This document shows positions 1 through 64,000 of a stretch of DNA of 64,000 bases, piece by piece (within the stretch, counting starts at the first letter, position 1; each line of letters opens with the position of its first letter). The position numbers were made by a program, and so were the translations under genes. This stretch comes from Symbiodinium sp. CCMP2592. Lineage: Eukaryota > Sar > Dinophyceae > Suessiales > Symbiodiniaceae. Location: positions 124,001-188,000 of the forward strand of contig CAJNDT010004657.1 in the NCBI GenBank assembly GCA_905221615.1. Reading direction: 5' to 3'. The notes beneath the pieces were generated by a model, which was given only the letters and a program-made list of their open reading frames with translations, was not told where the DNA came from and searched no databases.

Positions 1-201
1 GGCTACAAAGAGGAGAGCAGCAAATTTCTGATCGCGCCGGTGAGCCGGTTGCAGGCGAAAGATGACAGCAGCTCGGCTCAGAGATTAGTGCTTGTGCTGA
101 GAGCGAGGTATCCATCACACGAATGGCTACTGCAGCCGGGGCTCCACCTGCAACTTCGCACATGGCTGCTTGGCACTGAGCAAAAAAGTCTGATAAAGTG
201 A
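1..201 (+). CDS. Partial open frame running in from the left edge
   Basis: Frame 1 is open from the first base to a TGA at 199-201 (66 codons), with no ATG needed because it may continue from outside the window. The residues are mixed and mildly basic and suggest no family. It could be the 3' end of an exon or chance. Confidence 0.2.
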   Translation, partial: GYKEESSKFLIAPVSRLQAKDDSSSAQRLVLVLRARYPSHEWLLQPGLHLQLRTWLLGTEQKSLIK

Positions 202-754
202 CAACGGGGACTTTTGGTAGCTGCTTCCGACCTCCTGTGGTTTCTGCAAGACCGTTGAAGTACTTTCTGCCTGCCGTCTCGCCTCGCAGTTCAACGCATC
301 TCAGGAGAGCATGAGCTCGGGACGCCCCAACCCTCAGCTTCCGGTGCCGGTGCCGCCTGGTGTCCTGGCGGAGTCGGCCACTCTTGCAGCTGCACGAAGC
401 ATGAGTCGAACCCCACTCCCTACTCCCTCTCAGGCGTGCGCTGTCATCAGGCCAACAGGCGGGCCGAGCCCTTCCCGATTCACTTCCGTGATGGAATGAC
501 AGCGATAGAATAGAAGCAACGACGAGACATACAACATGGCAAGCAGGAAGCCGGAAGCCATGCTGATGGCAACTATTGCCATCTGCTTTGGGAGATGAAG
601 ATGGGGTAAGCAAAGCTGAGTACCCGTTGACATGTAGACATCGAGAGTACTGCAGCGCTCCAGGAGCAGGTTTCCTGCAGCTTTTGTCGCTTCCTGTGCC
701 AGCGAGTGCTCAGCAGCACGAAAACCAGATAGCATGCTAGGTCCATGACTTCAG
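202..754. other. No supported gene
   Basis: Only short, mutually conflicting open frames are present on both strands. I see no repeat, motif or recognisable domain. Confidence 0.5.
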
Positions 755-1294
755 ATGCTGTCTCAAAGCCGTCTTGCCCTGCAGGGCTGGCAGTCGAATG
801 GCTGGCAATCGAATGGCTGGCAATCGAGTAACTGGCAGTCGAACAGCTGGCAACCGAACGGCTGGCAAGCAAACGGCTGGCAGAAGCTTGGCCTTGCCGA
901 AAGTCAAAGGAGACTTGAGACTGTCAAAGGTCGGACTTCAGTCTCAATTGAGTGTCCTTCGTCGTCTCACATCGGCGCTTTTCGGGTTTGGAGGGTTCGC
1001 TGGCAGCAGGAAGATCAGAACGAGGCATTGTTCCTCATCGAGCCACTCTGTCGGATCGGAAGACCTTGTCCAGCCCCAGGGCTGGCGGCCACAACGGTTC
1101 CGTACAATGTCGCCACTTCGCCCGCGGCTTCTGATGCTCGGCAGGAACGTGAGGCTGAAGCTAAAGACGCGAAGGTTCCCGCCATGCCTCACCTGCAAAC
1201 GAGTAAGAACAAGGTGCTTTGGGTGAGAAGTGCAACTTCGCACACGACGGCCCACCGCCGCCAGGGCCCTAGTTCCTCAACACCTCTGGTGTGA
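755..1294 (+). CDS. Hypothetical open frame with WQSNG pentapeptide repeats
   Basis: A 179-codon open frame whose residues 11-42 are about seven tandem copies of a Trp-Gln-Ser-Asn-Gly-like pentapeptide, encoded by the 15-bp minisatellite at 787-886. The remainder (roughly residues 45-179) is basic and Ser-rich with no recognised domain. A 15-bp unit stays in phase automatically once one copy is open, so the repeat alone does not prove coding. No splice context or known homologue is recognised. Confidence 0.25.
   Translation: MLSQSRLALQGWQSNGWQSNGWQSSNWQSNSWQPNGWQANGWQKLGLAESQRRLETVKGRTSVSIECPSSSHIGAFRVWRVRWQQEDQNEALFLIEPLCRIGRPCPAPGLAATTVPYNVATSPAASDARQEREAEAKDAKVPAMPHLQTSKNKVLWVRSATSHTTAHRRQGPSSSTPLV
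787..886 (+). repeat. 15-bp minisatellite, ~6.7 copies
   Basis: The unit CTGGCAGTCGAATGG recurs at exact 15-bp spacing from 787, with drift (AATCGAATGG, AATCGAGTAA, AGTCGAACAG, AACCGAACGG, AAGCAAACGG). The last copy is truncated at 886. The period is divisible by three, and the plus frame reads WQSNG-like pentapeptides. Confidence 0.95.
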
Positions 1295-1296
1295 AG

Positions 1297-2004
1297 ATGT
1301 TACGGGTCATTTTTTGCATGGAGAAAGTGGCGGGCGTCCTCGTAGTGAACACAGCAGAAGAGACACGAGGCAAGAATCTCAAGCCTGACAGCACTTGCCG
1401 AGTACCGGTGCACTCACAGCCTGACCGACCTTCCGGACACGAGACTGCCCCACACGGCACAGAGTCAGAGAGTATCTCGAAGGTCTTTCCCAGATGGCTG
1501 GGTGGTTCGGACCAAGGAGGCGCCTATACTCCAGGGAATATGCACGTCCTCGGGCCGAGATATTCGTTCTCTGCGTCTATGGGCTTTGGGGCCGCGGTGT
1601 GGAGTTGCCCTCAATCTGCTCACCTGCAGGAAATCCAGCTCTACAACTTCAAGACAACACTGTGTCGGGACAGCCCAAGATTGCAGTTTGGCCTTGTGGG
1701 ATTTCTCTGCACTTGTGATGAATGCGATATGCCAGCTCTGACCTCATTGTTCAGCTCGCATCTTGAATACAACCCTCAGTCATGCTTATGCTCACCTCCG
1801 AGTCCTGAAGCCTGCGCAGTCCCCGTGTGGTCCCGCAACCTCCAAGCCAGACTCTTCCATGCTGGAGTCGGCCGGAGAATCTGGGCTTTTTCCAAGGTTC
1901 CGGATCCGCGAAACATTTCCAGATTCTGTAGACCTCTCATTCCATCGGTGATTCTCGACACCTTGCACAAGCTTAAACTCCATGAGCAATGCTATGAGAC
2001 CTGA
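1297..2004 (+). CDS. Hypothetical 235-residue open frame
   Basis: An ATG-initiated open frame (ATG at 1297, stop at 2002-2004), Cys- and Ser-containing with no recognised domain. One open frame of this length is not improbable by chance in 64 kb at this base composition. Shorter frames overlap it on the other strand. Treated as a weak candidate only. Confidence 0.15.
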   Translation: MLRVIFCMEKVAGVLVVNTAEETRGKNLKPDSTCRVPVHSQPDRPSGHETAPHGTESESISKVFPRWLGGSDQGGAYTPGNMHVLGPRYSFSASMGFGAAVWSCPQSAHLQEIQLYNFKTTLCRDSPRLQFGLVGFLCTCDECDMPALTSLFSSHLEYNPQSCLCSPPSPEACAVPVWSRNLQARLFHAGVGRRIWAFSKVPDPRNISRFCRPLIPSVILDTLHKLKLHEQCYET

Positions 2005-5000
2005 AGAAGGCGTCGGGATCTTCCAAGCTGCCAACCCCCTATATTCTCCAAACCCGACTAAACAGCCGTAAGCCGTAAGCTGCAATCAACGCCCCGGTGT
2101 GATTGCTTGGGATGCCAGCTGCTTGACAGGACTTTGAAAAGGTGGGTAGCTGCCCACGTGGAGACGAGTGTCACCGGCACGCATACTTGGACTGTGGCTG
2201 CCGTAGGTGAAGAGTTAGCCGAAGTCGTTGCATGTACTGTACAAGGGATTCGTTCTTGTTCCTAGGACCGGCGTACACTTGTTCTGGTGTGAAAGCAGAA
2301 TAGGCACTCAGGGCATCTCAGGTTTTTTTATGTGCTTTGGGATGGAGTCACTCCGCCTATTTGCCAACCCGGCCAATTTCCGGTCGAGTTTATTTGGCAA
2401 AACTCGAGGCACCTTTGCCCATGGTGCAGCGGAGCTCCAGCAGCCAGGAGAGGTGCAGCAGGCCACAGCGGCCTCTGTCCCTTTGTCCTGTCCGTTAGGG
2501 GTGGGAAGACTAGCGCGGATGAAGTGCTTGGTCCCTTTCTTCGGTGGCCTTGAGCATTGTAATTTGCACACACCGTCAGGAGTGAGAACTCTTCACACAT
2601 CAGAAACGATCCATATTGTAAAGATTCCCCCGTGCTTTAGTTCAACAGCACCTCACTGTCCCTGGACCCTCTTTGCCCACTGTGCGTGCAGACTTTGAGC
2701 AGCCTGCAGAGCGTCCCGAAGGCACAGTTCACGACAGAGGCAGGTTGGAAGCCTCCTGACAGGTGTCTCTGGACGTTCTTGGGCTTAGGTGACTTTGGAA
2801 TGGGGGTAAAGCAGGGAGATAGGTCAAGCTGGCGGGGCCTCTTAAAGTTTCTCGGGCCCTGTGTTCCTGGAACAGCTCATCGACACGGTTCCGTGTCCTT
2901 CTCGACCCGACCAACTTTTCACTCCTTTTGCCAACATCCAAGAGATTCGTGCATGTACCGTTAGGTCGAAGCTTGTCCAAGCAGGAGCTATCAAGTGTGA
3001 GACTCCCAACCTAGGATGTCTGTCTAGGAAAAGCAGCGGTACAACTACAAGACGAAGCTCTGCAGGGCAACTGGGCGGCTGGCGGCTACCGTAGGGTTAC
3101 CTGTGGGACGAGACACGACATGTCACAGCAGCCTGAGCCCAAACCCAAAGTGTGACGCGCACCCCCAACCACACAGCTCCCTTCTGTGTTCACCAAGGGA
3201 CTTGCTGTACTGTAGTCGGTTTGTCGCCCTCTCCTTGCAAACTGGGCAATTCACTATGCTTGCGCTTTCTACCCATGAGGTTTCGCCAGGAAGTCTTCAG
3301 AAGCTCCCAGCCGCGTAGCGCTCGACACTAAGGAGTTCAGTGCGAACGGGTCCTGTCCCCGTGGAGACATCTGCATCTTGGCTGAGAGTTTTCGCCTGCA
3401 GAGACATGGGTGTCGTCCATGCACAGAGTTGAATCGCCCCCGAGTGTTCCGGTCAGTGACCCTGTGGTTTTTGCTGGGATTCGTGTTCTTCTCCTCGGAT
3501 GCGAGAGTCCACCTGCCGTCTTCAGGCAGCTTTGCCCACGGGCAGGAGGAGCTGCAGAAGCCTGGTGCGGTGCTTTAGGCCTGGTGAAAGAAGGAAAATT
3601 GCAAGGTTTACCAGGCTTTGCCTTCGACGACTACTGGGTAAATTCCGGGCTACGCAGTCGCCGTGAACCGACAGAAAGAGTCCATGTCCGCTCTTTAGTG
3701 GCCGCAGGTCATCAGCTCGGCCTTGAGACGCTGGTAGCTTGAGGTGCGTAGGTCTTGGGCCTGAGTCCCAAGCGCACTTGCGACATCGATCAGGAGAGCC
3801 CGACTCACATGTGCGCTTCTGATTTTCAGCCCAGGACCTTACAGCTCGGCTTCCCTGACTGCCCGAGCCTTTAAACTAGTCAAAAATGCTTCGGGTCTTT
3901 CAAGAGCTGCATAGTATTGAAAACGGCCTCATCCGAGCCCGTTCGGGCCTCGTGCCGGTCTGCCCAGCGCTTGCCCCAATCTCATACCCGATCCTGCACA
4001 TCCTGCGCAGATGCAAGATGGTCATCTGTGACCCCTCCTATGCAGAGCCGACGAGGCCTTGCCATGAAGCTCGATCCCGGAATCCGTGTCATACTCCCTA
4101 AACCCACTTGGCACCAGAGATCAGAACGACCCTGGCCCTATTCTGAATTCTGCATTGCACTGAGAAAGAAGTTGCAGGATTCTACTGACCAAGAAGGAGA
4201 TTTCAGTCTCAAGACTCCATGACCTGAACTCCAAGCACCTCAAATCCTTGTGGGTCTTTGCAATGCTGATTCCTCGAGGACGGAGGTGAAAGGTCAAGTG
4301 ATCCGCGCCATCTGCAGCGGGCCCAGAAAGATTGGCTGCTTTGGCGACGACTTCTTCGTGGGTAGAAAGAAGGCTCATGGGGGGATCTACCGGTTCGCCG
4401 CTCTGCGAGGCATCCTTGGTGCCCCCATCCCGGAGACAAAGAACCAGGAGCAAGAGCCGAGGGTGCGCCAAAGGGTCGGGGAGGCGACACCCCAAGCGCT
4501 TGGCAGGAGGGGAAACCTGCCTTGTCGTGCCAGATCATCTTCCCGCAAAAGCAGTGCCGTCCTCGTTTGGGAAGCACTCTTGTGCACTCTTCGTATCGGA
4601 CATCGTTTCTGTTTGATTCGCTGCTGGGGTTTTGGTGGTAGTTCCAGGCAGTAAGGCCTTTGACAGTCTTTTTAGTCTAGTCATGCTTTGAATAACTTGC
4701 GTCCACTACCCAGCTTACTAGGATGTCTTGGCAGCAGTGGGGTTTTGCTGCCGGATGTTCAACACCGTGTTGCGGTTACACTGGATCGCACGGCCTCGGC
4801 CGGAGAGGGGATCTGCGATGAAACACCATCCCTAGGGTTAAAGTTAGCACGCAAGGCACATTAGCATGAAACCCGCAGTTAGCGTTTTGCGACCTACCGT
4901 ACCAGTCCAATTTTCACTTCGACCGCGCGCATCTTCCACATACCATGCTTGCTGCAAAGATCTCGGTCCCCGCTCCATTGTGCAGGAAACACGGGCAAAC

Positions 5001-8000
5001 GGTAGAGCACTGTCCCTTCTTGTCAGGTCCAGCTTTATGTGATCTATCACACTACAAGTCACTCACGGAGATTGGGTGCTGGGATGTCTCAAAAAGTGCT
5101 ATGTGCCCGCAAAGTTGTAGCACAAGGTGAGGTTGCATGACAAGGCCGGACTTAGAGACGGAGAGATGGCTTCTGCTAGCTTCTGCTGAGGCTGAAGCGT
5201 AAGAATGACGTCTATGTCATGCCCGACGCTCAGAGAAAGAGCCCCTTGGTAGGCCGTGTCGGAGAGGTGCAGGGCGCTTCTCGCGTGCACTGTTGTGCAC
5301 AGCATAGCCGTGGCTGAGATCAATTCCTGGCGATGTTACGGTTCATCCACATAGCGACCAAGGATGGTGTCATGGGCGCACTGCATCGCCGCGAAGGAGT
5401 CGAGCCTAGGGCCTCGAAGAAGCAAGCATCTGAATCTGAAGAACTCTTGGTCCTCTCGCGCGTCGCGCGCATGCTTCGCTCTGAAAGCGTTTGTTTGGCA
5501 TCGTCGCGAGCTCTGCTCCGACCTTCAGCATTCATGTGTGTTTTGCTGCGTCCGTTGATGCGTGTCCCAGGTTGTGTTGTGGCCTGTCGTCTATTGTTGC
5601 GGCATTCCCTAGGGGAAGGATGATCTGTATTCGTAGCTGGTGTTGCGCATGCGTCTGGTTTCTGCGATCGAGCTCAAATTTGGGTGTGCATAGTTGCAAG
5701 AGTTCCAGCACGCGTGTGTTCTTCTCGCAGCTCCCAATGTAGTGCAAGCCCAGAACAGCGTGTGTATTTGTGTGTGTGTGTGTGTGTGTGTGTGCGTCTG
5801 CGCTGTGTGCATGAAGAGACGATGAATGGAGCTTGCAAGACACTGTTTGTCTCGCTTATGGCTGACTTCCACTGTGATGAAGCTGCTAGCCGGAATCGCG
5901 AGGAGAAGTACGTGGCAATTGTGAGCACGGTGGTGGAGACTTCAAGCCGCCGTGGCTTGTTTAATGGGCCCCGTGCGACTGGATGCTCTCGGTCGGACGC
6001 GGCTCAGCAGTCTGCTGTCTGCCAGACCCGGAAAGAGAGATCGAGCCTGCCCTGAAGCTCCTGGGGCCCATCCAGCACAAGCGGGGAGCTTAAGAGCCCC
6101 TTTTTAAGAGTCGCTGTGTAGGCGCCTCGGTCGGTGAGGTTCGTGCAGATCAGCGAGATCCGCGAGCCGGTGACCGACGGCACGGCCGCCGGGGGCCTCG
6201 GCGGCCTCGGCTCCGGGCTCTCCCCAAACTGGTGGTCTTCCCCCCCGCACAGCCGTCTCTCAAGAGAAAAGACATTCTCACTCTCATCCGCACAGCCGTC
6301 TCTCTCCGTTTGATCCCCTCAGATGTCCCCCTGCCGTTGAGAGCAGACCTTGCCACAGTTTGAGAACACCTTCAACATCGAGGGACATTACAGATCGCCG
6401 CAATAATCTCCGTCCAAGCTGTCGTGAAGAGCTCTGTGTGTTGTACGAACCGTTTTACAACATGCCGAGACCTCAAGTCTTTAGACTGATTCATGATGAC
6501 AATTAGTGAAGCCGTCCAGCCATGTCAGCTGGCCTTCACATTCGAAGTGCCGTCAATCTTCTCTTCCGGTCTGCACAACAGTAAGCATGGAGCCTCTGTC
6601 TGAAGGCAACACCAGAGCAAACCCAGAACCACACAGAACCATTTCGTCCAGAAGTGTCCTTTGCCACTCTCTGCCACCAGGATGGCGTTTTCGTCACGAG
6701 CAGCTATGACCCGTCTTCGCACTTTGAGGACATCAGCGCAGTAGGTCAGATTCAGCATGGCTTTATGTTGGATTCAGGATTCTTCCGAACTTGTGTGGTC
6801 GGTCGGTCCACGGGCAGCGAGGCTAGCGATGCGGGCCTCTAGCCTTTTTGTACAGTATCAGTCCAAAATAACACTTCGACGAAGTTGATACACCAAAGAA
6901 ACGAGCAATGAATCAATATCTTACAAGTCAGTTCGGAATGACAAGTTGGCCTCTTTTCTTGGAGGTCTTGGGGCCGGTATGAGTAGAGTTAGTTTAGGGT
7001 TTGGGCATGTCGGAGGACGCCTCCACCGAAGTGCTGGCGCTGCCGGACTCCTACTCTGGCGGGTCGGACTGTCTTCAGGTGTTGGAGGGAGCTGCCTGTG
7101 AGACTTGTCCTGGTAGGGGCTTGGGAGGCTCAGGGGGAAGCCGATCGTGATGACGCAAGAGTCCGAGAGTCCTAGAAGTTGCAGATGAGGCCACAAGTTG
7201 GAGTTTCGATTTAGGCTCGTAACGTAAAGAGCACGGTTCTCTTGATGGACCAGGGACAAGACAAATAATCATCGCACAGGAGAGCCACGATCACAAGAAT
7301 CATAATGATGAGACCGCTGCAAGACCAGCTCCTCCTGCCGTTGCCGCTGTTACTTCCGCCAACACCCTCATAATGACCTGGAGGAGGATGACTGCTGCTG
7401 CATCGCGCAACCGTGGTAGCTTTGAAAGTTGTTCTTGCTTTTCATAAAGGAGCTGAAAGGTTGAATTTAACGCTGCGAACATCGGCCCTTGTCTATCTGA
7501 GCATAATTTGTCCAAGCAAGTCTGTCACAGCAGTCGGACCAGCTCCAACAAGCTCGGTCTTGGTAGGCCTACGGCCATGAACGGTCTGACGTCACAACTT
7601 TTCTCCCTGACCGTCCGAAGCACGGACGTCCTCAGACACTGAGCCTTAAGGTGGAGGAAAATCACGGGCGAGAGCCTTGACCTCACCGTCCTCCCTGAGG
7701 AGGAGGCCGCCTTCAACTGCTGTGCGTGAATTTGAGTCTCCTTGGTGGAAGTATCTTGGCCAGCGGACCTCGTTATCGTTCGATGCTTCTTCCTGTTGCT
7801 TGTGGCAAGTCCTGCCTCTGAGCCCCTCTCTGTCCATCCCGATGCTGGCAGCTGGTGCAGCCACATGTGGTCAAAGTCGTCTCGCCTCGATCCTGTGGCC
7901 AGGATCAGTAGCTCTTCAACGTCTTGCCCTCAGGAATTCAGAGGCGACTTGAGCTTCATACTTGCTCGATAGTTCTTTTTGCCAGCCTGAGAGATTCCTC

Positions 8001-9382
8001 AAGGGTCGTGGAGTCTCCAAGTCAAGACTCAGCAGCACCCAGCTGATAGATACACCAAAGCTTTTGTAATGGGTCATGCTATGATCCTTCCGAGCCTGAA
8101 TGGCTTAAGCCCTAAACACCGCCATGTGCGATCTCGGCTGAGGTCCTCGGTTGTGCAGTTGAGGCAAAGTTAGAAGTAGAGCGCACCCAAGCTGAGAGGG
8201 GACGGGGCGCTCGCAAAATACGCGTTTCAGGCCCCGCAAGGCCCGGTCTTGCATCACCATGAGCTTAAGGCCCAGCGCAGCTCCCTAGCGGAAGCCTTTG
8301 ATTTCGTCTTTGCGCCGTGATCACCCTCGTCATTCTTTTGTCAATCGAGAGCCGAGAGCTACCTGCGCGCTCGCGAAGTAGACCGACGGTCCACAGACAG
8401 CTGTGCCGTGCAGAAAAGCTTCCTGAGTCTGCATCCACGTGGCCAGGGCCTCTAGGAGATTTTCTCTGCTTCTCATCAGACGCGAACTTGCTTTGCCACG
8501 GGCTCAGGACCGCCCGAGCCCGAAAATCGGGCTGGGTGGGGGTATCCTACACACCCCATCCCGCAAACACTCCCAGCCACAACATCGGCTGTAAGGAATT
8601 TGAAAGGCTTTGGCGGTTTTAGGCCTCCGCCTTGTAGAATTGTAGAGGCTGGGCACGGAACCTGACGCACAGATCAGCTTGATTGGAAGCCATTCGGGGA
8701 GTGGGCCACGATGGCCATCGGGCAATCGCGGAGGCGTGAGTGCTGTGCCACTCCTTAAGGTTGATTAGCCTCCGGCGCCTCCCTGAGATGTTGTGATCTG
8801 ATTTAACTCTGTGCTGTGAGAGCGCTGCGAGATTGGTTCCCCAGCAAGTCTGCTGCAAGGGTTTACTGGATGTTCAGGTTGGCCACTAGACACTTGGCCC
8901 AAGGACCCAATGCTGCTTGAAACCAGGATTTGCTCATGCGACTTGTCGTATCTTGCTCCGAGCTGTTCCGGCACAGGTCCATCTGGTGCAATGTAGCCGG
9001 AGGCCCCAGGCTTGTTTCCGCACGGGGGGTATGGATCCCAGGAAGCTTTCGGGATATTGGGCCTTTGCAAAGTTTCAGAAGTCGAGAAGGATCTCTTGAG
9101 TCCGGTAAGTGTTGGCTCTCAAGCGTGCACCGCAGAACCAAACAACCCGGCCATGCAAGCTGATTCCGAGGTTCTGGCGCTCTGGCTTGGCACAGCGGAA
9201 GCTAGCTCGAGCCCTAATGACCCATAGAGAGGGATTCGTTGAGGGAACCATGCTGTGATGAAAGAAAGACATGGGAACACGACTGAGCTTGCTTTTTCAT
9301 TCCCAAACCAAGTGCAAGTCTGTTACCCGCCAGCAGGCTATGAGGCGTTTGTTTTGTGGGGTGCTCAGGTCAAGAGCAGCCG
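2005..9382. other. Gene-poor stretch, no supported gene
   Basis: About 7.4 kb with only short frames in conflict on both strands. Two segments (about 2405-2460 and 3525-3578) share a diverged phrase around TTTGCCCA followed by GAGCT-CAG, reading AELQQPGEV-like and EELQKPGAV-like, which suggests old duplicated coding debris. A GC-rich patch at 6120-6260 is open in two frames but matches nothing I recognise. Confidence 0.4.
5769..5794. repeat. (TG)n microsatellite
   Basis: About 13 uninterrupted TG dinucleotides, preceded by an imperfect TGTGTATT stretch. The Cys/Val-rich and His/Thr-rich frames read across it are artefacts of the repeat. Confidence 0.95.
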
Positions 9383-9523
9383 ACACCTCTGTCGGAGAAG
9401 TCGACAGCCCTCAAGAAGGCCGTGCTGTCTGGCGTGTCTGACTTGAAAGTGTCTGAAACCCTGGGTCAGTGGAAGCCAAAGCCCGCGTTCTCCGAAGCAG
9501 CGACAGAGACCTGTGCCTGCTGA
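9383..9523 (+). CDS. Exon-like segment, coiled-coil character
   Basis: Open segment (stop TGA 9521-9523; open upstream to 9344) reading LSEKSTALKKAVLSGVSDLK near its start, with charged and Ala/Leu-rich residues. It is the first of a series of plus-strand segments between 9.4 and 24.1 kb with heptad-like, Lys/Glu/Gln/Ala-rich content. I associate this style with large dinoflagellate coiled-coil proteins (from memory, unverified). Confidence 0.3.
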   Translation, partial: TPLSEKSTALKKAVLSGVSDLKVSETLGQWKPKPAFSEAATETCAC

Positions 9524-9538
9524 GAACATCACTGCTAG

Positions 9539-9634
9539 CAGGTGACGCAGCTTCTGACAGAGCTCACGTCACAGCTCAAGGAGGACAAGGAGGTGGGGAG
9601 ACTTCCGGCCAGAAGGAGTCTCGAACAGCCATGA
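9539..9634 (+). CDS. Exon-like segment, coiled coil
   Basis: Reads QVTQLLTELTSQLKEDKEV, a clear amphipathic heptad pattern (L at repeated a/d-like positions). It lies directly after an AG at 9537-9541 that could act as an acceptor, and ends at TGA 9632-9634. It follows the previous exon-like segment by 15 bases in a different frame, so either a splice or a frameshift separates them. Confidence 0.35.
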   Translation, partial: QVTQLLTELTSQLKEDKEVGRLPARRSLEQP

Positions 9635-9722
9635 CACTGAAGTCTTTCAAGCTCAAGTTTGCACAGCTAGCGATCGCTCGGCGTTCCTCGAAAGCACGGC
9701 AATTCCCAGATGTTAACGCTCA

Positions 9723-9812
9723 AGGCAGAGTCACCAGCACGCCCAGGCAGATCAGAAGCAGTTCTCCGAGTATGAGAAGTTGACGAAGGCACGCCACTTC
9801 CGTCCGTTGTGA
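9723..9812 (+). CDS. Exon-like segment, coiled coil
   Basis: Reads QHAQADQKQFSEYEKLTKA before a TGA at 9810-9812. The Gln/Lys/Glu-rich helical composition matches the neighbouring segments. Competing frames over the same bases are less protein-like. Exon limits are uncertain. Confidence 0.35.
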   Translation, partial: RQSHQHAQADQKQFSEYEKLTKARHFRPL

Positions 9813-9936
9813 CAGGGCCGTGCCATTAGATTTCAGGCTGCCAGAACTGCCAAAACTGTCCTCTTGTCGCAACTTTGCGCTCTAGAACGATAGCTCAAAA
9901 AGTCGGAGCCTTCGCAGAGCACCAAGAAGATCCTCG

Positions 9937-10031
9937 TTGCCGGAGGCAAGTATTACCTCAGCCACTGCCACGGTGGAGCAATGCACCACGCAAGTTGCTG
10001 AATTGAAGGCCAGTCTGTATGCCCAAGTGTC
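9937..10031 (+). CDS. Exon-like segment, coiled coil
   Basis: Reads SATATVEQCTTQVAELKASL, with small residues and Val/Leu spaced as in a helical coiled coil. No ATG initiates it, which fits an internal exon. The frame stays open well past 10031, but the coiled-coil character stops near the CAAGTGTCTG at 10024-10033, which contains a possible GT donor. Confidence 0.35.
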
Positions 10032-10285
10032 TGTTTCCAGATTACCTGCAGAAATTGGGACGAGAGATTTCCGGGGTTGCAGTTTCAGGATGCTGCGGTC
10101 GTGGTCGTTTGTGCACGCAGCTGCTATCCTCGAATTCAGTGTTCGCGGCAACTGGATTTGCAGGGGCATGGCCCGTTTCATTTGGTATTGTTGCTGTGAG
10201 CACCCTTACCATCGGTTGGGATCTATATCGATAAGTGCCTGGAGGCAGTCATCAGGTCTGCATTGCAAGATGCGTGTAGGAGTCA

Positions 10286-11498
10286 CTAAGAATTCACATC
10301 AAGACTGAAGCTGCTGGACCGGAATCCGGAAAGACACAAATGCCCTCTCTCCGAGATAGATGGTAGCATCATGAACTGTACTCCGGAGCCTGAACCAGGC
10401 TCTGAATCTTGCAGATTGCCGTCCGTCAGGCAAGCATCGTCACGGCGGAAGCCCTGCAGGCACTGGACAGAGAACTGGGGGGCTCCCAGTGTCTCCGTGT
10501 TCCTGGGTGTTTCGGCCCCCTCCAATTTTTGAACATCGGCAAACCAGTCGCTTGAAGCAGGTTTCGTTCCTCGGTGTTCAAGCTCTTCGGGTCCTTTTCC
10601 TACCACAGGAGTGCCTCGAAACTTCTGAGCCATGGAGCGAGGCTGAAAAGAAGAGCCTCCTGGAAACAGCTGCTTCCAACCTGCTCCAGTCGCAGAAGGC
10701 ATCTTCTTTTGCTTTGAGGGGGGAGGCTCCAGACGAGCTCGTTTTCGATTCGCCTGCTCGTTTGCTCGCAGGAGCTGGAGCTGGCGAAGCAGCAGCGGTT
10801 GACCGAGAAGGACGCGGGGAGGAGGTTCGGCCACCTTTGCTCCCAATCTGGGCTGAACTGCAGGAGACCTTTGTGAAGAATGCTGCGCAGCTGTGACTCG
10901 GTGTGAACCAACGAGCCTTAATTGGAGCTCTTCTCGGTTAGGCTGCGGCTTGTCGTTTCAGCCCGGTAAGGCAGAAGAGCACTGACAACTTGAACCTTGC
11001 CTTGCAGACCGTGAAAAGTGTGGGGCCTGGCTGACCCTGGCTTCTATGTCTTCGTTCGTGGGTCCGGAGTCCAGAGTTTGGCTTTCTGAAGCCAAGAGAT
11101 ACCAAGCTGAGCGCTTTTTGGGCCGCATCATCGTAAACCCCTATTTCGAAATCCGTTTGTACTCTGACCAACACCTTGCCTTGTCCAACAGTGAAGCTGT
11201 TTTTCTGGTTAGCCTCTTCATCCGTGCTGCCGGCCAAGGCATGTCTGATGGTCCGGCCCTGAACGGGATCGTTGGCGGGTAGCAGGGGTTGGTGGTGGCA
11301 GGAGAAGGTGTTCGACTTGAGCTTTGGATGGTGAGGGATCTGAGAAATGGGCATCAGTGCCTGAGAGTTTTCTAGAGCAGCTCCCTTTTTCAGCGCGGAC
11401 GCAGAGCCAGCGACGGTGCTTGGGTTGGCATCGCCTTTGAACGTCTGAGGTGCAGGTGCATCCGGTCTCTTGCAAAGCTCGGGAAAGAAGCCCCGCAC
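10286..11498. other. Opposed open frames, strand undecided
   Basis: Three moderately long frames overlap: minus 10286-10846 (186 codons), plus 10489-10896 (135 codons, ending in a charged helical stretch) and minus 10938-11498 (186 codons). None shows a family motif, and plausible residues appear on both strands. I cannot decide which, if any, is coding. Confidence 0.3.
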
Positions 11499-11617
11499 TC
11501 GGCTTTGGAAACCTCTAGCGTTGGGGCACCGTCGGTAAGAAGTCCCTGCTCAGTTCTCTGCTCACTGCGCTCTCTGCCTTTGGCGCTGCCGTGATCAATG
11601 GGGGTTGCCTTTTTACA

Positions 11618-11724
11618 TATGGGTAGTTGTCAAAATTAGGGTCCCTTTTTGGGTACCCTAAATAAAAGGCTCCGTATTATAATGTGGACCCAAACAGGGA
11701 CCCTAATTTTGACAACCACCCATA
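11618..11724. mobile_element. MITE-like element, 107 bp, copy 1
   Basis: Terminal inverted repeats of 25 bp: 11621-11645 (starting GGGTAGTTGTCAAAATTAGG) and 11697-11721 are complementary at 24 of 25 positions. Including the flanks, the match extends over TATGGGT/ACCCATA, so the element can be read as bounded by TA on each side, the target duplication typical of Tc1/mariner-type MITEs. The interior is AT-rich and non-coding. A diverged relative lies at 42641-42741. Confidence 0.85.
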
Positions 11725-13545
11725 CAAGGCGAATTTGCTTCTTGGAAGCTATTGCTTCCACGGCTTTAGCCAAACTCAAGACAAAACGGATCGTCATCGC
11801 TCCGGGATCCATCTTAAACGGCCCTGTGCAAGTTGAATCAGGAAAGCGCACTTGCCCAGAGAGCGGCTGCTAGCAGCGACCTCGCAACTCCAGCCGGGAC
11901 CTCGGGCCCAAGAGCCAGAGCAGCGCAACAGAGCGCAAACAATCACAAGGATGAGGAACACGAGGTCATGCAGTCGGAGAGGTCATTGGCTTCGACGATA
12001 CACACGGGAGCCCGAATGACTGCAAGCACTCAGTGCCTGCATGACAGTTGTCAAGAGACTGAGATCAAAGAAAGGCTTTCTTGGATCTGAGGTGTCAGCA
12101 ACCGAGCATCAATCAATTGAAGCTCTAGGGAAGCTGTCAAAGCAGGATCGTGTGCTTTTTTAGGACGGCGCTGAGTGCGGGTGCAGATGAGTTGCTGACT
12201 GCAAATCAGCTGGGGCCTCAGAGGACAAATTGCTCGCGTGGTGGATGGGTGGGATGGGTCGCATGCTGTGGGGACCTTCTTCTTCTTTTTCTTTTGAGGA
12301 CGTGCCTTTCAGTTTGCAGACTTGAGGTGCGAGAGAGAGCTGAGAATTGACTGCAAGACCTGCGTGCGTCACGAACAAGTTTCTGATCATGCGACAGCGT
12401 TCAACTTGGGGGCGTGTGTATGTTCGGGGATGTGATGTGGCCCTTCGGTTTCGCTAACGTAAGTTTCAGAACATCAGGTCGAGAGTAGGGTCAGGAGGCC
12501 AGGCTTTTTCGCATCTTTATGTGTTTTCGGACTTACGCATCGGGCTCTTGGGCAGGAAGCTGGTAGCTATTCGGGGGATCAGTGGTTGAGGGTGACAGCA
12601 TACGCATGCGCTTCGGAAATCTTCGGAATAAACAAAGCTCTCGTGCCAGCGGTTGTACACGCAAGAATCTGTTGCATAACAGATGCGTATGTACGTTTAC
12701 GTTTCTGTATTCATGAAGCTAACTCCTCGCAAAAAAACCCAGATTTAGTAGACCATGTGCGTGGAACATCTGCTGGTTGATGCAGTAGCTTGAAAATCTT
12801 CGCTGTGTGCAGTTGACTTAAGATATAGACCTGAATGGAGCATGCCAGCAACCCTAATCGCTAAGCCGTTAACGCAGCCCCGAAGCGAGAGCCTGCTTGC
12901 ACGTGACTTCAAAACTTAAACTCTCAAATCTCAGTCTGTACTTCGCTTGAAACACCATACATATCCCTGCACCCTAAATCCTACACCCTTCCAATCGAAA
13001 AAATCACAGCATCGCTGGACATCACCGAGGGGTCGTAACGAGAAGTGCGATTTTGCACAGCTACTTGTCCTCCCCCAAAGTTTTTCTGTTTCACTTCCTT
13101 TATGCTCCTACTCCTCCAAACTCCCCATGACAGGCAACACTTCCTGTCCCGCCTGCTGACTGTGGCCGGCCGATCACGGAAGGTGCCGTTCGCATCCGTT
13201 CGCAATGTGAGTGCAATGCAGAAGTAGGCCACCTCATCTCTGCTACTTCGAGTTGCCTGACCTCCAGAAGGAAGCCTCGTCACAACAGCACCTTCTTGCA
13301 AAGCCATTGTGCAGGCACAGACTCCGCCTGCTGCTGTGGGCTTTCTGCAGGCCGAGAGTGGACAAACATCAACACTAAGTTCCCATCAAGAGGAAAGTGA
13401 GTATAGAAGTTCCGAGATGAAGAGCACCGTGCAGCAATCAACCGATAAGTTCCCACCACCGCCAGTGCCACTGTCAACTACGTGTACAGCTTCTGCTACC
13501 GCTACTGATACTATACAGTTACTACTGCTTCTGTAGCTATTTCAG
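11725..13545. other. No supported gene
   Basis: Short conflicting frames only. No repeat or motif stands out. Confidence 0.5.
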
Positions 13546-13735
13546 CTACCACAGCTACCACAGCCACTACAGCCACTACTGCTACTGCCACTCCTGCTGC
13601 TACTAGGCCTACTACTCCTACTCTTGCTACTCCTCGCCTGCTGCCGTGCTGCTGCTTGTACTACTACTACTACTACAACAACAACAGCTGCTACTACTAC
13701 TACTACTACTACTCCTACTACTACTGCCGCCACTG
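13546..13735 (+). repeat. (ACT/CTA)n trinucleotide-rich tract
   Basis: Imperfect ACTACT/CTGCTACT triplets pass from CAGCTACCACAGC-like units into nearly pure ACT runs at 13658-13735. All three frames across it give homopolymer-like Thr, Leu or Tyr strings, so the predicted peptides carry no information. Confidence 0.9.
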
Positions 13736-13739
13736 GTCG

Positions 13740-14848
13740 AGCATGTGCTTCAGATGGCCAGCGATCGGAAAGCAGAGAACGATGGCTCCGTGGACGAGGC
13801 GTGGCCTCTGATCCACGTCCATGGTGGGATGCAAACCACTTGCATTTCTTGTGCATTTGCAGCATGTCCAGCACTTGCCCAGCCTGCGTCATACCCGAGA
13901 ACAGCCGCAGGACGACCTAAACCTCGCTCTAGACTATAGTTGAAGCTGGCTGAGGAACGTCATGTAGAAGCCATTAGTCTCCACTTCTCAATAGGCAGCA
14001 TGGTTCGGATCAGGTCGCAAACCATTCTCGGGTGTTTTTTGGCCAGGTCTGGTGTTTCGAAGTGTAGCTGTTGCCTGTGGAACCCGGGCTTCGCTTCAAC
14101 AAACGTCCCGTTTGAGCGTGGTTGCGAATTCCGCTTTGCTTCTGCCGGCCACCACATCTTTCCCCCCGCTTCGACCGAGCGTCGTCGCGAGTCAATCACT
14201 CAGGATTTGGACGGTGAGGCTCCGGCCGCGGCCATTGGTGACCTGTCAGAGACTCTGAAACAGGCGCCTGGGGGGGGCTGGGCCCGGGCGGTCCCGACAA
14301 CGCAGCAGATTCCCAACAGTGCGCTTCCTTCAGGTGAAAGCCGAGACCGAGACGGAGCTTGCTGCCACGCAAGTGGCGGAAGAGAAGCGAACTGGACCGC
14401 AGCATGGGAGCTCCTCTGCGGTTTCGCACCAACTCATCGGATCCGCTAGGTTTGGGGGATCAGAGGTGCTGCAACCCTTCGGAGGTACAAGAACCCAAGC
14501 CTCAAGCTAGAAGCTAAAGTCGAGGTCGCGGAAGAACTTCGCAGAGCTCACAAAGACTATGGAAGAGGACGAAACTTCAGAGCTTCGCACCGGGGGCTGA
14601 AGATTAAAATTGCCAGTTCTCTGGCCAAGCCGTGATCTCGTTCAAAGGTTCTGGCATTGGGCTGCTGGGCCTCGCACGAGAAAACGCGTGCCAATTTGTG
14701 CATGTGTTTTCGTGCATACCTAGGAAGGCCCTCAGGCCTGCTGTTTCCGCATTGATTGTCACTTTTCTTGGAGCCGCTGTGTGTCCGAGATTGCGTATCC
14801 GGCAGCCATCGGGCATCAAGCTTTCCAGCAAGGCACGTCCTGACAGAC
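13740..14848. other. No supported gene
   Basis: Overlapping frames up to 169 codons (13940-14449, plus) have no recognisable domain. This may be 5' flank of the HU-like exon that follows. Confidence 0.4.
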
Positions 14849-15004
14849 ATGCCTCCGGCATTGAAGCCCGCGATGACGTCGAAGGCAGTGACAGGAGGCA
14901 GTGCCAAAGCCTTGACGAAGGCTCAACTTGCTGAGCAACTTGCCAAGTCGGAGCTCAAGAAGACGAATGTGATGTCCATTCTGCAAGGGCTCTCCCAGAT
15001 CGGT
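14849..15004 (+). CDS. HU/bacterial-histone-like DNA-binding protein, first exon
   Basis: The ATG at 14849 opens a 51-52 residue segment: a basic/Ala leader (MPPALKPAMTSKAVTGG) followed by LTKAQLAEQLAKSELKKTN and a hydrophobic helix ending LQGLSQIG. This has the layout of the HU N-terminal helical dimerisation region (Thr-Lys-x-x-Leu ... Leu-Lys-Lys ... Leu-x-x-Leu). HU-like proteins are known in dinoflagellates, where they help package DNA lacking conventional nucleosomes. The frame runs into GTGTGAGG at 15003, a good GT donor, so the DNA-binding beta-arm would be in a later exon that I did not find. A retained fragment or pseudogene is possible. Confidence 0.55.
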
Positions 15005-15259
15005 GTGAGGTTTCCACAGGAAGATTTGTTGAGCGGGCGCTCTGAACGATCAAAACGCCTCAGCAGCCTGCGATGAAAGTACGTATGTGTTTCCGCGGAT
15101 GACGTTCGGCTTGCTTTCCGGGTGCATCACGAAAGCATCATAGCGCTTCGCATCATGGCCCGCACATTGTTGGCATGACCGTCCGACAAGAGTCCTCCCC
15201 GACCCTTGGCAGCCTTCGGTTACTTTCCGTCACCGCACAAGGGCTTGTAGGGAAGCTAG

Positions 15260-15514
15260 CCCAGCTGGCACCATGCGGTTCTTGGCTCAGAGAAGTGGTT
15301 TGAAGGAACCTGTAAGGATGCCACTGTTAGGACTGGTCGTCTCCTGCACAAGCCGTTGCGGGCCAATTGGGTCGACATCTCTTCGCATGGGCCTCGTCGG
15401 GAAGCTGAGGAATTAGTTGCTCTGCGCTGTGGCTTAAACCCGAACCAGGGAAAAGCCACCCAGCACGTGTATCTCAACACGACGGCGGAGCAACGGGTTG
15501 TCCGTCCTTCTTGA
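15260..15514 (+). CDS. Exon-like open segment, unidentified
   Basis: Open for 84 codons between TAG (15257) and TGA (15512), without ATG. Balanced protein-like composition with phrases such as HKPLRANWVDISSHGPRREA and CGLNPNQGKATQHVYLNTTA. I do not recognise the family. It lies 250 bases after the HU-like exon on the same strand but does not resemble an HU arm. Confidence 0.35.
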   Translation, partial: PSWHHAVLGSEKWFEGTCKDATVRTGRLLHKPLRANWVDISSHGPRREAEELVALRCGLNPNQGKATQHVYLNTTAEQRVVRPS

Positions 15515-15835
15515 TGGACGGATCAACCCTGTCAACGACCTCCACCACCTGCCTTGGTCTTGTCGTTTGGCTTGGGCGCAGCATGAGCTCCAACTTCGGC
15601 GCCCTTTGATTCTGGGAACTCTTCAGCCGTCGATGCCGTTCTGTGATCCTTTGGCCCAGTTCTGCGATAAGCTTCATCAGCCCACATGATGCACGGACGA
15701 TAGTCGGGCAACGCCTGTCGCAGCACGCAGGGCAGCCAGGTGTAATATGTGCTTGTCGATGGGGTTCGACGATGGGCACATGATGCCAGGTGTACAGCGG
15801 GAGCTGTGTGCAGATGCTTTCGCTTCGTGGTTTCG

Positions 15836-15879
15836 CTCTTGCTTAGCGGCCACAGAAGAGCCTCTTGCTTAGCGGCCAC
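15836..15879 (+). repeat. 18-bp direct repeat, period 26
   Basis: CTCTTGCTTAGCGGCCAC occurs at 15836-15853 and again at 15862-15879, separated by AGAAGAGC. It sits just upstream of the TTTTTGCCAG acceptor of the next exon-like segment. Confidence 0.9.
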
Positions 15880-15897
15880 TGCTCGCGTTTTTGCCAG

Positions 15898-15990
15898 GAG
15901 GTGGCGACTCGCCAGGCTGCGGTGGATGAGGTCAAGGCAGCGATCTCCACCTCTGAGGAGGCAAGGACGGGTCGGAGCTTGGAAACCTGA
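15898..15990 (+). CDS. Exon-like segment, coiled coil
   Basis: Directly follows TTTTTGCCAG, a convincing pyrimidine-rich acceptor, and reads EVATRQAAVDEVKAAISTSE before TGA at 15988. Ala/Glu/Lys-rich helix, like the other plus-strand segments. An overlapping longer minus frame (15532-16197) has weaker composition here. Confidence 0.4.
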   Translation, partial: EVATRQAAVDEVKAAISTSEEARTGRSLET

Positions 15991-16340
15991 AATAGAGTTT
16001 CGCGGCCTCTTTCGGGGTTCGATGGTATCCAGGAAGACGTTATGCCATGTGAAGGGCCTTCTTGTGTCGGGTGTTGTGCCTGGTGGGTGGAGCTTTCGCC
16101 TGAGTTTTGGAGTAGCAGAGCATTCACTTTGAAGATCCGAGTGAGTGATCACTGTCCCCCCTACACCGGAGCTCAATGCGTGGCAGGCTGCTGGCAAAGC
16201 AAAGAGCGATCTGCTCTCCGTGAACAGGCGATTCCTTGTCTTCTGCTTCTCGTGGCTTTTGCACGGAACAGTTCACAACGGTCGACAATGGGAATATAGA
16301 TGGCAGAAACACCTGAAGAAATGAACGACCCTGGTACAAT

Positions 16341-16540
16341 GTGAAGCTGCTACATGCAGGCATGCATACTTACGTACATACATGCATACGTAAACCGACA
16401 CCCCTCCCTCCCTCCCTCCATCCATCCATCCATGCATCCATGCATCCATGGATCCCTCCATCCCCCCATCCCTCTATCCCTGCATCCCTCCATCCCTCCA
16501 TCCATCCATCCCTGTTCGATAGCGGAGGGGGGCTTGTAGT
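16341..16540. repeat. Tetranucleotide microsatellites (CATA)n, (CATC/CCTC)n
   Basis: CATGCATACATA-type units (16353-16391) pass into CCTCCCTC, then CATCCATC/CATGCATC and CCATCCCTC runs to about 16513. No coding content; frames across it are low-complexity His/Pro/Ser or Met/Asp/Gly strings. Confidence 0.95.
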
Positions 16541-16567
16541 CCTGGTTCGGGAAGACTTTCAGACTTC

Positions 16568-16890
16568 TTACACATGCCCCCACATTTGGCGAGAACGGTC
16601 CACCATATACTTTAAACACGTCCTGTCCTGTGGCGATTCCGCTTCACCACTTACGCACGCCCACATACCTTAAACACCTCTTCATGTGGCGATCGATTCC
16701 GGTTCACCATATATCTTAAGCACGCCCCCTCATTTGGCGAGAACGCTCCACCACATACCTTAAACACGTCCTGTCATGTGGCGATTCCGGTTCACCAAAA
16801 AACTTAAGCACGCCCCCTCATTTGGCGAGAACGGTCCCCCACATACCTTAAACACATCCTGTCATGTGGCGATTCTGGTTCACCATATAT
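16568..16890. repeat. Satellite of ~44-bp monomers in dimeric units, first block
   Basis: Two related half-units alternate: one with TTAAGCACGCCCCCTCATTT and GGCGAGAACGGTCC, the other with TTAAACACGTCCTGTCATG and TGGCGATTCCGGTTC. Each ends near CACCATATA. The pair repeats at about 88 bp for some 3.5 units. Homology between the half-units suggests a monomer that diverged and was then amplified as a dimer. The block is cut at 16890 and resumes at 17415. Confidence 0.9.
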
Positions 16891-17414
16891 GCTCTCGGGT
16901 CCCGGGCCGCCACCCCCCCCCCAATGGTATCCCCTCCCGCTGCTGCACGCCCACCCACCCTGCACCCCGCCCCGCCCCCCCCGCCCGCCCGCACTTTGCC
17001 CGCCCCTTGACCTTGTGCGCGGATCGGGAGTGTCGCACTATGCCCTGGTGCGGAAAGCGGCAATCGGCTCCGTAGTTTCCAGCATCTGACATGCATTGCA
17101 ATGCTGAATTATGAGGGTTGTATGGCGATGGTGATGGTGGCAGATATTCTTTTGAAGGTATTAATGATGAAATCACGACGACAAGGATGATGTTGAGCAT
17201 GGTCTGATTGTCGACTCATGTCCCGGTCTAAGGCAGCACAACATCTTGAGCAGTATCACCGGTGCCACAGCAAGAGGGAAGACAAGGAGTAACACCTAAG
17301 AACGTCGCGGCAAAAAGAGTACCACCACAGGCCCCACACACAGGGGGGGCGGGGGGGAAGGGGGGAGGATACCATGGGGTGGGGGGGGGGAGGGGGGGTG
17401 TGGCAGCCCTGCAT
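16891..17414. mobile_element. 524-bp inverted-repeat insertion inside the satellite
   Basis: The satellite is interrupted exactly at CATATAT (16884-16890) and resumes with CATATAT (17415-17421), a candidate 7-bp target duplication. The insert ends are inverted relatives: GGGCCGCCACCCCCC then AATGGTATCCCCTCCC at the left, and the complement of GGGCTGCCACACCCCC then ATGGTATCCTCCCCC at the right (about 17358-17410). No transposase frame is seen, so it would be non-autonomous. The AT-rich target weakens the duplication call. Confidence 0.65.
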
Positions 17415-17560
17415 CATATATCTTAAGCACGCCCCCTCATTTGGCGAGAACGGTCCACCATATACCTTAAACACATCCTGTCATGTGGCGATTCCTGTTA
17501 ATCATACAGCTTAAGCACGCCCCCTCATTTGGCGATGCCGGCTCTGCATATATCTCAAAC
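17415..17560. repeat. Satellite of ~44-bp monomers, second block
   Basis: Continues the dimeric array after the insertion: TTAAGCACGCCCCCTCATTT / TTAAACACATCCTGTCATG / TTAAGCACGCCCCCTCATTT, decaying after 17540. Confidence 0.9.
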
Positions 17561-17564
17561 ACTG

Positions 17565-17715
17565 GCAGACCGACTGACCGACCGTCCGATTTACTGACTG
17601 CCTGGCCCGACTGACTGACAGACCGGCGTGCTCGTGTAGCGAGCGACGGACCGACTGACTGACTGACCGGCGGGCTCGCGGATCGACTGACCGACAGACC
17701 TGCTGATTGACTGGA
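17565..17715. repeat. (GACT/GACC)n degenerate tetranucleotide tract
   Basis: GACTGACCGACC-like units recur on both sides of a short unique stretch (17620-17650). No coding signal. Confidence 0.85.
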
Positions 17716-17857
17716 CGCTCATTCCCAAACTTTCCAGGTGCAGAACGAACCGTTCACGTGAGTTCTCATCGCACAGTTGTTTGTGCATCTGCAGTGGCTT
17801 CATTGCTTCTTGCACTCGCTCCCTAATGGCTGCATGCGCGTGAAAGCTTAGGCAATA

Positions 17858-18084
17858 TACAGGTGGGGGCGGGGTGTATAGACCCGTATCGAAAAACGAT
17901 AGGGGTCTATGCGCGCTGTAGGGGTCTGTCCATAGACCCCTATGTATACACCCCTATCCCACCTGTAGTACACCCCTGTAGGCATAGGTACTGATCCGAT
18001 TTCCCACAGACCCCTATCAATGGTTTATGGCCTAATGGGTAGGCAGCTGGGGGTGAGGGTCTATGCCTTTTCCGATAGACCCCT
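17858..18084. repeat. Nested palindromes built on GGGGTCTA
   Basis: An outer inverted repeat (17858-17880 with 17945-17967, 20 of 23 matching, TACAGGTGGG...GGGGTGTATA) encloses two hairpins: TAGACCCGTATCG with CGATAGGGGTCTA (17879-17909), and AGGGGTCT with AGACCCCT (about 17920-17939). A third hairpin, GGGTCTAT/ATAGACCC, lies at 18057-18082. GGGKTCTA or its complement occurs about seven to eight times in 210 bp, far above background. Confidence 0.85.
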
Positions 18085-18109
18085 AAGCGATTCGGACCCT
18101 CCATCCCTC

Positions 18110-18640
18110 CATCCCTCCGTGCGTCCGTGCGTCCATCAGTGCTTGCAGTACGTGCAGTGCGTGCAGTGCGTGCAGTGCATGCAGTGTGTGCAGTGCGTGC
18201 GCGGCGTGCAATGCGTGCAGTGCGTGCAGTGCGTGCAATGCGTGCCTACGTACATGCATGCATGCATGCATGCATGCAGGCATACACAAATGCCTGCGCA
18301 CACGCATTGACCTACTGGCACGATTTGTGCACGTACTTTTTTACTTAACTACCTACGGCCACACTTCCTTGCTTCCTTACTTCCCTACTTCCTCACTTCC
18401 TCACTTCCTTAGTTCCTTACTTACTTACTTCCTCACCCACTCACTCACTCACTCACTCACTCACTCACTCACATACACACATACCCGCATACATACTGGC
18501 TTGTATACATGCATACTTACTTCCACATAGACACGCGGAGACACAGACACACAGACACACAGACACACCGACACACAGACACACAGACACACAGAGACTG
18601 ACTGGCTGGCTGGCTGTCTGACTGACTGACTGACCGTACT
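18110..18640. repeat. Cluster of microsatellites
   Basis: In order: GTGCGTCC and GTGCAGTGC 9-mers (18119-18245); CATG repeats (18253-18276); ACTTCCTT/ACTTCCTC (18364-18430); (ACTC)n (18436-18472); (ACACAGAC)n (18540-18598); GGCTGGCT/GACT (18600-18634). The block runs up to the CACTGCAG acceptor of the next exon-like segment, so it looks like intron. Confidence 0.95.
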
Positions 18641-18650
18641 CACACTGCAG

Positions 18651-18907
18651 GTGCACGCGCATCTGTGGTTTTGCCGAGAGAACGGGGCTTTCCTATCGAC
18701 AGGCGCCTGTCCTCGACGAAACAGCAGCTGACAGAGCTGCAAGTCGACCTCAAGGATAAGAGCAAGGACGCTTTCGAAGATTGCGTACTTGAGATGATTA
18801 AAGACAAAGGCACCATAACATCGACTGGAGTTCGGGTTCCGATTGCCCGGCAGAAGAATACTAGGTATCGATTTGGGATGATAATTTCCCTTATGTTGAA
18901 TATATAG
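18651..18907 (+). CDS. Exon-like segment, coiled coil
   Basis: Starts after CTCACACTGCAG (AG at 18649-18650). Reads STKQQLTELQVDLKDKSKDA and then FEDCVLEMIKDKG, strongly helical and charged. The open frame continues to TAG at 18905 but loses coiled-coil character after about 18800, so the true exon may end there. Confidence 0.4.
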
Positions 18908-18969
18908 AGTCTTATGATACATAACTTTGGGGACTGAGGAAATGGACGCTTAGCATAGAACCTCACAGG

Positions 18970-19116
18970 TACCGTTCAATCGCGCCTGAGGACTTCGCCA
19001 CGCGAGGGAAGTCCCGAGATGCAGAGGCTGGGGTGGTTGCGGAGGCGCGGCGTCGTCAGATTGCAGACACCCGTGGAACAGCACATGAGGATTCTCAGAT
19101 TATGATGAATCCTTGA
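18970..19116 (+). CDS. Exon-like segment, charged helix
   Basis: Follows CCTCACAG at 18961-18968. Reads YRSIAPEDFATRGKSRDAEA and VVAEARRRQIADTRG before TGA at 19114. Arg/Glu/Ala-rich, consistent with the coiled-coil series. A long antisense frame (18976-19539, minus) overlaps and is judged a shadow. Confidence 0.35.
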   Translation, partial: YRSIAPEDFATRGKSRDAEAGVVAEARRRQIADTRGTAHEDSQIMMNP

Positions 19117-20259
19117 GGACGAAGCTACTAAACGGCTAAAGCATGCACCAAGCTGTTGTTGGGGCCTTCTTAGCGCATGCTCAGCAGCATGCCATCTCTG
19201 TTTTCGCTCGCCCAGCTTGTGATCCGAAGGCGCTTGCGATCCTGACGAAGAGCAGCAGTGGTGCAGCTGCCCCGGCCTTTTGGAGTAGAAACTCTGTCTC
19301 GGCGTGCCGTCCTCCTGTTGCGGAGGGTGGATTTCGTAGGCTCTTTTTGGCCGCGTGTCCATGCCGACTAGAGGCCCAAGAAGGAACTCACTTTCAGCAG
19401 AATTCAAAGCTCGCAGCCTCACCGCAAACAGAACCCCCTTGCTAGCCCATCGCCCGGCCCCCCTTAGCATCATTTGGGCCGAGACGAATACTGCGGCGAA
19501 ACACCATCTAAACCAATAGCGACTTGTTCCCTTTCGCAAGATTTACACCAGGTTTATGCTCAACAGAATCATGGCTTCCGACAGAAGAATACCTTGAAGA
19601 CACCTTACATCCAAGACAGGAAGTTCCAGGATTGTTTATTGCTGGCCGTTGACTGCAGAGGCTACCGTCGAGGAAAGTGCGAAGACCCTCGCAAGCTTCT
19701 TGCAGTTATCTTCGGAGGCCCCTGCCGCTTCTTGCTCCCCAACATGCAGAGTCGCAGGAGCCATTCCGGCAGAATGACAGTTTGCCCACGGGACCCGAAG
19801 CCTTCCGAAGCTCCGGTTGCGCCGCCGTGCTCAGGCCTGGGGCTCGCACCATTCCTCGCGAGAGCGGGAGCTGAGCAGGCGAAAAGTGGCTGAAGCCCTG
19901 GAGAGTTCCTGCTTCAGCAGACTGCCCCCCACTTTCCCAAGGTGCCCCTCTGGTGATCCTTATGTCTGAGTGACGGACTGTGAAATCCAGAGCAGCCGAG
20001 CGTCTCAGCTGAGGCCCGTCTCTTGGAGTCGGCCGCCAGCCCTGGCCTGGCCGCATTGCTCCTCCAGTCCCAGGAAGGCTCCGGCAGGAGAGCCCGCCCA
20101 AAGGTCCCCAAACACTTCGTCAAGTTTTCTCTCTGGCTCTGGCGTGCGTCTTGGGGTCGTGGTTGGATTTAGGGCTTGTAAGGACTGTATGTAAGGTTCA
20201 AGACCACCCGCAAGACACATCGAGTCACTTGGGATCTGTCGACCTGAAGATCTCATAGG
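19117..20259. other. No convincing gene; weak open frames
   Basis: A 139-codon plus frame (19474-19893) has no domain. A short alternative frame after a CTGCAG (about 19653-19660) reads EATVEESAKTLASFLQLSSE and may be another small helical exon. Confidence 0.3.
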
Positions 20260-20535
20260 GCTTTTCACGTTTCTCCCCTCAACTGCCAGCTGCTTGAAGG
20301 AGGGACGTCTTCAAGAAAGTCAAGGCTCGTTGCCTTTGAGGATGAAGGGGTTCCTAGGGTGCATGATTTCAAGACTCGGTGTGCATCTGGGTCTAGATTC
20401 ATTCAAGCTTTCAAGCGGCGTGGCTTCGACAATTCGGTTGCGCTGACGAACGCCGGAAGCCTGAGCGAGTTCTTACAAAGTCAACGGTTTGATAGCACCT
20501 CCACCGTTCATGGATTCATGTCATGGGTCACTTGA
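20260..20535 (+). CDS. Exon-like open segment, unidentified
   Basis: Open to TGA at 20533. Globular-looking residues, e.g. LVAFEDEGVPRVHDFKTRC and FIQAFKRRGFDNSVALT. No family recognised and no splice site clearly set, but composition and frame clarity are above the surrounding background. Confidence 0.35.
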   Translation, partial: AFHVSPLNCQLLEGGTSSRKSRLVAFEDEGVPRVHDFKTRCASGSRFIQAFKRRGFDNSVALTNAGSLSEFLQSQRFDSTSTVHGFMSWVT

Positions 20536-21110
20536 TCAGGCGCTGATCCACGAAATGCTCGCCAAGATGAACGAGCAGCAGGCGCAGGACGTGGCTGCCC
20601 TGTGCGAGATAGGAGTCGGGATAAGCAACGATGGGCGTCAATTTCCAAACTTGCTTTGGCGCTGTAAGCAACCCCCTTGCAGGTAACAGAAGCTAAGGGA
20701 AGAGGGTGTGGGGTTCGTTGTTCCTGCTTCGCGGAAGTCTCGCTTCCTGTGCTGCGCGAGCGGAGGATGCACGACGGGACAGTTGGTGTCAGACGGAGCT
20801 GTCCAACACCAACAACGCCAAGGCATTCCGATCAAAATGCTGGTTGCCACAGGCTTCAAGTTCGCGTGGTAAATGCGCAAAAAAAGGCAAACACAGATAG
20901 CAATTCAGGAAGTGTGTCGAGCAGTATGTCGAGTTCTGAAGTCAGTGAAAGCCGCCATGCAGGCATTCGTCGTTTAAGCATTACTGAGAGGGGGGCTTCT
21001 GTAAGGAGGCCACATCCTCCTAGCCTGACGGGCGTCTGCTGAGTAAGTGTCCGTAGGAGCCGCCGAAAGCAATCGTCTTGTGTTTAGGACTTCAGCGGTC
21101 CGGTCACCGG

Positions 21111-21230
21111 TCTGCGGGGCAGAAGCAGGCCAGCAAAGCTACGCGTGCGGACAAGCTGAAGACCAAGATGCTCGCCGTCACCGCTGAGCCTGTTCCTTAC
21201 TGTCTGAGAGCTCCCATGTTCTCTTCTTGA
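21111..21230 (+). CDS. Exon-like segment, basic helix
   Basis: Reads GQKQASKATRADKLKTKMLA and ends at TGA 21228. Lys/Ala/Gln-rich, like the neighbouring coiled-coil segments. Confidence 0.3.
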   Translation, partial: SAGQKQASKATRADKLKTKMLAVTAEPVPYCLRAPMFSS

Positions 21231-21311
21231 TCGCAAGAGGCCTCAAGGCACTGCAATAGTGGTGGGTGCCGAAGGCTCTTTCAAACTTCTAAACAATCGG
21301 AAGTCGGAAGG

Positions 21312-21599
21312 TTGTCCTCTTTGAAGTCGGAGATCGAGACAAGCCAGGGGGCTCAGCAGTGGTTTGCATCCTTCGCATTGCTTCCACCTTCGACCCGTGG
21401 AGACTCTCAGCTTTCTGCAGGTGCAAAGGAGATCGACGACATGAAGGCCAGGGAGTCGGCGTTCGTGCTGTGCCGATCAAGGGAGAGCCAAACACACCAG
21501 TTTCGCCATCTCTGCAGGCGTCCATGGGCAAGGCCGAGAGCCAGCGTGGCAAGGAAAGCGCCAAGGCCAAGCTGCAGAGACCTCGTGGGGAGCGGATGA
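21312..21599 (+). CDS. Open segment with coiled-coil pieces
   Basis: Contains SSLKSEIETSQGAQQW near the start and GAKEIDDMKARESAFVLC further on. Initiates only at TTG if taken alone, so it is more likely exon sequence than a complete gene. A shorter minus frame overlaps and is less helical. Confidence 0.3.
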   Translation: MSSLKSEIETSQGAQQWFASFALLPPSTRGDSQLSAGAKEIDDMKARESAFVLCRSRESQTHQFRHLCRRPWARPRASVARKAPRPSCRDLVGSG

Positions 21600-21926
21600 C
21601 GGATGATCGCTGCTCTTCTCACCGCCTCACAAAACGGCAGAGTTCAACGCCCCGTGACTAAGCTTCGGACGGCAGGCGAAAGCCGACGTCGTCATGTACG
21701 AAGAGGCTTTGCAGGGTTTGAGTCAAGGCTAATGCTGTTCCCAAACAAAAAGTGAATGTTCGTAAACTTAAACACCGAGCCGTGGGTAGTTGATGCTACT
21801 CTCTCCGCTACATGTGAACCGTCATAGTCTTCGCAGCCGAGACCTAGGTCTACCTGTCCTTCTCACGGCCATTCTAGCGGGGTTTCTTGAGAAGGAGTAC
21901 GCGTCCTGCAATGCTGCTGTCGCTAG

Positions 21927-22238
21927 ACGAGTGGAGAATCAAAACGACTCACGTGCATTTGCGCGTCACCGCAACCAACTGCCCCGCCTGCCGCCGCCGC
22001 TGTCGCTTCCAGTGCGCCTTCTCCTTTTGACTGGGCCACCGTTGCATCCAGCGAGGATCAGAGGGTCCTCAGGGAGGCCATCCTTGTGCTTCAGCGTGTC
22101 TATGGGGACACCTCGGCAGCTCGGCATGGAGAATCTAGAGCACAAGCAGTAGCCAGTCTCCGGTTCTGTCTTGCAAAGAAGGGGCTTACTGCAAGATTGG
22201 GGAGCTCAGCATGGCTTTCTTTGCTCCTTGAAGGATAG
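21927..22238 (+). CDS. Exon-like segment, Ala/Pro linker plus helical region
   Basis: Open for 103 codons between TAG (21924) and TAG (22236). A Pro/Ala/Ser linker precedes VASSEDQRVLREAILVLQRV and SRAQAVASLRFCLAKKG. The helical core resembles the Leu-spaced repeats I associate with dinoflagellate coiled-coil proteins. Confidence 0.4.
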   Translation, partial: TSGESKRLTCICASPQPTAPPAAAAVASSAPSPFDWATVASSEDQRVLREAILVLQRVYGDTSAARHGESRAQAVASLRFCLAKKGLTARLGSSAWLSLLLEG

Positions 22239-23017
22239 CTTCCGGCCTTCTGCAGCTGTGTTGAGGAAACCGGACTTGGCCCTTCATCCTTATTCGTTCC
22301 CGAAATTCGATCTCTGGTTCCGAGTCAGGTTCAGTAGCTAGGCCAGCATGCCTGCCTCTTGGTCTGCGGTTCGTCATTCTCTAAACTCCCCATCGGACTT
22401 GAGGTCAAGGCCGACAACAGCGGCTACAAAGCCAAAGCCACAGGCCCGCTGCTCCGAAACCGCTCCTTCTCCCAACGCAAAGTCGCCTGCTAGGGACTGT
22501 TTAGCAGACCCACGGCTGAATGCAGCTCAGATCTGGTTTCTGAATGCCAAACATGCATCGACGGCAGGCCGAGTGGCCTTGGAGCCCCTCTCCCCAAAAC
22601 TAAACTTCGTAGGCAGAGACATCTTTTGTCTGATTTCTTGAAGTCGTCAGCTCAAAACTGAAAGAGACCAAGAGCCCCACGAAGAAGACCTGGGACCAAA
22701 CTGTCCCACACCTGGCATCGAAACCTCCTTCATCCCGTTGTCTTTGCAGGTTCCGGGGTCGTCGGCCTCTTGCAGGTGTCCTTGGAAAACTTCGCTGACC
22801 TGGCGGAGGCCACCTCCTCGAGCAATGGGGGCTTCTGGGGTTTTCATCTCGGTTTCAAGCGGGTTTCTGTGAGTTTAAGCCTTTCTGGGCATCGTTTACC
22901 AAAAAACCTGGGTAACTCGGTGCAGATGTTGTGGAAGCCGGCAAGACCAGTCGAAAGCAGAGCGACTTCGGTTCTAGGTCTAGGTTGCTAGGTTTAGGTT
23001 CCTAGCTGGCCGCTTCT

Positions 23018-23394
23018 GTGGCCCAAGGAGACAGCGAAGGGGGAGAAGGAAGCCAAGGCGGACTTCCAGGACTGCGCAGTCCTATAGCAACTGCACACGG
23101 CCCCTTCCAAATTCTCACAGGAGCTCAAGACTACCACGGAGGTTCGACTGGCGACCTTCGTCAAGGACGAAAGACATGGCTCAGTGCGACGTCCGGGCTT
23201 GCGCAGTGTCGAGCCGTCTCCCGACGGAAGCTTGCACTCCTTCAGGACACGGAGTACAAGAAGCAGACCATCACGAAACTTGAGTCGGAGCTTGTGAGGG
23301 CAAACGAAGACCTGGCCAGCTATCAGAAGGAGATCAAGGCCCGCCCGCGGAGTCGCAGCTCTCAGCCCTTGCAGCCTTGAAGAAGCCAGTCTAA
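23018..23394 (+). pseudogene. Coiled-coil segment with apparent frameshift
   Basis: The clearest coiled coil in the window: TITKLESELVRANEDLASYQ and QKEIKA up to about 23340. The frame then gives a non-helical Arg/Ser tail to TGA 23378-23380. The alternative frame from about 23350 continues the helix as AESQLSALAALKK to TAA 23392-23394, so a one-base indel near 23341-23349 (in the CCGCCCGCGG run) is likely. A sequencing or assembly error in the GC run is an alternative. Confidence 0.45.
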
Positions 23395-23655
23395 GTACTT
23401 GTATGTGTGCTAAGTGCTACTGTAGCTAATCCGTGGCGTCTCTTCGGGAATACTACGAGGGGCTGCAGTGGTACCCGCACCTGCCTTTCCCACTGAAACT
23501 GAAAAGCAGCATTTGGATCAAATAGCAGCGCAGTTGCCCAACTGTCTGAGCACTGCATGTCCTGAGCAGAGCAAGCTCAGCCCCTTACCCGGTTGTTGTA
23601 AGTCGGTTCCGGTTGATGCGGCCCGGTTTCGATGATGCACTGTTCTGCATTTACC

Positions 23656-23722
23656 AGTGGTGGTGGTGGTGGTGGTGGTGGTGGTGGTGGTGGTGGTGGT
23701 GGTGGTGGTGGTGGTGGTGGTG
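23656..23722. repeat. (GGT)n microsatellite, ~22 copies
   Basis: Uninterrupted GGT triplets. They produce poly-Val on plus and poly-Pro on minus; the frames over it are not evidence for a gene. Confidence 0.98.
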
Positions 23723-24038
23723 GGGGGTATTGGGATCCTTCACAGCCACAGCATACATTTAATGGTTCGTGAGACTGTGTACCAGACGTCTGAGCCAAGT
23801 CATATGCGTGTTGCGGATCCACAACAGCTCCCGCCAGGCACTGAGCACCTACTTGGAGGAGCTCGCGACATCATGCTCTGCATGGGGTCCAAGCTGCTGC
23901 ACATGAAAAGTCCCCTGTTACTCTCGTGCATACTTCATCCCCCCGGGGTGTTCGGAGCTTCGGTGGCTTGTGGCCGAAGAACCGCTGCAAGCTGTGAGTT
24001 TGGGGAAGCAACGTGACAGCTTAGCCGCTTAGCCTCAG

Positions 24039-24116
24039 GTGAAGGGCCTCAGCTTCGAGGAGCGCAAGGCGAAGCGCGAGGAGCAGCTTGCATCACTCAA
24101 GGAGGCAGGTGCTTAG
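24039..24116 (+). CDS. Exon-like segment, coiled coil
   Basis: Begins after GCCTCAG (24032-24038) and reads VKGLSFEERKAKREEQLASL, closing at TAG 24114-24116 or spliced at GGCAG|GTGCTT. The Tyr/Phe-Glu-Glu-Arg ... Lys-Arg-Glu-Glu ... Leu-Lys-Glu-Ala pattern resembles a recurring motif of dinoflagellate coiled-coil proteins as I remember them. It is the last segment of the series. Confidence 0.45.
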   Translation: MKGLSFEERKAKREEQLASLKEAGA

Positions 24117-27100
24117 ACTCGCTCTCGGTGGAGCCCCCCGGCCTGACGATTTCAGATCCCTTACATGATGAGGGATATTGTTGGCCAGTTTTGCCGTGCA
24201 ACCAGGGATACTGCCAGAGCTGCTGCAGCTGGTCTTGCTTGGAGAGGCCCTGCGCGTCCTGCAGTCCGAAGACTGAGACTGACGCGGCCTGCAGCATAGC
24301 ACCTGCAAATGTCACGGAGATCTTTGATGAGGTATTCCTTCCAAAGCAACCAGTGGCAATGTATCCTTCGAATTCAACAGGAGATTCCATTCAGGCTCAT
24401 GTAGGACTCCTCACCCTGGAGTGGAAGAGAAGAATTTCCCGCAGCTGCTTGCGGGCAAGAAGACACGTGGGCATGGCATCGCGCAGCCGACAGCTTTTGC
24501 AAAGCATTGTCTTTCGGCAAACCTTCATGGGTTCACGAAGCTAGACTTTGTAGAGTGGCGTGCGGGAGATGAGTCTAGATTGAACCTAAACAGGCGTGAG
24601 ACTTGACCTGCAAGTGAGATGGGCTGCTGCTGTCGGTTCCAGCTTTGTTAACCAAGCATGCATTTACCCAGAGACAAGAAGAGCCATGCCAAAAACAAAT
24701 TCCAATGGACATGGCAACGATCGAAGGCCCCGGGAGCCTGCCAACCCCCAGCTTTCGCAGAGATCTAGATCTCCCTCCAGGTTCTGCGCCCCCAGTCAAG
24801 AAGCCGCAAAAGAGTCAAGAGGAAAAGCCTCTCACGAAAACCGAACACGGCCCTGGCGCGAGCCGCTCTGTCGTGGGAGAGATGGCCCGGCCCTTGGAGT
24901 CTTCTTGGGGCCGTTTCGAACGGCCCCTTTGCCGGGCCCTTGCCTACCGTGGCGTTTTCGGGGGCGTTTTCGGAGGGCTTCGATGAGCTTGGGTTTGGCC
25001 CGCTGCCTCAGTCCTGCACGTTTTGCTGGGATGAACCCAGCCCCCCGACGGCTGCTGAAACAAAATTCTGGTTTCTGAGACAGAGGGTGTACCGCATCCT
25101 CAACTTTCCCCCACTAACCACTCATCGCTGTTGGCGCGTTGCCGCTGAGAGTTGGCATCTCTTGGTATTCGTGAGTCTATAGACCCGCCCTGACCGATAT
25201 CGTGAGCGATGCGAACATCTTGAGTTCCCCAGCGGACGCGGAGACGTGGAGCTTTCCCCGCCCCTACCACCCAATCGTCGCAGACGCTGCCGTTCCTCTC
25301 TGAAGCTCGTCAAGGACCGGGCTGCACACGATTAAGAGATGGAGCCCCCCCAGGGTCTGATGCCTTACGCCAAGCCTTCATTTCGAGCGGAGCTCTTCTC
25401 TGCAGGTGTAAGAGATTTGAGACCCCCAGCTCGGCTCCGCCCTCCGGGAAGTCCTGCCAAGCCAAGCACAGAACACATATGCAAAACAAAAACCCGACCC
25501 GGGTCACAGGCGCGAGCTCGGACTCCTCGACGTCGCCGCCTCCGCATGCCGCTGGGCTGTCACCGAAGAAAGGGTTTGGATACATGAGCACAAAGTCCCG
25601 TAAGCCGCAGACTTCAGCCGGCAAGACACTGTAGCAGAACTGCCGTACGCCGTTGTCACGCGATTGTGTTCAAGGCGAGTACCCCAAGCTTCCGCTAGTG
25701 CAAACCTCCTGGAAGCCCGGCACAGAGCAGAACCTCGCTTCGATGCAGGCCCAGCGCACCGTGGATTCCTTGCTCCGGCACGAGCCCTGCGACCGCGCCA
25801 TGTGCGAGCAGGCAGGTTGTTTTTTTGCGTCCCTAGTATCGCAGGTTATCATGACGTGCTTCCAGCAAAAACTGCGCCCTGTTCATGTTACCTACCAGTA
25901 TAGAGTGGCACGGGAGGTGACCTTTTGGGATTGATCGTTGACTTCCACACTTCTGTGTTTGTGTTCCCCCCCAGCCTCTCCTACGCCGCAAAGCCTTCGC
26001 GTTTCTGTGGAATTGCGAGAGTAGCCCTCTGCTGGACACAAGCTTTTGACTCTGACTTTGGCCTTTTCTTCACCAGCCAGGCCCCAGCCCCCTTTCATCA
26101 GGACTACTTGGAGGATCTCGAGCGCGAGGCAGGGCTCAGCACTTCTGGGCTTCTGGGTCAGGGCTGGAGGCGGCAAGGGAGGCGGCCAGGGCTGGGCTTT
26201 TGGTTCTCTGTGCTCTGTGGTCTGGATCCAGGGGAGTGCAGAGATTCTGTCAGCTTAGATGGGGAGCTTTTCAGGATGCTCTTCGGCTCCTTTGATCCGG
26301 ATTCTTGTTCATGCTTCATGGCGCACGTCGGCGCATTTATGGGTAGTAACAAGGCCAGTTCAGGCTTTCCAGCCGAGGGTCCGAGTTTTATCACTTGCGG
26401 GGCATGACGGGTTGAAGTCTTTTCTCCCAAGTGCTCCAACCCCAGTCCCGACGGCTTGGTCCTGCAGGAAGCCTGAGAAGCGCGGTTGAATTCCTTTTTC
26501 CTGCAGCCGACAACATGAGAAGGAGGATAGAAACTTCCCGTGCGCTAATCCCACATGCTGAGCTCAAGGGGGGGTTTCAAGAGGTGAAGGATCCCATGTG
26601 AGATGCCACTGCTTTCTGCCCCAAGTCCTTTCATGAAGGCGCTTGCTCCGAGACTCAAGCGGCTCAGGCTGAGCGAGGCCTTCTCCTGAGCTGAAGTAGG
26701 GTTTTCTTCGCAAAGCCTCAAGACTCCAAGCCCCGCAAACCCTGAAGCCCAGCTCGCCAACCTGTCCGTCTTCCCGCTTGAGGGGCCGCGTCAGACGGTT
26801 TGGATCCCCAAAGACACAAGGAGAAAGCTTTGTGGAACCAAAGGGAGAACAGATCAGAGGGGAAGGATTCGATAGGAAAAGCAGACTTTGCGACCAAGGA
26901 AGATGGACGAGATCACGCCGTGACAGACTTGAACTTCAGTAAGCAAGACTGCTCCTCGTGTGGCAGGCTATTCCAGATTGTGGCGGCTACTTCCCAGAGG
27001 ATGACCACATGGCCGTGGCCTGGCGAGTTTACTTGTGGACAGGATTCGATCTTTGACCAAAGTGGGGAACTATAGTCTCCAGCCCGACATACACTTAGCC

Positions 27101-27157
27101 CAAGAATCCGGCTGTTGTGGGCGTTGTTGAGTTAACAGAAGCTTGATGGGGGTATCT
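24117..27157. other. Gene-poor stretch, no supported gene
   Basis: Frames up to about 160 codons occur on both strands with no domain or repeat. Some (24128-24544 plus, 24097-24390 minus) are mutually antisense. Confidence 0.4.
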
Positions 27158-27286
27158 TCAGAGATTCATGAGGTGAGGTTGTCCAAGAAGCAGGCAGTGT
27201 TTGTTTTTTCCGGCACCTGATTGCTGTTTGGTTTTCTCACATGGGCATCCAATACAGCGCCTGCAGGCTTTCTCCTTCACTGTCAT
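27158..27286 (-). CDS. Small Cys-rich open frame
   Basis: An ATG at 27286 reads 42 residues, including KACRRCIGCPCEKTKQQSG and a Lys-His-Cys further on, so five Cys in 28 residues in a C-x2-C-x2-C-x-C arrangement suggestive of metal binding. It lies in a stretch with no competing frame. The frame is open upstream to about 27322, so it may be part of an exon. Confidence 0.35.
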   Translation of the reverse strand: MTVKEKACRRCIGCPCEKTKQQSGAGKNKHCLLLGQPHLMNL

Positions 27287-27737
27287 AGGAAGATCAGGTG
27301 TTGAAGCATCGTCATCTCCAGCTCAACAAAACCCCTCTCTTGGTTGGTGCCTCTGAGGTGGACGTTGTCAATTGCGCACGCTCCTCGGTGCGATCACGCA
27401 ACCGTCTCGTGTGACCCACGGACAGCTGTTCATGTGACGCTGGCCCAGATTTCCTGATGCTTTGATGCGCCTATTCAAGCATCGGCGGTTGTCGTCGGAG
27501 ACTGCACAGCTGTGCGGGGCAGTCTCACGAAAGGCCTATTAAGGTCCGATCCTGTGCGGTCGCGATCACATGTGTGATGCGTCTAGCAGAACTCGCCTTA
27601 CCCAGAGGAGTGTTGCGATGCCACCTACGGTCAGCGACCTCCTTGCACACCGCTGGCCACGTGTGGGGCGAAGCATGCGAGGCAGTAGCGAGGTGTGTTA
27701 AAACATCTCGTGCCTACCACCATTGAGGCCAACACGC

Positions 27738-28261
27738 CTATGGCACCAGGTGAATGACAGCAAGACGATGGGCTAAGGTGCTTGCTGGTGGTGGTACCAC
27801 ACCCAGTTCTGCTGCGCCAAGAGGCTGAGAACTGGGCGTGACGTGTGCTTCATGAAGGGCGGGCCAAGCTCTGAAGTTGTGGTGTTGCATCCACGTTGAT
27901 GTTGGCAGGTTGAAGTTTGTCGTGTCAGTCTTGGTGCGGTTCTGGCTGCAACTCTCACAGCGTCGACTGGGATACCAGTCGAAATTGGACATGTTGCGAT
28001 CCTTGGGCCCGACAATTGCTTGCGGTGCCACCTGGAGCCTTGTCGCTATTGAAGGCCGCATGACTGTGCGAGAGACATCCACGCTTGCTTTGAGCTTGCG
28101 AGCATGTACTGATCCTGGCCCTTTGCCTCCACCCTTGTCTGGCTCTCCGTGCTGGTCGCGGTTAGGTTGTTGTAGGCCAGACTGTTGATCTTGGTGCCCT
28201 TCATAGATGCTTCACACGCAAGAGAAGCTCTCAACGAGTTGTCATGTAGGCGAATTTTCAT
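27738..28261 (-). CDS. Coding-like minus-strand frames, unidentified
   Basis: Two minus frames, 28046-28261 and 27738-28082, overlap in different phases. Both have ordinary protein composition (e.g. DRNMSNFDWYPSRRCESCS with Asn/Thr-rich continuation). No family is recognised. They may be consecutive exons or a frameshifted gene on the same strand as the small Cys-rich frame downstream. Confidence 0.25.
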
Positions 28262-29499
28262 GGATTTCTGTCTTTCCTTTCGGGTTCAGGTTGTCCCTGC
28301 GATGCAAGCAGCCAAAGGTTTCGGTCACATCAAGCAGGTCGTGACATGTGGCTTCATTTGCATACCCGACCATCGTTTCACTGGTGGCCTGCCGCCCGCT
28401 GCCGTCGTAATCCCAATATTCCAGAGATTGAATGGCAAACTATGCCTGAGCTGCGCTGTTCATCTACAGCTCCTAAGGCCCAGATTAGTGCACATGCCAG
28501 CATTTGTGCAGTGATCTGCGAAGCCAGGGAGGTGCCGAAGCGGCTTTCATGCCGGTACGGCTCCATGCAGTTCTCTGTGTTGTCGCGGCTGTTTCTGGGT
28601 AGTCAGGAGCCGCTGTTTTGGCGCTGCAGCGGTCGTCACCAGGGATCACAGCATGAAAGAAGTATTGCTGGGAAAGCAATCTTGCCCGCGTTCATATGGG
28701 CAGCCAGTAACTTTGCGGAAGAAGGAGCCTGTTAGCAGATGACCTTGTTTCAGCACTCAGGCAGCAGTGGACCCTGCAGCACCTTCACAGCGTGGGTGCA
28801 TGCCTCAAACAGACGGATGCTGGTGCATCCAAGCGAATGCAGCATTATGATCTCTGAGAAAGCAGTCGTATCGGTGCAGGCAGACTCACGCCTTCCTAGT
28901 TCTTTTGCATTGCAGATCCAGGTGCTCGAATTGTGAGTTGCCAGGATGGGCACATTGTGATTAAATGGTTTGCCTCGCTTGCATGAATTGCTGTGCTAAG
29001 GGCGAACCCTGTGACCTACGCTTCTGCTTCGATTTGCCTGCCAGGTGCTTTGTGCATAGAATCATTTTGACGGGTTCGTTGCTGGGGCCTGGGACTTGGC
29101 TTGGGGCACATGGATCATGGCATGAAGGCTCCACAAGGGCGATTCAGGATGTCTATGTAGCTTTGGGAGATGGCTTGCATGGTGGTGATAGGCTCACCCA
29201 GAGCGAGTGCCGTCTCTTCAGAGTCCGTCGTACCACTCGATACTTTCGATAGTTGTACAAGAGTTATGAGCGGCAAAGCCCACAGCAGGACTGCACGGAC
29301 CGCAAGTCGGAACGTCGCACAGTAGAAGAGCCCCCGACCACAACAGAGACCTTCGATTCTTCACGGCTTAGCAAAGGCCGTAACACCATCTCCCCTTACA
29401 GTGGGAAGCAGCAAGCCTGCGAAGTACGGCGCCGCTTCCCGCCAGGTCCGGGGGGCAGCTCCATGGCTTGGCTCCAAGGGGGTTAATTGAAACAAGGAT
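28262..29499. other. Scattered coding-like frames, strand uncertain
   Basis: Short minus frames such as 28750-28953 look protein-like, but plus frames of equal length overlap them. No domain or repeat recognised. Confidence 0.3.
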
Positions 29500-29807
29500 A
29501 GCAAAGAACAGGGGTTCTTACTTAAATGCAGGTTGTGCACACGGGGTTTGCTGGAAGTTGGGCTGAATGGTGTGGCTCCTATGTCAGAGCTTTCCCCGTG
29601 TTCATCCTCGAAGTCGGCCCAAGTCAGGTAGTTTGGAAGTTGCACCCTCGCGTTGCAGTCGCTTTTGCATAGCATAGAGGCATAGAAGCCGAAGTTCACC
29701 AATCCTCGCTTGGAGCTGCCTACTGTAGGCTGCCACCAGCCTTCCCTTGAACCTTTCGGCCTGTGCCCTGGGGCATGGCTGGATGTCCTTCGAAGATGTT
29801 CTCGCAT
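29500..29807 (-). CDS. Coding-like minus-strand segment, unidentified
   Basis: Within a 148-codon minus frame (29361-29807) the part around 29570-29720 reads RGLVNFGFYASMLCKSDCNA and VQLPNYLTWADFEDEHGE, convincing globular composition. The rest of the frame is less so. No family recognised. Confidence 0.35.
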
Positions 29808-32800
29808 GTTCTCGCGAGGATTCGGCGTTCAGCTGTGCGGCTAATGAAGCGATGAAGGGGTCTGTGGTGTGGCATCATGTGTAGCAGTGTAGCAGTCTCT
29901 TGTGGCTTTGCTTCCCGCTCTCTCGGTCGACCCAAAGAAGAAGCCTGCGATACAAGCCTAAGCCTAAGCCCTGCACCAAGAGCTTTGCGTCGAGATCTTT
30001 CGAAGGCTCGAGCTGCGCATGCTGCGCTGGTGCTGCCCTCATCGAGTCCTATGGCAACCTCGCCTTGCCAGGCTCAGGGGCATCCTTCTGTTGGTACACT
30101 AGTCCTGAGTCGGTGAACCGAGACCTGGCTCGTGACACGCCGCAAAACACCAAAACGTGCGATGTTGCGCAAGATTCGGGCTGGCATAAACAGCAAGCCT
30201 GCTCTTCCATCTGCAGGCTGACAAACCTGAGCAGTCGGAAGGCGCGGTGGGGACTCGGTAGGTTCCTGCAGCTCTAAGCAGCTTGCTTGACTCTGCGCTT
30301 GAGGCTTCCCTATAACTTCGGATCGTAGCCTGATTGTAGGACCCCAGAGTCATCCGACCTCACCCCGACAGCTGTGGCCGAGGACCCAGCGACGCACGGA
30401 AGGCCGCGCTCTGCCCTGGGCTGCAACATCGAAGGTTTTCAGGGATCTTGATGCCTGCACGGTCACAGAGTTCGGGGACTGACTTGCCTTCGGGCCTGTG
30501 GAAGACAGAGCTGATTTGTCAGCACCAACAGCAGAAACCTGAAGAGACTGCTGAGCACTGTGCTCTCCATGACGCAGCCGTGACAGATGCCCAAACATGT
30601 GAGCTGCGAGGGCTTGATCCGATCGATGCATGCTGCCTGGAACTCCTCGGATTAGCTTCCAAGGCCACTCCTCAAGAATAGTTTCTCAAGCTCCGACCCA
30701 GCATCCAAAAAGTGCCCCGTCGATTCTCGGACGCTTCGCTTCATCCTGCTCCGCGACATGGTGCGGTGGGAGACGCCGGGGCCGCCCGGAGTTGCACTGG
30801 CCGGGGCTGCAGATGCGAAATCCAAATTGGAGTTTGATTTTGGTTAGCGTGCTGTGGATCATTGTGAGAACTGTCTCCCACAACGGCACCACTGACATGC
30901 TCAAGACCCAAGACCTCCCAAGTATGAGAAGCATGAGAGCGGCCCGCTCTTCCGAATCCAGAGAAAGGTACTACTGGGTAGTGTAGCAGCGCATGCATGC
31001 GCAAGCTAAAGTCTAGAGAGTGAATGAGAGCAAGTAAGTGGAAAGACGGGCAGGAGGTTTCGATTTATCGAATTTGTTGCGAAAGCCAGGGACAACATCA
31101 CCAACGAGAAGCCGCCACGAGACAAAGGCAATAGGATTCCCAAGACTAAGCCTAAGCTGGCACTACTGCAACCTTTTTCACTTTGAGTGTCGTGACAAGA
31201 ATCGGCCTTCCCTGCGGATCAGCAGAGAGCTCTGGAAGGCCATCCTTGGGACCGGAATCGGCCTTGGCTATGCGCTCGCCAGGACTCTCGGGCCGTTTAT
31301 GGGGCGCTGCGGTGTTCCATGAGATTCGTCCCGTGCTTCGATCTACCAGTTTGGGCTGGGGCTGTTAGGGTTCGCATTGCGGCAAATGGAAGAAGCAAAA
31401 ACGGCACCAGACAGCATCGCTCAGGTTGGCACTCGGCTAACATAAAGCAACGTAGCCTGTGATACCAGAGACGGAAGTGCAGCCGCCCCATTGAAAGTAT
31501 GAGGAACGGTACCATGTTCTGTCAGATGATCCATCACAGCGTTGACACGCAACCCTTATCGAATTCTAAAGGTCTGAATTCTGGGTCTCAGTCATCGTCA
31601 TCATACGCGCACGTTCGTCCGAGTCGTAGACGACTTACAGCGACACTCTCTAAACCTTGACCCATTTTATTAAGGGATCCCGAGAAGAGCGCGCGCCAGG
31701 TTGGCCTCGCCAAAGAGTGTGGACATTGGGGCGGAGGCTGAAGAGGTGAAACGTCGCGGATACCTGCTGTATTCCAGTCTTTCGGGAAGGTGTCGAAACC
31801 CTTCCATTGTCGGGGAGCTGACACGAAGCCCCATCCTGAGTCAGAATCTCCTCCTCAGGTGCCGGTCTCTGTTCCGATTCGACTCTGGCAGTACCTTCTC
31901 CGCAGGCTGCTGCTGAGGCTATTCCAGACTTGAACTGTGCTTGAATTTCTTTGTTCTTTTGGGACCGGAGTTCGGGTCAACGAACATGGGTTCGCGGCAA
32001 GCATCGGTGGGGTTGAGGGAGCGGGAAGTTTGCATGGTAATGTATCCGAACTCAGGGAATGGAGTTGCTCATGTCATGTATCTGTGTGGCCTGCGGTCGG
32101 CCCTCAGCGAGTGGTGGTTTGTGTGCCACACACAGGGCTCTCATCCATCCCGTGGCTCGCCTTTCCTCTCCACATTTTGCGATGAAAGAGTTCGCCGGGG
32201 TTCTGCTCAAAAAGCAGCTTGTCGCTTAGATGTGCTCAAACGGCATTTCGTGAGTGTCCGCATGCAGTGATGCTCAGCATGTTTGCACAGGCCCGCAGAT
32301 GTCAAGCAGGCACACTGTATGCTTCTTTGCTGTCCCTGATGGAAACCCAACTCTGTCGATGTGCAAAAGGCTGATACTTGGAAGTTGAAGTTGGGGCAGG
32401 GACGCTGTAGGCGCACGATGAATGGAAGTTGAAGATATCGAAGTACAACTCAAACATGAGCTTCAGTCGTGGTCAGGATGAAGAGACTCTAGGAGACAGC
32501 CGGGAAGACAGGACTGGCTTCAACTTCAGCTTATAGCTTGGTTCAGGTCTTCATTGAGCTTCCCAAAATGGCTGAGTTAAGTTGCACCCTCGGAGCTCGC
32601 CTCACCCAGTGTGGTGCCGCCTTGAGCATGCTGTCAATCCACTTTGCCGTGGTTTTAGCTTGGCCTGCATTGCAAGGAGGATTTCGGAAAAACCCGCGTC
32701 TGTAGACAGGCACATCTCGCCTCGCACCTCTCTCCTCCTGCCACGCTGTCCCGGCCCACCTTACTCCGTAGATCACAGGAATCAGAAGCCGCCGCAGCCT

Positions 32801-35428
32801 CGGCGCTACGCGCTGCGCCCGGAGGCGGACCCTCGCCTCGACGAGGTGCCCGTTTCATTCGACGGAGCCGGATCGACCGGATCGAATCGCAAGTCTTGCA
32901 GCTGTCGTACAGGCCATGTGTGTTCGATACGATCCACCGGCCGAGCGAAAGACGGGCGCCATCGTCATAGTGGTGCTTTGCTGAGTGCTCTGCAGCATGC
33001 TCGAGCAGAGAGTTCAAAGAAGTGACTCCCGTGCTGTGGACTCTAAACTCTGAAGATCCCAGATTCCTGGCGGCAACTACGACGAGTCAGACATCTTCTG
33101 TGGGGAAGGCCAGCCGATCGCCACTTTGATTCAAAATGTAGTGCCTTTGGGCTCAGACAACACTAGACGCACTCTCAGCTGCCTGAGACGAAGAAGCTCA
33201 GGGGTCGGACTCCGTGCTGATTGTAAGCAAACATTTCAATTCAAGGGGACGCACCGAACAACCCCCGAAGCCGCCAAGGCTCAGTGGTCGCTTGGCTGAG
33301 CTTCGCACAGGGGACGGCCGCTGCACGTGGCGCTGCATGTGAGTTCAAGTGGTTGCCGAGGCTGGCCCAGAACGGAGCGACGGCCGTGGCCGTGACCTCG
33401 GATGAAGGATTTCTTCGATGCTGCTTCGCTTCTATTGACTTTACACCTTACTTTACAGCTTTCCAGTCCTTGATTTCTTGAGGCGACCACAGCTTTTCAT
33501 GGTGTGCTTTGTGGTGGATGTGTTTGCACATCTGCGGACATCTGCGGACCACTGCAGGTCTTGCAGTATCGCTGCGTCTCGAGGCCTCGTTCTCCTTGCA
33601 TGGCGGTCATTCGTTACAGAGGATCGTCTCTAGATTTGTCGAAAGTTTCTCCGGCGGTGCCTGCCATCCAGCACTGTTCGTGCTGAATATCCGGGTCTTC
33701 AATCGTGACCGCTGCAGGGGTCACTACTGGCCAGCTCAATTCCAGGACTGGCAGCAGGGCTGGGGGCCTGTGAGACATGGCTTTCTGATTGTTCTGCGCT
33801 GTAAGAGGCGCAGTCACTTAGTACCATGGCAAACAGGTCTCTGCGATCGAAAACTGCATACACGGGCTCATTGCGCGGAGGGTTGGAACAGCGAAGCGAG
33901 CTTCTGGAGTCTACAGCCAGGCGGATGTGTGATTCTGTGTTCTCAGGATTGGCTCGATTGCGCCATGCTTGTGAAGCGCAAGGTCAGCCGCGTGCTCGAG
34001 TGCATCCGTGACAGGTGTTGCCGACAGTTCTGTGCCCAAGTGTTTGTTGCATATTGTTTGGGAAGGTCGCTGGATCTCAAGTGCTGCCGTTGCTCATGTG
34101 ATCTTCTGTTGGGATGAGTTGATCTGTCGTCAAACTTCGGCATGTTATCCGAGTAAGGTGGCAGAAGGTTTTGGGACACTACAAGTAGCATGGCATGGCA
34201 TGGCTCGAGGAATCTTCGCTTAGTTCAACTCTGATCCAGGCCCACGGTTGGGGCTGCGACGCATCGCGAGTTGCCGTCATTGGCTTCTCGGTGCGCCAGC
34301 AGTCGACCGCACAAGTTCTGATGCTGTAGCCGAACCCTGGCAACTTGTGACGAAGCAATGATTCGACATTCACGGTTTCGAGCTAGGATGGCACGACAAG
34401 TATCAGAAAATATCAGGAACTGGCTTCGACTCTGGATCCCTGCCCGTGTGAGGCAGGAGGGCACCTGGCCTCCTATGCCGCGCTGAGGCAGGCGCTGTGC
34501 CATGCATGTGGCATAGGAGCCGAGATGACCGCCAATAGAATGTCTACTCAGCGCCCCTGTCGAGATTTCAACTGCAATCCAAAACTGAGCGCAGACTTCT
34601 GCACGGAACTGCCCCCGCATTTTGTCTTTGAGGTAATGTTCCTTCAGATAGCTCACAGCTCCAGAGTGTCCTCTCCACTTGGAAGCTATTTGTACCTTGA
34701 TTCACATCCTGAGCCCTGGCAAACTTTCTGTGCAAAGAAAAGTCAACTGTCGCAGCATCCAGGGGATGACTGTAAGACCCCGTCTTAATTGCCGTTCCAG
34801 GAAACCTTTGGTGACATTTCATAGCAGTTCCTTTCATCGTGATTTCACTGGGTGTTTTTGGTACAGTATGAGACGGGCTGGAATTTGCGGTGTGCCCAGA
34901 TCGCCGGAGCACCTCGCGCCCAAGCTGCAGATCCTCGTGTATCCTGCGATTGAATCTGAGCTGAACTGCGGCTGCTAGAAATCACTTTGGATATGCTTTT
35001 GATATCATCGTGTGTGTCGGCCTGGCATGCTTGGGAATGCCAGCGGCAACGTGACCGAATTGCTGAATTGTCTGCTTTGGCTTGCCCCAACACGTTTAGC
35101 ACAGCGATGGGACAAGAATCGACCCCAAAAGCGAACTCCATTCCCCGGCGGAAGCGGCACGTGTCCAGTGCCAAGAAGTTTCCAAGACTGAACCGCTTAT
35201 AGAGGTCTTTCCCGTCGATGGACATGATCGGGAGGAGCAAGGTGTCACGAGAAACTAGAGTCGTGTTGCGATAGGCGTGGATGGGAGTCAGTCATGTTTT
35301 ATGTGCTCGCATACAGAATGGACGGGCAGGCTCTGCAATCTCGAAATTAGGATGCAGCTGATTTCGGATGTTCCTCCGGGCATTGTCAGATAGCGCAATA
35401 TGGCCAAAATCCAGACTGCAATGCTAAG
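29808..35428. other. Gene-poor stretch with isolated coding-like pieces
   Basis: No supported gene. Pieces worth noting: minus about 31911-32060 reads SRSLNPTDACREPMFVDPNS; plus 33509-34117 is a 202-codon Cys/Leu/Arg-rich frame opposed by a plausible minus frame at 33943-34191; minus 34845-35240 begins LLPIMSIDGKDLYKRFSLGN. These hint at decayed or finely split genes, mainly minus-strand, but none can be assembled. Confidence 0.3.
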
Positions 35429-35596
35429 CCGATCTTCCTGATCTGCAAGTCTGCAGCTCAGGACACGCGAACGCCTCACGAGGAAGATCTGCTTGGTGTT
35501 GCCTATGGCTTCAAGTCAGGGTACAGTGTTCATGTTCCATGCACCAAACAGCAGTTGAAACACTTCGCGAGAGCAATGGGATCTGAAGAGATGTAA
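35429..35596 (+). CDS. Exon-like segment, unidentified
   Basis: Follows ATGCTAAG (branch/acceptor-like) and is open for 55 codons, reading GVAYGFKSGYSVHVPCTKQQ and LKHFARAMGSEEM. It ends at ATG-TAAG, where GATGTAAGG could equally be a GT donor. Composition is clearly protein-like; family unknown. Confidence 0.35.
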   Translation, partial: PIFLICKSAAQDTRTPHEEDLLGVAYGFKSGYSVHVPCTKQQLKHFARAMGSEEM

Positions 35597-35671
35597 GGGT
35601 TGTTTTGGGGGATGAGGAATTGAGCATCATTTACAGGACCTGCAGCCTCGTTGAAAATCCATCGACAAAAA

Positions 35672-35824
35672 ATGCCTTTGCAGGATGGGTCCATCGATCC
35701 CTGGTACGCCGATGCAGGCTACCCGCCAATTGAGGCCTGGTGCGACTTCCGTCCGTGTTCCTTTCTCTTCGCAGCCAAGCCACGGGGTTGGGCTTCGACA
35801 GTGTTGGGATACACCGCATACTGA
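35672..35824 (+). CDS. Small open frame or exon, unidentified
   Basis: ATG at 35672, 50 codons to TGA at 35822. Contains GSIDPWYADAGYPPIEAWCD, rich in aromatic residues. It lies 76 bases after the previous exon-like segment on the same strand; a TTTGCAG at 35676-35682 could be an acceptor inside it. Confidence 0.3.
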   Translation: MPLQDGSIDPWYADAGYPPIEAWCDFRPCSFLFAAKPRGWASTVLGYTAY

Positions 35825-37245
35825 ACAGCCTGAACAGCGCGAAGGTATAGCTGCAAAGAGCTGCAGAGGGCCTCTGCACATGGCCTTTGCAAATATCTTC
35901 GCACAGCGTGTGAATCCGAAGCGGTGAGTATGTAGCGTTTAACAACATAGACATGTGCGATGAGCGTGGCTAACGCTGGTGGTGGGGTTGCTGTTGCTTG
36001 ACGACTTCTCCGTCAGCTTCGGCTTCGATCCATGTCCGCAAGCGACGCGCTGCACACGCTGACCTTCAACCGCACACGCCTATGTTCCAAAGTGCTCCCT
36101 TGGAGCTAAAGACATAATTGTGCATGCATGAGCTGCGCAACAGCACCGTAGTCAATTCAGCCTGGTCTTGCTTACAGAATTTGTGATACGCACTTTACAA
36201 CAGTTCACAATGAGACTTAGACTTGTGCACGAAACATTCATGTGCAAGCAGCTATTCTTCTCGCCTGCGCCGCGTGCCTCAGGCCTCCACACATCTCCTG
36301 GTGACTGCCACGGCACCCCCGGCCTTCCTTGCGGGGATCCATGGCGACTCGCCCGAGACTCAGAGTCTGAGCAGGCAATGCAACATTCCTCCCATGTTGC
36401 TGAGTCGTTGACTCCACTGGCTCGATCGGTGCCACGGCTGTGTGTCATCGGCTTCCTGCGGGGGTGATCGTAGAGCATTGGTGCAGAAGAATGCGTAGCT
36501 CGTGGCAAGAAGGCTCAGGACGAGTTGAGCTTGTGAGAACTGTTTGCTAGCTGCCCGAAGGTTGCCATAGCGAAGCGGCCGTTTTTGGCGGTTTTGAGGT
36601 GTGGTCATGTTCCCTGGAGGAGCAGATGCTGATGGGGTGGCTGCGAAATCCAAAGTGGGTACATTTTATGTCCGTTGTGTGTCCCGAAGCATGCGTGGTC
36701 TCCTGATGTTGCGAGCCGAGATTGCGCTGCTCCAGGCGAACCATGCGAGAGAGAGATCAAGCATTGACTGGGTGGGTGGATGTCTTACTACGCGAGGAGC
36801 ACATTCCCATATTGTATTTCTCACAAATGGATGTCCACAAGATTTGTGCATGGGTGCTGCATCCTGGTGATGGCCTTGTGAGATGGACAGTGTGTCGGAG
36901 ATCGGGTCTAGTTCTTTCCTTCAAATCTTGCATTGTGATGTGGGGGCGACACGTTGGGATGATGCTGGTGCCGGCGAGGCAGAAGAGGGGGTCGGAGTGG
37001 TGCTCACCAGAAGTGCGAGCGCTGCTACAAAGTCCTTGTCGACCCAGTGTCCGAATGGCTGTCCGGGGCTCGACGGCTGCTCATCATTTATGTTGCCATT
37101 CGTTGCAGAGTGCAAGCCCATCACCAAGCGGTACTTGATAAACGAGCAGTCAATATGCATGGTGCCTTCATTGACGGCTCTGTCCGCCCTGGGATACTTG
37201 CAAACAGACCAGAGCCAAACCTAGGAAAAATTTCTGCCGCCCCAG
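35825..37245. other. No supported gene; conflicting frames
   Basis: Frames up to 138 codons overlap on both strands (e.g. 36722-37138 plus, 36152-36508 minus). If the PPPDE-like exon that follows is real, its upstream exons should be here or further left; I did not find the expected N-terminal His-containing motif. Confidence 0.3.
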
Positions 37246-37491
37246 GGGAGCATTAATCGGTCTGTCTTCTCCGAGCGGGAGGTCGCCAGAATCATCGCCG
37301 ACATGGCGGCGGACTGGCCCGACGAGGACCACGACGAGTTGGACAACAACTGCGTCGATTTTTGTATGGCCTTTGCCCGTCGTTGCTTTGCGTGCGTTTG
37401 CGGGCTTGAACGGAAGCCGGAAGGAGTCCAACCTCACGACTTGTTTTCAGTTCAGGTCTGGGCGTCATGGCCGTCCTCGGGTGGGTTCTAA
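37246..37491 (+). CDS. PPPDE-like thiol peptidase exon (DeSI/deubiquitinase type)
   Basis: After GCCGCCCCAG (AG at 37244-37245) the frame reads VFSEREVARIIADMAADWP followed by LDNNCVDFCMAFARR. This matches the C-terminal half of the PPPDE fold: a helix with E-V-x-x-I-I-x-x-M, then the Asn-Cys box (N-N-C-x-x-F) whose Cys is the nucleophile that cleaves SUMO or ubiquitin isopeptide bonds. The usual N-N-C-N-H-F is here N-N-C-V-D-F. The catalytic His lies upstream in the family and was not found, so this is at best one exon. Domain-like sequence ends near 37380; the frame stays open to TAA 37489. Confidence 0.5.
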   Translation, partial: GSINRSVFSEREVARIIADMAADWPDEDHDELDNNCVDFCMAFARRCFACVCGLERKPEGVQPHDLFSVQVWASWPSSGGF

Positions 37492-38303
37492 GCGGCTTGC
37501 CCTGCTAGCGCCTGTTTCTGCGACTGTGACTGCTGATGATGAGTCAAGTCAAGCGAACCCAGCACCCCAAAAGGTGCGTTGGCCCCTGGTGGCTGGACAT
37601 CGCCATCTTGCGTGCGTGTTGCATACGCGTGTGTGCTTTGTCGTACAAGGCCAGATGTATCCGCCATTAGTGTTGAGTTCGGTGTGCCGCAGCTTGCGCG
37701 GCCATGGGCGAACTGTTTCCGTCCGTGTTGCCCCTGACTGAGCATCTGTTGTGCCGCAGCCTTTTGGACCAGTGCACACAGCTGCGGGCAAGTTTCATTC
37801 ACAGTATGTCGGAGTTATCGTGTTAATGTCATGCGTTTGGGAATAATGCCGGGAGGGATATCTGTGGCAGATGCCAGAAGCTGTTCGATGGGCATGTGCT
37901 GGAATCCGTACATTGGATTGAGATGCTGGCTGGACGATGCGGACGAAAAAGGCGTTCTAAACAAACCCATGTACCCCGAACCCACAACCCCTAAGCCTTC
38001 GAAAACCTGCACTTGGAAGCCATTAACCCACAGACCTTGAACCTGACAACCAATGGAGCGGAGAAGCGGGGGTGTGCCAAACCCTGACCAGCCAAACCTC
38101 TTCAGCCGACATGAAAGGATCACCAAGTTTGCTGGTGATGCTTGATTTTTGTGGTTTTGGAAAGAGAATCGCGAGGCTGCGTGAACGGATAGGTTCACGC
38201 GGCTAGGCTCGTGAACGTATGATTTCTGTGGCATTGGACTCCCAAGCTCACCAGCATCATGAGCTCAAATGAGCATCGGCTGTCTCGAGCCGATGGTGGC
38301 GGT
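37492..38303. other. No supported gene
   Basis: A minus frame (37815-38234, 139 codons) and short plus frames are present without domains or clear splice context. Confidence 0.4.
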
Positions 38304-38440
38304 TTGGCAAACCCCCCTTTTTCGAGCCGAAAAGTGGGTTTGCCAAGCCCGCTTTTCCAGGCGAAAGCAGGATTTGCTAATCCCGCTTTTCAAGACGAAA
38401 GCGGGGTTTGGCAAGCCTGCTTCTTCGTGCTAGCCCAACC
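38304..38440 (+). repeat. ~35-bp minisatellite with hairpin units
   Basis: Four diverged units of 34-37 bp share TTTGSCAARCCCGCTTTT and CGAAAGC. The third forms a perfect 8-bp stem, CCCGCTTT/AAAGCGGG (about 38382-38405). In plus frame they read a GLANPxFxxKA-like motif, but indels between units shift phase slightly, so coding is doubtful. Confidence 0.8.
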
Positions 38441-38477
38441 TGTCGACCCGCAAACTGGCAGCGGAGGCGTGGAACCA

Positions 38478-38513
38478 CCCTAAACCCTAACCCTCTAAAC
38501 CCAAAGCCCTAAA
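38478..38513. repeat. Interstitial telomere-like tract (CCCTAAA)n
   Basis: CCCTAAACCCTAACCCTCTAAACCC followed by AAAGCCCTAAA, i.e. about five degenerate heptamers of the TTTAGGG class used by plants and dinoflagellates. Short and degenerate, so a relic or a repair insertion rather than a chromosome end. Confidence 0.7.
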
Positions 38514-38923
38514 GAGAGGAATGAAAGAGTGCGTAAAGGGCACAACAAGGAAGCCACGAATAAGAGATCAAGAAGCGAATTAAGCAAAGCCGTACATTCT
38601 TTGCATTTGTGTTTAACTCGCTTCTTTCTTATGAACACACAGTGGCCATGCGATCCTACAAAGGGAGTGGCAAATACATTCTGCATTTTCTGGGATCTGA
38701 TTCATGCGGCACGAAGCAGATGCCGCCCACTTCGTGAACTCCAACTCAGAGCGAACCCGGTCTTGTCACTTCAGTGTCCTTTGCAGACCCTTTGCCTTTC
38801 CAAGGTATTGCCCGGCTTCCGAGAATACTGATGTGTATGCGCCAGCTGCTTAGCAGAGCCTCGAAGAGACATGCTTCCACGTTGTGGTTCGGTGCTTGAC
38901 CGTCTCACGCCCCGTTCCCGATG

Positions 38924-39778
38924 CTAATGAAGTTCGACAGACCGAGTCGTTGAAGCATGATCTGCAGAGCAATTCCGTATTGCAATTTGATGCTGGCAGA
39001 ATATCCGATCACAATTCACGAGGTCCGAATCGAATGACGAAGCTTTCCTCCTGCAGTTGATCTGCGAACCACCGGGGTCGCTAGGTTCAAAACAACTACC
39101 CCGTCCAGGATCTCTTGCACCCGAAGTGGTCCAAAAAGCATCTGCGAAACGCGTTGCAGTTACAGCCCAACGCGGCCCAACGAGGCAGGCGCTCGAAAAA
39201 TGTGGTGTCAGCTTCAAGTACATCCTCACGGAGGTCGGGTGAGTTTCCCATGGCATCCGCGACCATCCCATTTCACGATGTTCGCATGTGATACTACATA
39301 GCAGTAGATCTTGAGCGGATGAAGTATTAGCAAGTGACCGATGTATTCGGTCGAAAGCGACCGCCACCAACATCCAACATTGAGACCTGTCGTCCGAAGT
39401 CGCAACTTTACAAGCGAGGCTTAGAGTGCACGTGCTGTGCAGGACGAGCACGAGCACGGCTGTGGACTCCACAGCTGGTGGCAAACCCCATGCGAGGCGC
39501 AAGTGCTCGACACTCGAGGGAACAAAGATGAGTTCGATCGGCTGCTTGGAGCTGTGCTGAAGGCAATTTATACTGGGTACTGTAGTCACTGAGCTGCGCA
39601 GGAGTGGCTGCGAGAGAGAGGATGGATCGCATCCTAGGCAGCGTCGCCCAGGCTGCATGAGTTGTGTCGATGAGGCGTAGGACGGCGTAGGTGTGCTTGA
39701 TGGACCTGGAGTGCCAGTTCGCAAGCATTCTGCAACAGATTTGCGGTCAATCGGTATCATTCTCCTGTCCGTGCTCAA
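38924..39778 (-). CDS. Long minus-strand open frame, unidentified (284 codons)
   Basis: ATG-to-stop open frame, among the longest here and longer than expected by chance for one frame, but Ser/Thr/Arg/Leu-rich with no domain. Weak plus frames overlap (39057-39242). It may be a true gene, an exon chain with retained frame, or the antisense of something decayed. Confidence 0.25.
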   Translation of the reverse strand: MSTDRRMIPIDRKSVAECLRTGTPGPSSTPTPSYASSTQLMQPGRRCLGCDPSSLSQPLLRSSVTTVPSINCLQHSSKQPIELIFVPSSVEHLRLAWGLPPAVESTAVLVLVLHSTCTLSLACKVATSDDRSQCWMLVAVAFDRIHRSLANTSSAQDLLLCSITCEHREMGWSRMPWETHPTSVRMYLKLTPHFSSACLVGPRWAVTATRFADAFWTTSGARDPGRGSCFEPSDPGGSQINCRRKASSFDSDLVNCDRIFCQHQIAIRNCSADHASTTRSVELH

Positions 39779-40347
39779 CTTCTGATCGTGGTGTGGAGGA
39801 TGTCGGGTTGGTGCAGCAACTGTAGGGCTGTTGAGTTGAGGTCGGGTCTCAGGATTCGGGGTTTCGAGTGCCGGAGTTTCTGCTTGTCAGATACAGGCCC
39901 AGGCCCCGCAATTCACCCGAACTTTGGTGCCGCGCCCGCCGAGGTCGAAGCCTGTACGCTGCGAAGCACGGCCAAGCCGGCTTGCAACCACAGGCCTGTC
40001 GGCAGAGAATAGCACCGAAGCTGCCATGACAGTCTGCAAACAATTGGGAGCCGGGGATCCATGGGTCATCAATGTCGATTTGGTAGATTTGAAGCACGAT
40101 CACTGCTGAGGCATCGCTGGTTCTCGGGCGGAAATGGCAGCGAGTATCCCGCGAACGTTAGAAAAGGAGCTTGGAGCTTGTTGTGACAACGCTGACTCGG
40201 CTCAGCTTGCTTCACTGAGAGCTCTGGCGTACGTTGGTATGATGCTTTGGCCTCTTGGTAGATACATGTAGACATACCGCCAGTGCATGCTGCAGAATGC
40301 AGAATGCTCTGAGCGTTATGGCTTTATAGCCGGGGTAGGAGCCCTAT

Positions 40348-41151
40348 CTACACTGTCGAACACAAACCCCCCGCGAGAGGCATGCGCTTCGTGCGCCTCA
40401 CGGACTGTTTTTTTGCTTGTTTCGCCTCGCAGGCATGGAAAGCCCAGATCCAGGAGCTGCTTGTTGCCGCGGGAAAGTGGGTGGGAAGGGCGAAAGGTGA
40501 GAAACCCCGCGAAGCCTGAATAGTCCAGCCGTGACGCTTCGCAGGTAGAGTCAGAGCTACCTTGAACATGAACTCACCATAGTTTCGTGATTTCGGGCGT
40601 ATGGAGAGCTTAGAGATGGCAGCTTCCCCGTTCTGGAGCGAATCAGCTCTAGGTTGTGTCCCAGCAGCAATGCCAGGCTTGTTTTCGCAAGTTTGGATCC
40701 CGATGCAAGCCTTGCTGCGATGGGGAGGAGCGTGCGCGGGAGGAGCTTCGCAAATACAGGCACCGGACAGGGGGTTGCGAGAACAGGTTCTCGTTGCTTC
40801 GCTCGGCCGAGTGTGCTGAACCATGCCTCGCCTTCGGGCAAGACGCACGCGCCATGGTTCTATGAGCACGATTAGCCCCTGCGTAGCGCAGAGGGCCCCA
40901 ACGCTGCAGCCTTCAGCCTCAAGCTGCGCAGTTTTGTGAAGAGCGGCGCCTGTGCCCAAAGCCAGCAGAAGGCCATGCAGATGCCAACACTCATCAGGCG
41001 ACCGAACGAATCTGTGGGGGATGCAGGGGTTCAGCCTGTTGACGAAGGTGACACCATTCCAACATACAAGTATTGCAACTGCTGCTCGTAGCTGTGTGCT
41101 GTCTTTGGGAAGTTTGGTTTGGGTGCCGAGTGCCAGCAATGGCCGAAGCAT
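40348..41151 (-). CDS. Long minus-strand open frame, unidentified (267 codons)
   Basis: Open frame with an Ala/Leu/Arg-rich N-terminal half (residues 1-110) and a basic C-terminal half. No domain recognised. Several plus frames overlap (40601-40875). Low confidence. Confidence 0.2.
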   Translation of the reverse strand: MLRPLLALGTQTKLPKDSTQLRAAVAILVCWNGVTFVNRLNPCIPHRFVRSPDECWHLHGLLLALGTGAALHKTAQLEAEGCSVGALCATQGLIVLIEPWRVRLARRRGMVQHTRPSEATRTCSRNPLSGACICEAPPAHAPPHRSKACIGIQTCENKPGIAAGTQPRADSLQNGEAAISKLSIRPKSRNYGEFMFKVALTLPAKRHGWTIQASRGFSPFALPTHFPAATSSSWIWAFHACEAKQAKKQSVRRTKRMPLAGGLCSTV

Positions 41152-41248
41152 TGCTTCCGTAGCTGCAAGCTCGTGCAGATGTGCTCCGGATGTACTTTTA
41201 ATGTCTCCGCTTTCCGTCCCCAGTCGAGCCCACCCCTCAGCCCCCTAG

Positions 41249-41440
41249 AAGCTTACTGTCGCCCTGCAAAGTGACTTCTGTGATCGCAGCTGCAAAGACC
41301 ACTGGTCGGCAGCACCGGGTGTCCAGAGGTGGTTCGCCTGCTTTTTGGTCCTGGCCTTGGCGCAGAACCTCAAGGGCAGCGTGGACGTCGTGAGCGCTGT
41401 GACGGACCTCGGGGATCGGGTTTCTGCTTTGCAAGCTTGA
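41249..41440 (+). CDS. Exon-like segment, unidentified
   Basis: Open between TAG 41246 and TGA 41438. Reads VQRWFACFLVLALAQNLKGS then VDVVSAVTDLGDRVSALQA, a hydrophobic helix followed by a coiled-coil-like tail. A related GSVDVAS phrase recurs in the segment at 44971-45195, and AQNLK recurs at about 44793, so both may come from one duplicated gene. Confidence 0.35.
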   Translation, partial: KLTVALQSDFCDRSCKDHWSAAPGVQRWFACFLVLALAQNLKGSVDVVSAVTDLGDRVSALQA

Positions 41441-41714
41441 GGCAACATCGGACTTTGAGAAGATATGGGGTCCAAGATTTGGCCCGCTCGAATTCCAGAG
41501 TCTGGAGTCTTGGAGGGGGCTCTGACTTACTGCCTCGACAAACTGCGAAGCCGAGCCTTCATGGAGTCGCTGCCATGTTGTGATTCGACTGGAAGCTGTT
41601 CGTTCCGGCAGCCTGCAGATGTTCCCCAAATCTGAAGACACCGAAGCCCCGTCCTGCAAGCCATCCCCAGCTCTTTGAGACATGATCGTGACTGACAACC
41701 AGGATGATTCTGCA

Positions 41715-42604
41715 GCGCCAACGGAGCTGCATCACGACGTCCCATGCCCAGGCTTCAATGAATCAAGGCTTTAGCGTGTGGGCTGGGCCCCTGGGCCCTA
41801 TGAACCTGGTTCCAACGGCTATACGGCTATACCAATACTTTGCAGAAACTTCAGAGCAATGGCTCCCCAGATGAGCTGCTGCTTCCGGGTTGAGGTCTTG
41901 AGATGTCGCATTGAGAGACTGAGCTTGAGCCAGCGCTGTTGAAGGCATGTTGCCAGATTCGACAGCTCTTGCATTCCTTGGCTGCGGAGCCCAGGAGCCT
42001 GAGTCGAAGCTCCATGCTCCCACGACAGCGCAAGCCCTCATGGCCTTTGTCTTGGTGCCGTGGCTCTAATAATCAAGACCTTTCTTTTTCTGCACTTGGC
42101 GGATGTGGGCTTGCTAGTTCCTCGGGGCAGAGACGACGGTGGCAACGTTCGTCTCTCTGGTTTGTGGGGGATGTAGGCCCATGTAGGCAGCCTGCATGCT
42201 TGGAACCAGAGCCCCCACGTTGCTTTACCAACACATCAATGCTGATCCCAGCAACCTCTGCATTCTGCCCAGAAGCCCTCGGACCTGAAGTGCAGGTCTT
42301 TGTCATTCCTACCGTTGGGCTGATCGCCGCTTACCCAGATCAAGCTCGCAGTGCTGCCGGGGGGCAGTGGCTCCTGTAAAGCCAAACCTGGTCTCGGTTT
42401 TGTGTCCGATGTCCCATATGGCTTCCGAGTCGATCTGGCTGCAGGGTGGAAGTTCAGACAAGAGGGGGCGGGGTTGCTGAACCTGGACCAGCGCCTCCAG
42501 GGCGGTTTTCCTTTGAGGTCATGAAGAAGGGCAAGGACAACGGCTGGGAGGGAGCCTTCGGCTTCATCTGCTGCCTCATCACGCTCGTCTGGGCCCGGGC
42601 CCCG
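41715..42604. repeat. ~0.88-kb direct repeat, copy 1 (890 bp)
   Basis: Begins GCGCCAACGGAGCTGCATC and ends GTCTGGGCCCGGGCCCCG. Near-identical to 45511-46378 with scattered substitutions and a few indels (e.g. a duplicated ACGGCTAT near 41815-41830, and an extra GGCCCATGTA near 42177). Similarity stops abruptly at both ends. Short frames inside are shared by both copies, e.g. one containing SFEVMKKGKDNGWEGAFGF. Confidence 0.9.
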
Positions 42605-42640
42605 GGCCCTGACAATCCACGACGAGTCTGCTGCAGAATA

Positions 42641-42741
42641 TGGGGGTTTCCGAAAATAGGGGACCCTAATATAGTACCCTAAATAGTAGGATCCTTACTA
42701 TAGGGACCCCAAAATAAGGTACCCCTATTTTCGGCAACTCC
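42641..42741. mobile_element. MITE-like element, ~100 bp, copy 2
   Basis: Perfect 13-bp inverted repeats CCGAAAATAGGGG (42650-42662) and CCCCTATTTTCGG (42722-42734), extended with mismatches to GGGGTTT/CAACTCC. The arms fold almost to the centre at GGATCC (42689). The left arm parallels the 11.62-kb element position by position, including GTACCCTAAATA and AGGATCC versus AGGCTCC, so the two are one family. Confidence 0.75.
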
Positions 42742-44970
42742 TTTTGAATTCAAAGCTTTGAAATAGAAGTGGCAGCCGTTGTAGAAGCTCGCGCGGGCTT
42801 GCGTAACAGGTGTACACCGCCGTGCTCGCCCTCTCCGCTTGAGAGCGGCCTGGTGTTGAAGCTATGACTGCGGGGTGTTCTCAGGTGTCGTACAGTAGCT
42901 TGCTCAACGTGGAGTCCCTTCGAAATCGCGTAGCTTGTAGAGCAGCAGCTTCGGGTGAAGGCCGAAGACCCGTTAGGATTTGCGCAAGCTGCCGCAAGAC
43001 TCCTTGCATCCGTCTCTTGAGGTCGAACGGCTGGCTGCGCAACGTGAGGGCACAGACTTTCTGAAGAGCGCTCCCATCAGGGCTCAGTGACCTTCCTTTC
43101 CCGTCTGATTCATGTCGGAGTCATGTCGTGCTTTCGAACTCTAGGAGTGGCTTGAGCCAGAGGGACCCGGGTCTGAAAGGGTTTCTTACGCGGATAATAC
43201 AGGAGGTTTTGTTGTCTGCTTGCCTGGAGAAGTCATAGCTCAGTCTCAAAGCAAACTATGCACATTGTGCTTCCTGCCTCTCTGGCGCTATCAAGCTAAT
43301 CTTAGGTTAAGCCCTGCACCCCAAATGCACAGCTTCTGAGAGTCTCATCTCTTGGGAGCAGCTCAGCTGAGCTTCGCAGAGTTCAGGGAACTAGCAAAGG
43401 CTCCGAGCCGTCTTCTTTTGAACTACATCCATTCAACCGATCCTTTCATCCAAGCCCGAGAAATCTCAAGCAGATCTTGATTGAGGACTTGTGGTACATG
43501 CATATACACGTGGTTCGACTTGTTCCTGCATGTGTTCGGTTTGCACACTACGTGTTCACACATAAAGTCTTGTCTGTCTTCCCTCCCTCAAAGCTCCCTT
43601 TCACTCTCCCTCACCCTCTTTGCCATTCCCTTTACCTCCTGTCGCTTCCCGTCCTGCGTCTGCAGCGGTATAACATCCACTTGGAGGCTGAAGAACGGTG
43701 CCGGGAGCAGTTTTGGTAGTCCCCGTGTACTGGACATAAACCGTATAAGCAGAGAAGAATCACACATTGTAGCAGAAGTTTGGTCGTGTGGCCATTCCCA
43801 CTTAGAGTTCTTAACTTCTCAACATAGCTTGGTCGCTTGAAGAACTATTGAGACTACCTGAGGGAAGCATTCCTTGAGCATTCCTTGCTACGGTACTGCT
43901 ACGTAAGGACACGACAGCCTGAACCGTAAACTCAAGGTGCTAACTTTCAGGCAGTTGGAAAAGAGGGCTTTAAAAAAAAAAAAACTCAAGGTGCTCGTAG
44001 GGAGAAGTTCCAGTTCCCTGTTAGTTGCATCGGAGGTGATCGGCTTGCAGCTAAGGCAGCGCAACTCTTGTTTGGAGTCGGGTTTTGATTAGTGGTTGTT
44101 TGTTGTTGCTGTTGCTACGGCTATGGCTGCGACTGTGGCATGCATCAATAAGTAACAGCTGCAGCTGGTCTGGCATCATCGTGTTGAGAAACAATGGAAG
44201 CTGCAAGCATGCAGATGTTTCCGAAGCGGATCTTGTCAGTGCGCACCCCGTCAGTTGCAGACCGATCTCCACGATTTTGTCTTGTTTAACCTCCTGCCGG
44301 GCTGTACCCGAGTCAGCAATTGCCGAAGCAAGCGACAGGTGTGTAAATGTGGGAGCACTGTGAATCCCAGGCTGTTCATCTATTGCCACCATTCCGCAGG
44401 TAAAGGACGCAATGTAGGCTGTATCCAAGACTAGAGATCAGAGCGTCACAGTTTCACCTAAAGCGAGGGCCTGCTGGCCAAGGGCTAACTCAGCCTCAAG
44501 GGGGAGACTTCATGGCTCGCAGCGTTTCGGCTCCGCTCAACCCACGCCGGCTTTTGAGGAGCCAAGGAGCCAAGATCTCGCAAAATGCAGATCCCTTCCA
44601 TGCTTCGGGCCAGCATGAGCTTAGGGCCATACGGCCAGGATTTGCTGGTTGGAGTTGGACCCTTTCTGGGTTCTGTCAGGCCTCTCTTAGCACTACCCTT
44701 GCTCTGTGTCGTGCGCCAAGACACAGATGCCCCATCCCTCATCCGATCAAAGGCTGCGATGCTTGGCTGTCGCCTTCGCCTTCGCTGTGGTCGGCGCGCA
44801 GAACCTGAAGGATTCTCTGCTCGAAGCGTGCATTGCAGCATACCACACTGTTCTCCTATTTTCTTGTAGGGTTCCTCGTTCCTCAATGTCTGTGGTCCCA
44901 TGCCGAAGCGATCCGAAGCGTCCTTTCTGCAATCCGTCCTTATCAACATTGCATCTGTTGGTCAAGCTGA
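42742..44970. other. Spacer between the two 0.88-kb repeats; no supported gene
   Basis: No RT, integrase or protease motif is visible, arguing against an intact LTR element. A poly(A) run lies at 43972-43984. Frames up to 154 codons overlap on both strands; one plus frame near 44770-44860 contains AFAVVGAQNLKDSLLEAC, resembling the segment at 41249-41440. Confidence 0.4.
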
Positions 44971-45195
44971 CAAGTCGGTGCTTGCTTCGCTGCCTGGTGC
45001 CAGGGCAGCGTGGATGTCGCCTCTGTCCAGGCCTTCCGAAGAGGGTTTCTTCGTGCTGTCCATTCAGCATTGCAGGGAACCATGCTGTACACAGCAAGGT
45101 TCGGATTATGCTCAAAGTTTTACATAGGATCCATGGTAAATCCGAATCTGAACCTTTCATCTTCTAGTGACAGCCAATGGGAAGTGTGGCCATGA
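44971..45195 (+). CDS. Exon-like segment, unidentified
   Basis: Open between TGA 44968 and TGA 45193. Reads CQGSVDVASVQAFRRGFLRA then VHSALQGTMLYTARFGLCSK, plausible globular protein. Competing plus frames (44900-45127) are Ser/Cys-rich. Confidence 0.35.
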   Translation, partial: QVGACFAAWCQGSVDVASVQAFRRGFLRAVHSALQGTMLYTARFGLCSKFYIGSMVNPNLNLSSSSDSQWEVWP

Positions 45196-45510
45196 TCGCC
45201 ATCGTTGTCAAAGTCAAACCTTTCATCTCCGTGGAGTGGAGCCATGTCAATTTGAAGCCACAAGATGGTACTTCCCTAAAGCGAGTACAGCACGTTCCAA
45301 CTGTGGAAAGCCACGTGATGTCGAAATCCATCACTGGCTAGCATCGCCAGGTCAGCATAAGCCTGCCATGAATTGCATCTTCTTGTTTGGTTTCGATCTC
45401 CAAAGCACTGGGATTGAAGGGTCGATCCATGGTGAGCTTCAAGAAGTTCTTGCGGAGCTCGGCACTTGAAGCAGATCTAGGACGATGCACCAGTGGCCAG
45501 CGATGTGGCC

Positions 45511-46378
45511 GCGCCAACGGAGCTGCATCACGACGTCCCATGCCCAGGCTTCAATGAATCAAGGCTTTAGCGTGTGGGCTGGGCCCCTGGGCCCTATGAA
45601 CCTGGTTCCAACGGCTATACCAATACTTGCAGAAACTTCAGAGCAATGGCTCCCCAGATGAGCTTCTGCTTCCGGGTTGAGGCCTTGAGATGTCGCATTG
45701 AGAGACTGAGCTTGAGCCAGCGCTTTTGAATGCATGTTGCCAGATTCGACAGCTCTTGCATCTCTTTGCTGCGGAGCCCAGGAGCCTGAGTCGAAGCTCC
45801 ATGCTCCCACGACAGCCCAAGCCCTCATGGCCTTTGTCTTGGTGCCGTGGCTCTAATAATCAAGACCTTTCTTTTTCTGCACTTGGCGGATGCGGGCTGG
45901 CTACTTTCTCGGGCCAGAGACGACGGTGGCAACGTTCGCCGCCGTTTCCGGGGGATGTAGGCAGCGTGCATGCTTGGAGCCAGAGCCCCCACGTTGCTTT
46001 CCCAACACATCAATGCTGATCCCAGCAACCTCTGCATTCTGCCCAGAAGCCCTCGGACCTGAAGTGCAGGTCTTTGTCATTCCTACCGTTGGGCTGATCG
46101 CCGCTTACCCAGATCAAGCTCACAGTGCTGCCGGGGGGCAGTGGCTCCTGTAAAGCCAAGCCTGGTCTCGGTTTTGTGTCCGATGTCACATATGGCTTCC
46201 GAGTCGATCTGGCCGCAGGGTGGAAGTTCAGACAAGAGGGGGGCGGGTTGCTGAACCTGGACCAGCGCCTCCAGGGCGGTTTTCCTTTGAGGTCATGAAG
46301 AAGGGCAAGGACAACGGCTGGGAGGGAGCCTTCGGCTTCATCTGCTGCCTCATCACGCTCGTCTGGGCCCGGGCCCCG
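45511..46378. repeat. ~0.88-kb direct repeat, copy 2 (868 bp)
   Basis: Second copy of the 41715-42604 repeat in the same orientation, 2.9 kb further on. Copy-specific indels break the 146-codon frame present in copy 1 (41939-42379). No short target-site duplication is evident outside the pair. Confidence 0.9.
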
Positions 46379-47088
46379 ATTCCAAAGCCCTGGGATGTAG
46401 AACAGGCAGCGATTCGGCGATCCTAGTGGTGTACTTCCCTGTGCGGGATTAAGATTCAGATGCCACCTTCTGAACATGAGGTCTACACTGCCGTCATCGC
46501 CCTTTCCTCTTGATGGGGTCGCTGGGCAGCAATGCTGTCAGAACCCAAGCCGATCCCTCAGCCAAGATCTGGTCTTTACCCCTCCAGTTTCTACGAGACC
46601 GTGCATTCAAACTTCGCGGTTAGTGTCTAGGATTTCAAGACCTGCAAGGGGTGGTCCGAACCCGTTGAAACAATGAACTGGAGCGGACACTGAGATTCAG
46701 ACTGAGATTGAAGGTGAAGGCTTTTGCCCATTGCAATGGGTTGCAGTGGCAGGCGGATGGTGCTTCTGAGCGGGACCGTGAGGAGAGCAGCATTGACTTT
46801 ATGAAGGTGCTTCCACCATCAGGCTTCCTGTGGCTACCAAGACTGGAGAGAGAGTCCCGTCTGTTCTGGGAGCTGCTTGGATCGATGGAAGCCCAGGGAA
46901 CCGGACTGCTTCCCCAGAGAACTAGAGAAGTGTAGAGTTCACAGTCAGGTAGGCCATGAGAAGATGTAGAATTAGACGAGGATTCCAACGTGCATCATGG
47001 ACTTTCTAGTCTTCGTATACTGGAGGGCAACTTCAACTTCGGCAAGTGGCTAGTGCGTGTCAGTGAGAGACGTGGCGGGGAGCAGCCC
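46379..47088. other. No supported gene
   Basis: Short frames on both strands (e.g. 46635-46988 minus, 46708-46935 plus) without domains. Confidence 0.4.
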
Positions 47089-47301
47089 TTAGTTCCGGTA
47101 TCTGGCAGCTGGCTCACTCTGTTGCGGCTCGGCGGTGATCGGCCGAATCAGCCAGAAGTCTAAGATCCGGATGTTGCTGTGAGGGCTTCGGCCAGGGCCC
47201 AATGCAACGACGGCCCTGCGCCGCTGAGTCTCCGCCAGCCTGGCCCCGGCTGAGTCGAGGTCCAGAACTGCCATCCGTTTCCTAGAGGTGCTTTTGGGCA
47301 T
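47089..47301 (-). CDS. Small basic open frame, unidentified
   Basis: ATG at 47301 with a Lys/Arg-rich start (MPKSTSRKRMAVLDLDSAG), 70 codons to a stop at 47089. The residue pattern is protein-like and the frame is not contested by a longer one. No family recognised. Confidence 0.3.
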   Translation of the reverse strand: MPKSTSRKRMAVLDLDSAGARLAETQRRRAVVALGPGRSPHSNIRILDFWLIRPITAEPQQSEPAARYRN

Positions 47302-48596
47302 TTGCTTCAGACCACCTCCATGGTTTTGACTTTAATCTCCTGACGGGCTGTGACGGAAGTTAGCGAAGCCTCGTGCGCCGAAAAGAAGAAGCCTGGTTTC
47401 CTGCTGCCGCATCTGATGCGAAGCTCGCTGTGTGTCAAGCGCTGAACAAGAATCCGTCGACGGTGCCGGAGGCTCGCACTCCAGTCCTGTGAGGCCAGGC
47501 TTTGCTCTGCTTTGCTCTGCTTCGGATTCAGAATTCGTGCCTTTTGTGCTCGGAGTCGTGGATTCGCTGACTTCTCATCAGCAGGGATTGGGGACAGTCG
47601 CCGTGAAGCTGTGTCCACAAGAACCGAGTCGGCTTAGAGAGGCGTGTGGTGTGACGGCTTCTACAGTCGAAGCGCTGCAGGGAGTTCATGATTCCTTGCA
47701 TTACACACCACATCTCGCGAGTTTCGAGTGCCTCGGGGTTTCGTACAGAATTGAAAAGGGCTTGAGAACTGGTCATCGCCTCAGGCTGGAGTGAACATCC
47801 GACCTTGTGGATGACGTGGCTCGGAAATCTGGGCTTTCCTGAAGATGGAAACCTGAAACCAGCCGCACACCATGAAGCACCAGGCTTAGAAGAGTAGTTC
47901 TTGCCTCCGGAACACCCGTCGTTTGTTGGGTCGTCATATTGGCCATAGTTGTCTGCATCTCCCAAGCCTGAACAAGGCAACCCACAAAAAAACATCATCG
48001 ATATAGTATGTACATGCACATTTCACCAGCTTACCTCATGCATTAATATTGCGGACGCATAAGCGAACATGTGAACATAATGAATATGAACATGGCTACG
48101 GGAGCCGCGGCACTGGTTTGCCTCTCCTATGCAAACGTAGATCACAGTGCAGCTCATATCCATGCATACCAACTCGAACAGGACACTGACAAGAGGACAT
48201 CATCCCGTTCCTGCATTTGTTGATCCTGCAAAGAGCCAAGAGTCGATGGTCTGCAGACCGGTTTCAGGTTTCAGAAACCCGCATCCCCCAAGCCCGAAAA
48301 AGTTTGTAGCATTAGGGCCGTGGGCGGGAGCTGCAGGATCCAGAACTGTTGGCGTCTTGAGTTGTGTGGAGGCAACAAGTTGTGCGTTGGCATTGGGGTA
48401 CGACGCAGCTATGAACTGGATCTGTTTGTTTCTTGGGCTGGCGCACGGCTTTCGTCGTGGGATCTTTAGGAGAGCGGTTTCGCAGGTGGAGGACTCTGTG
48501 TAGGATGCTGCAGTATCCTGCCCTCGCAAACGCGGGTCACCGCCAGTGCCACTGGCCACCAGTGCAGTTAGGACCCCTCCGAGTTGCCTCGTGGTT
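47302..48596. other. No supported gene
   Basis: Frames up to 190 codons on the minus strand (47528-48019, 48200-48772) are Ser/Pro/Thr-rich and without domains. Confidence 0.35.
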
Positions 48597-49472
48597 TCAG
48601 CACACTCCGCATTGCTCCCAGCCAGAGTGGGGCCTTCTTGCGAACTTCCTGGCCTCTGGGGAGGAGTAGGCCTGGGACAGCAAGCCGTAAGACCAAAAAG
48701 ACGATTTGTGCTGAAGGCCATGCTGCTTTGATGCTGCATGTCCCTTCTTTCGGACGCACTTTGCCTTTCCATGTTTCGGTGTAGAAGTTCGGCGCGCGTA
48801 TCTCAAGCTTCGCTGCAAAGGACGTGGAGTATCCCTGGCAAGCAACACCCGTATATCCCCGCCCATCGACACCCTGAAGCTCGAGCCCTGCAAAATTCCT
48901 CCCAAAAAACCTGTCGTGCAACAGTAGACGTGGCCCACGACCACAAGCTGCCATGCCATTGCTGGACGTCCTGGGATGGCGCTGGAAGGATGGTGCGGTC
49001 CGTGGGGTGGGAGTGGATGGGTGGACGGTGGCGGGAGACTTTCAGTTGGAGGCTTGTAGTCTCTTGTTGGTTTCGGCGACTCGGTCATGGTGCGTGAGAG
49101 AGCGCGCGCGGGCGGGAGGATCAGGCCAACTTGACCTCTCCGACGCCGCCGACGCTGGAGCAGAGCCGGGAGCTGGCAAAGGCCAGGCAGGGAAGGCTTC
49201 GGTCGGTTCTCGGAGGTCGGGTGACAGTCGGACGAAGGTCGGATGAGCGCCGCAAATTCCTTGCAAGACCCGATGCATGTTCGAGCACAGGACTTTGCGT
49301 TTAAGCTCTCGCCCACGTGGCTCAGGACCTCGTGCTCGCAGGGAAGCCTTTGGAAGCTGCCGTCTTTCTGTGCCCAGGCTCCACGACCTGTTGGCGTTGT
49401 GGTGTATCCTGAGGGGGAGAAATGAAGGTCTGACAGCTTTGTGTTGGGTCTACGGAAAATGAAAAGTGGCAC
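48597..49472 (-). CDS. Long minus-strand open frame, unidentified (291 codons)
   Basis: Pro/Ser/Arg-rich open frame containing PPPSTHPLPPHGPHH. The strand is GC-skewed here, which favours long antisense frames. A shorter plus frame over 49100-49290 reads LEQSRELAKARQGRLRSVLG and is at least as plausible. The tract at 49091-49120 (GAGAGAGCGCGCGCGGGCGG) resembles part of the hairpin elements at 54.6 and 57.4 kb. Confidence 0.2.
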   Translation of the reverse strand: MPLFIFRRPNTKLSDLHFSPSGYTTTPTGRGAWAQKDGSFQRLPCEHEVLSHVGESLNAKSCARTCIGSCKEFAALIRPSSDCHPTSENRPKPSLPGLCQLPALLQRRRRRRGQVGLILPPARALSRTMTESPKPTRDYKPPTESLPPPSTHPLPPHGPHHPSSAIPGRPAMAWQLVVVGHVYCCTTGFLGGILQGSSFRVSMGGDIRVLLARDTPRPLQRSLRYARRTSTPKHGKAKCVRKKGHAASKQHGLQHKSSFWSYGLLSQAYSSPEARKFARRPHSGWEQCGVC

Positions 49473-50047
49473 CTCGCCATTGTGGCTTGAACCCCCCTGT
49501 TACTGTATGTAATGCGACCATCAGCATGGTTCGTCTTCCACTGCAATCAGCGCAGGCCATGATTTGGAGCCACTTTGCATCAGTATGTGCCCCATGAAAA
49601 CCCATGTGGCGAGAGAAGGAAATCAAATCTGGGACCTGTGAGGAATCCCAAAAGATGATATTGCTGGGCCCTTAGCTTGAGCAGTCTGACAGGCTGGAAG
49701 CATGGGCAGACGTTCACGGCATCGCAGGACCGCTGGCTTTGCACCTTTGGCAGCGGATGCGCAGTCATGAGCAGAAAGTTTTTTGTTGCTAGCTCCGTCT
49801 CCGTCCTGCAGGACCCTGATCGCATCGAGTTGTCCTGGGAGCCACCCAAGTTTGTGAAGGAGAAGGCCAGGGGCCACAATCGGTGAACTCTGAACTCTTG
49901 AGCTGTGCACCCTCCAGACAGAGGAGAGACGTAAGGGAGCGGCGATGGACCCGTCTTACTCCTAGGTTCCGTAAGGCCCGTCAAGTCGCAAACAGACCGG
50001 TGCTAGGGTAACAAGGGCAGCCAGGTGGAGAAAAATGCGCAGAAAAG
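49473..50047. other. No supported gene
   Basis: Short opposed frames only. Confidence 0.4.
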
Positions 50048-50359
50048 TTGAAAGCATGGGAGCCGACGAGATCTGCGCAGTTGAGCAGTCAAGACGAGCC
50101 GCACGATGCTGGCCCCGCAGGATCCTGTGCGGCAACGCGAAAAGACCTGGGCGGAGGAGCATTCGATGCTGGCGACGCAGTAGATGTCCAGAAGCTTCCG
50201 CGTCTCAGCGACTCACGCGCCTTCAGCCCAAAGTCGCTGCTTGGGGACTTCTAGGAGCTGGCCGTCTCGGGCGACCGACGAACCTTTGCGCGTGTGGTCC
50301 ACAACGTCCTCGACGAGGCCACAGCAAAGGCAGAGCACGAGCCACTCTGTTCAGAGTAA
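50048..50359 (+). pseudogene. Coding-like frame with one internal TAG
   Basis: The frame reads GDAVDVQKLPRLSDSRAF, meets TAG at 50252-50254, then continues in phase as ELAVSGDRRTFARVVHNVLD to TAA at 50357. Protein-like composition on both sides suggests an interrupted exon. CAGAGTAAGC at 50352-50361 could be a GT donor at the end. Stop readthrough is not assumed. Confidence 0.35.
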
Positions 50360-51607
50360 GCGAACCAAAATCTGTCATCCGCAGTCTGTCAAAGTTTCGG
50401 GTTCCTCTCAGTCTTCTTTTCAATGCAGCTCCGCTGGGGTGCAGACGGGAGGTGCTTGTCTTATGCCACCGAGCTTGTTGTTTTTAAGTCGAGTGCTCAG
50501 AAACCCCTGGGAGTTGTTTCCGCGACAGGGTAAGTTTCTTTGTTGTTCTGCTGCAAGAAGGACGATTGCGCTGACCTGATTCGCTGCATCAACCAGAAAG
50601 GCACGCTGTGATGACACCAGGGAGTTCGAGCCCGACCTTTGCCGACATCCGTGACAAGGGTACTGTTAGCTGCATCATTGGAGTCATGGTATCTTGTAAA
50701 ATCGCATGTCGTGGCACTACTTCCCCGCGTCTTAACGATGCTCTTCTGTGCTGCAAGCAAGCAAGCAGGCTGCCAAGCTGTTGTCGCAAGACTGCAGGAG
50801 TGAAGCGCCAGGAAGCTCTGCCCCTTTGTGTACTCTCAGCCCGTTGTTGCCTCAGAGTGCTCGGCCCCTCCATGAAGGTTTCACGCCGGCGCTGCTGAAC
50901 ATCGGCCACCCGGCAGCCCCAGTCAGATCGAACTGACATTTCAGACAGCCCAGAAGCCGACCTCGAATCCTGCCGAAGCCTCCCTGTCAAAGGAGCTCGG
51001 TGTGTCGAAGCCAGGTTTCGGAGTGCGGATGATTTGAAGCAGGTTGGCCGCGCTGTTTTGCTAAACGAAACTTGGACGAGGCAACGGACGCCAGCGTTTC
51101 GAGCCAGACGTGCGAAATGGCCACCGTGCCATCGTGGATAGCCAGGCTCGCATGCTGAGAATTCAAGGTCGGATTTCGGCTTGAAGAGTTTGCATGTTTC
51201 GCGATGCTTTGAGTTGACCGGTGGCCAGACACTGAGACAGAGACTCAAGCTTCAGCGACTCAGTCAGGAACATAACTTGCGATCTTCGCCAGGCTTGCTA
51301 GTCTCACTAGTTATGCAAAGCACGATGACACTTACCACCGACTCCGCAAGAAGACGGGAGGGAATGTGTAAGCCGCTTCCACCGAACCTCCAACTCCTCT
51401 ACGTTCCGGCATTAAGGAGCTATGAGAGGAGAGTCCAGGCCCAAGTAATCTGCAGCCCGGCAGGAGCTCAGTTCCTACCTTCTAGAGATGCTCCGGCCGC
51501 ACCTCCCCGGGATGCTTCAAGGCAGCTTACCGTGGCTTCTGACCAGGGTGAAAGCATCGGTTATTGTAGAGTATAGAACCGATGCATAAGGGACAGCGTC
51601 GCTTTCG
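50360..51607. other. No supported gene
   Basis: A 219-codon minus frame (50589-51248) overlaps several plus frames; none is recognisable. Confidence 0.3.
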
Positions 51608-51853
51608 GTGTCGGGTGATCTCGGCTTCTCCAGTGCAAGCAATGAGCCAAACCTCAGAGGCAGCCACCTCGTCGACTTAAACGAGCGCTGCCGGGTGCTG
51701 TGCTACACACCCGGGCAGGAGCAGGGTTGGGCGATCAAGCAAGAGCTGCTTTTGAGGGAGGGTGGGCCTTTGATTAAAACTCCACTCCCAGGAGTTCGGC
51801 CCTCACTACGACGGGTGCTTCGTCCGGCCGAGGGGAAGCCGCAACGAAGGTGA
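51608..51853 (+). CDS. Exon-like segment, unidentified
   Basis: Open for 81 codons to TGA at 51851. Reads GSHLVDLNERCRVLCYTPGQ and EQGWAIKQELLLREGG, clearly protein-like. No ATG at the start; likely exon or fragment. Confidence 0.35.
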   Translation: MSGDLGFSSASNEPNLRGSHLVDLNERCRVLCYTPGQEQGWAIKQELLLREGGPLIKTPLPGVRPSLRRVLRPAEGKPQRR

Positions 51854-52354
51854 CGAATCCATGGTCACAGCCACTTGGATGGTCTATCCACAACAACTGG
51901 CGACCACTACCCATGCTTGCTGGTTTTTAGCTGTTTCGGGATCGAGTATCAAAACTCACATGTAGGCAACACATCTTGGTTTGGCATACTGGCTATCGTG
52001 CAGCATCTGTGTTGGACAAGACTCCCGGCATCTTTGGTGTGCCAGCTTAAAGGCTTGATACCTCTCTTGAGAGTCCAAGCGCCAGTTCGGCTTCCTTCCA
52101 GCCGGTCGTCAATTGTTTGCCACATCCAAGCCGCGTTCACACAACTGCCGGTAGAAAACCCAGCACGATTTTGGCCGTCCAGCCACGAACTACATCGTTG
52201 TCGCGCTCTATCATGAGAGCAAGTCTCGAATTCATGCAACGGTGTGTATGCATGTTTTTGAATGTTTGTCGCGTCTGATTTAGTGTCTTCATGTTTATGA
52301 TTCTTTGCGCAACTTAACCGATCACATGTACGTGGACCCACGAACGGACTGTGC
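51854..52354. other. No supported gene
   Basis: Short opposed frames (51875-52216 plus, 51949-52440 minus) only. Confidence 0.4.
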
Positions 52355-52380
52355 ATGTGTACGAGTGAGAGCAGGAGACG

Positions 52381-52415
<35 letters not shown>

Positions 52416-52879
52416 ACAGAGTCGTCCCTTCTCGTCCCACAGCAGGGGAGGTGCCATACTCAACGAGGGCAAGACTGTTTGCTCTACCTCACCACGCGCG
52501 ACCTAGTGACTGCAAGGTCCTCGTTGTGAAAGCCTTTGTGCGGAAGGCGACGTGCCACTCCTTCAACGGCTCTCTGAAACTCAAGGCCGAACCGATCCCC
52601 GACTACCACCTTGCTGGGCGAGGGACAAGACCTACTTCAAGTTCGTGACAGTGGGCATCGACACCGCGGGTGCAAACCTTGCCCACACTGGAGAAACGGG
52701 GGAACCGCCCCCCCTTCCGACGACAGTGTCCTGACCGCAACAGCAACATGGAGCCCCAACCGGGAAGACGCACCAGCAAAGCTAAAGACACAGAGGAAGC
52801 ACGGACAGCCAAAAAGAAGAAGGACCGACGACACAAAGACAGGCGGGGGACTGCCTCAACTACCTCCACTTTGACATGA
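52355..52879 (+). pseudogene. Chain of overlapping plus frames upstream of the 373-codon frame
   Basis: A (GA)n tract (about 52380-52418) is followed by coding-like sequence that hops frame: KATCHSFNGSLKLKAEPIPD, then RDKTYFKFVTVGIDTAGANL, then a basic stretch with KKKKDRRHKDRR ending at TGA 52877-52879, which overlaps the next ATG by four bases. The hops look like frameshift damage or unrecognised introns in one gene continuing into the 373-codon frame. Confidence 0.35.
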
Positions 52880-53997
52880 TGGAGACAGACGATCCCCTCA
52901 TGCAGCCCCTGCGGGAAATCCTCCATGGAGAGTCGTCACCAAAGCCAGCATCGGGGCGCACCCCCGTCAGAGCGGTCGCGAGCCCACCTGCTGAACTACC
53001 GGAACCTGCACCAACGCCTGTCAGAGCGGTCGCGAGCCCACCTGCCGAACTACCAGAACCTGCGCCAACGCCTGCAGCCACGGAGACATCTATCAGCTCA
53101 AGCCTTATTCGGGGAACCTCCCCTGTGCAGGCAGGGGCAGCAAGGGCGATACCGTGGATGGACCTACCAGCCCATGCCAAAGCCTATGTACACTGGCCTG
53201 CCAAGCCACAGGAAGCCATGCGGCAGGTACCACCCACTTCGACTACATCCGAGAGGCCCGAAGGGGAACATCCCCAGGTGATGGTGCACCAAACAACGAC
53301 CTCGGCTATGACACCGCCGCACGCGGATGATGATGACAGGCTTCTCGAGAAACAGGGGAACAACCCCAACACGGAAGCAGCCGCCGGGGACCAAGCCGAA
53401 GGACCGCCACAATCGCAACAACAACTGGTTGCCGACCTTGCAACAGGAGCATGCCATGGCCACTGGGACCAACCCAAGATTGAACACAGGGGACTCCATC
53501 CCACCACTGACGTTTTTGACGACGGAATGGACATTGGGGACAAGGGAAGCGTCAAAGATGAGGAGGAGCCAGTGCCGAACCACGCCGACAATGACGACCA
53601 GTACCCCAATAACTCTTACACGGACCAGGGGGATAACCCCAGGGAGGACCTCGAGCACTACAAGGAGGAAATCGACGACGAGCGTGTGAGAAAGGGGTGC
53701 CTTGACAACATGGACAGAGGAGAGGCAGAGGACGAAGACGACAATGCAAAAGAAGATGAAGGCCAGTCTGCTGCACCCTCCTTTGCACCACCGGAGCCTC
53801 GAGGAGATCCCTCCACTCTTACCGTGCCCCAAAAAAGGCGACTGCAGCAGCTCCTCCAAGATGGTGTTGTGCAGAGACAACATGTTGGGGAGACGGACGC
53901 GGACCTCTGGAAGCGTTGCCGGAAAGACGCGAAAGCCGACTACAGGTCGTATCGGCGCGAAAAGCGCCGTAAAGGCGAGTGGCAAGAACGTCGATGA
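52876..53997 (+). CDS. Acidic low-complexity protein, 373 residues, unidentified
   Basis: The longest open frame here and very unlikely by chance. Order: an N-terminal part with a tandem 18-residue duplication (RAVASPPAELPEPAPTPV, residues ~31-66); a Pro/Thr/Gln-rich middle; an acidic region (residues ~205-300, many Asp/Glu); and a basic C-terminus ending YRSYRREKRRKGEWQERR. No known domain, signal peptide or membrane segment. The antisense 342-codon frame is hydrophobic because it reads complements of Asp/Glu codons and is treated as a shadow. Could be a gene of a degenerate mobile element or a structural/nuclear protein; undecided. Confidence 0.5.
   Translation: MMETDDPLMQPLREILHGESSPKPASGRTPVRAVASPPAELPEPAPTPVRAVASPPAELPEPAPTPAATETSISSSLIRGTSPVQAGAARAIPWMDLPAHAKAYVHWPAKPQEAMRQVPPTSTTSERPEGEHPQVMVHQTTTSAMTPPHADDDDRLLEKQGNNPNTEAAAGDQAEGPPQSQQQLVADLATGACHGHWDQPKIEHRGLHPTTDVFDDGMDIGDKGSVKDEEEPVPNHADNDDQYPNNSYTDQGDNPREDLEHYKEEIDDERVRKGCLDNMDRGEAEDEDDNAKEDEGQSAAPSFAPPEPRGDPSTLTVPQKRRLQQLLQDGVVQRQHVGETDADLWKRCRKDAKADYRSYRREKRRKGEWQERR
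52966..53073 (+). repeat. 54-bp tandem duplication inside the 373-codon frame
   Basis: GTCAGAGCGGTCGCGAGCCC starts at 52966 and again at 53020. The copies differ at a few, mostly third-codon, positions (CTG CTG/CTG CCG, CCG/CCA, GCA/GCG). In-phase and mostly synonymous, consistent with the frame being translated. Confidence 0.9.
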
Positions 53998-54617
53998 GGT
54001 GAAAAGTGACCGCTGACGGCAGTAGGAATTTTCCCTCAGAGCTTTTGAGCCAAGTTTCATTCCCAGCGGGGGAAAACCCCTTGGGCCCACCTTTGTTGAG
54101 CGTGCGCATGCTGTAAACAGTTTTCCGTTCAGTCTGATAGTCCATGCCCTTTGTCTCCGTACAGGAAGTTTCCTCAGCTCTCTCCATAGCACAATGTGCT
54201 TTTATAGCACCAATCCATGACGGGCCGCGGAGCCATGCATATACACTTTACCTAGCCTCCGCTCTGAGGCAAAATTCGGGACGCGCTCAACACACCTTTT
54301 GCTGACTGAGGACATCCCATGCAAATGTATCTCTTCGTCGTGATGTTGCTGATCCTCGGGGATTTCCCGTCAGCCTGTCTCTTTTCCACTTGAAACCATG
54401 GAGCATACCAGGGCAGCTCGATCCTGTGGTTCGCTTCTGTGGCATGTCGACCCAACTTCGCCTAGCATACTGCTGACTAGTCTAACTAGCGGATCTTCTT
54501 TGCCTGTTTTGAATGCAGTTGCTGAGTGATGAGCTCGGTCTTTTTGACTGACCAGAGCCGTGGTTGGAGGACAGCCATATTTTCTCCTCCGCAACAGTCG
54601 GGGGCGCACATGCGCGC
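53998..54617. other. No supported gene
   Basis: Short minus frames (54252-54863) are Arg/Ser-rich with no domain. May be the 3' flank of the 373-codon frame. Confidence 0.4.
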
Positions 54618-54905
54618 GGTGTAGGGGGTAAAACCCCTACACCATAGCCCTGGCGAAAGAAAGAGACAGAGTCGTGGTGGACACAGTCGTCCCTGCTGTT
54701 TTCTGCACAACAAGAGACGGGAGCCCCAACCCGTACACGGAGTGCAGTGGGAAACCCGAGTGGTGTTCACACTACCTACGTTGTTGGTTGGAAAGCGGGA
54801 AACCCACTCACTGCCCTGAACAACAGAGCACACGTTCTGTACAGCCGAGCCCTTCCACTCCAAATAGTGGATGGGGTAGCGCGCTCGCGCGGGGCGGGAG
54901 GACTG
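54618..54905 (+). repeat. Hairpin repeat element, copy 1
   Basis: Starts with GGTGTAGGGG-GTAAAA-CCCCTACACC (54618-54643, 10-bp stem), followed by TAGCCCTGGCGAAAG, a purine-rich GAAAGAAAGAGACAGAG tract, and a terminal GCGCGCTCGCGCGGGGCGGG with AGGACTGCTCCT. The same order recurs at 57401-57570. A Cys-containing plus frame (54674-54934, 86 codons) lies over it; coding status unknown. Confidence 0.75.
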
Positions 54906-54936
54906 CTCCTGCCCTAATCCGAGGTTCTTATTAGTA

Positions 54937-54963
54937 GGGGGGGTCCCCCCCCCCCCCCCCCCC
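54937..54963. repeat. G7-T-C19 homopolymer palindrome
   Basis: Seven G, a T, then 19 C, followed by GC and a run of eight A. It can fold as G7/C7. Such runs are prone to sequencing and assembly error, so lengths are unreliable. Confidence 0.9.
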
Positions 54964-55028
54964 GCAAAAAAAAGTAACAGAATTAAATTTGCGGGGGCCG
55001 CATTAATGGAAAATCATGCCTGGGTTGC

Positions 55029-55348
55029 TGGGGCTCCTTGGGCTCTATTAAAAACCATAGCAATGTATTGAATCTCTATTAGAAAGCCATTCAAAAAGGC
55101 TGGATGCATGGAGAAAACCTCCACTGGGGCTCTTTGGGCTCTATTAAACACCATAGCAATGTATTGAATCTCTATTAGAAAGCCATTCAAAAAGGCTGGA
55201 TGCATGGAGAAAACCTCCACTGGGGCTCTTTGGGCTCTATTAAAAACCATAGCAATGTATTGAATCTCTATTAGAAAGCCATTCAAAAAGGCTGGATGCA
55301 TGGAGAAAACCTCCACTGGGGCTCTTTGAGCTCTATTAAAAACCACAG
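55029..55348 (-). repeat. 96-bp tandem array, ~3.3 copies, open in one minus frame
   Basis: CTATTAAA landmarks at 55045, 55141, 55237 and 55333 give an exact 96-bp period, and the copies are nearly identical. On minus, one frame stays open through all copies (55014-55346, 110 codons), repeating a 32-residue unit that starts MVFNRAQRAPVEVFSMHPAF. The period is a multiple of three, so openness of one unit guarantees openness of all; translation is unproven. Confidence 0.9.
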
Positions 55349-55395
55349 AAGCTTTGCTTGTGTATTAAAGAAGCAAGCAAGCAATGGCAAAGACC
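55343..55395. repeat. 53-bp direct repeat, copy 1
   Basis: CCACAGAAGCTTTGCTTGTG ... GGCAAAGACC, identical to 55628-55680 and containing AAGAAGCAAGCAAGCAATGG. It abuts the end of the 96-bp array. Confidence 0.95.
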
Positions 55396-55627
55396 GCAGG
55401 CACAGCTGGGCCGGGACCGGCCGGCTTCCTACAAATGTGAACCCTTTTATTAATGTGTTTCCGTGTGCCTGCGGGCAGGCCCCGTAAGGGGTAGGTCAGG
55501 AGAGAATGAAAAATTGCTTCCCCGGATAAGCGAATGAATAAGGAAAACTAGCTTTCTGAGATCCCTGAACTTTTGGAAAAAGCTTGGCCTCGGAGGGCAG
55601 CTTCTGCTGAAAGGAAAGGGCCGGTTC
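55396..55627. other. Spacer between 53-bp repeats
   Basis: About 230 bp with no gene or repeat recognised. Confidence 0.5.
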
Positions 55628-55680
55628 CCACAGAAGCTTTGCTTGTGTATTAAAGAAGCAAGCAAGCAATGGCAAAGACC
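55628..55680. repeat. 53-bp direct repeat, copy 2
   Basis: Exact second copy of 55343-55395, 285 bp downstream in the same orientation. Beyond it the flanks differ (AAAGTCACAGCTG versus GCAGGCACAGCTG keep weak similarity). Confidence 0.95.
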
Positions 55681-55944
55681 AAAGTCACAGCTGCAGACTG
55701 GAGATCGGCGAGCAGCTCCAGTTGCAGAAATGAAAAGCCCGTGCAGAGCTTAGGACCCTACAAAAATTAGGGGCCCAATTTTTTTTTTAAATGTGGGGTA
55801 TTTCCTCCAGACGAAATCCTCACGTAATGGAAACGCCTCTTCGGAGCCATTCCGGACCCAAAAAAATTTCTTTAAATGTGGGGGATATGGTTAATCAGAC
55901 CCTCGGATTAAACCCCGAGCAAAGCATAGCAAAGATAGGGTCGT

Positions 55945-56048
55945 GCTCAGCCCATGGAGGGGATCGAACACTTGCTGCATGTAATACCGTGCATCCCTTC
56001 AACGGACGGGCTGCTCCAGCGGGGGCATGCCCTCAAGCCTGGGGAAAG
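55945..56048. repeat. 104-bp dispersed repeat, copy 1
   Basis: GCTCAGCCCATGGAGGGGATC ... palindrome GGGCATGCCC ... GGGGAAAG. Matches 57933-58036 over the same length with roughly a dozen differences. Its complement contains GTTCGATCCC, which resembles a Pol III B box, but no matching A box or cloverleaf is evident. Confidence 0.85.
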
Positions 56049-56218
56049 AAAAGAAAGATGGGAAGGGAGCGACTTGGCGCGAACTCCCGTGGAGCTCTAC
56101 CCCTGCGAAGCGAAGCGAAGAGAGACCTAAAGAGGGTGGGGGGCGCTTTGGGTGCGGGTCCAGCCGGCCTGGACCTTGACCCGCAGCAAGCAAGTATGTG
56201 TGTGTATGTGTGTGTGTG

Positions 56219-56625
56219 TGTGTGCGAGAAACCCAAGCTTCCATGGGCTTAGGTCGTTTTGTTTGTTTAAGCTGCAGGGGGCCAGCGGAGGGGCAGGCAA
56301 GGTGAGTGCGTGCGCTGGCCAACGAAGACCGCGCACTCATCTACTTGTCATCTCGTGTAAACGTACCTGCAAAATCGTTGAAAGCGCCTCGATGAGTTTG
56401 TGAGTGGCGATTCCGAGTGCGAGTACAAGCACAGAGTCAGGTGAAGGTTCCAGGTGACCCTTGGCTTCGTGTTTTAGTAAGCGTCAACAGGGAAATCATG
56501 AGCCTATTGAAGACCTCCGGCAACATTTTTATTTTGAAATGTCTCAGCTAAGTATTGAGCTCATTGCTGAGTGGATTTGACCACTGAAGAACAGTTTACC
56601 AGGGAAGCCTGGGTGTTCAAGTGTG
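56219..56625. repeat. ~0.4-kb direct duplication, copy A
   Basis: Runs from the end of a (TG)n tract (56196-56224) through GAGAAACCCAAGCTTCCATG to GGGTGTTCAAGTGTG. Near-identical to 56977-57366. Copy A carries about 14 extra bases (TGAGTGGATTTGAC) near 56568-56583 absent from copy B. Confidence 0.9.
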
Positions 56626-56976
56626 AATCGGGCATGGCCTTCCGTCACGGCGCCATTACCGCTGCTCTCGAGGCAGTATCCCTTGAAACAAAGCCCCGAG
56701 TGGGACGAGTTGTACCTTGGCTAGGTCCCTAACAGGCTCAAACAACAACAGAACGGAAAGCCGTCGATGGGGTGGGGAAGTCTCTTGACTGAGTCGATTC
56801 GTGTCTTGAAATCAATGTTGAAGTCACTCTTGAATTGTTTTTCTTTTCTTTTCTTCTTGTTCCGCCCCCTTAATCCCTCACCCTAATCCGGCATCTTGGT
56901 CTGCTTCAGCAACTTTTCCTTTTCTTTTTCTTTCTCGTGTCTAGTAAGTTGTACCGTTCCTCCGGAGGAGGTACCT
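56626..56976. other. Spacer between copies A and B
   Basis: About 350 bp including a T/C-rich stretch (TTTTCTTTTCTTTTC around 56840-56940). No gene seen. Confidence 0.5.
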
Positions 56977-57366
56977 GTGTGTGAGAAACCCAAACTTCCA
57001 CGGGCTTAGGTCGTTTTGTTTGTTTAAGCTGCAGGGGGCAGCGGAGGGGCAGGCAAGGTGAGTGCGTGCGCTGGCCAACGAAGACCGCGCACTCATCTAC
57101 TTGTCATCTCGTGTAAACGTACCTGCAAAATCGTTGAAAGCGCCTCGATGAGTTTGTGAGTGGCGATTCCGAGTGCGAGTACAAGCACAGAGTCAGGTGA
57201 AGGTTCCAGGTGACCCTTGGCTTCGTGTTTTAGTAAGCGTCAACAGGGAAATCATGAGCCTATTGAAGACCTCCGGCAACATTTTTATTTTGAAATGTCT
57301 CAGCTGAATATTGAGCTCATTGCCACTGAAGAACAGTTTACCAGGGAAGCCTGGGTGTTCAAGTGT
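56977..57366. repeat. ~0.4-kb direct duplication, copy B
   Basis: Second copy in the same orientation, 757 bp downstream. It ends in a (GT)n tract (57361-57402), so a TG microsatellite borders the pair on both outer sides. This suggests the microsatellites took part in the duplication. Confidence 0.9.
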
Positions 57367-57400
57367 GTGTGCGTGTGTGCGTGTGTGTGTGTGTGTGTGT

Positions 57401-57570
57401 GTGCAGGGGGTAAACCCCTGCACCTTAGCCCTGGCGAAAGCAAGAGAGAGACAGAGAAAGAGAGGGAGAGAGAAAAAGGCAAATCTTTCCAACCAAGGGG
57501 GGTCTCACACAACAGACTGAGACCAGTGCGCGCGCGCGCGGGAGGGGTCCGCTCCTCCTTGGCTGAGTGC
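57401..57570 (+). repeat. Hairpin repeat element, copy 2
   Basis: GTGCAGGGG-GTAAA-CCCCTGCAC (57401-57423, 9-bp stem), then TAGCCCTGGCGAAAG, a (GA)-rich tract, and a GCGCGCGCGCGCGGGAGGGG tract with CTCCT. Same order as 54618-54905. One stem pair differs in a compensatory way: T-A in copy 1, C-G here. Confidence 0.8.
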
Positions 57571-57932
57571 AAGCAAGCAAGAGCCAGAGCATGTAGTTTG
57601 AGTGGGGAGCCAAGCCAATTGTGACCGGGGCGAGGCAACGTAGAGAACAACTACCTGGCTAGGTCAGTTTGAGGCAAGCACAACATATCATATGCCCGGC
57701 GTCGGGTAGACATCCCGCGTCTCGGCATTTGCCGAGGTCGGTGCCGAAGCCCATGAACTAATGTAGCGTGTTTTGCTGAGAGCGTATTTGCCATGTTGTG
57801 AGTCGGGCGAGGCACACTGAGAGCCGTTGTGAAACATCGACAGCTCTCTGCGACGGGCATTCGGGGCCTGAGCAGGAGTGGCACAGGTAAAGTGTGTTGT
57901 ATCCTGCTGAGTATGAGTCTGTAAGTAGACGA
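57571..57932. other. No supported gene
   Basis: A minus frame of 152 codons (57651-58109) spans this and the next repeat, with low-complexity Ser/Leu contributed by (GA)n. Not supported. Confidence 0.4.
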
Positions 57933-58029
57933 GCTCAGCCCGTGGAGGGGATCAGACATGCATCGCACGTGATACCGTGCGTTCCTCCAACCATCGGGCT
58001 GCTCCAGCGCGGGCATGCCCTCAAGCCCG

Positions 58030-58036
<7 letters not shown>
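57933..58036. repeat. 104-bp dispersed repeat, copy 2
   Basis: Same length and order as 55945-56048, ending in GGGGAAAG that leads straight into a (GA)n tract. Confidence 0.85.

Positions 58037-58061
<25 letters not shown>
58034..58061. repeat. (GA)n microsatellite
   Basis: About 14 AG repeats. Predicted Arg-Glu-Arg-Glu and Ser-Leu strings are artefacts. Confidence 0.97.
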
Positions 58062-58068
<7 letters not shown>

Positions 58069-58162
58069 GTATACCGGGGGAACCATGCAAAGTTCAAGAA
58101 AACATGCAAATTTCACGCCCTTCCAAAAGCCCCACGAACATCGGGGGGGCCTACAAGGCCGA

Positions 58163-58178
58163 GGGGTTTCGAAACCCC
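58163..58178. repeat. 16-bp perfect palindrome GGGGTTTCGAAACCCC
   Basis: Perfectly self-complementary, in the same neighbourhood as the other G-stem/C-stem hairpins. Function unknown. Confidence 0.9.
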
Positions 58179-59900
58179 CTCATGGGTCGGGGAAGAAAAG
58201 ACAAACGTCGCCACAAGCCCCAAGCAAAGCAAAGGTCACCCCCACCCCAGCAGGCAAGCAGACAGTCGCATTTCATGTGGGGCTTTTCAAAACGACAGTG
58301 CTGTCCGTGCAAGACTCGCAAACAAGTCTGAACCCGAGCTGATCCTCAACAGAGGGCGAGCCTCGTCACGGGGGGTCCGCCGCTAGGCCCTGCGAAAGAA
58401 TCCTTGCTTGTCCGCTGTTTCTCTCTCTCTCTCTCCCTCTCTCTCTCTCGCGCTTTCTTGTTGGGCGAGGATGAGTGCGTTTGTCGACGTGCTTGCGTGC
58501 GTCCGGGTGCGTGTTTGCCTGCACATATCTTGAGATGATACCCTTATGAGTTCTATTCTCAAGCATACTCCGATGGTGTTCCGCATGCCTCTCTGTGCTC
58601 GGATGCGAGGTGCAGCTTTATCTCCACGACGTCCCAGCAGCTTTGCTGAGAGTTTCGACTTCTACGGGCTGCTTCAGATTAGCACTTGCGAAGGTGGACA
58701 GTTCTGACAAGGTCGCAACGAGGATCTTAACAATCATCAATTTCCATGTTCGCTGCTATAGAAAAGGGCCACAGGGTTGAGTGTCCTGGCTCTTGCAAAC
58801 TAAGTCTGTGCGAGGAAAGTTCTGGCGGTGCCACTACCTTTCTGGCCGGAGGGCGAGGAGCGGGTCCAAAGGCACGGGGCTTGCTTCCCCAGTTTGGCAG
58901 TGCTCAGCAGTCGAGGCCCTTAGGTGCTTCTCGATGCGTCATTCTAACTTTGCTACCTAGTGCTCGCAACCCTCTGTTAGGACAGCTTGAGGTGTTAAAG
59001 AGCACAGTCTCGAACTGCGTGCGGGTCGAGATCGAAGGGAGTATCTAGAATCTAGAGCCTGTTTTTGTCGATGGGCATCAATCCGTTCCTTACTCGTCTG
59101 TTACATCTCACTATCTGAGCCTTCCAAACCCTAGACTCGACTTCGTGCTGCTGGAAAGGAGCAGTCAGCAAGCCCTTAATCCTGCCAAAGCAAGTCGTCC
59201 CAAAACTCCCCTCAGCCCCTTGCAAGAGTGATGGAGCTGCCCTGGCCTCGGCAGGAAGCTCTGCCGTGTCAGCCCAGGGCCGGCTCTGTTCTCCTCTTCA
59301 CACAGCGCATCGACTCAAGCAGTGATGTTATAGGACAGTATCGTGTATTGTATTATATCATATTCTATACACAAGCAATCTAAGGAACAAAAACCTACTT
59401 AGCGGTGATTGGTGTACTTGGGGCATCGAATAGTTGGAGGCTGGCAAACGATGTTCTCAGGATTGTGCTGCGTCGGCGTTCGAACTGGCGGATGTCGTGC
59501 TCTGCAAGACGATCCCTATTCGTTACTTAGGAACGAGTAATGCGTATCTAGTGACTGCACGCTCATGCGTAGGAGAAGCCAAGGCCAGTACTGCTAGTGA
59601 GTGTTGCCAGGCCAGATCTCGATTCCTGGGCCCAGTGCAAACAGCAAGTCGACTTCGGCTCCTAGGAAAGGGAAGGCGTGGTAAGACATGCTCTTCCCCT
59701 GCATGCGATACTGAGGAATCTTCTCCATGAGGGCTCTTTGGTCACCAGCGGCCTGAAGTACACACTTCGGACAGAAGCGATGCTTGCCGCCGGCAACACC
59801 ATTTTCCATTCGAGCATGGTTGTAGAAGAAGTTGCTGATGGCGGGTATAATGATGCTAATGCTGCAGCTGGTGGTTGGATGGTGATGGTGGCTGTTGCGG
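58179..59900. other. No supported gene; contains (TC)n at 58421-58451
   Basis: Short frames only (e.g. 58015-58386 plus, Lys/Arg-rich). A (TC)n tract lies at 58421-58451. Nothing else recognisable. Confidence 0.45.
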
Positions 59901-59904
59901 CTGA

Positions 59905-60000
59905 AATGTGTGTGTGTGTGTGTATGTATGCATGTATGTATGTACGCAAATCATGTATCACATTTCATATATATATATATACACACACATATATCTATAC

Positions 60001-60036
<36 letters not shown>
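59905..60036. repeat. Compound microsatellite (TG)n(TATG)n...(AT)n
   Basis: GTGTGTGTGTG (59907-59921), TATGCATG/TATG units to 59944, then TA-rich alternation at 59970-60036. Low-complexity Cys/Met/Tyr/Ile frames across it are artefacts. Confidence 0.97.
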
Positions 60037-60038
<2 letters not shown>

Positions 60039-61965
60039 CAATGTATTCATTTATGGTTATATACATCTATGTTTGTGTGCTTTGTTTGTCATTGCTGTGC
60101 AGGGCGTGTGCTGGTAGGCTCTGTCGTGATAACGGCCACCAACAAGCTGCTTAAGTTGTTGGCGGTTAGACTCATGAACCGGCAGAAGGGATGCTTAAGG
60201 TCAGGATTGTCAAGCTGCTGTCATCATCACTGAATGGCGGGGGCTTTTCTGCATAGAGTCATAAGTGTCATCATCGTCCTCCCATCACCGCTGTCCGTCC
60301 TCTGATCCGCAGATGTTGCAAGGTACCGGCCGGCTGCTTGAGTTCGACTGAAGCTCCGTCGCACTGAGAGTCGAGGTTTGGGCTGGAGTCAGAGCCTAGA
60401 GCGCAACTGTAGTTGTAAGAATGTGCATAAATCTGCAGCTCATTAAGCCCAGAACGCCCAAACCTGATCCAAATTTGTGAGAGCCAGAAATCAGCGGAAT
60501 GCAGACGCATAGATTTCTGCGACTGTCGCGGATCCAGCGGTCATGCTCGAGACTTTGGCAAGCCCTGCAGTTCCCGAATCCAACAAACGCCAGGCACGTT
60601 ACCATTGGCTCAGAGGTACTTCAAGTTCGAGTCAGAGCACGAAGTTTCTTAATCTTTGCTTAAACGTTGAGTAGCAGCTATTCATAAGATTCGCAGCATC
60701 TCTGGCCTTCTCCATTCTCTTGCCGCACACAGAGAGCAACCCAGATGCAATTGGGCGCAAACATCACGGGGAAGTTCAGCAAAATTCATGCTTGGCGCCT
60801 GGCGCTGTGATCCAATCCTTTCTTGCTGCCTCATTGCACCCCTCAAGCATCCATTTCAGAGTCTGAGCCCCCATGCATGTCCGCAAAGTCCGCAAGCAGG
60901 CTCTTGTTTGGCACCAAGATCCACGGAAGAAGTCCAATTATCGGGACATCAACCGGGTTCGCCAGCAATTAACACCGGACACCTTAGCAGTTCGTGCTGT
61001 TGGGCTCTTGCGATGTACAGGGGGCTGCCGGTCAAAAGGAGGGCGAAGCGCCGTTTCCTTGGAAGCTGCGGCCCGGTCCAAGAAAGCTCCTTCCCGTCCT
61101 TCATGGCTTTACAGTGTCAGAAACAATGACTTCTAGTCATTCTAGTCTTTGTGGAAAGAAATCTGACAGCCTCATAGTCCTTGCTGCATCCTGTCCCCTC
61201 CACAATCAGACCATTCCTGAGATACTTGAGGTCTGCAGTCCGCAGACAGGCAATGTGCCTAGTCCAGCCTAGTTAGCACATTCACCAGCTTCCTCTGACG
61301 CTATCGGCCTGGCGGCAGCAGCCGCGGCTGCCGGTTTTGCGGCGCGATGCACCCGGAGGCTGGGAGGGGAGCACGGGGGCGGCTAAGGGTGGTGGTGGAC
61401 TAGAGCCATCACCAGACTCTTCAGTGCTCGAACGTTGGACTCCCAAGAAAACGGAGTCTGAGACTCGGGCAGCTTCACCTGCCGTCTTCCGAGAACAGGT
61501 TTAGGCTTCACTCAGTGCGGCGCTGCCAAGCCTGTCGAAGGCCCGGCGGCGGCTGCGAGCGAAGCTGGACGAGCCACTTGGCACAGGGCCGTTGGGACGG
61601 GATTTTCGCAGTTGTTCGCGGAAGTTCTGCAGTGCGAAAAGTTGGAGTCTGGCAAGCAAGTAGGAAAGCTGGGATCCACACAGTCTAGTCGTTTCTGGTC
61701 CTCGAAGCCAGTTCTGCTATGCTGTTGCCGCCCGGTACCCTCTGTTTCATCCCCAGTGGTAGTGATATTCTGCACCCGATAGTACTGGATAGGAGGAAGT
61801 GGTGCATGGGGCAGCTGCGTTGACGTCTTTGTCAAAGCAATGCTGTGCTGTATCCTTGAGGGCATTGGCTGTCAGGAATGCGTACTCCTGCTCGACTTTC
61901 TGCCAGGACAGCGGTTGCATCCACACCGGGGTTAGGTGGCAAGTCGCGACCAGGGAAGGTTGGTG
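60037..61965. other. No supported gene
   Basis: Short frames up to 117 codons on both strands; one GC-rich patch at 61310-61390. No domain or repeat recognised. Confidence 0.45.
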
Positions 61966-61987
61966 TGTATTGTGTGTGTGTATGTAC

Positions 61988-62020
<33 letters not shown>

Positions 62021-62090
62021 TGTATGTATGTATGTATGTATGTATGTATGTATATATATACACATACACATCTATCTATCTATATATAAT

Positions 62091-62124
<34 letters not shown>

Positions 62125-62144
62125 CGTATACGTATACGTATACG

Positions 62145-62221
<77 letters not shown>

Positions 62222-62222
62222 C
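61966..62222. repeat. Compound microsatellite (TATG)n(TA)n(GTATAT)n
   Basis: About 17 TATG tetramers (61987-62052), then TATATATACACATACAC, then GTATAT/GTATAC hexamers to 62222. About 255 bp without coding potential. Confidence 0.98.
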
Positions 62223-62934
62223 TGTGAGAGTGTAAGACATTACGGGCCCCATATTTTACGAGTGAATCTAGGTTTTTCGTGGATTTTATAGCTGAAAAGT
62301 AATTACTAAGATATACAGTATTGACATAGCAACCTCTTCCATAGAATACAGCTGTTATCAGAAGGCAACACGACTAGCAATCGAACATACCCGTAATCTC
62401 CGAAAATAATGCTGCCGACACCCTCATCCGAGCTGAGGCTGTGACCTCAGTATGTAACAGCTCGAAGCTAGTCTTTCAGCATGTATCCTGTATTTGCAAA
62501 CCGGACTCAAAGCACACATGCATGTTTCTTGCAATCGGTCAGGTGTTGCAACTGTAACAGCAGAGTCATCAAGGTGACTTCCGTTTGAACCACATTTGCG
62601 TGATCTAATTACGAATTTGATGGCGAATACCATCTGCGTATCACACTTCGTCCTTCTGTATGATGTCTAGGAAACGATGGGACAAAACATGTAGCATGAC
62701 ATTGTTGAAACAAGAGAATGTAAGAACATGTGATATGCCGAAGTGTGCGTGCATAAACTTGATACATTTGCGCAGTGTTCTGTGGTGAGTGTGCACTGTC
62801 ATACACGCGGATAGCAACGACGCGACATCCAAACCCGATTGGACAGGTTGGCAAACCTCTAACGCTGTCCCATCACTTCTTGACGATGCGCTTCATCATC
62901 TTGGTGGCAGGGGTCTTCTTGACGTGGCGCTTGA
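62223..62934. other. AT-rich 3' flank of the transposase-like gene; no separate gene
   Basis: No supported gene. On minus near 62870-62985 an alternative frame reads VIKRHVKKTPATKMMKRIVKK-like Lys-rich sequence from two tandem copies of a GGTCTTCTTG-containing unit, perhaps the true basic C-terminus of the transposase-like protein after a frameshift. Confidence 0.4.
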
Positions 62935-63294
62935 TCACCTGGGTGGAAGGGGTCTTCTTGTCCGCGAAGGCGCGTTAGAAGTCGCAGAAGACGCTCGTGG
63001 GGATGATGCCGGGCGTCTGCATGTGTACTTCTTGCAAGCTGGGCGCTTAAGCAAGCCGCTTGTCACAGCAGCTTGCTTCCTGGCGGAGAAGGGGTTCAAA
63101 TGATTGCGGTAGCCTTGACGAGTCAAGTCGTTGTGCCTCTGCACGTACAGCAAGACGTAGAACGCGTGAGAGCGTGGCGACTTTGTGTTGAACTGCGAGG
63201 CATAACCGCGAAACCAAGCAAAGGTTTGCTCGGCAATGGAGGTGTTGATGCCCTCCAGGCGGTTATTCAATCTTGTGCTGCAGAGGAGAGCGTG
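62935..63294 (-). pseudogene. Transposase-like protein (KDZ-related?), C-terminal part
   Basis: Minus frame reading LEGINTSIAEQTFAWFRGYA and RSHAFYVLLYVQRHNDLTRQG, then a basic Ser/Arg tail. From memory this (N-T-S-x-A-E-Q-T-F-x-W-F-R) is the conserved C-terminal box of a large transposase-like family abundant in dinoflagellate genomes, downstream of a Y-D-x-x-C motif, hence the tentative KDZ link. The frame upstream of 63292 reads unrelated sequence because the adjoining ~450 bp is inverted. Confidence 0.6.
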
Positions 63295-63742
63295 GACAGC
63301 CAGGAGCATGGCCTTTGGCGTGAAAGCGATCACCGACACATTCATGGCGGATTATACTTCTTGGTGGCACAAGCATCAGCTGACGCGCACCGAGCACATG
63401 TCCATCCGGGAGATTGTTCTTGATGGTCATGAGAAAGTGGCCACGAAATGCTCCGGTGCGCCTCCACCGCATGCCGGAAGACCCCAGAAAGACGGCAAGG
63501 AGAAACTTCGTAATAACGGCTGGTTCATGGCCATCGATCCTCGCACAGGGCTCATAGCTGCAGTACAAGAAATGCAGCAACCGGAGAATAATCAGGTGGC
63601 CCTGGATGTCGTTCATCTCGTGGCGATGAGGTCATCACAACTGGACTGCGTCGTCTATGACAGAGCCTGTAGATGCGTTCAGCAAGGCCGGAAAGACGCA
63701 CGCACCAAACACATTAAGCATTGGTGCGTTGATCGGGCCCAC
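63292..63742 (+). pseudogene. Transposase-like protein, central part, inverted
   Basis: The plus frame carries what should be the middle of the minus-strand gene: SIREIVLDGHEKVATKCS, NNGWFMAIDPRTGLIAAVQE, LDCVVYDRACRC and IKHWCVDR. Y-D-x-A-C resembles the Y-D-I-A-C box of KDZ transposases, and W-C-V-D-R precedes the C-terminal box in the family as I recall it. The segment is bounded by GTGG (63292-63295) and CCAC (63739-63742). The Trp codon (63293-63295) and His codon (63740-63742) at its edges match Trp and His codons at the opposite junctions in phase. Confidence 0.65.
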
Positions 63743-64000
63743 ATTTTCTCAGCTTCGCGGATCATGTAGTAGTATAAGCTGGCGATCCTGTACGCTTGAT
63801 TCCAGCTCGCATGCTCGTTCTCATCTTGCCATAAGACCTCTTGTTGTGCCCATGCAATGGCATTGTTGCTGACACAGCCGCGAAACTGGAGTGCATCATG
63901 GTACTCCAGGAACTCCTTTGTGAAGGCGGTGTTGCTGTTGACAAAGATGACGTCCATCTGATCATGTCGCATTGTGTTAAGCTTCTTGCCACCCTGTTTC
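63739..64000 (-). pseudogene. Transposase-like protein, N-terminal side, partial
   Basis: Minus frame open from the window edge, reading DVIFVNSNTAFTKEFLEYHD and NQAYRIASLYYYMIREAEKM up to Trp at 63739-63741. The 97-codon frame starting at ATG 63972 is also open upstream to 64000, so the real start is outside. Past the Trp codon the sequence changes to inverted DNA. Confidence 0.6.

Follow-up and report, generated by a model that had tools for sequence, protein, structure and literature searches.

Phase-variable invertible segments are known as a bacterial type of system. Small inversions are also described between the human and chimpanzee genomes, where, in PMC8755829, the definite microinversions are 17-33 nt long and mostly pure, and template switching and microhomology-mediated break-induced replication are discussed for microinversions. 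Among transposons, the systems of concern here are those of the Kyakuja-Dileera-Zisupton (KDZ) group; PMC12730594 describes Zisupton with terminal inverted repeats and 8-bp target duplications, and Kyakuja with 7-bp duplications and no inverted repeats. The locus analysed here carries, inside a transposase gene, a segment in reversed orientation, which is its likeness to the bacterial segments. Like the microinversions treated in PMC8755829, it is small and is bordered by short inverted homologies; it differs from them in being 395 bp long with a net loss of 49 bp, as against mostly pure inversions of 17-33 nt.

The window (the whole stretch of DNA that was analysed, 64,000 nucleotides) covers 64 kb of a 609-kb contig in a dinoflagellate assembly of 1,098,105,373 bases in 5383 contigs. 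Its last kilobase holds three open segments, on the minus strand from 63999 to 63679, on the plus strand at 63206-63769 and again on the minus strand from 63351 to 62938, which a preliminary description had read as one protein with a reversed middle. We consider it very probable that these segments record a single inversion event in a decayed KDZ-type transposon, mediated by microhomology, accompanied by a deletion and not reversible.

The order of the three parts was established from paralogues. A DNA search of the same assembly with 62935-64000 as the query gave at least 51 matches, only the best candidates being scored. In all 12 near-identical copies the middle lay opposite to the orientation that it has in the window, relative to both flanks: the matches to 62935-63335 and 63728-64000, some of them partial, shared one strand, and those to 63330-63735 lay on the opposite strand. 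In the more distant copies C5190, C3 and C1046, where matches were confined to the left flank and middle, these two parts also stood opposite to the window arrangement. When the C-terminal 560 aa of copy L010 served as a protein query, at least 84 matches were obtained (78 of 211 candidates scored); by our own count on those scored candidates, 11 loci had more than one match, and the window locus was the only one of these with matches on both strands. The 24-mer that spans the uninverted left joint was found assembly-wide at 12 places (nine exact, two with one mismatch and one with three), that of the inverted left joint at one place in the 1.1-Gb assembly, and that of the inverted right joint at one place exactly, with two others at three mismatches. 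No second version of the locus was found in the assembly, where the 1.2-kb insertion flank (60700-61900) occurs once. That all 12 paralogues have the other orientation shows that the window copy is the inverted and derived one, and the inversion appears to be real and confined to that copy. The paralogue search for the order of the three parts, which the preliminary description had suggested, thus favours an inversion, and its reading of one protein with a reversed middle agrees with the ordinary order seen in the near-identical copies.

The pattern of open frames is by itself suggestive, not decisive; the paralogues are the proof. A single in-place inversion frees 62938-64000 of stops, and it does the same for 11 of 2000 dinucleotide shuffles of this stretch and for 197 of the 6294 stretches of the same length taken from the window, 15 of the 197 being open without any inversion.

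The main rival, which we regard as unlikely, is that the inversion is a chimera formed during library preparation, amplification or assembly and is absent from the organism. Amplified DNA is known to contain inverted chimeras with microhomology, and the inverted order is seen in one copy only. However, the inversion sits inside the 609-kb contig, and the inverted piece and its flanks differ from the related copy C3246 to a similar degree (8 of 395 sites and 42 of 1690 sites, respectively). Nor would an assembler that had confused copies be expected to produce a pair of novel joints at which bases are missing.

Alignment of the 12 other copies, together with direct comparison with one of them, places the true joints at window positions 63332/63333 and 63727/63728 (Table 1). 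Between the same two marks there are 395 bp in the window copy and 444 in the intact order, which gives the net loss of 49 bp. Among 100,000 inverted joints drawn at random in copy C3246, 300-600 bp apart, microhomology of at least 3 bp occurred at a rate of 0.055 and of at least 8 bp at 0.00014. The 3-bp homology is within or near chance. The 681-bp region contains five inverted repeats of 8 bp or more, the 8-bp joint pair included; an 8-bp repeat as such is not unusual, and what is unusual is its position at the joint.

Table 1. Coordinates of the transposon copy, its gene parts and the inversion joints in the window
Feature	Position	Strand	Remarks
Transposon copy, part in window	62226..64000	- (gene)	Sharp left limit common to other copies; C3246 matches both sides of the inversion; continues beyond the window
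Terminal inverted repeat core AAGACATTACGGGCCCCATATTTT	62234..62257	+	Also at left ends of other copies; reversed at right ends of five
C-terminal part of transposase gene, ordinary orientation	62938..63332	-	Frame change inside; stop codon 62935-62937
Left-joint 3-bp microhomology TCA	63330..63332	.	From alignment; joint directly after
Inverted core, 395 bp	63333..63727	+	Residues ~1315-1446 of the L010 1600-codon frame
Right-joint 8-bp microhomology GTTGATCG	63728..63735	.	From alignment; net 49 bp absent here relative to other copies
Upstream part of transposase gene, ordinary orientation	63736..64000	-	Runs on beyond the window

The joints also bear on the proposal, raised in the preliminary description, of a reversible phase-variable segment that turns the transposase on and off. 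The inverted segment does lie within the coding region, and the assembly by itself shows nothing against its flipping back. Yet in place of matching inverted recombination sites joined without base loss, the window copy has microhomologies of only 3 and 8 bp that differ from each other in sequence, and it lacks a net 49 bp that no flip would restore. In further contrast to bacterial-type segments, each of the 12 other near-identical copies presents one orientation, the inverted-joint 24-mers each have a single exact occurrence, and the gene of the window copy is broken elsewhere too. Because bases have been lost and matching sites are lacking, a reversible flip is contradicted, and we give this explanation almost no weight. 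What looked suggestive is better explained by a small inversion within a single decayed copy of the transposon than by a eukaryotic phase switch.

The first description, a pure inversion with GTGG and CCAC as flanking 4-bp repeats, is almost certainly wrong: both 4-mers occur where claimed, at 63292-63295 and 63739-63742, but the aligned copies put the joints inside these marks, with bases lost, and the sequence beside GTGG reads the same way in L010. The left 4-mer lies about 40 bp, and the right one about 15 bp, outside the true joints. GTGG and CCAC pairs spaced 300-600 bp apart number 401 in the window, the joint zones, one of 61 bp and one of 51 bp, have 11 different 4-mers in common in the inverted sense, and the GTGG and CCAC in question are chance 4-mers. 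The peptide T-A-R-S-M-A-F-G-V-K, with which the inverted part had been thought to begin, is a plus-strand reading also found in uninverted L010, antisense to the intact gene. The idea that both joints keep phase fails as well, since the coordinates of the real joints add up to a value 26 away from the sum for the joints first described, which is not a multiple of three, and 395 bp stand against 444.

For the favoured reading, a one-time inversion with deletion, we propose the following course. The 8-bp inverted repeat CGATCAAC/GTTGATCG would have served to prime synthesis from an end during replication or the repair of a break, some 0.4 kb would then have been copied from the other strand, and TCA would be the point of rejoining, a process that would amount to template switching or microhomology-mediated break-induced replication. 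A close alternative would be that broken fragments were end-joined at microhomology. The 8-bp homology points to a step guided by homology. The mechanism nevertheless remains a proposal and is not proven, given that the 3-bp homology falls within chance and that the 681-bp region holds five inverted repeats that reach 8 bp or more. The locus is a clean dinoflagellate example of an inversion that came with a deletion and has microhomology at its joints.

The condition of the gene was assessed against L010, in which it is a single 1600-codon frame. Five of the 12 other copies cover residues 1-1600 in a single frame free of stops, and the remaining seven are broken or cut. The window copy aligns with the L010 frame as seven pieces of more than 70% identity and one weak overlapping row. 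It has two clear in-frame stops within well-matched sequence and two further stops near piece ends, which may reflect frame changes; besides the inversion there are five frame changes (four before it and one after), and residues 33-53 are missing. Divergence from the other copies is 2.5-4.3% in the flanks, and 8-18 of 394-395 sites in the inverted piece (8 of 360 for C3746). In a tree the window copy falls together with C2179, C1979 and C3669 at a support of 1.000, and its terminal branch measures 0.007.

The window element is a decayed transposon copy, very probably dead. In view of its other stops, its frame changes and the missing stretch, the inversion need not have been the disabling event. 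The option of a recent inversion that disabled the gene is the nearest of those put forward in the preliminary description: its derived state and its occurrence in this copy alone hold, whereas disabling does not follow where other stops and frame changes are present. Since the copy carries those further lesions, the inversion is probably both irreversible and without function. The inverted core includes the conserved D1345 and D1424 (the latter in 12 of 13 members), and the conserved E1482 lies outside it. With two conserved aspartates on the strand opposite the conserved glutamate, and on the presumption that these belong to a D-D-E site, the window copy would be unable to make a complete enzyme.

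The complete element is 8756 bp long in C3246 and about 7.2 kb between the same ends in C363. Its ends read GAGAGTGTAAGACATTACGGGCCCCATATTTT on one side and AAAATATGGGGCCCGTAATGTCTTATTTTCTG on the other. Target duplications of 8 bp are present at three of the five copies that could be read at both ends; at the other two, surrounding TA repeats leave the sites uninformative. Single frames of about 1500-1700 codons recur in the family, for example at L010:4019-8821 (-), at L024:4593-9362 (-) and at other loci of the protein search.

Assignment of the element relied on the profile PF18758 and on a set of aligned members (A1), which comprises 13 of the at least 84 protein-search matches, namely 10 of 12 stretches (two with stops being excluded) and three others. 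At E ≤ 0.01 PF18758 matched 11 of these 13, L010 not being among the 11. The L010 frame of 1600 aa had no match to the profile at E ≤ 1 and its C-terminal 560 aa none at E ≤ 0.01; the window pieces, split by the inversion, had none at E ≤ 10, and the whole 1589-aa protein of L024 reached 23.6 bits, below the cut-off of 26.6. Across the genome 25 places scored above the cut-off, 22 of them at loci also found with the L010 protein, and none was found in 14 control genomes. The relatives are 33-53% identical to the encoded protein over the aligned part. In A1, D305 and E442 are invariant and D384 is kept in 12 of 13 members; these acidic residues would be the catalytic ones of a putative D-D-E site. 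Of the cysteine-cluster (CxC) models that go with KDZ transposases, at E ≤ 0.01 CxC4 matched two of the 13 members, CxC5 one, and neither the reference member.

About 1000 aa precede the transposase part and match nothing in Pfam. A P-loop-like motif, GKGGDGKG, was read there by eye, and a short stretch of the same region may resemble Ulp1-type proteases.

Because its relatives match PF18758 and its copies have inverted ends with 8-bp duplications, the element appears to be KDZ-related and nearer to Zisupton in its ends. The ends agree with those given for Zisupton in PMC12730594 and differ from those given there for Kyakuja, with 7-bp duplications and no inverted repeats. From the KDZ group as a whole the element differs in that its own protein falls under PF18758 detection and in that the upstream part of about 1000 aa has no Pfam match. 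The carrier might, tentatively, be an undescribed KDZ lineage in dinoflagellates, characterised by a length of about 7-9 kb and by one frame of about 1500-1700 codons, with some 1000 unmatched aa ahead of a KDZ-type domain. A literature search for Zisupton together with dinoflagellates gave no paper among the matches listed; most subscription journals lie outside that search, and we make no claim that the family is unreported. A family of long KDZ-type transposons, several copies of which are uninterrupted, may be useful for annotating repeats.

Other searches were largely empty. Against viral contigs, one pattern search was without a match and another gave 11 pattern matches, none of them confirmed (two of eight scans), and a protein search of phages with the middle piece returned no relatives. 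The L010 protein had no match in Pfam, in PDB (by sequence) or in PHROGs. With the window pieces as queries Pfam gave nothing credible at E ≤ 1 and none at E ≤ 10. Several weak matches were taken as chance: HPS6_C (Pfam) for one window piece (E 0.14), CPL1-like (Pfam) for one family member (E 0.0036), allophycocyanin as the sole match of a PDB profile search (E 0.0038), and two NCBIfam dioxygenase models for L024 (E 0.0086 and 0.017), which were far under their cut-offs. Neither Rfam nor tRNA searches found anything in the window, and the spliced-leader pattern is absent from it.

The window also contains other repeats. Two direct repeats, each about 0.9 kb long and 95% identical to the other, lie 3.8 kb apart at about 41712-42604 and 45508-46378 and could be the long terminal repeats of a retrotransposon. 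A second pair of direct repeats, of about 0.4 kb, 95-100% identical and about 0.75 kb apart, is found at 56219-56625 and 56976-57367. A tandem array at 55028-55345 is built of 3.3 copies of a 96-bp unit with 98% matches, and at 11618-11724 there is a 48-nt inverted repeat with an 11-nt centre and 85% complementarity, perhaps a small non-autonomous transposon. Across the genome the peridinin-chlorophyll protein family, a dinoflagellate marker, had 143 matches, compared with none in the 14 control genomes. Large clusters of this family are carried by C1035, C784, C722 and C2391; for three of the clusters the matches lie within open frames some 3100 codons long.
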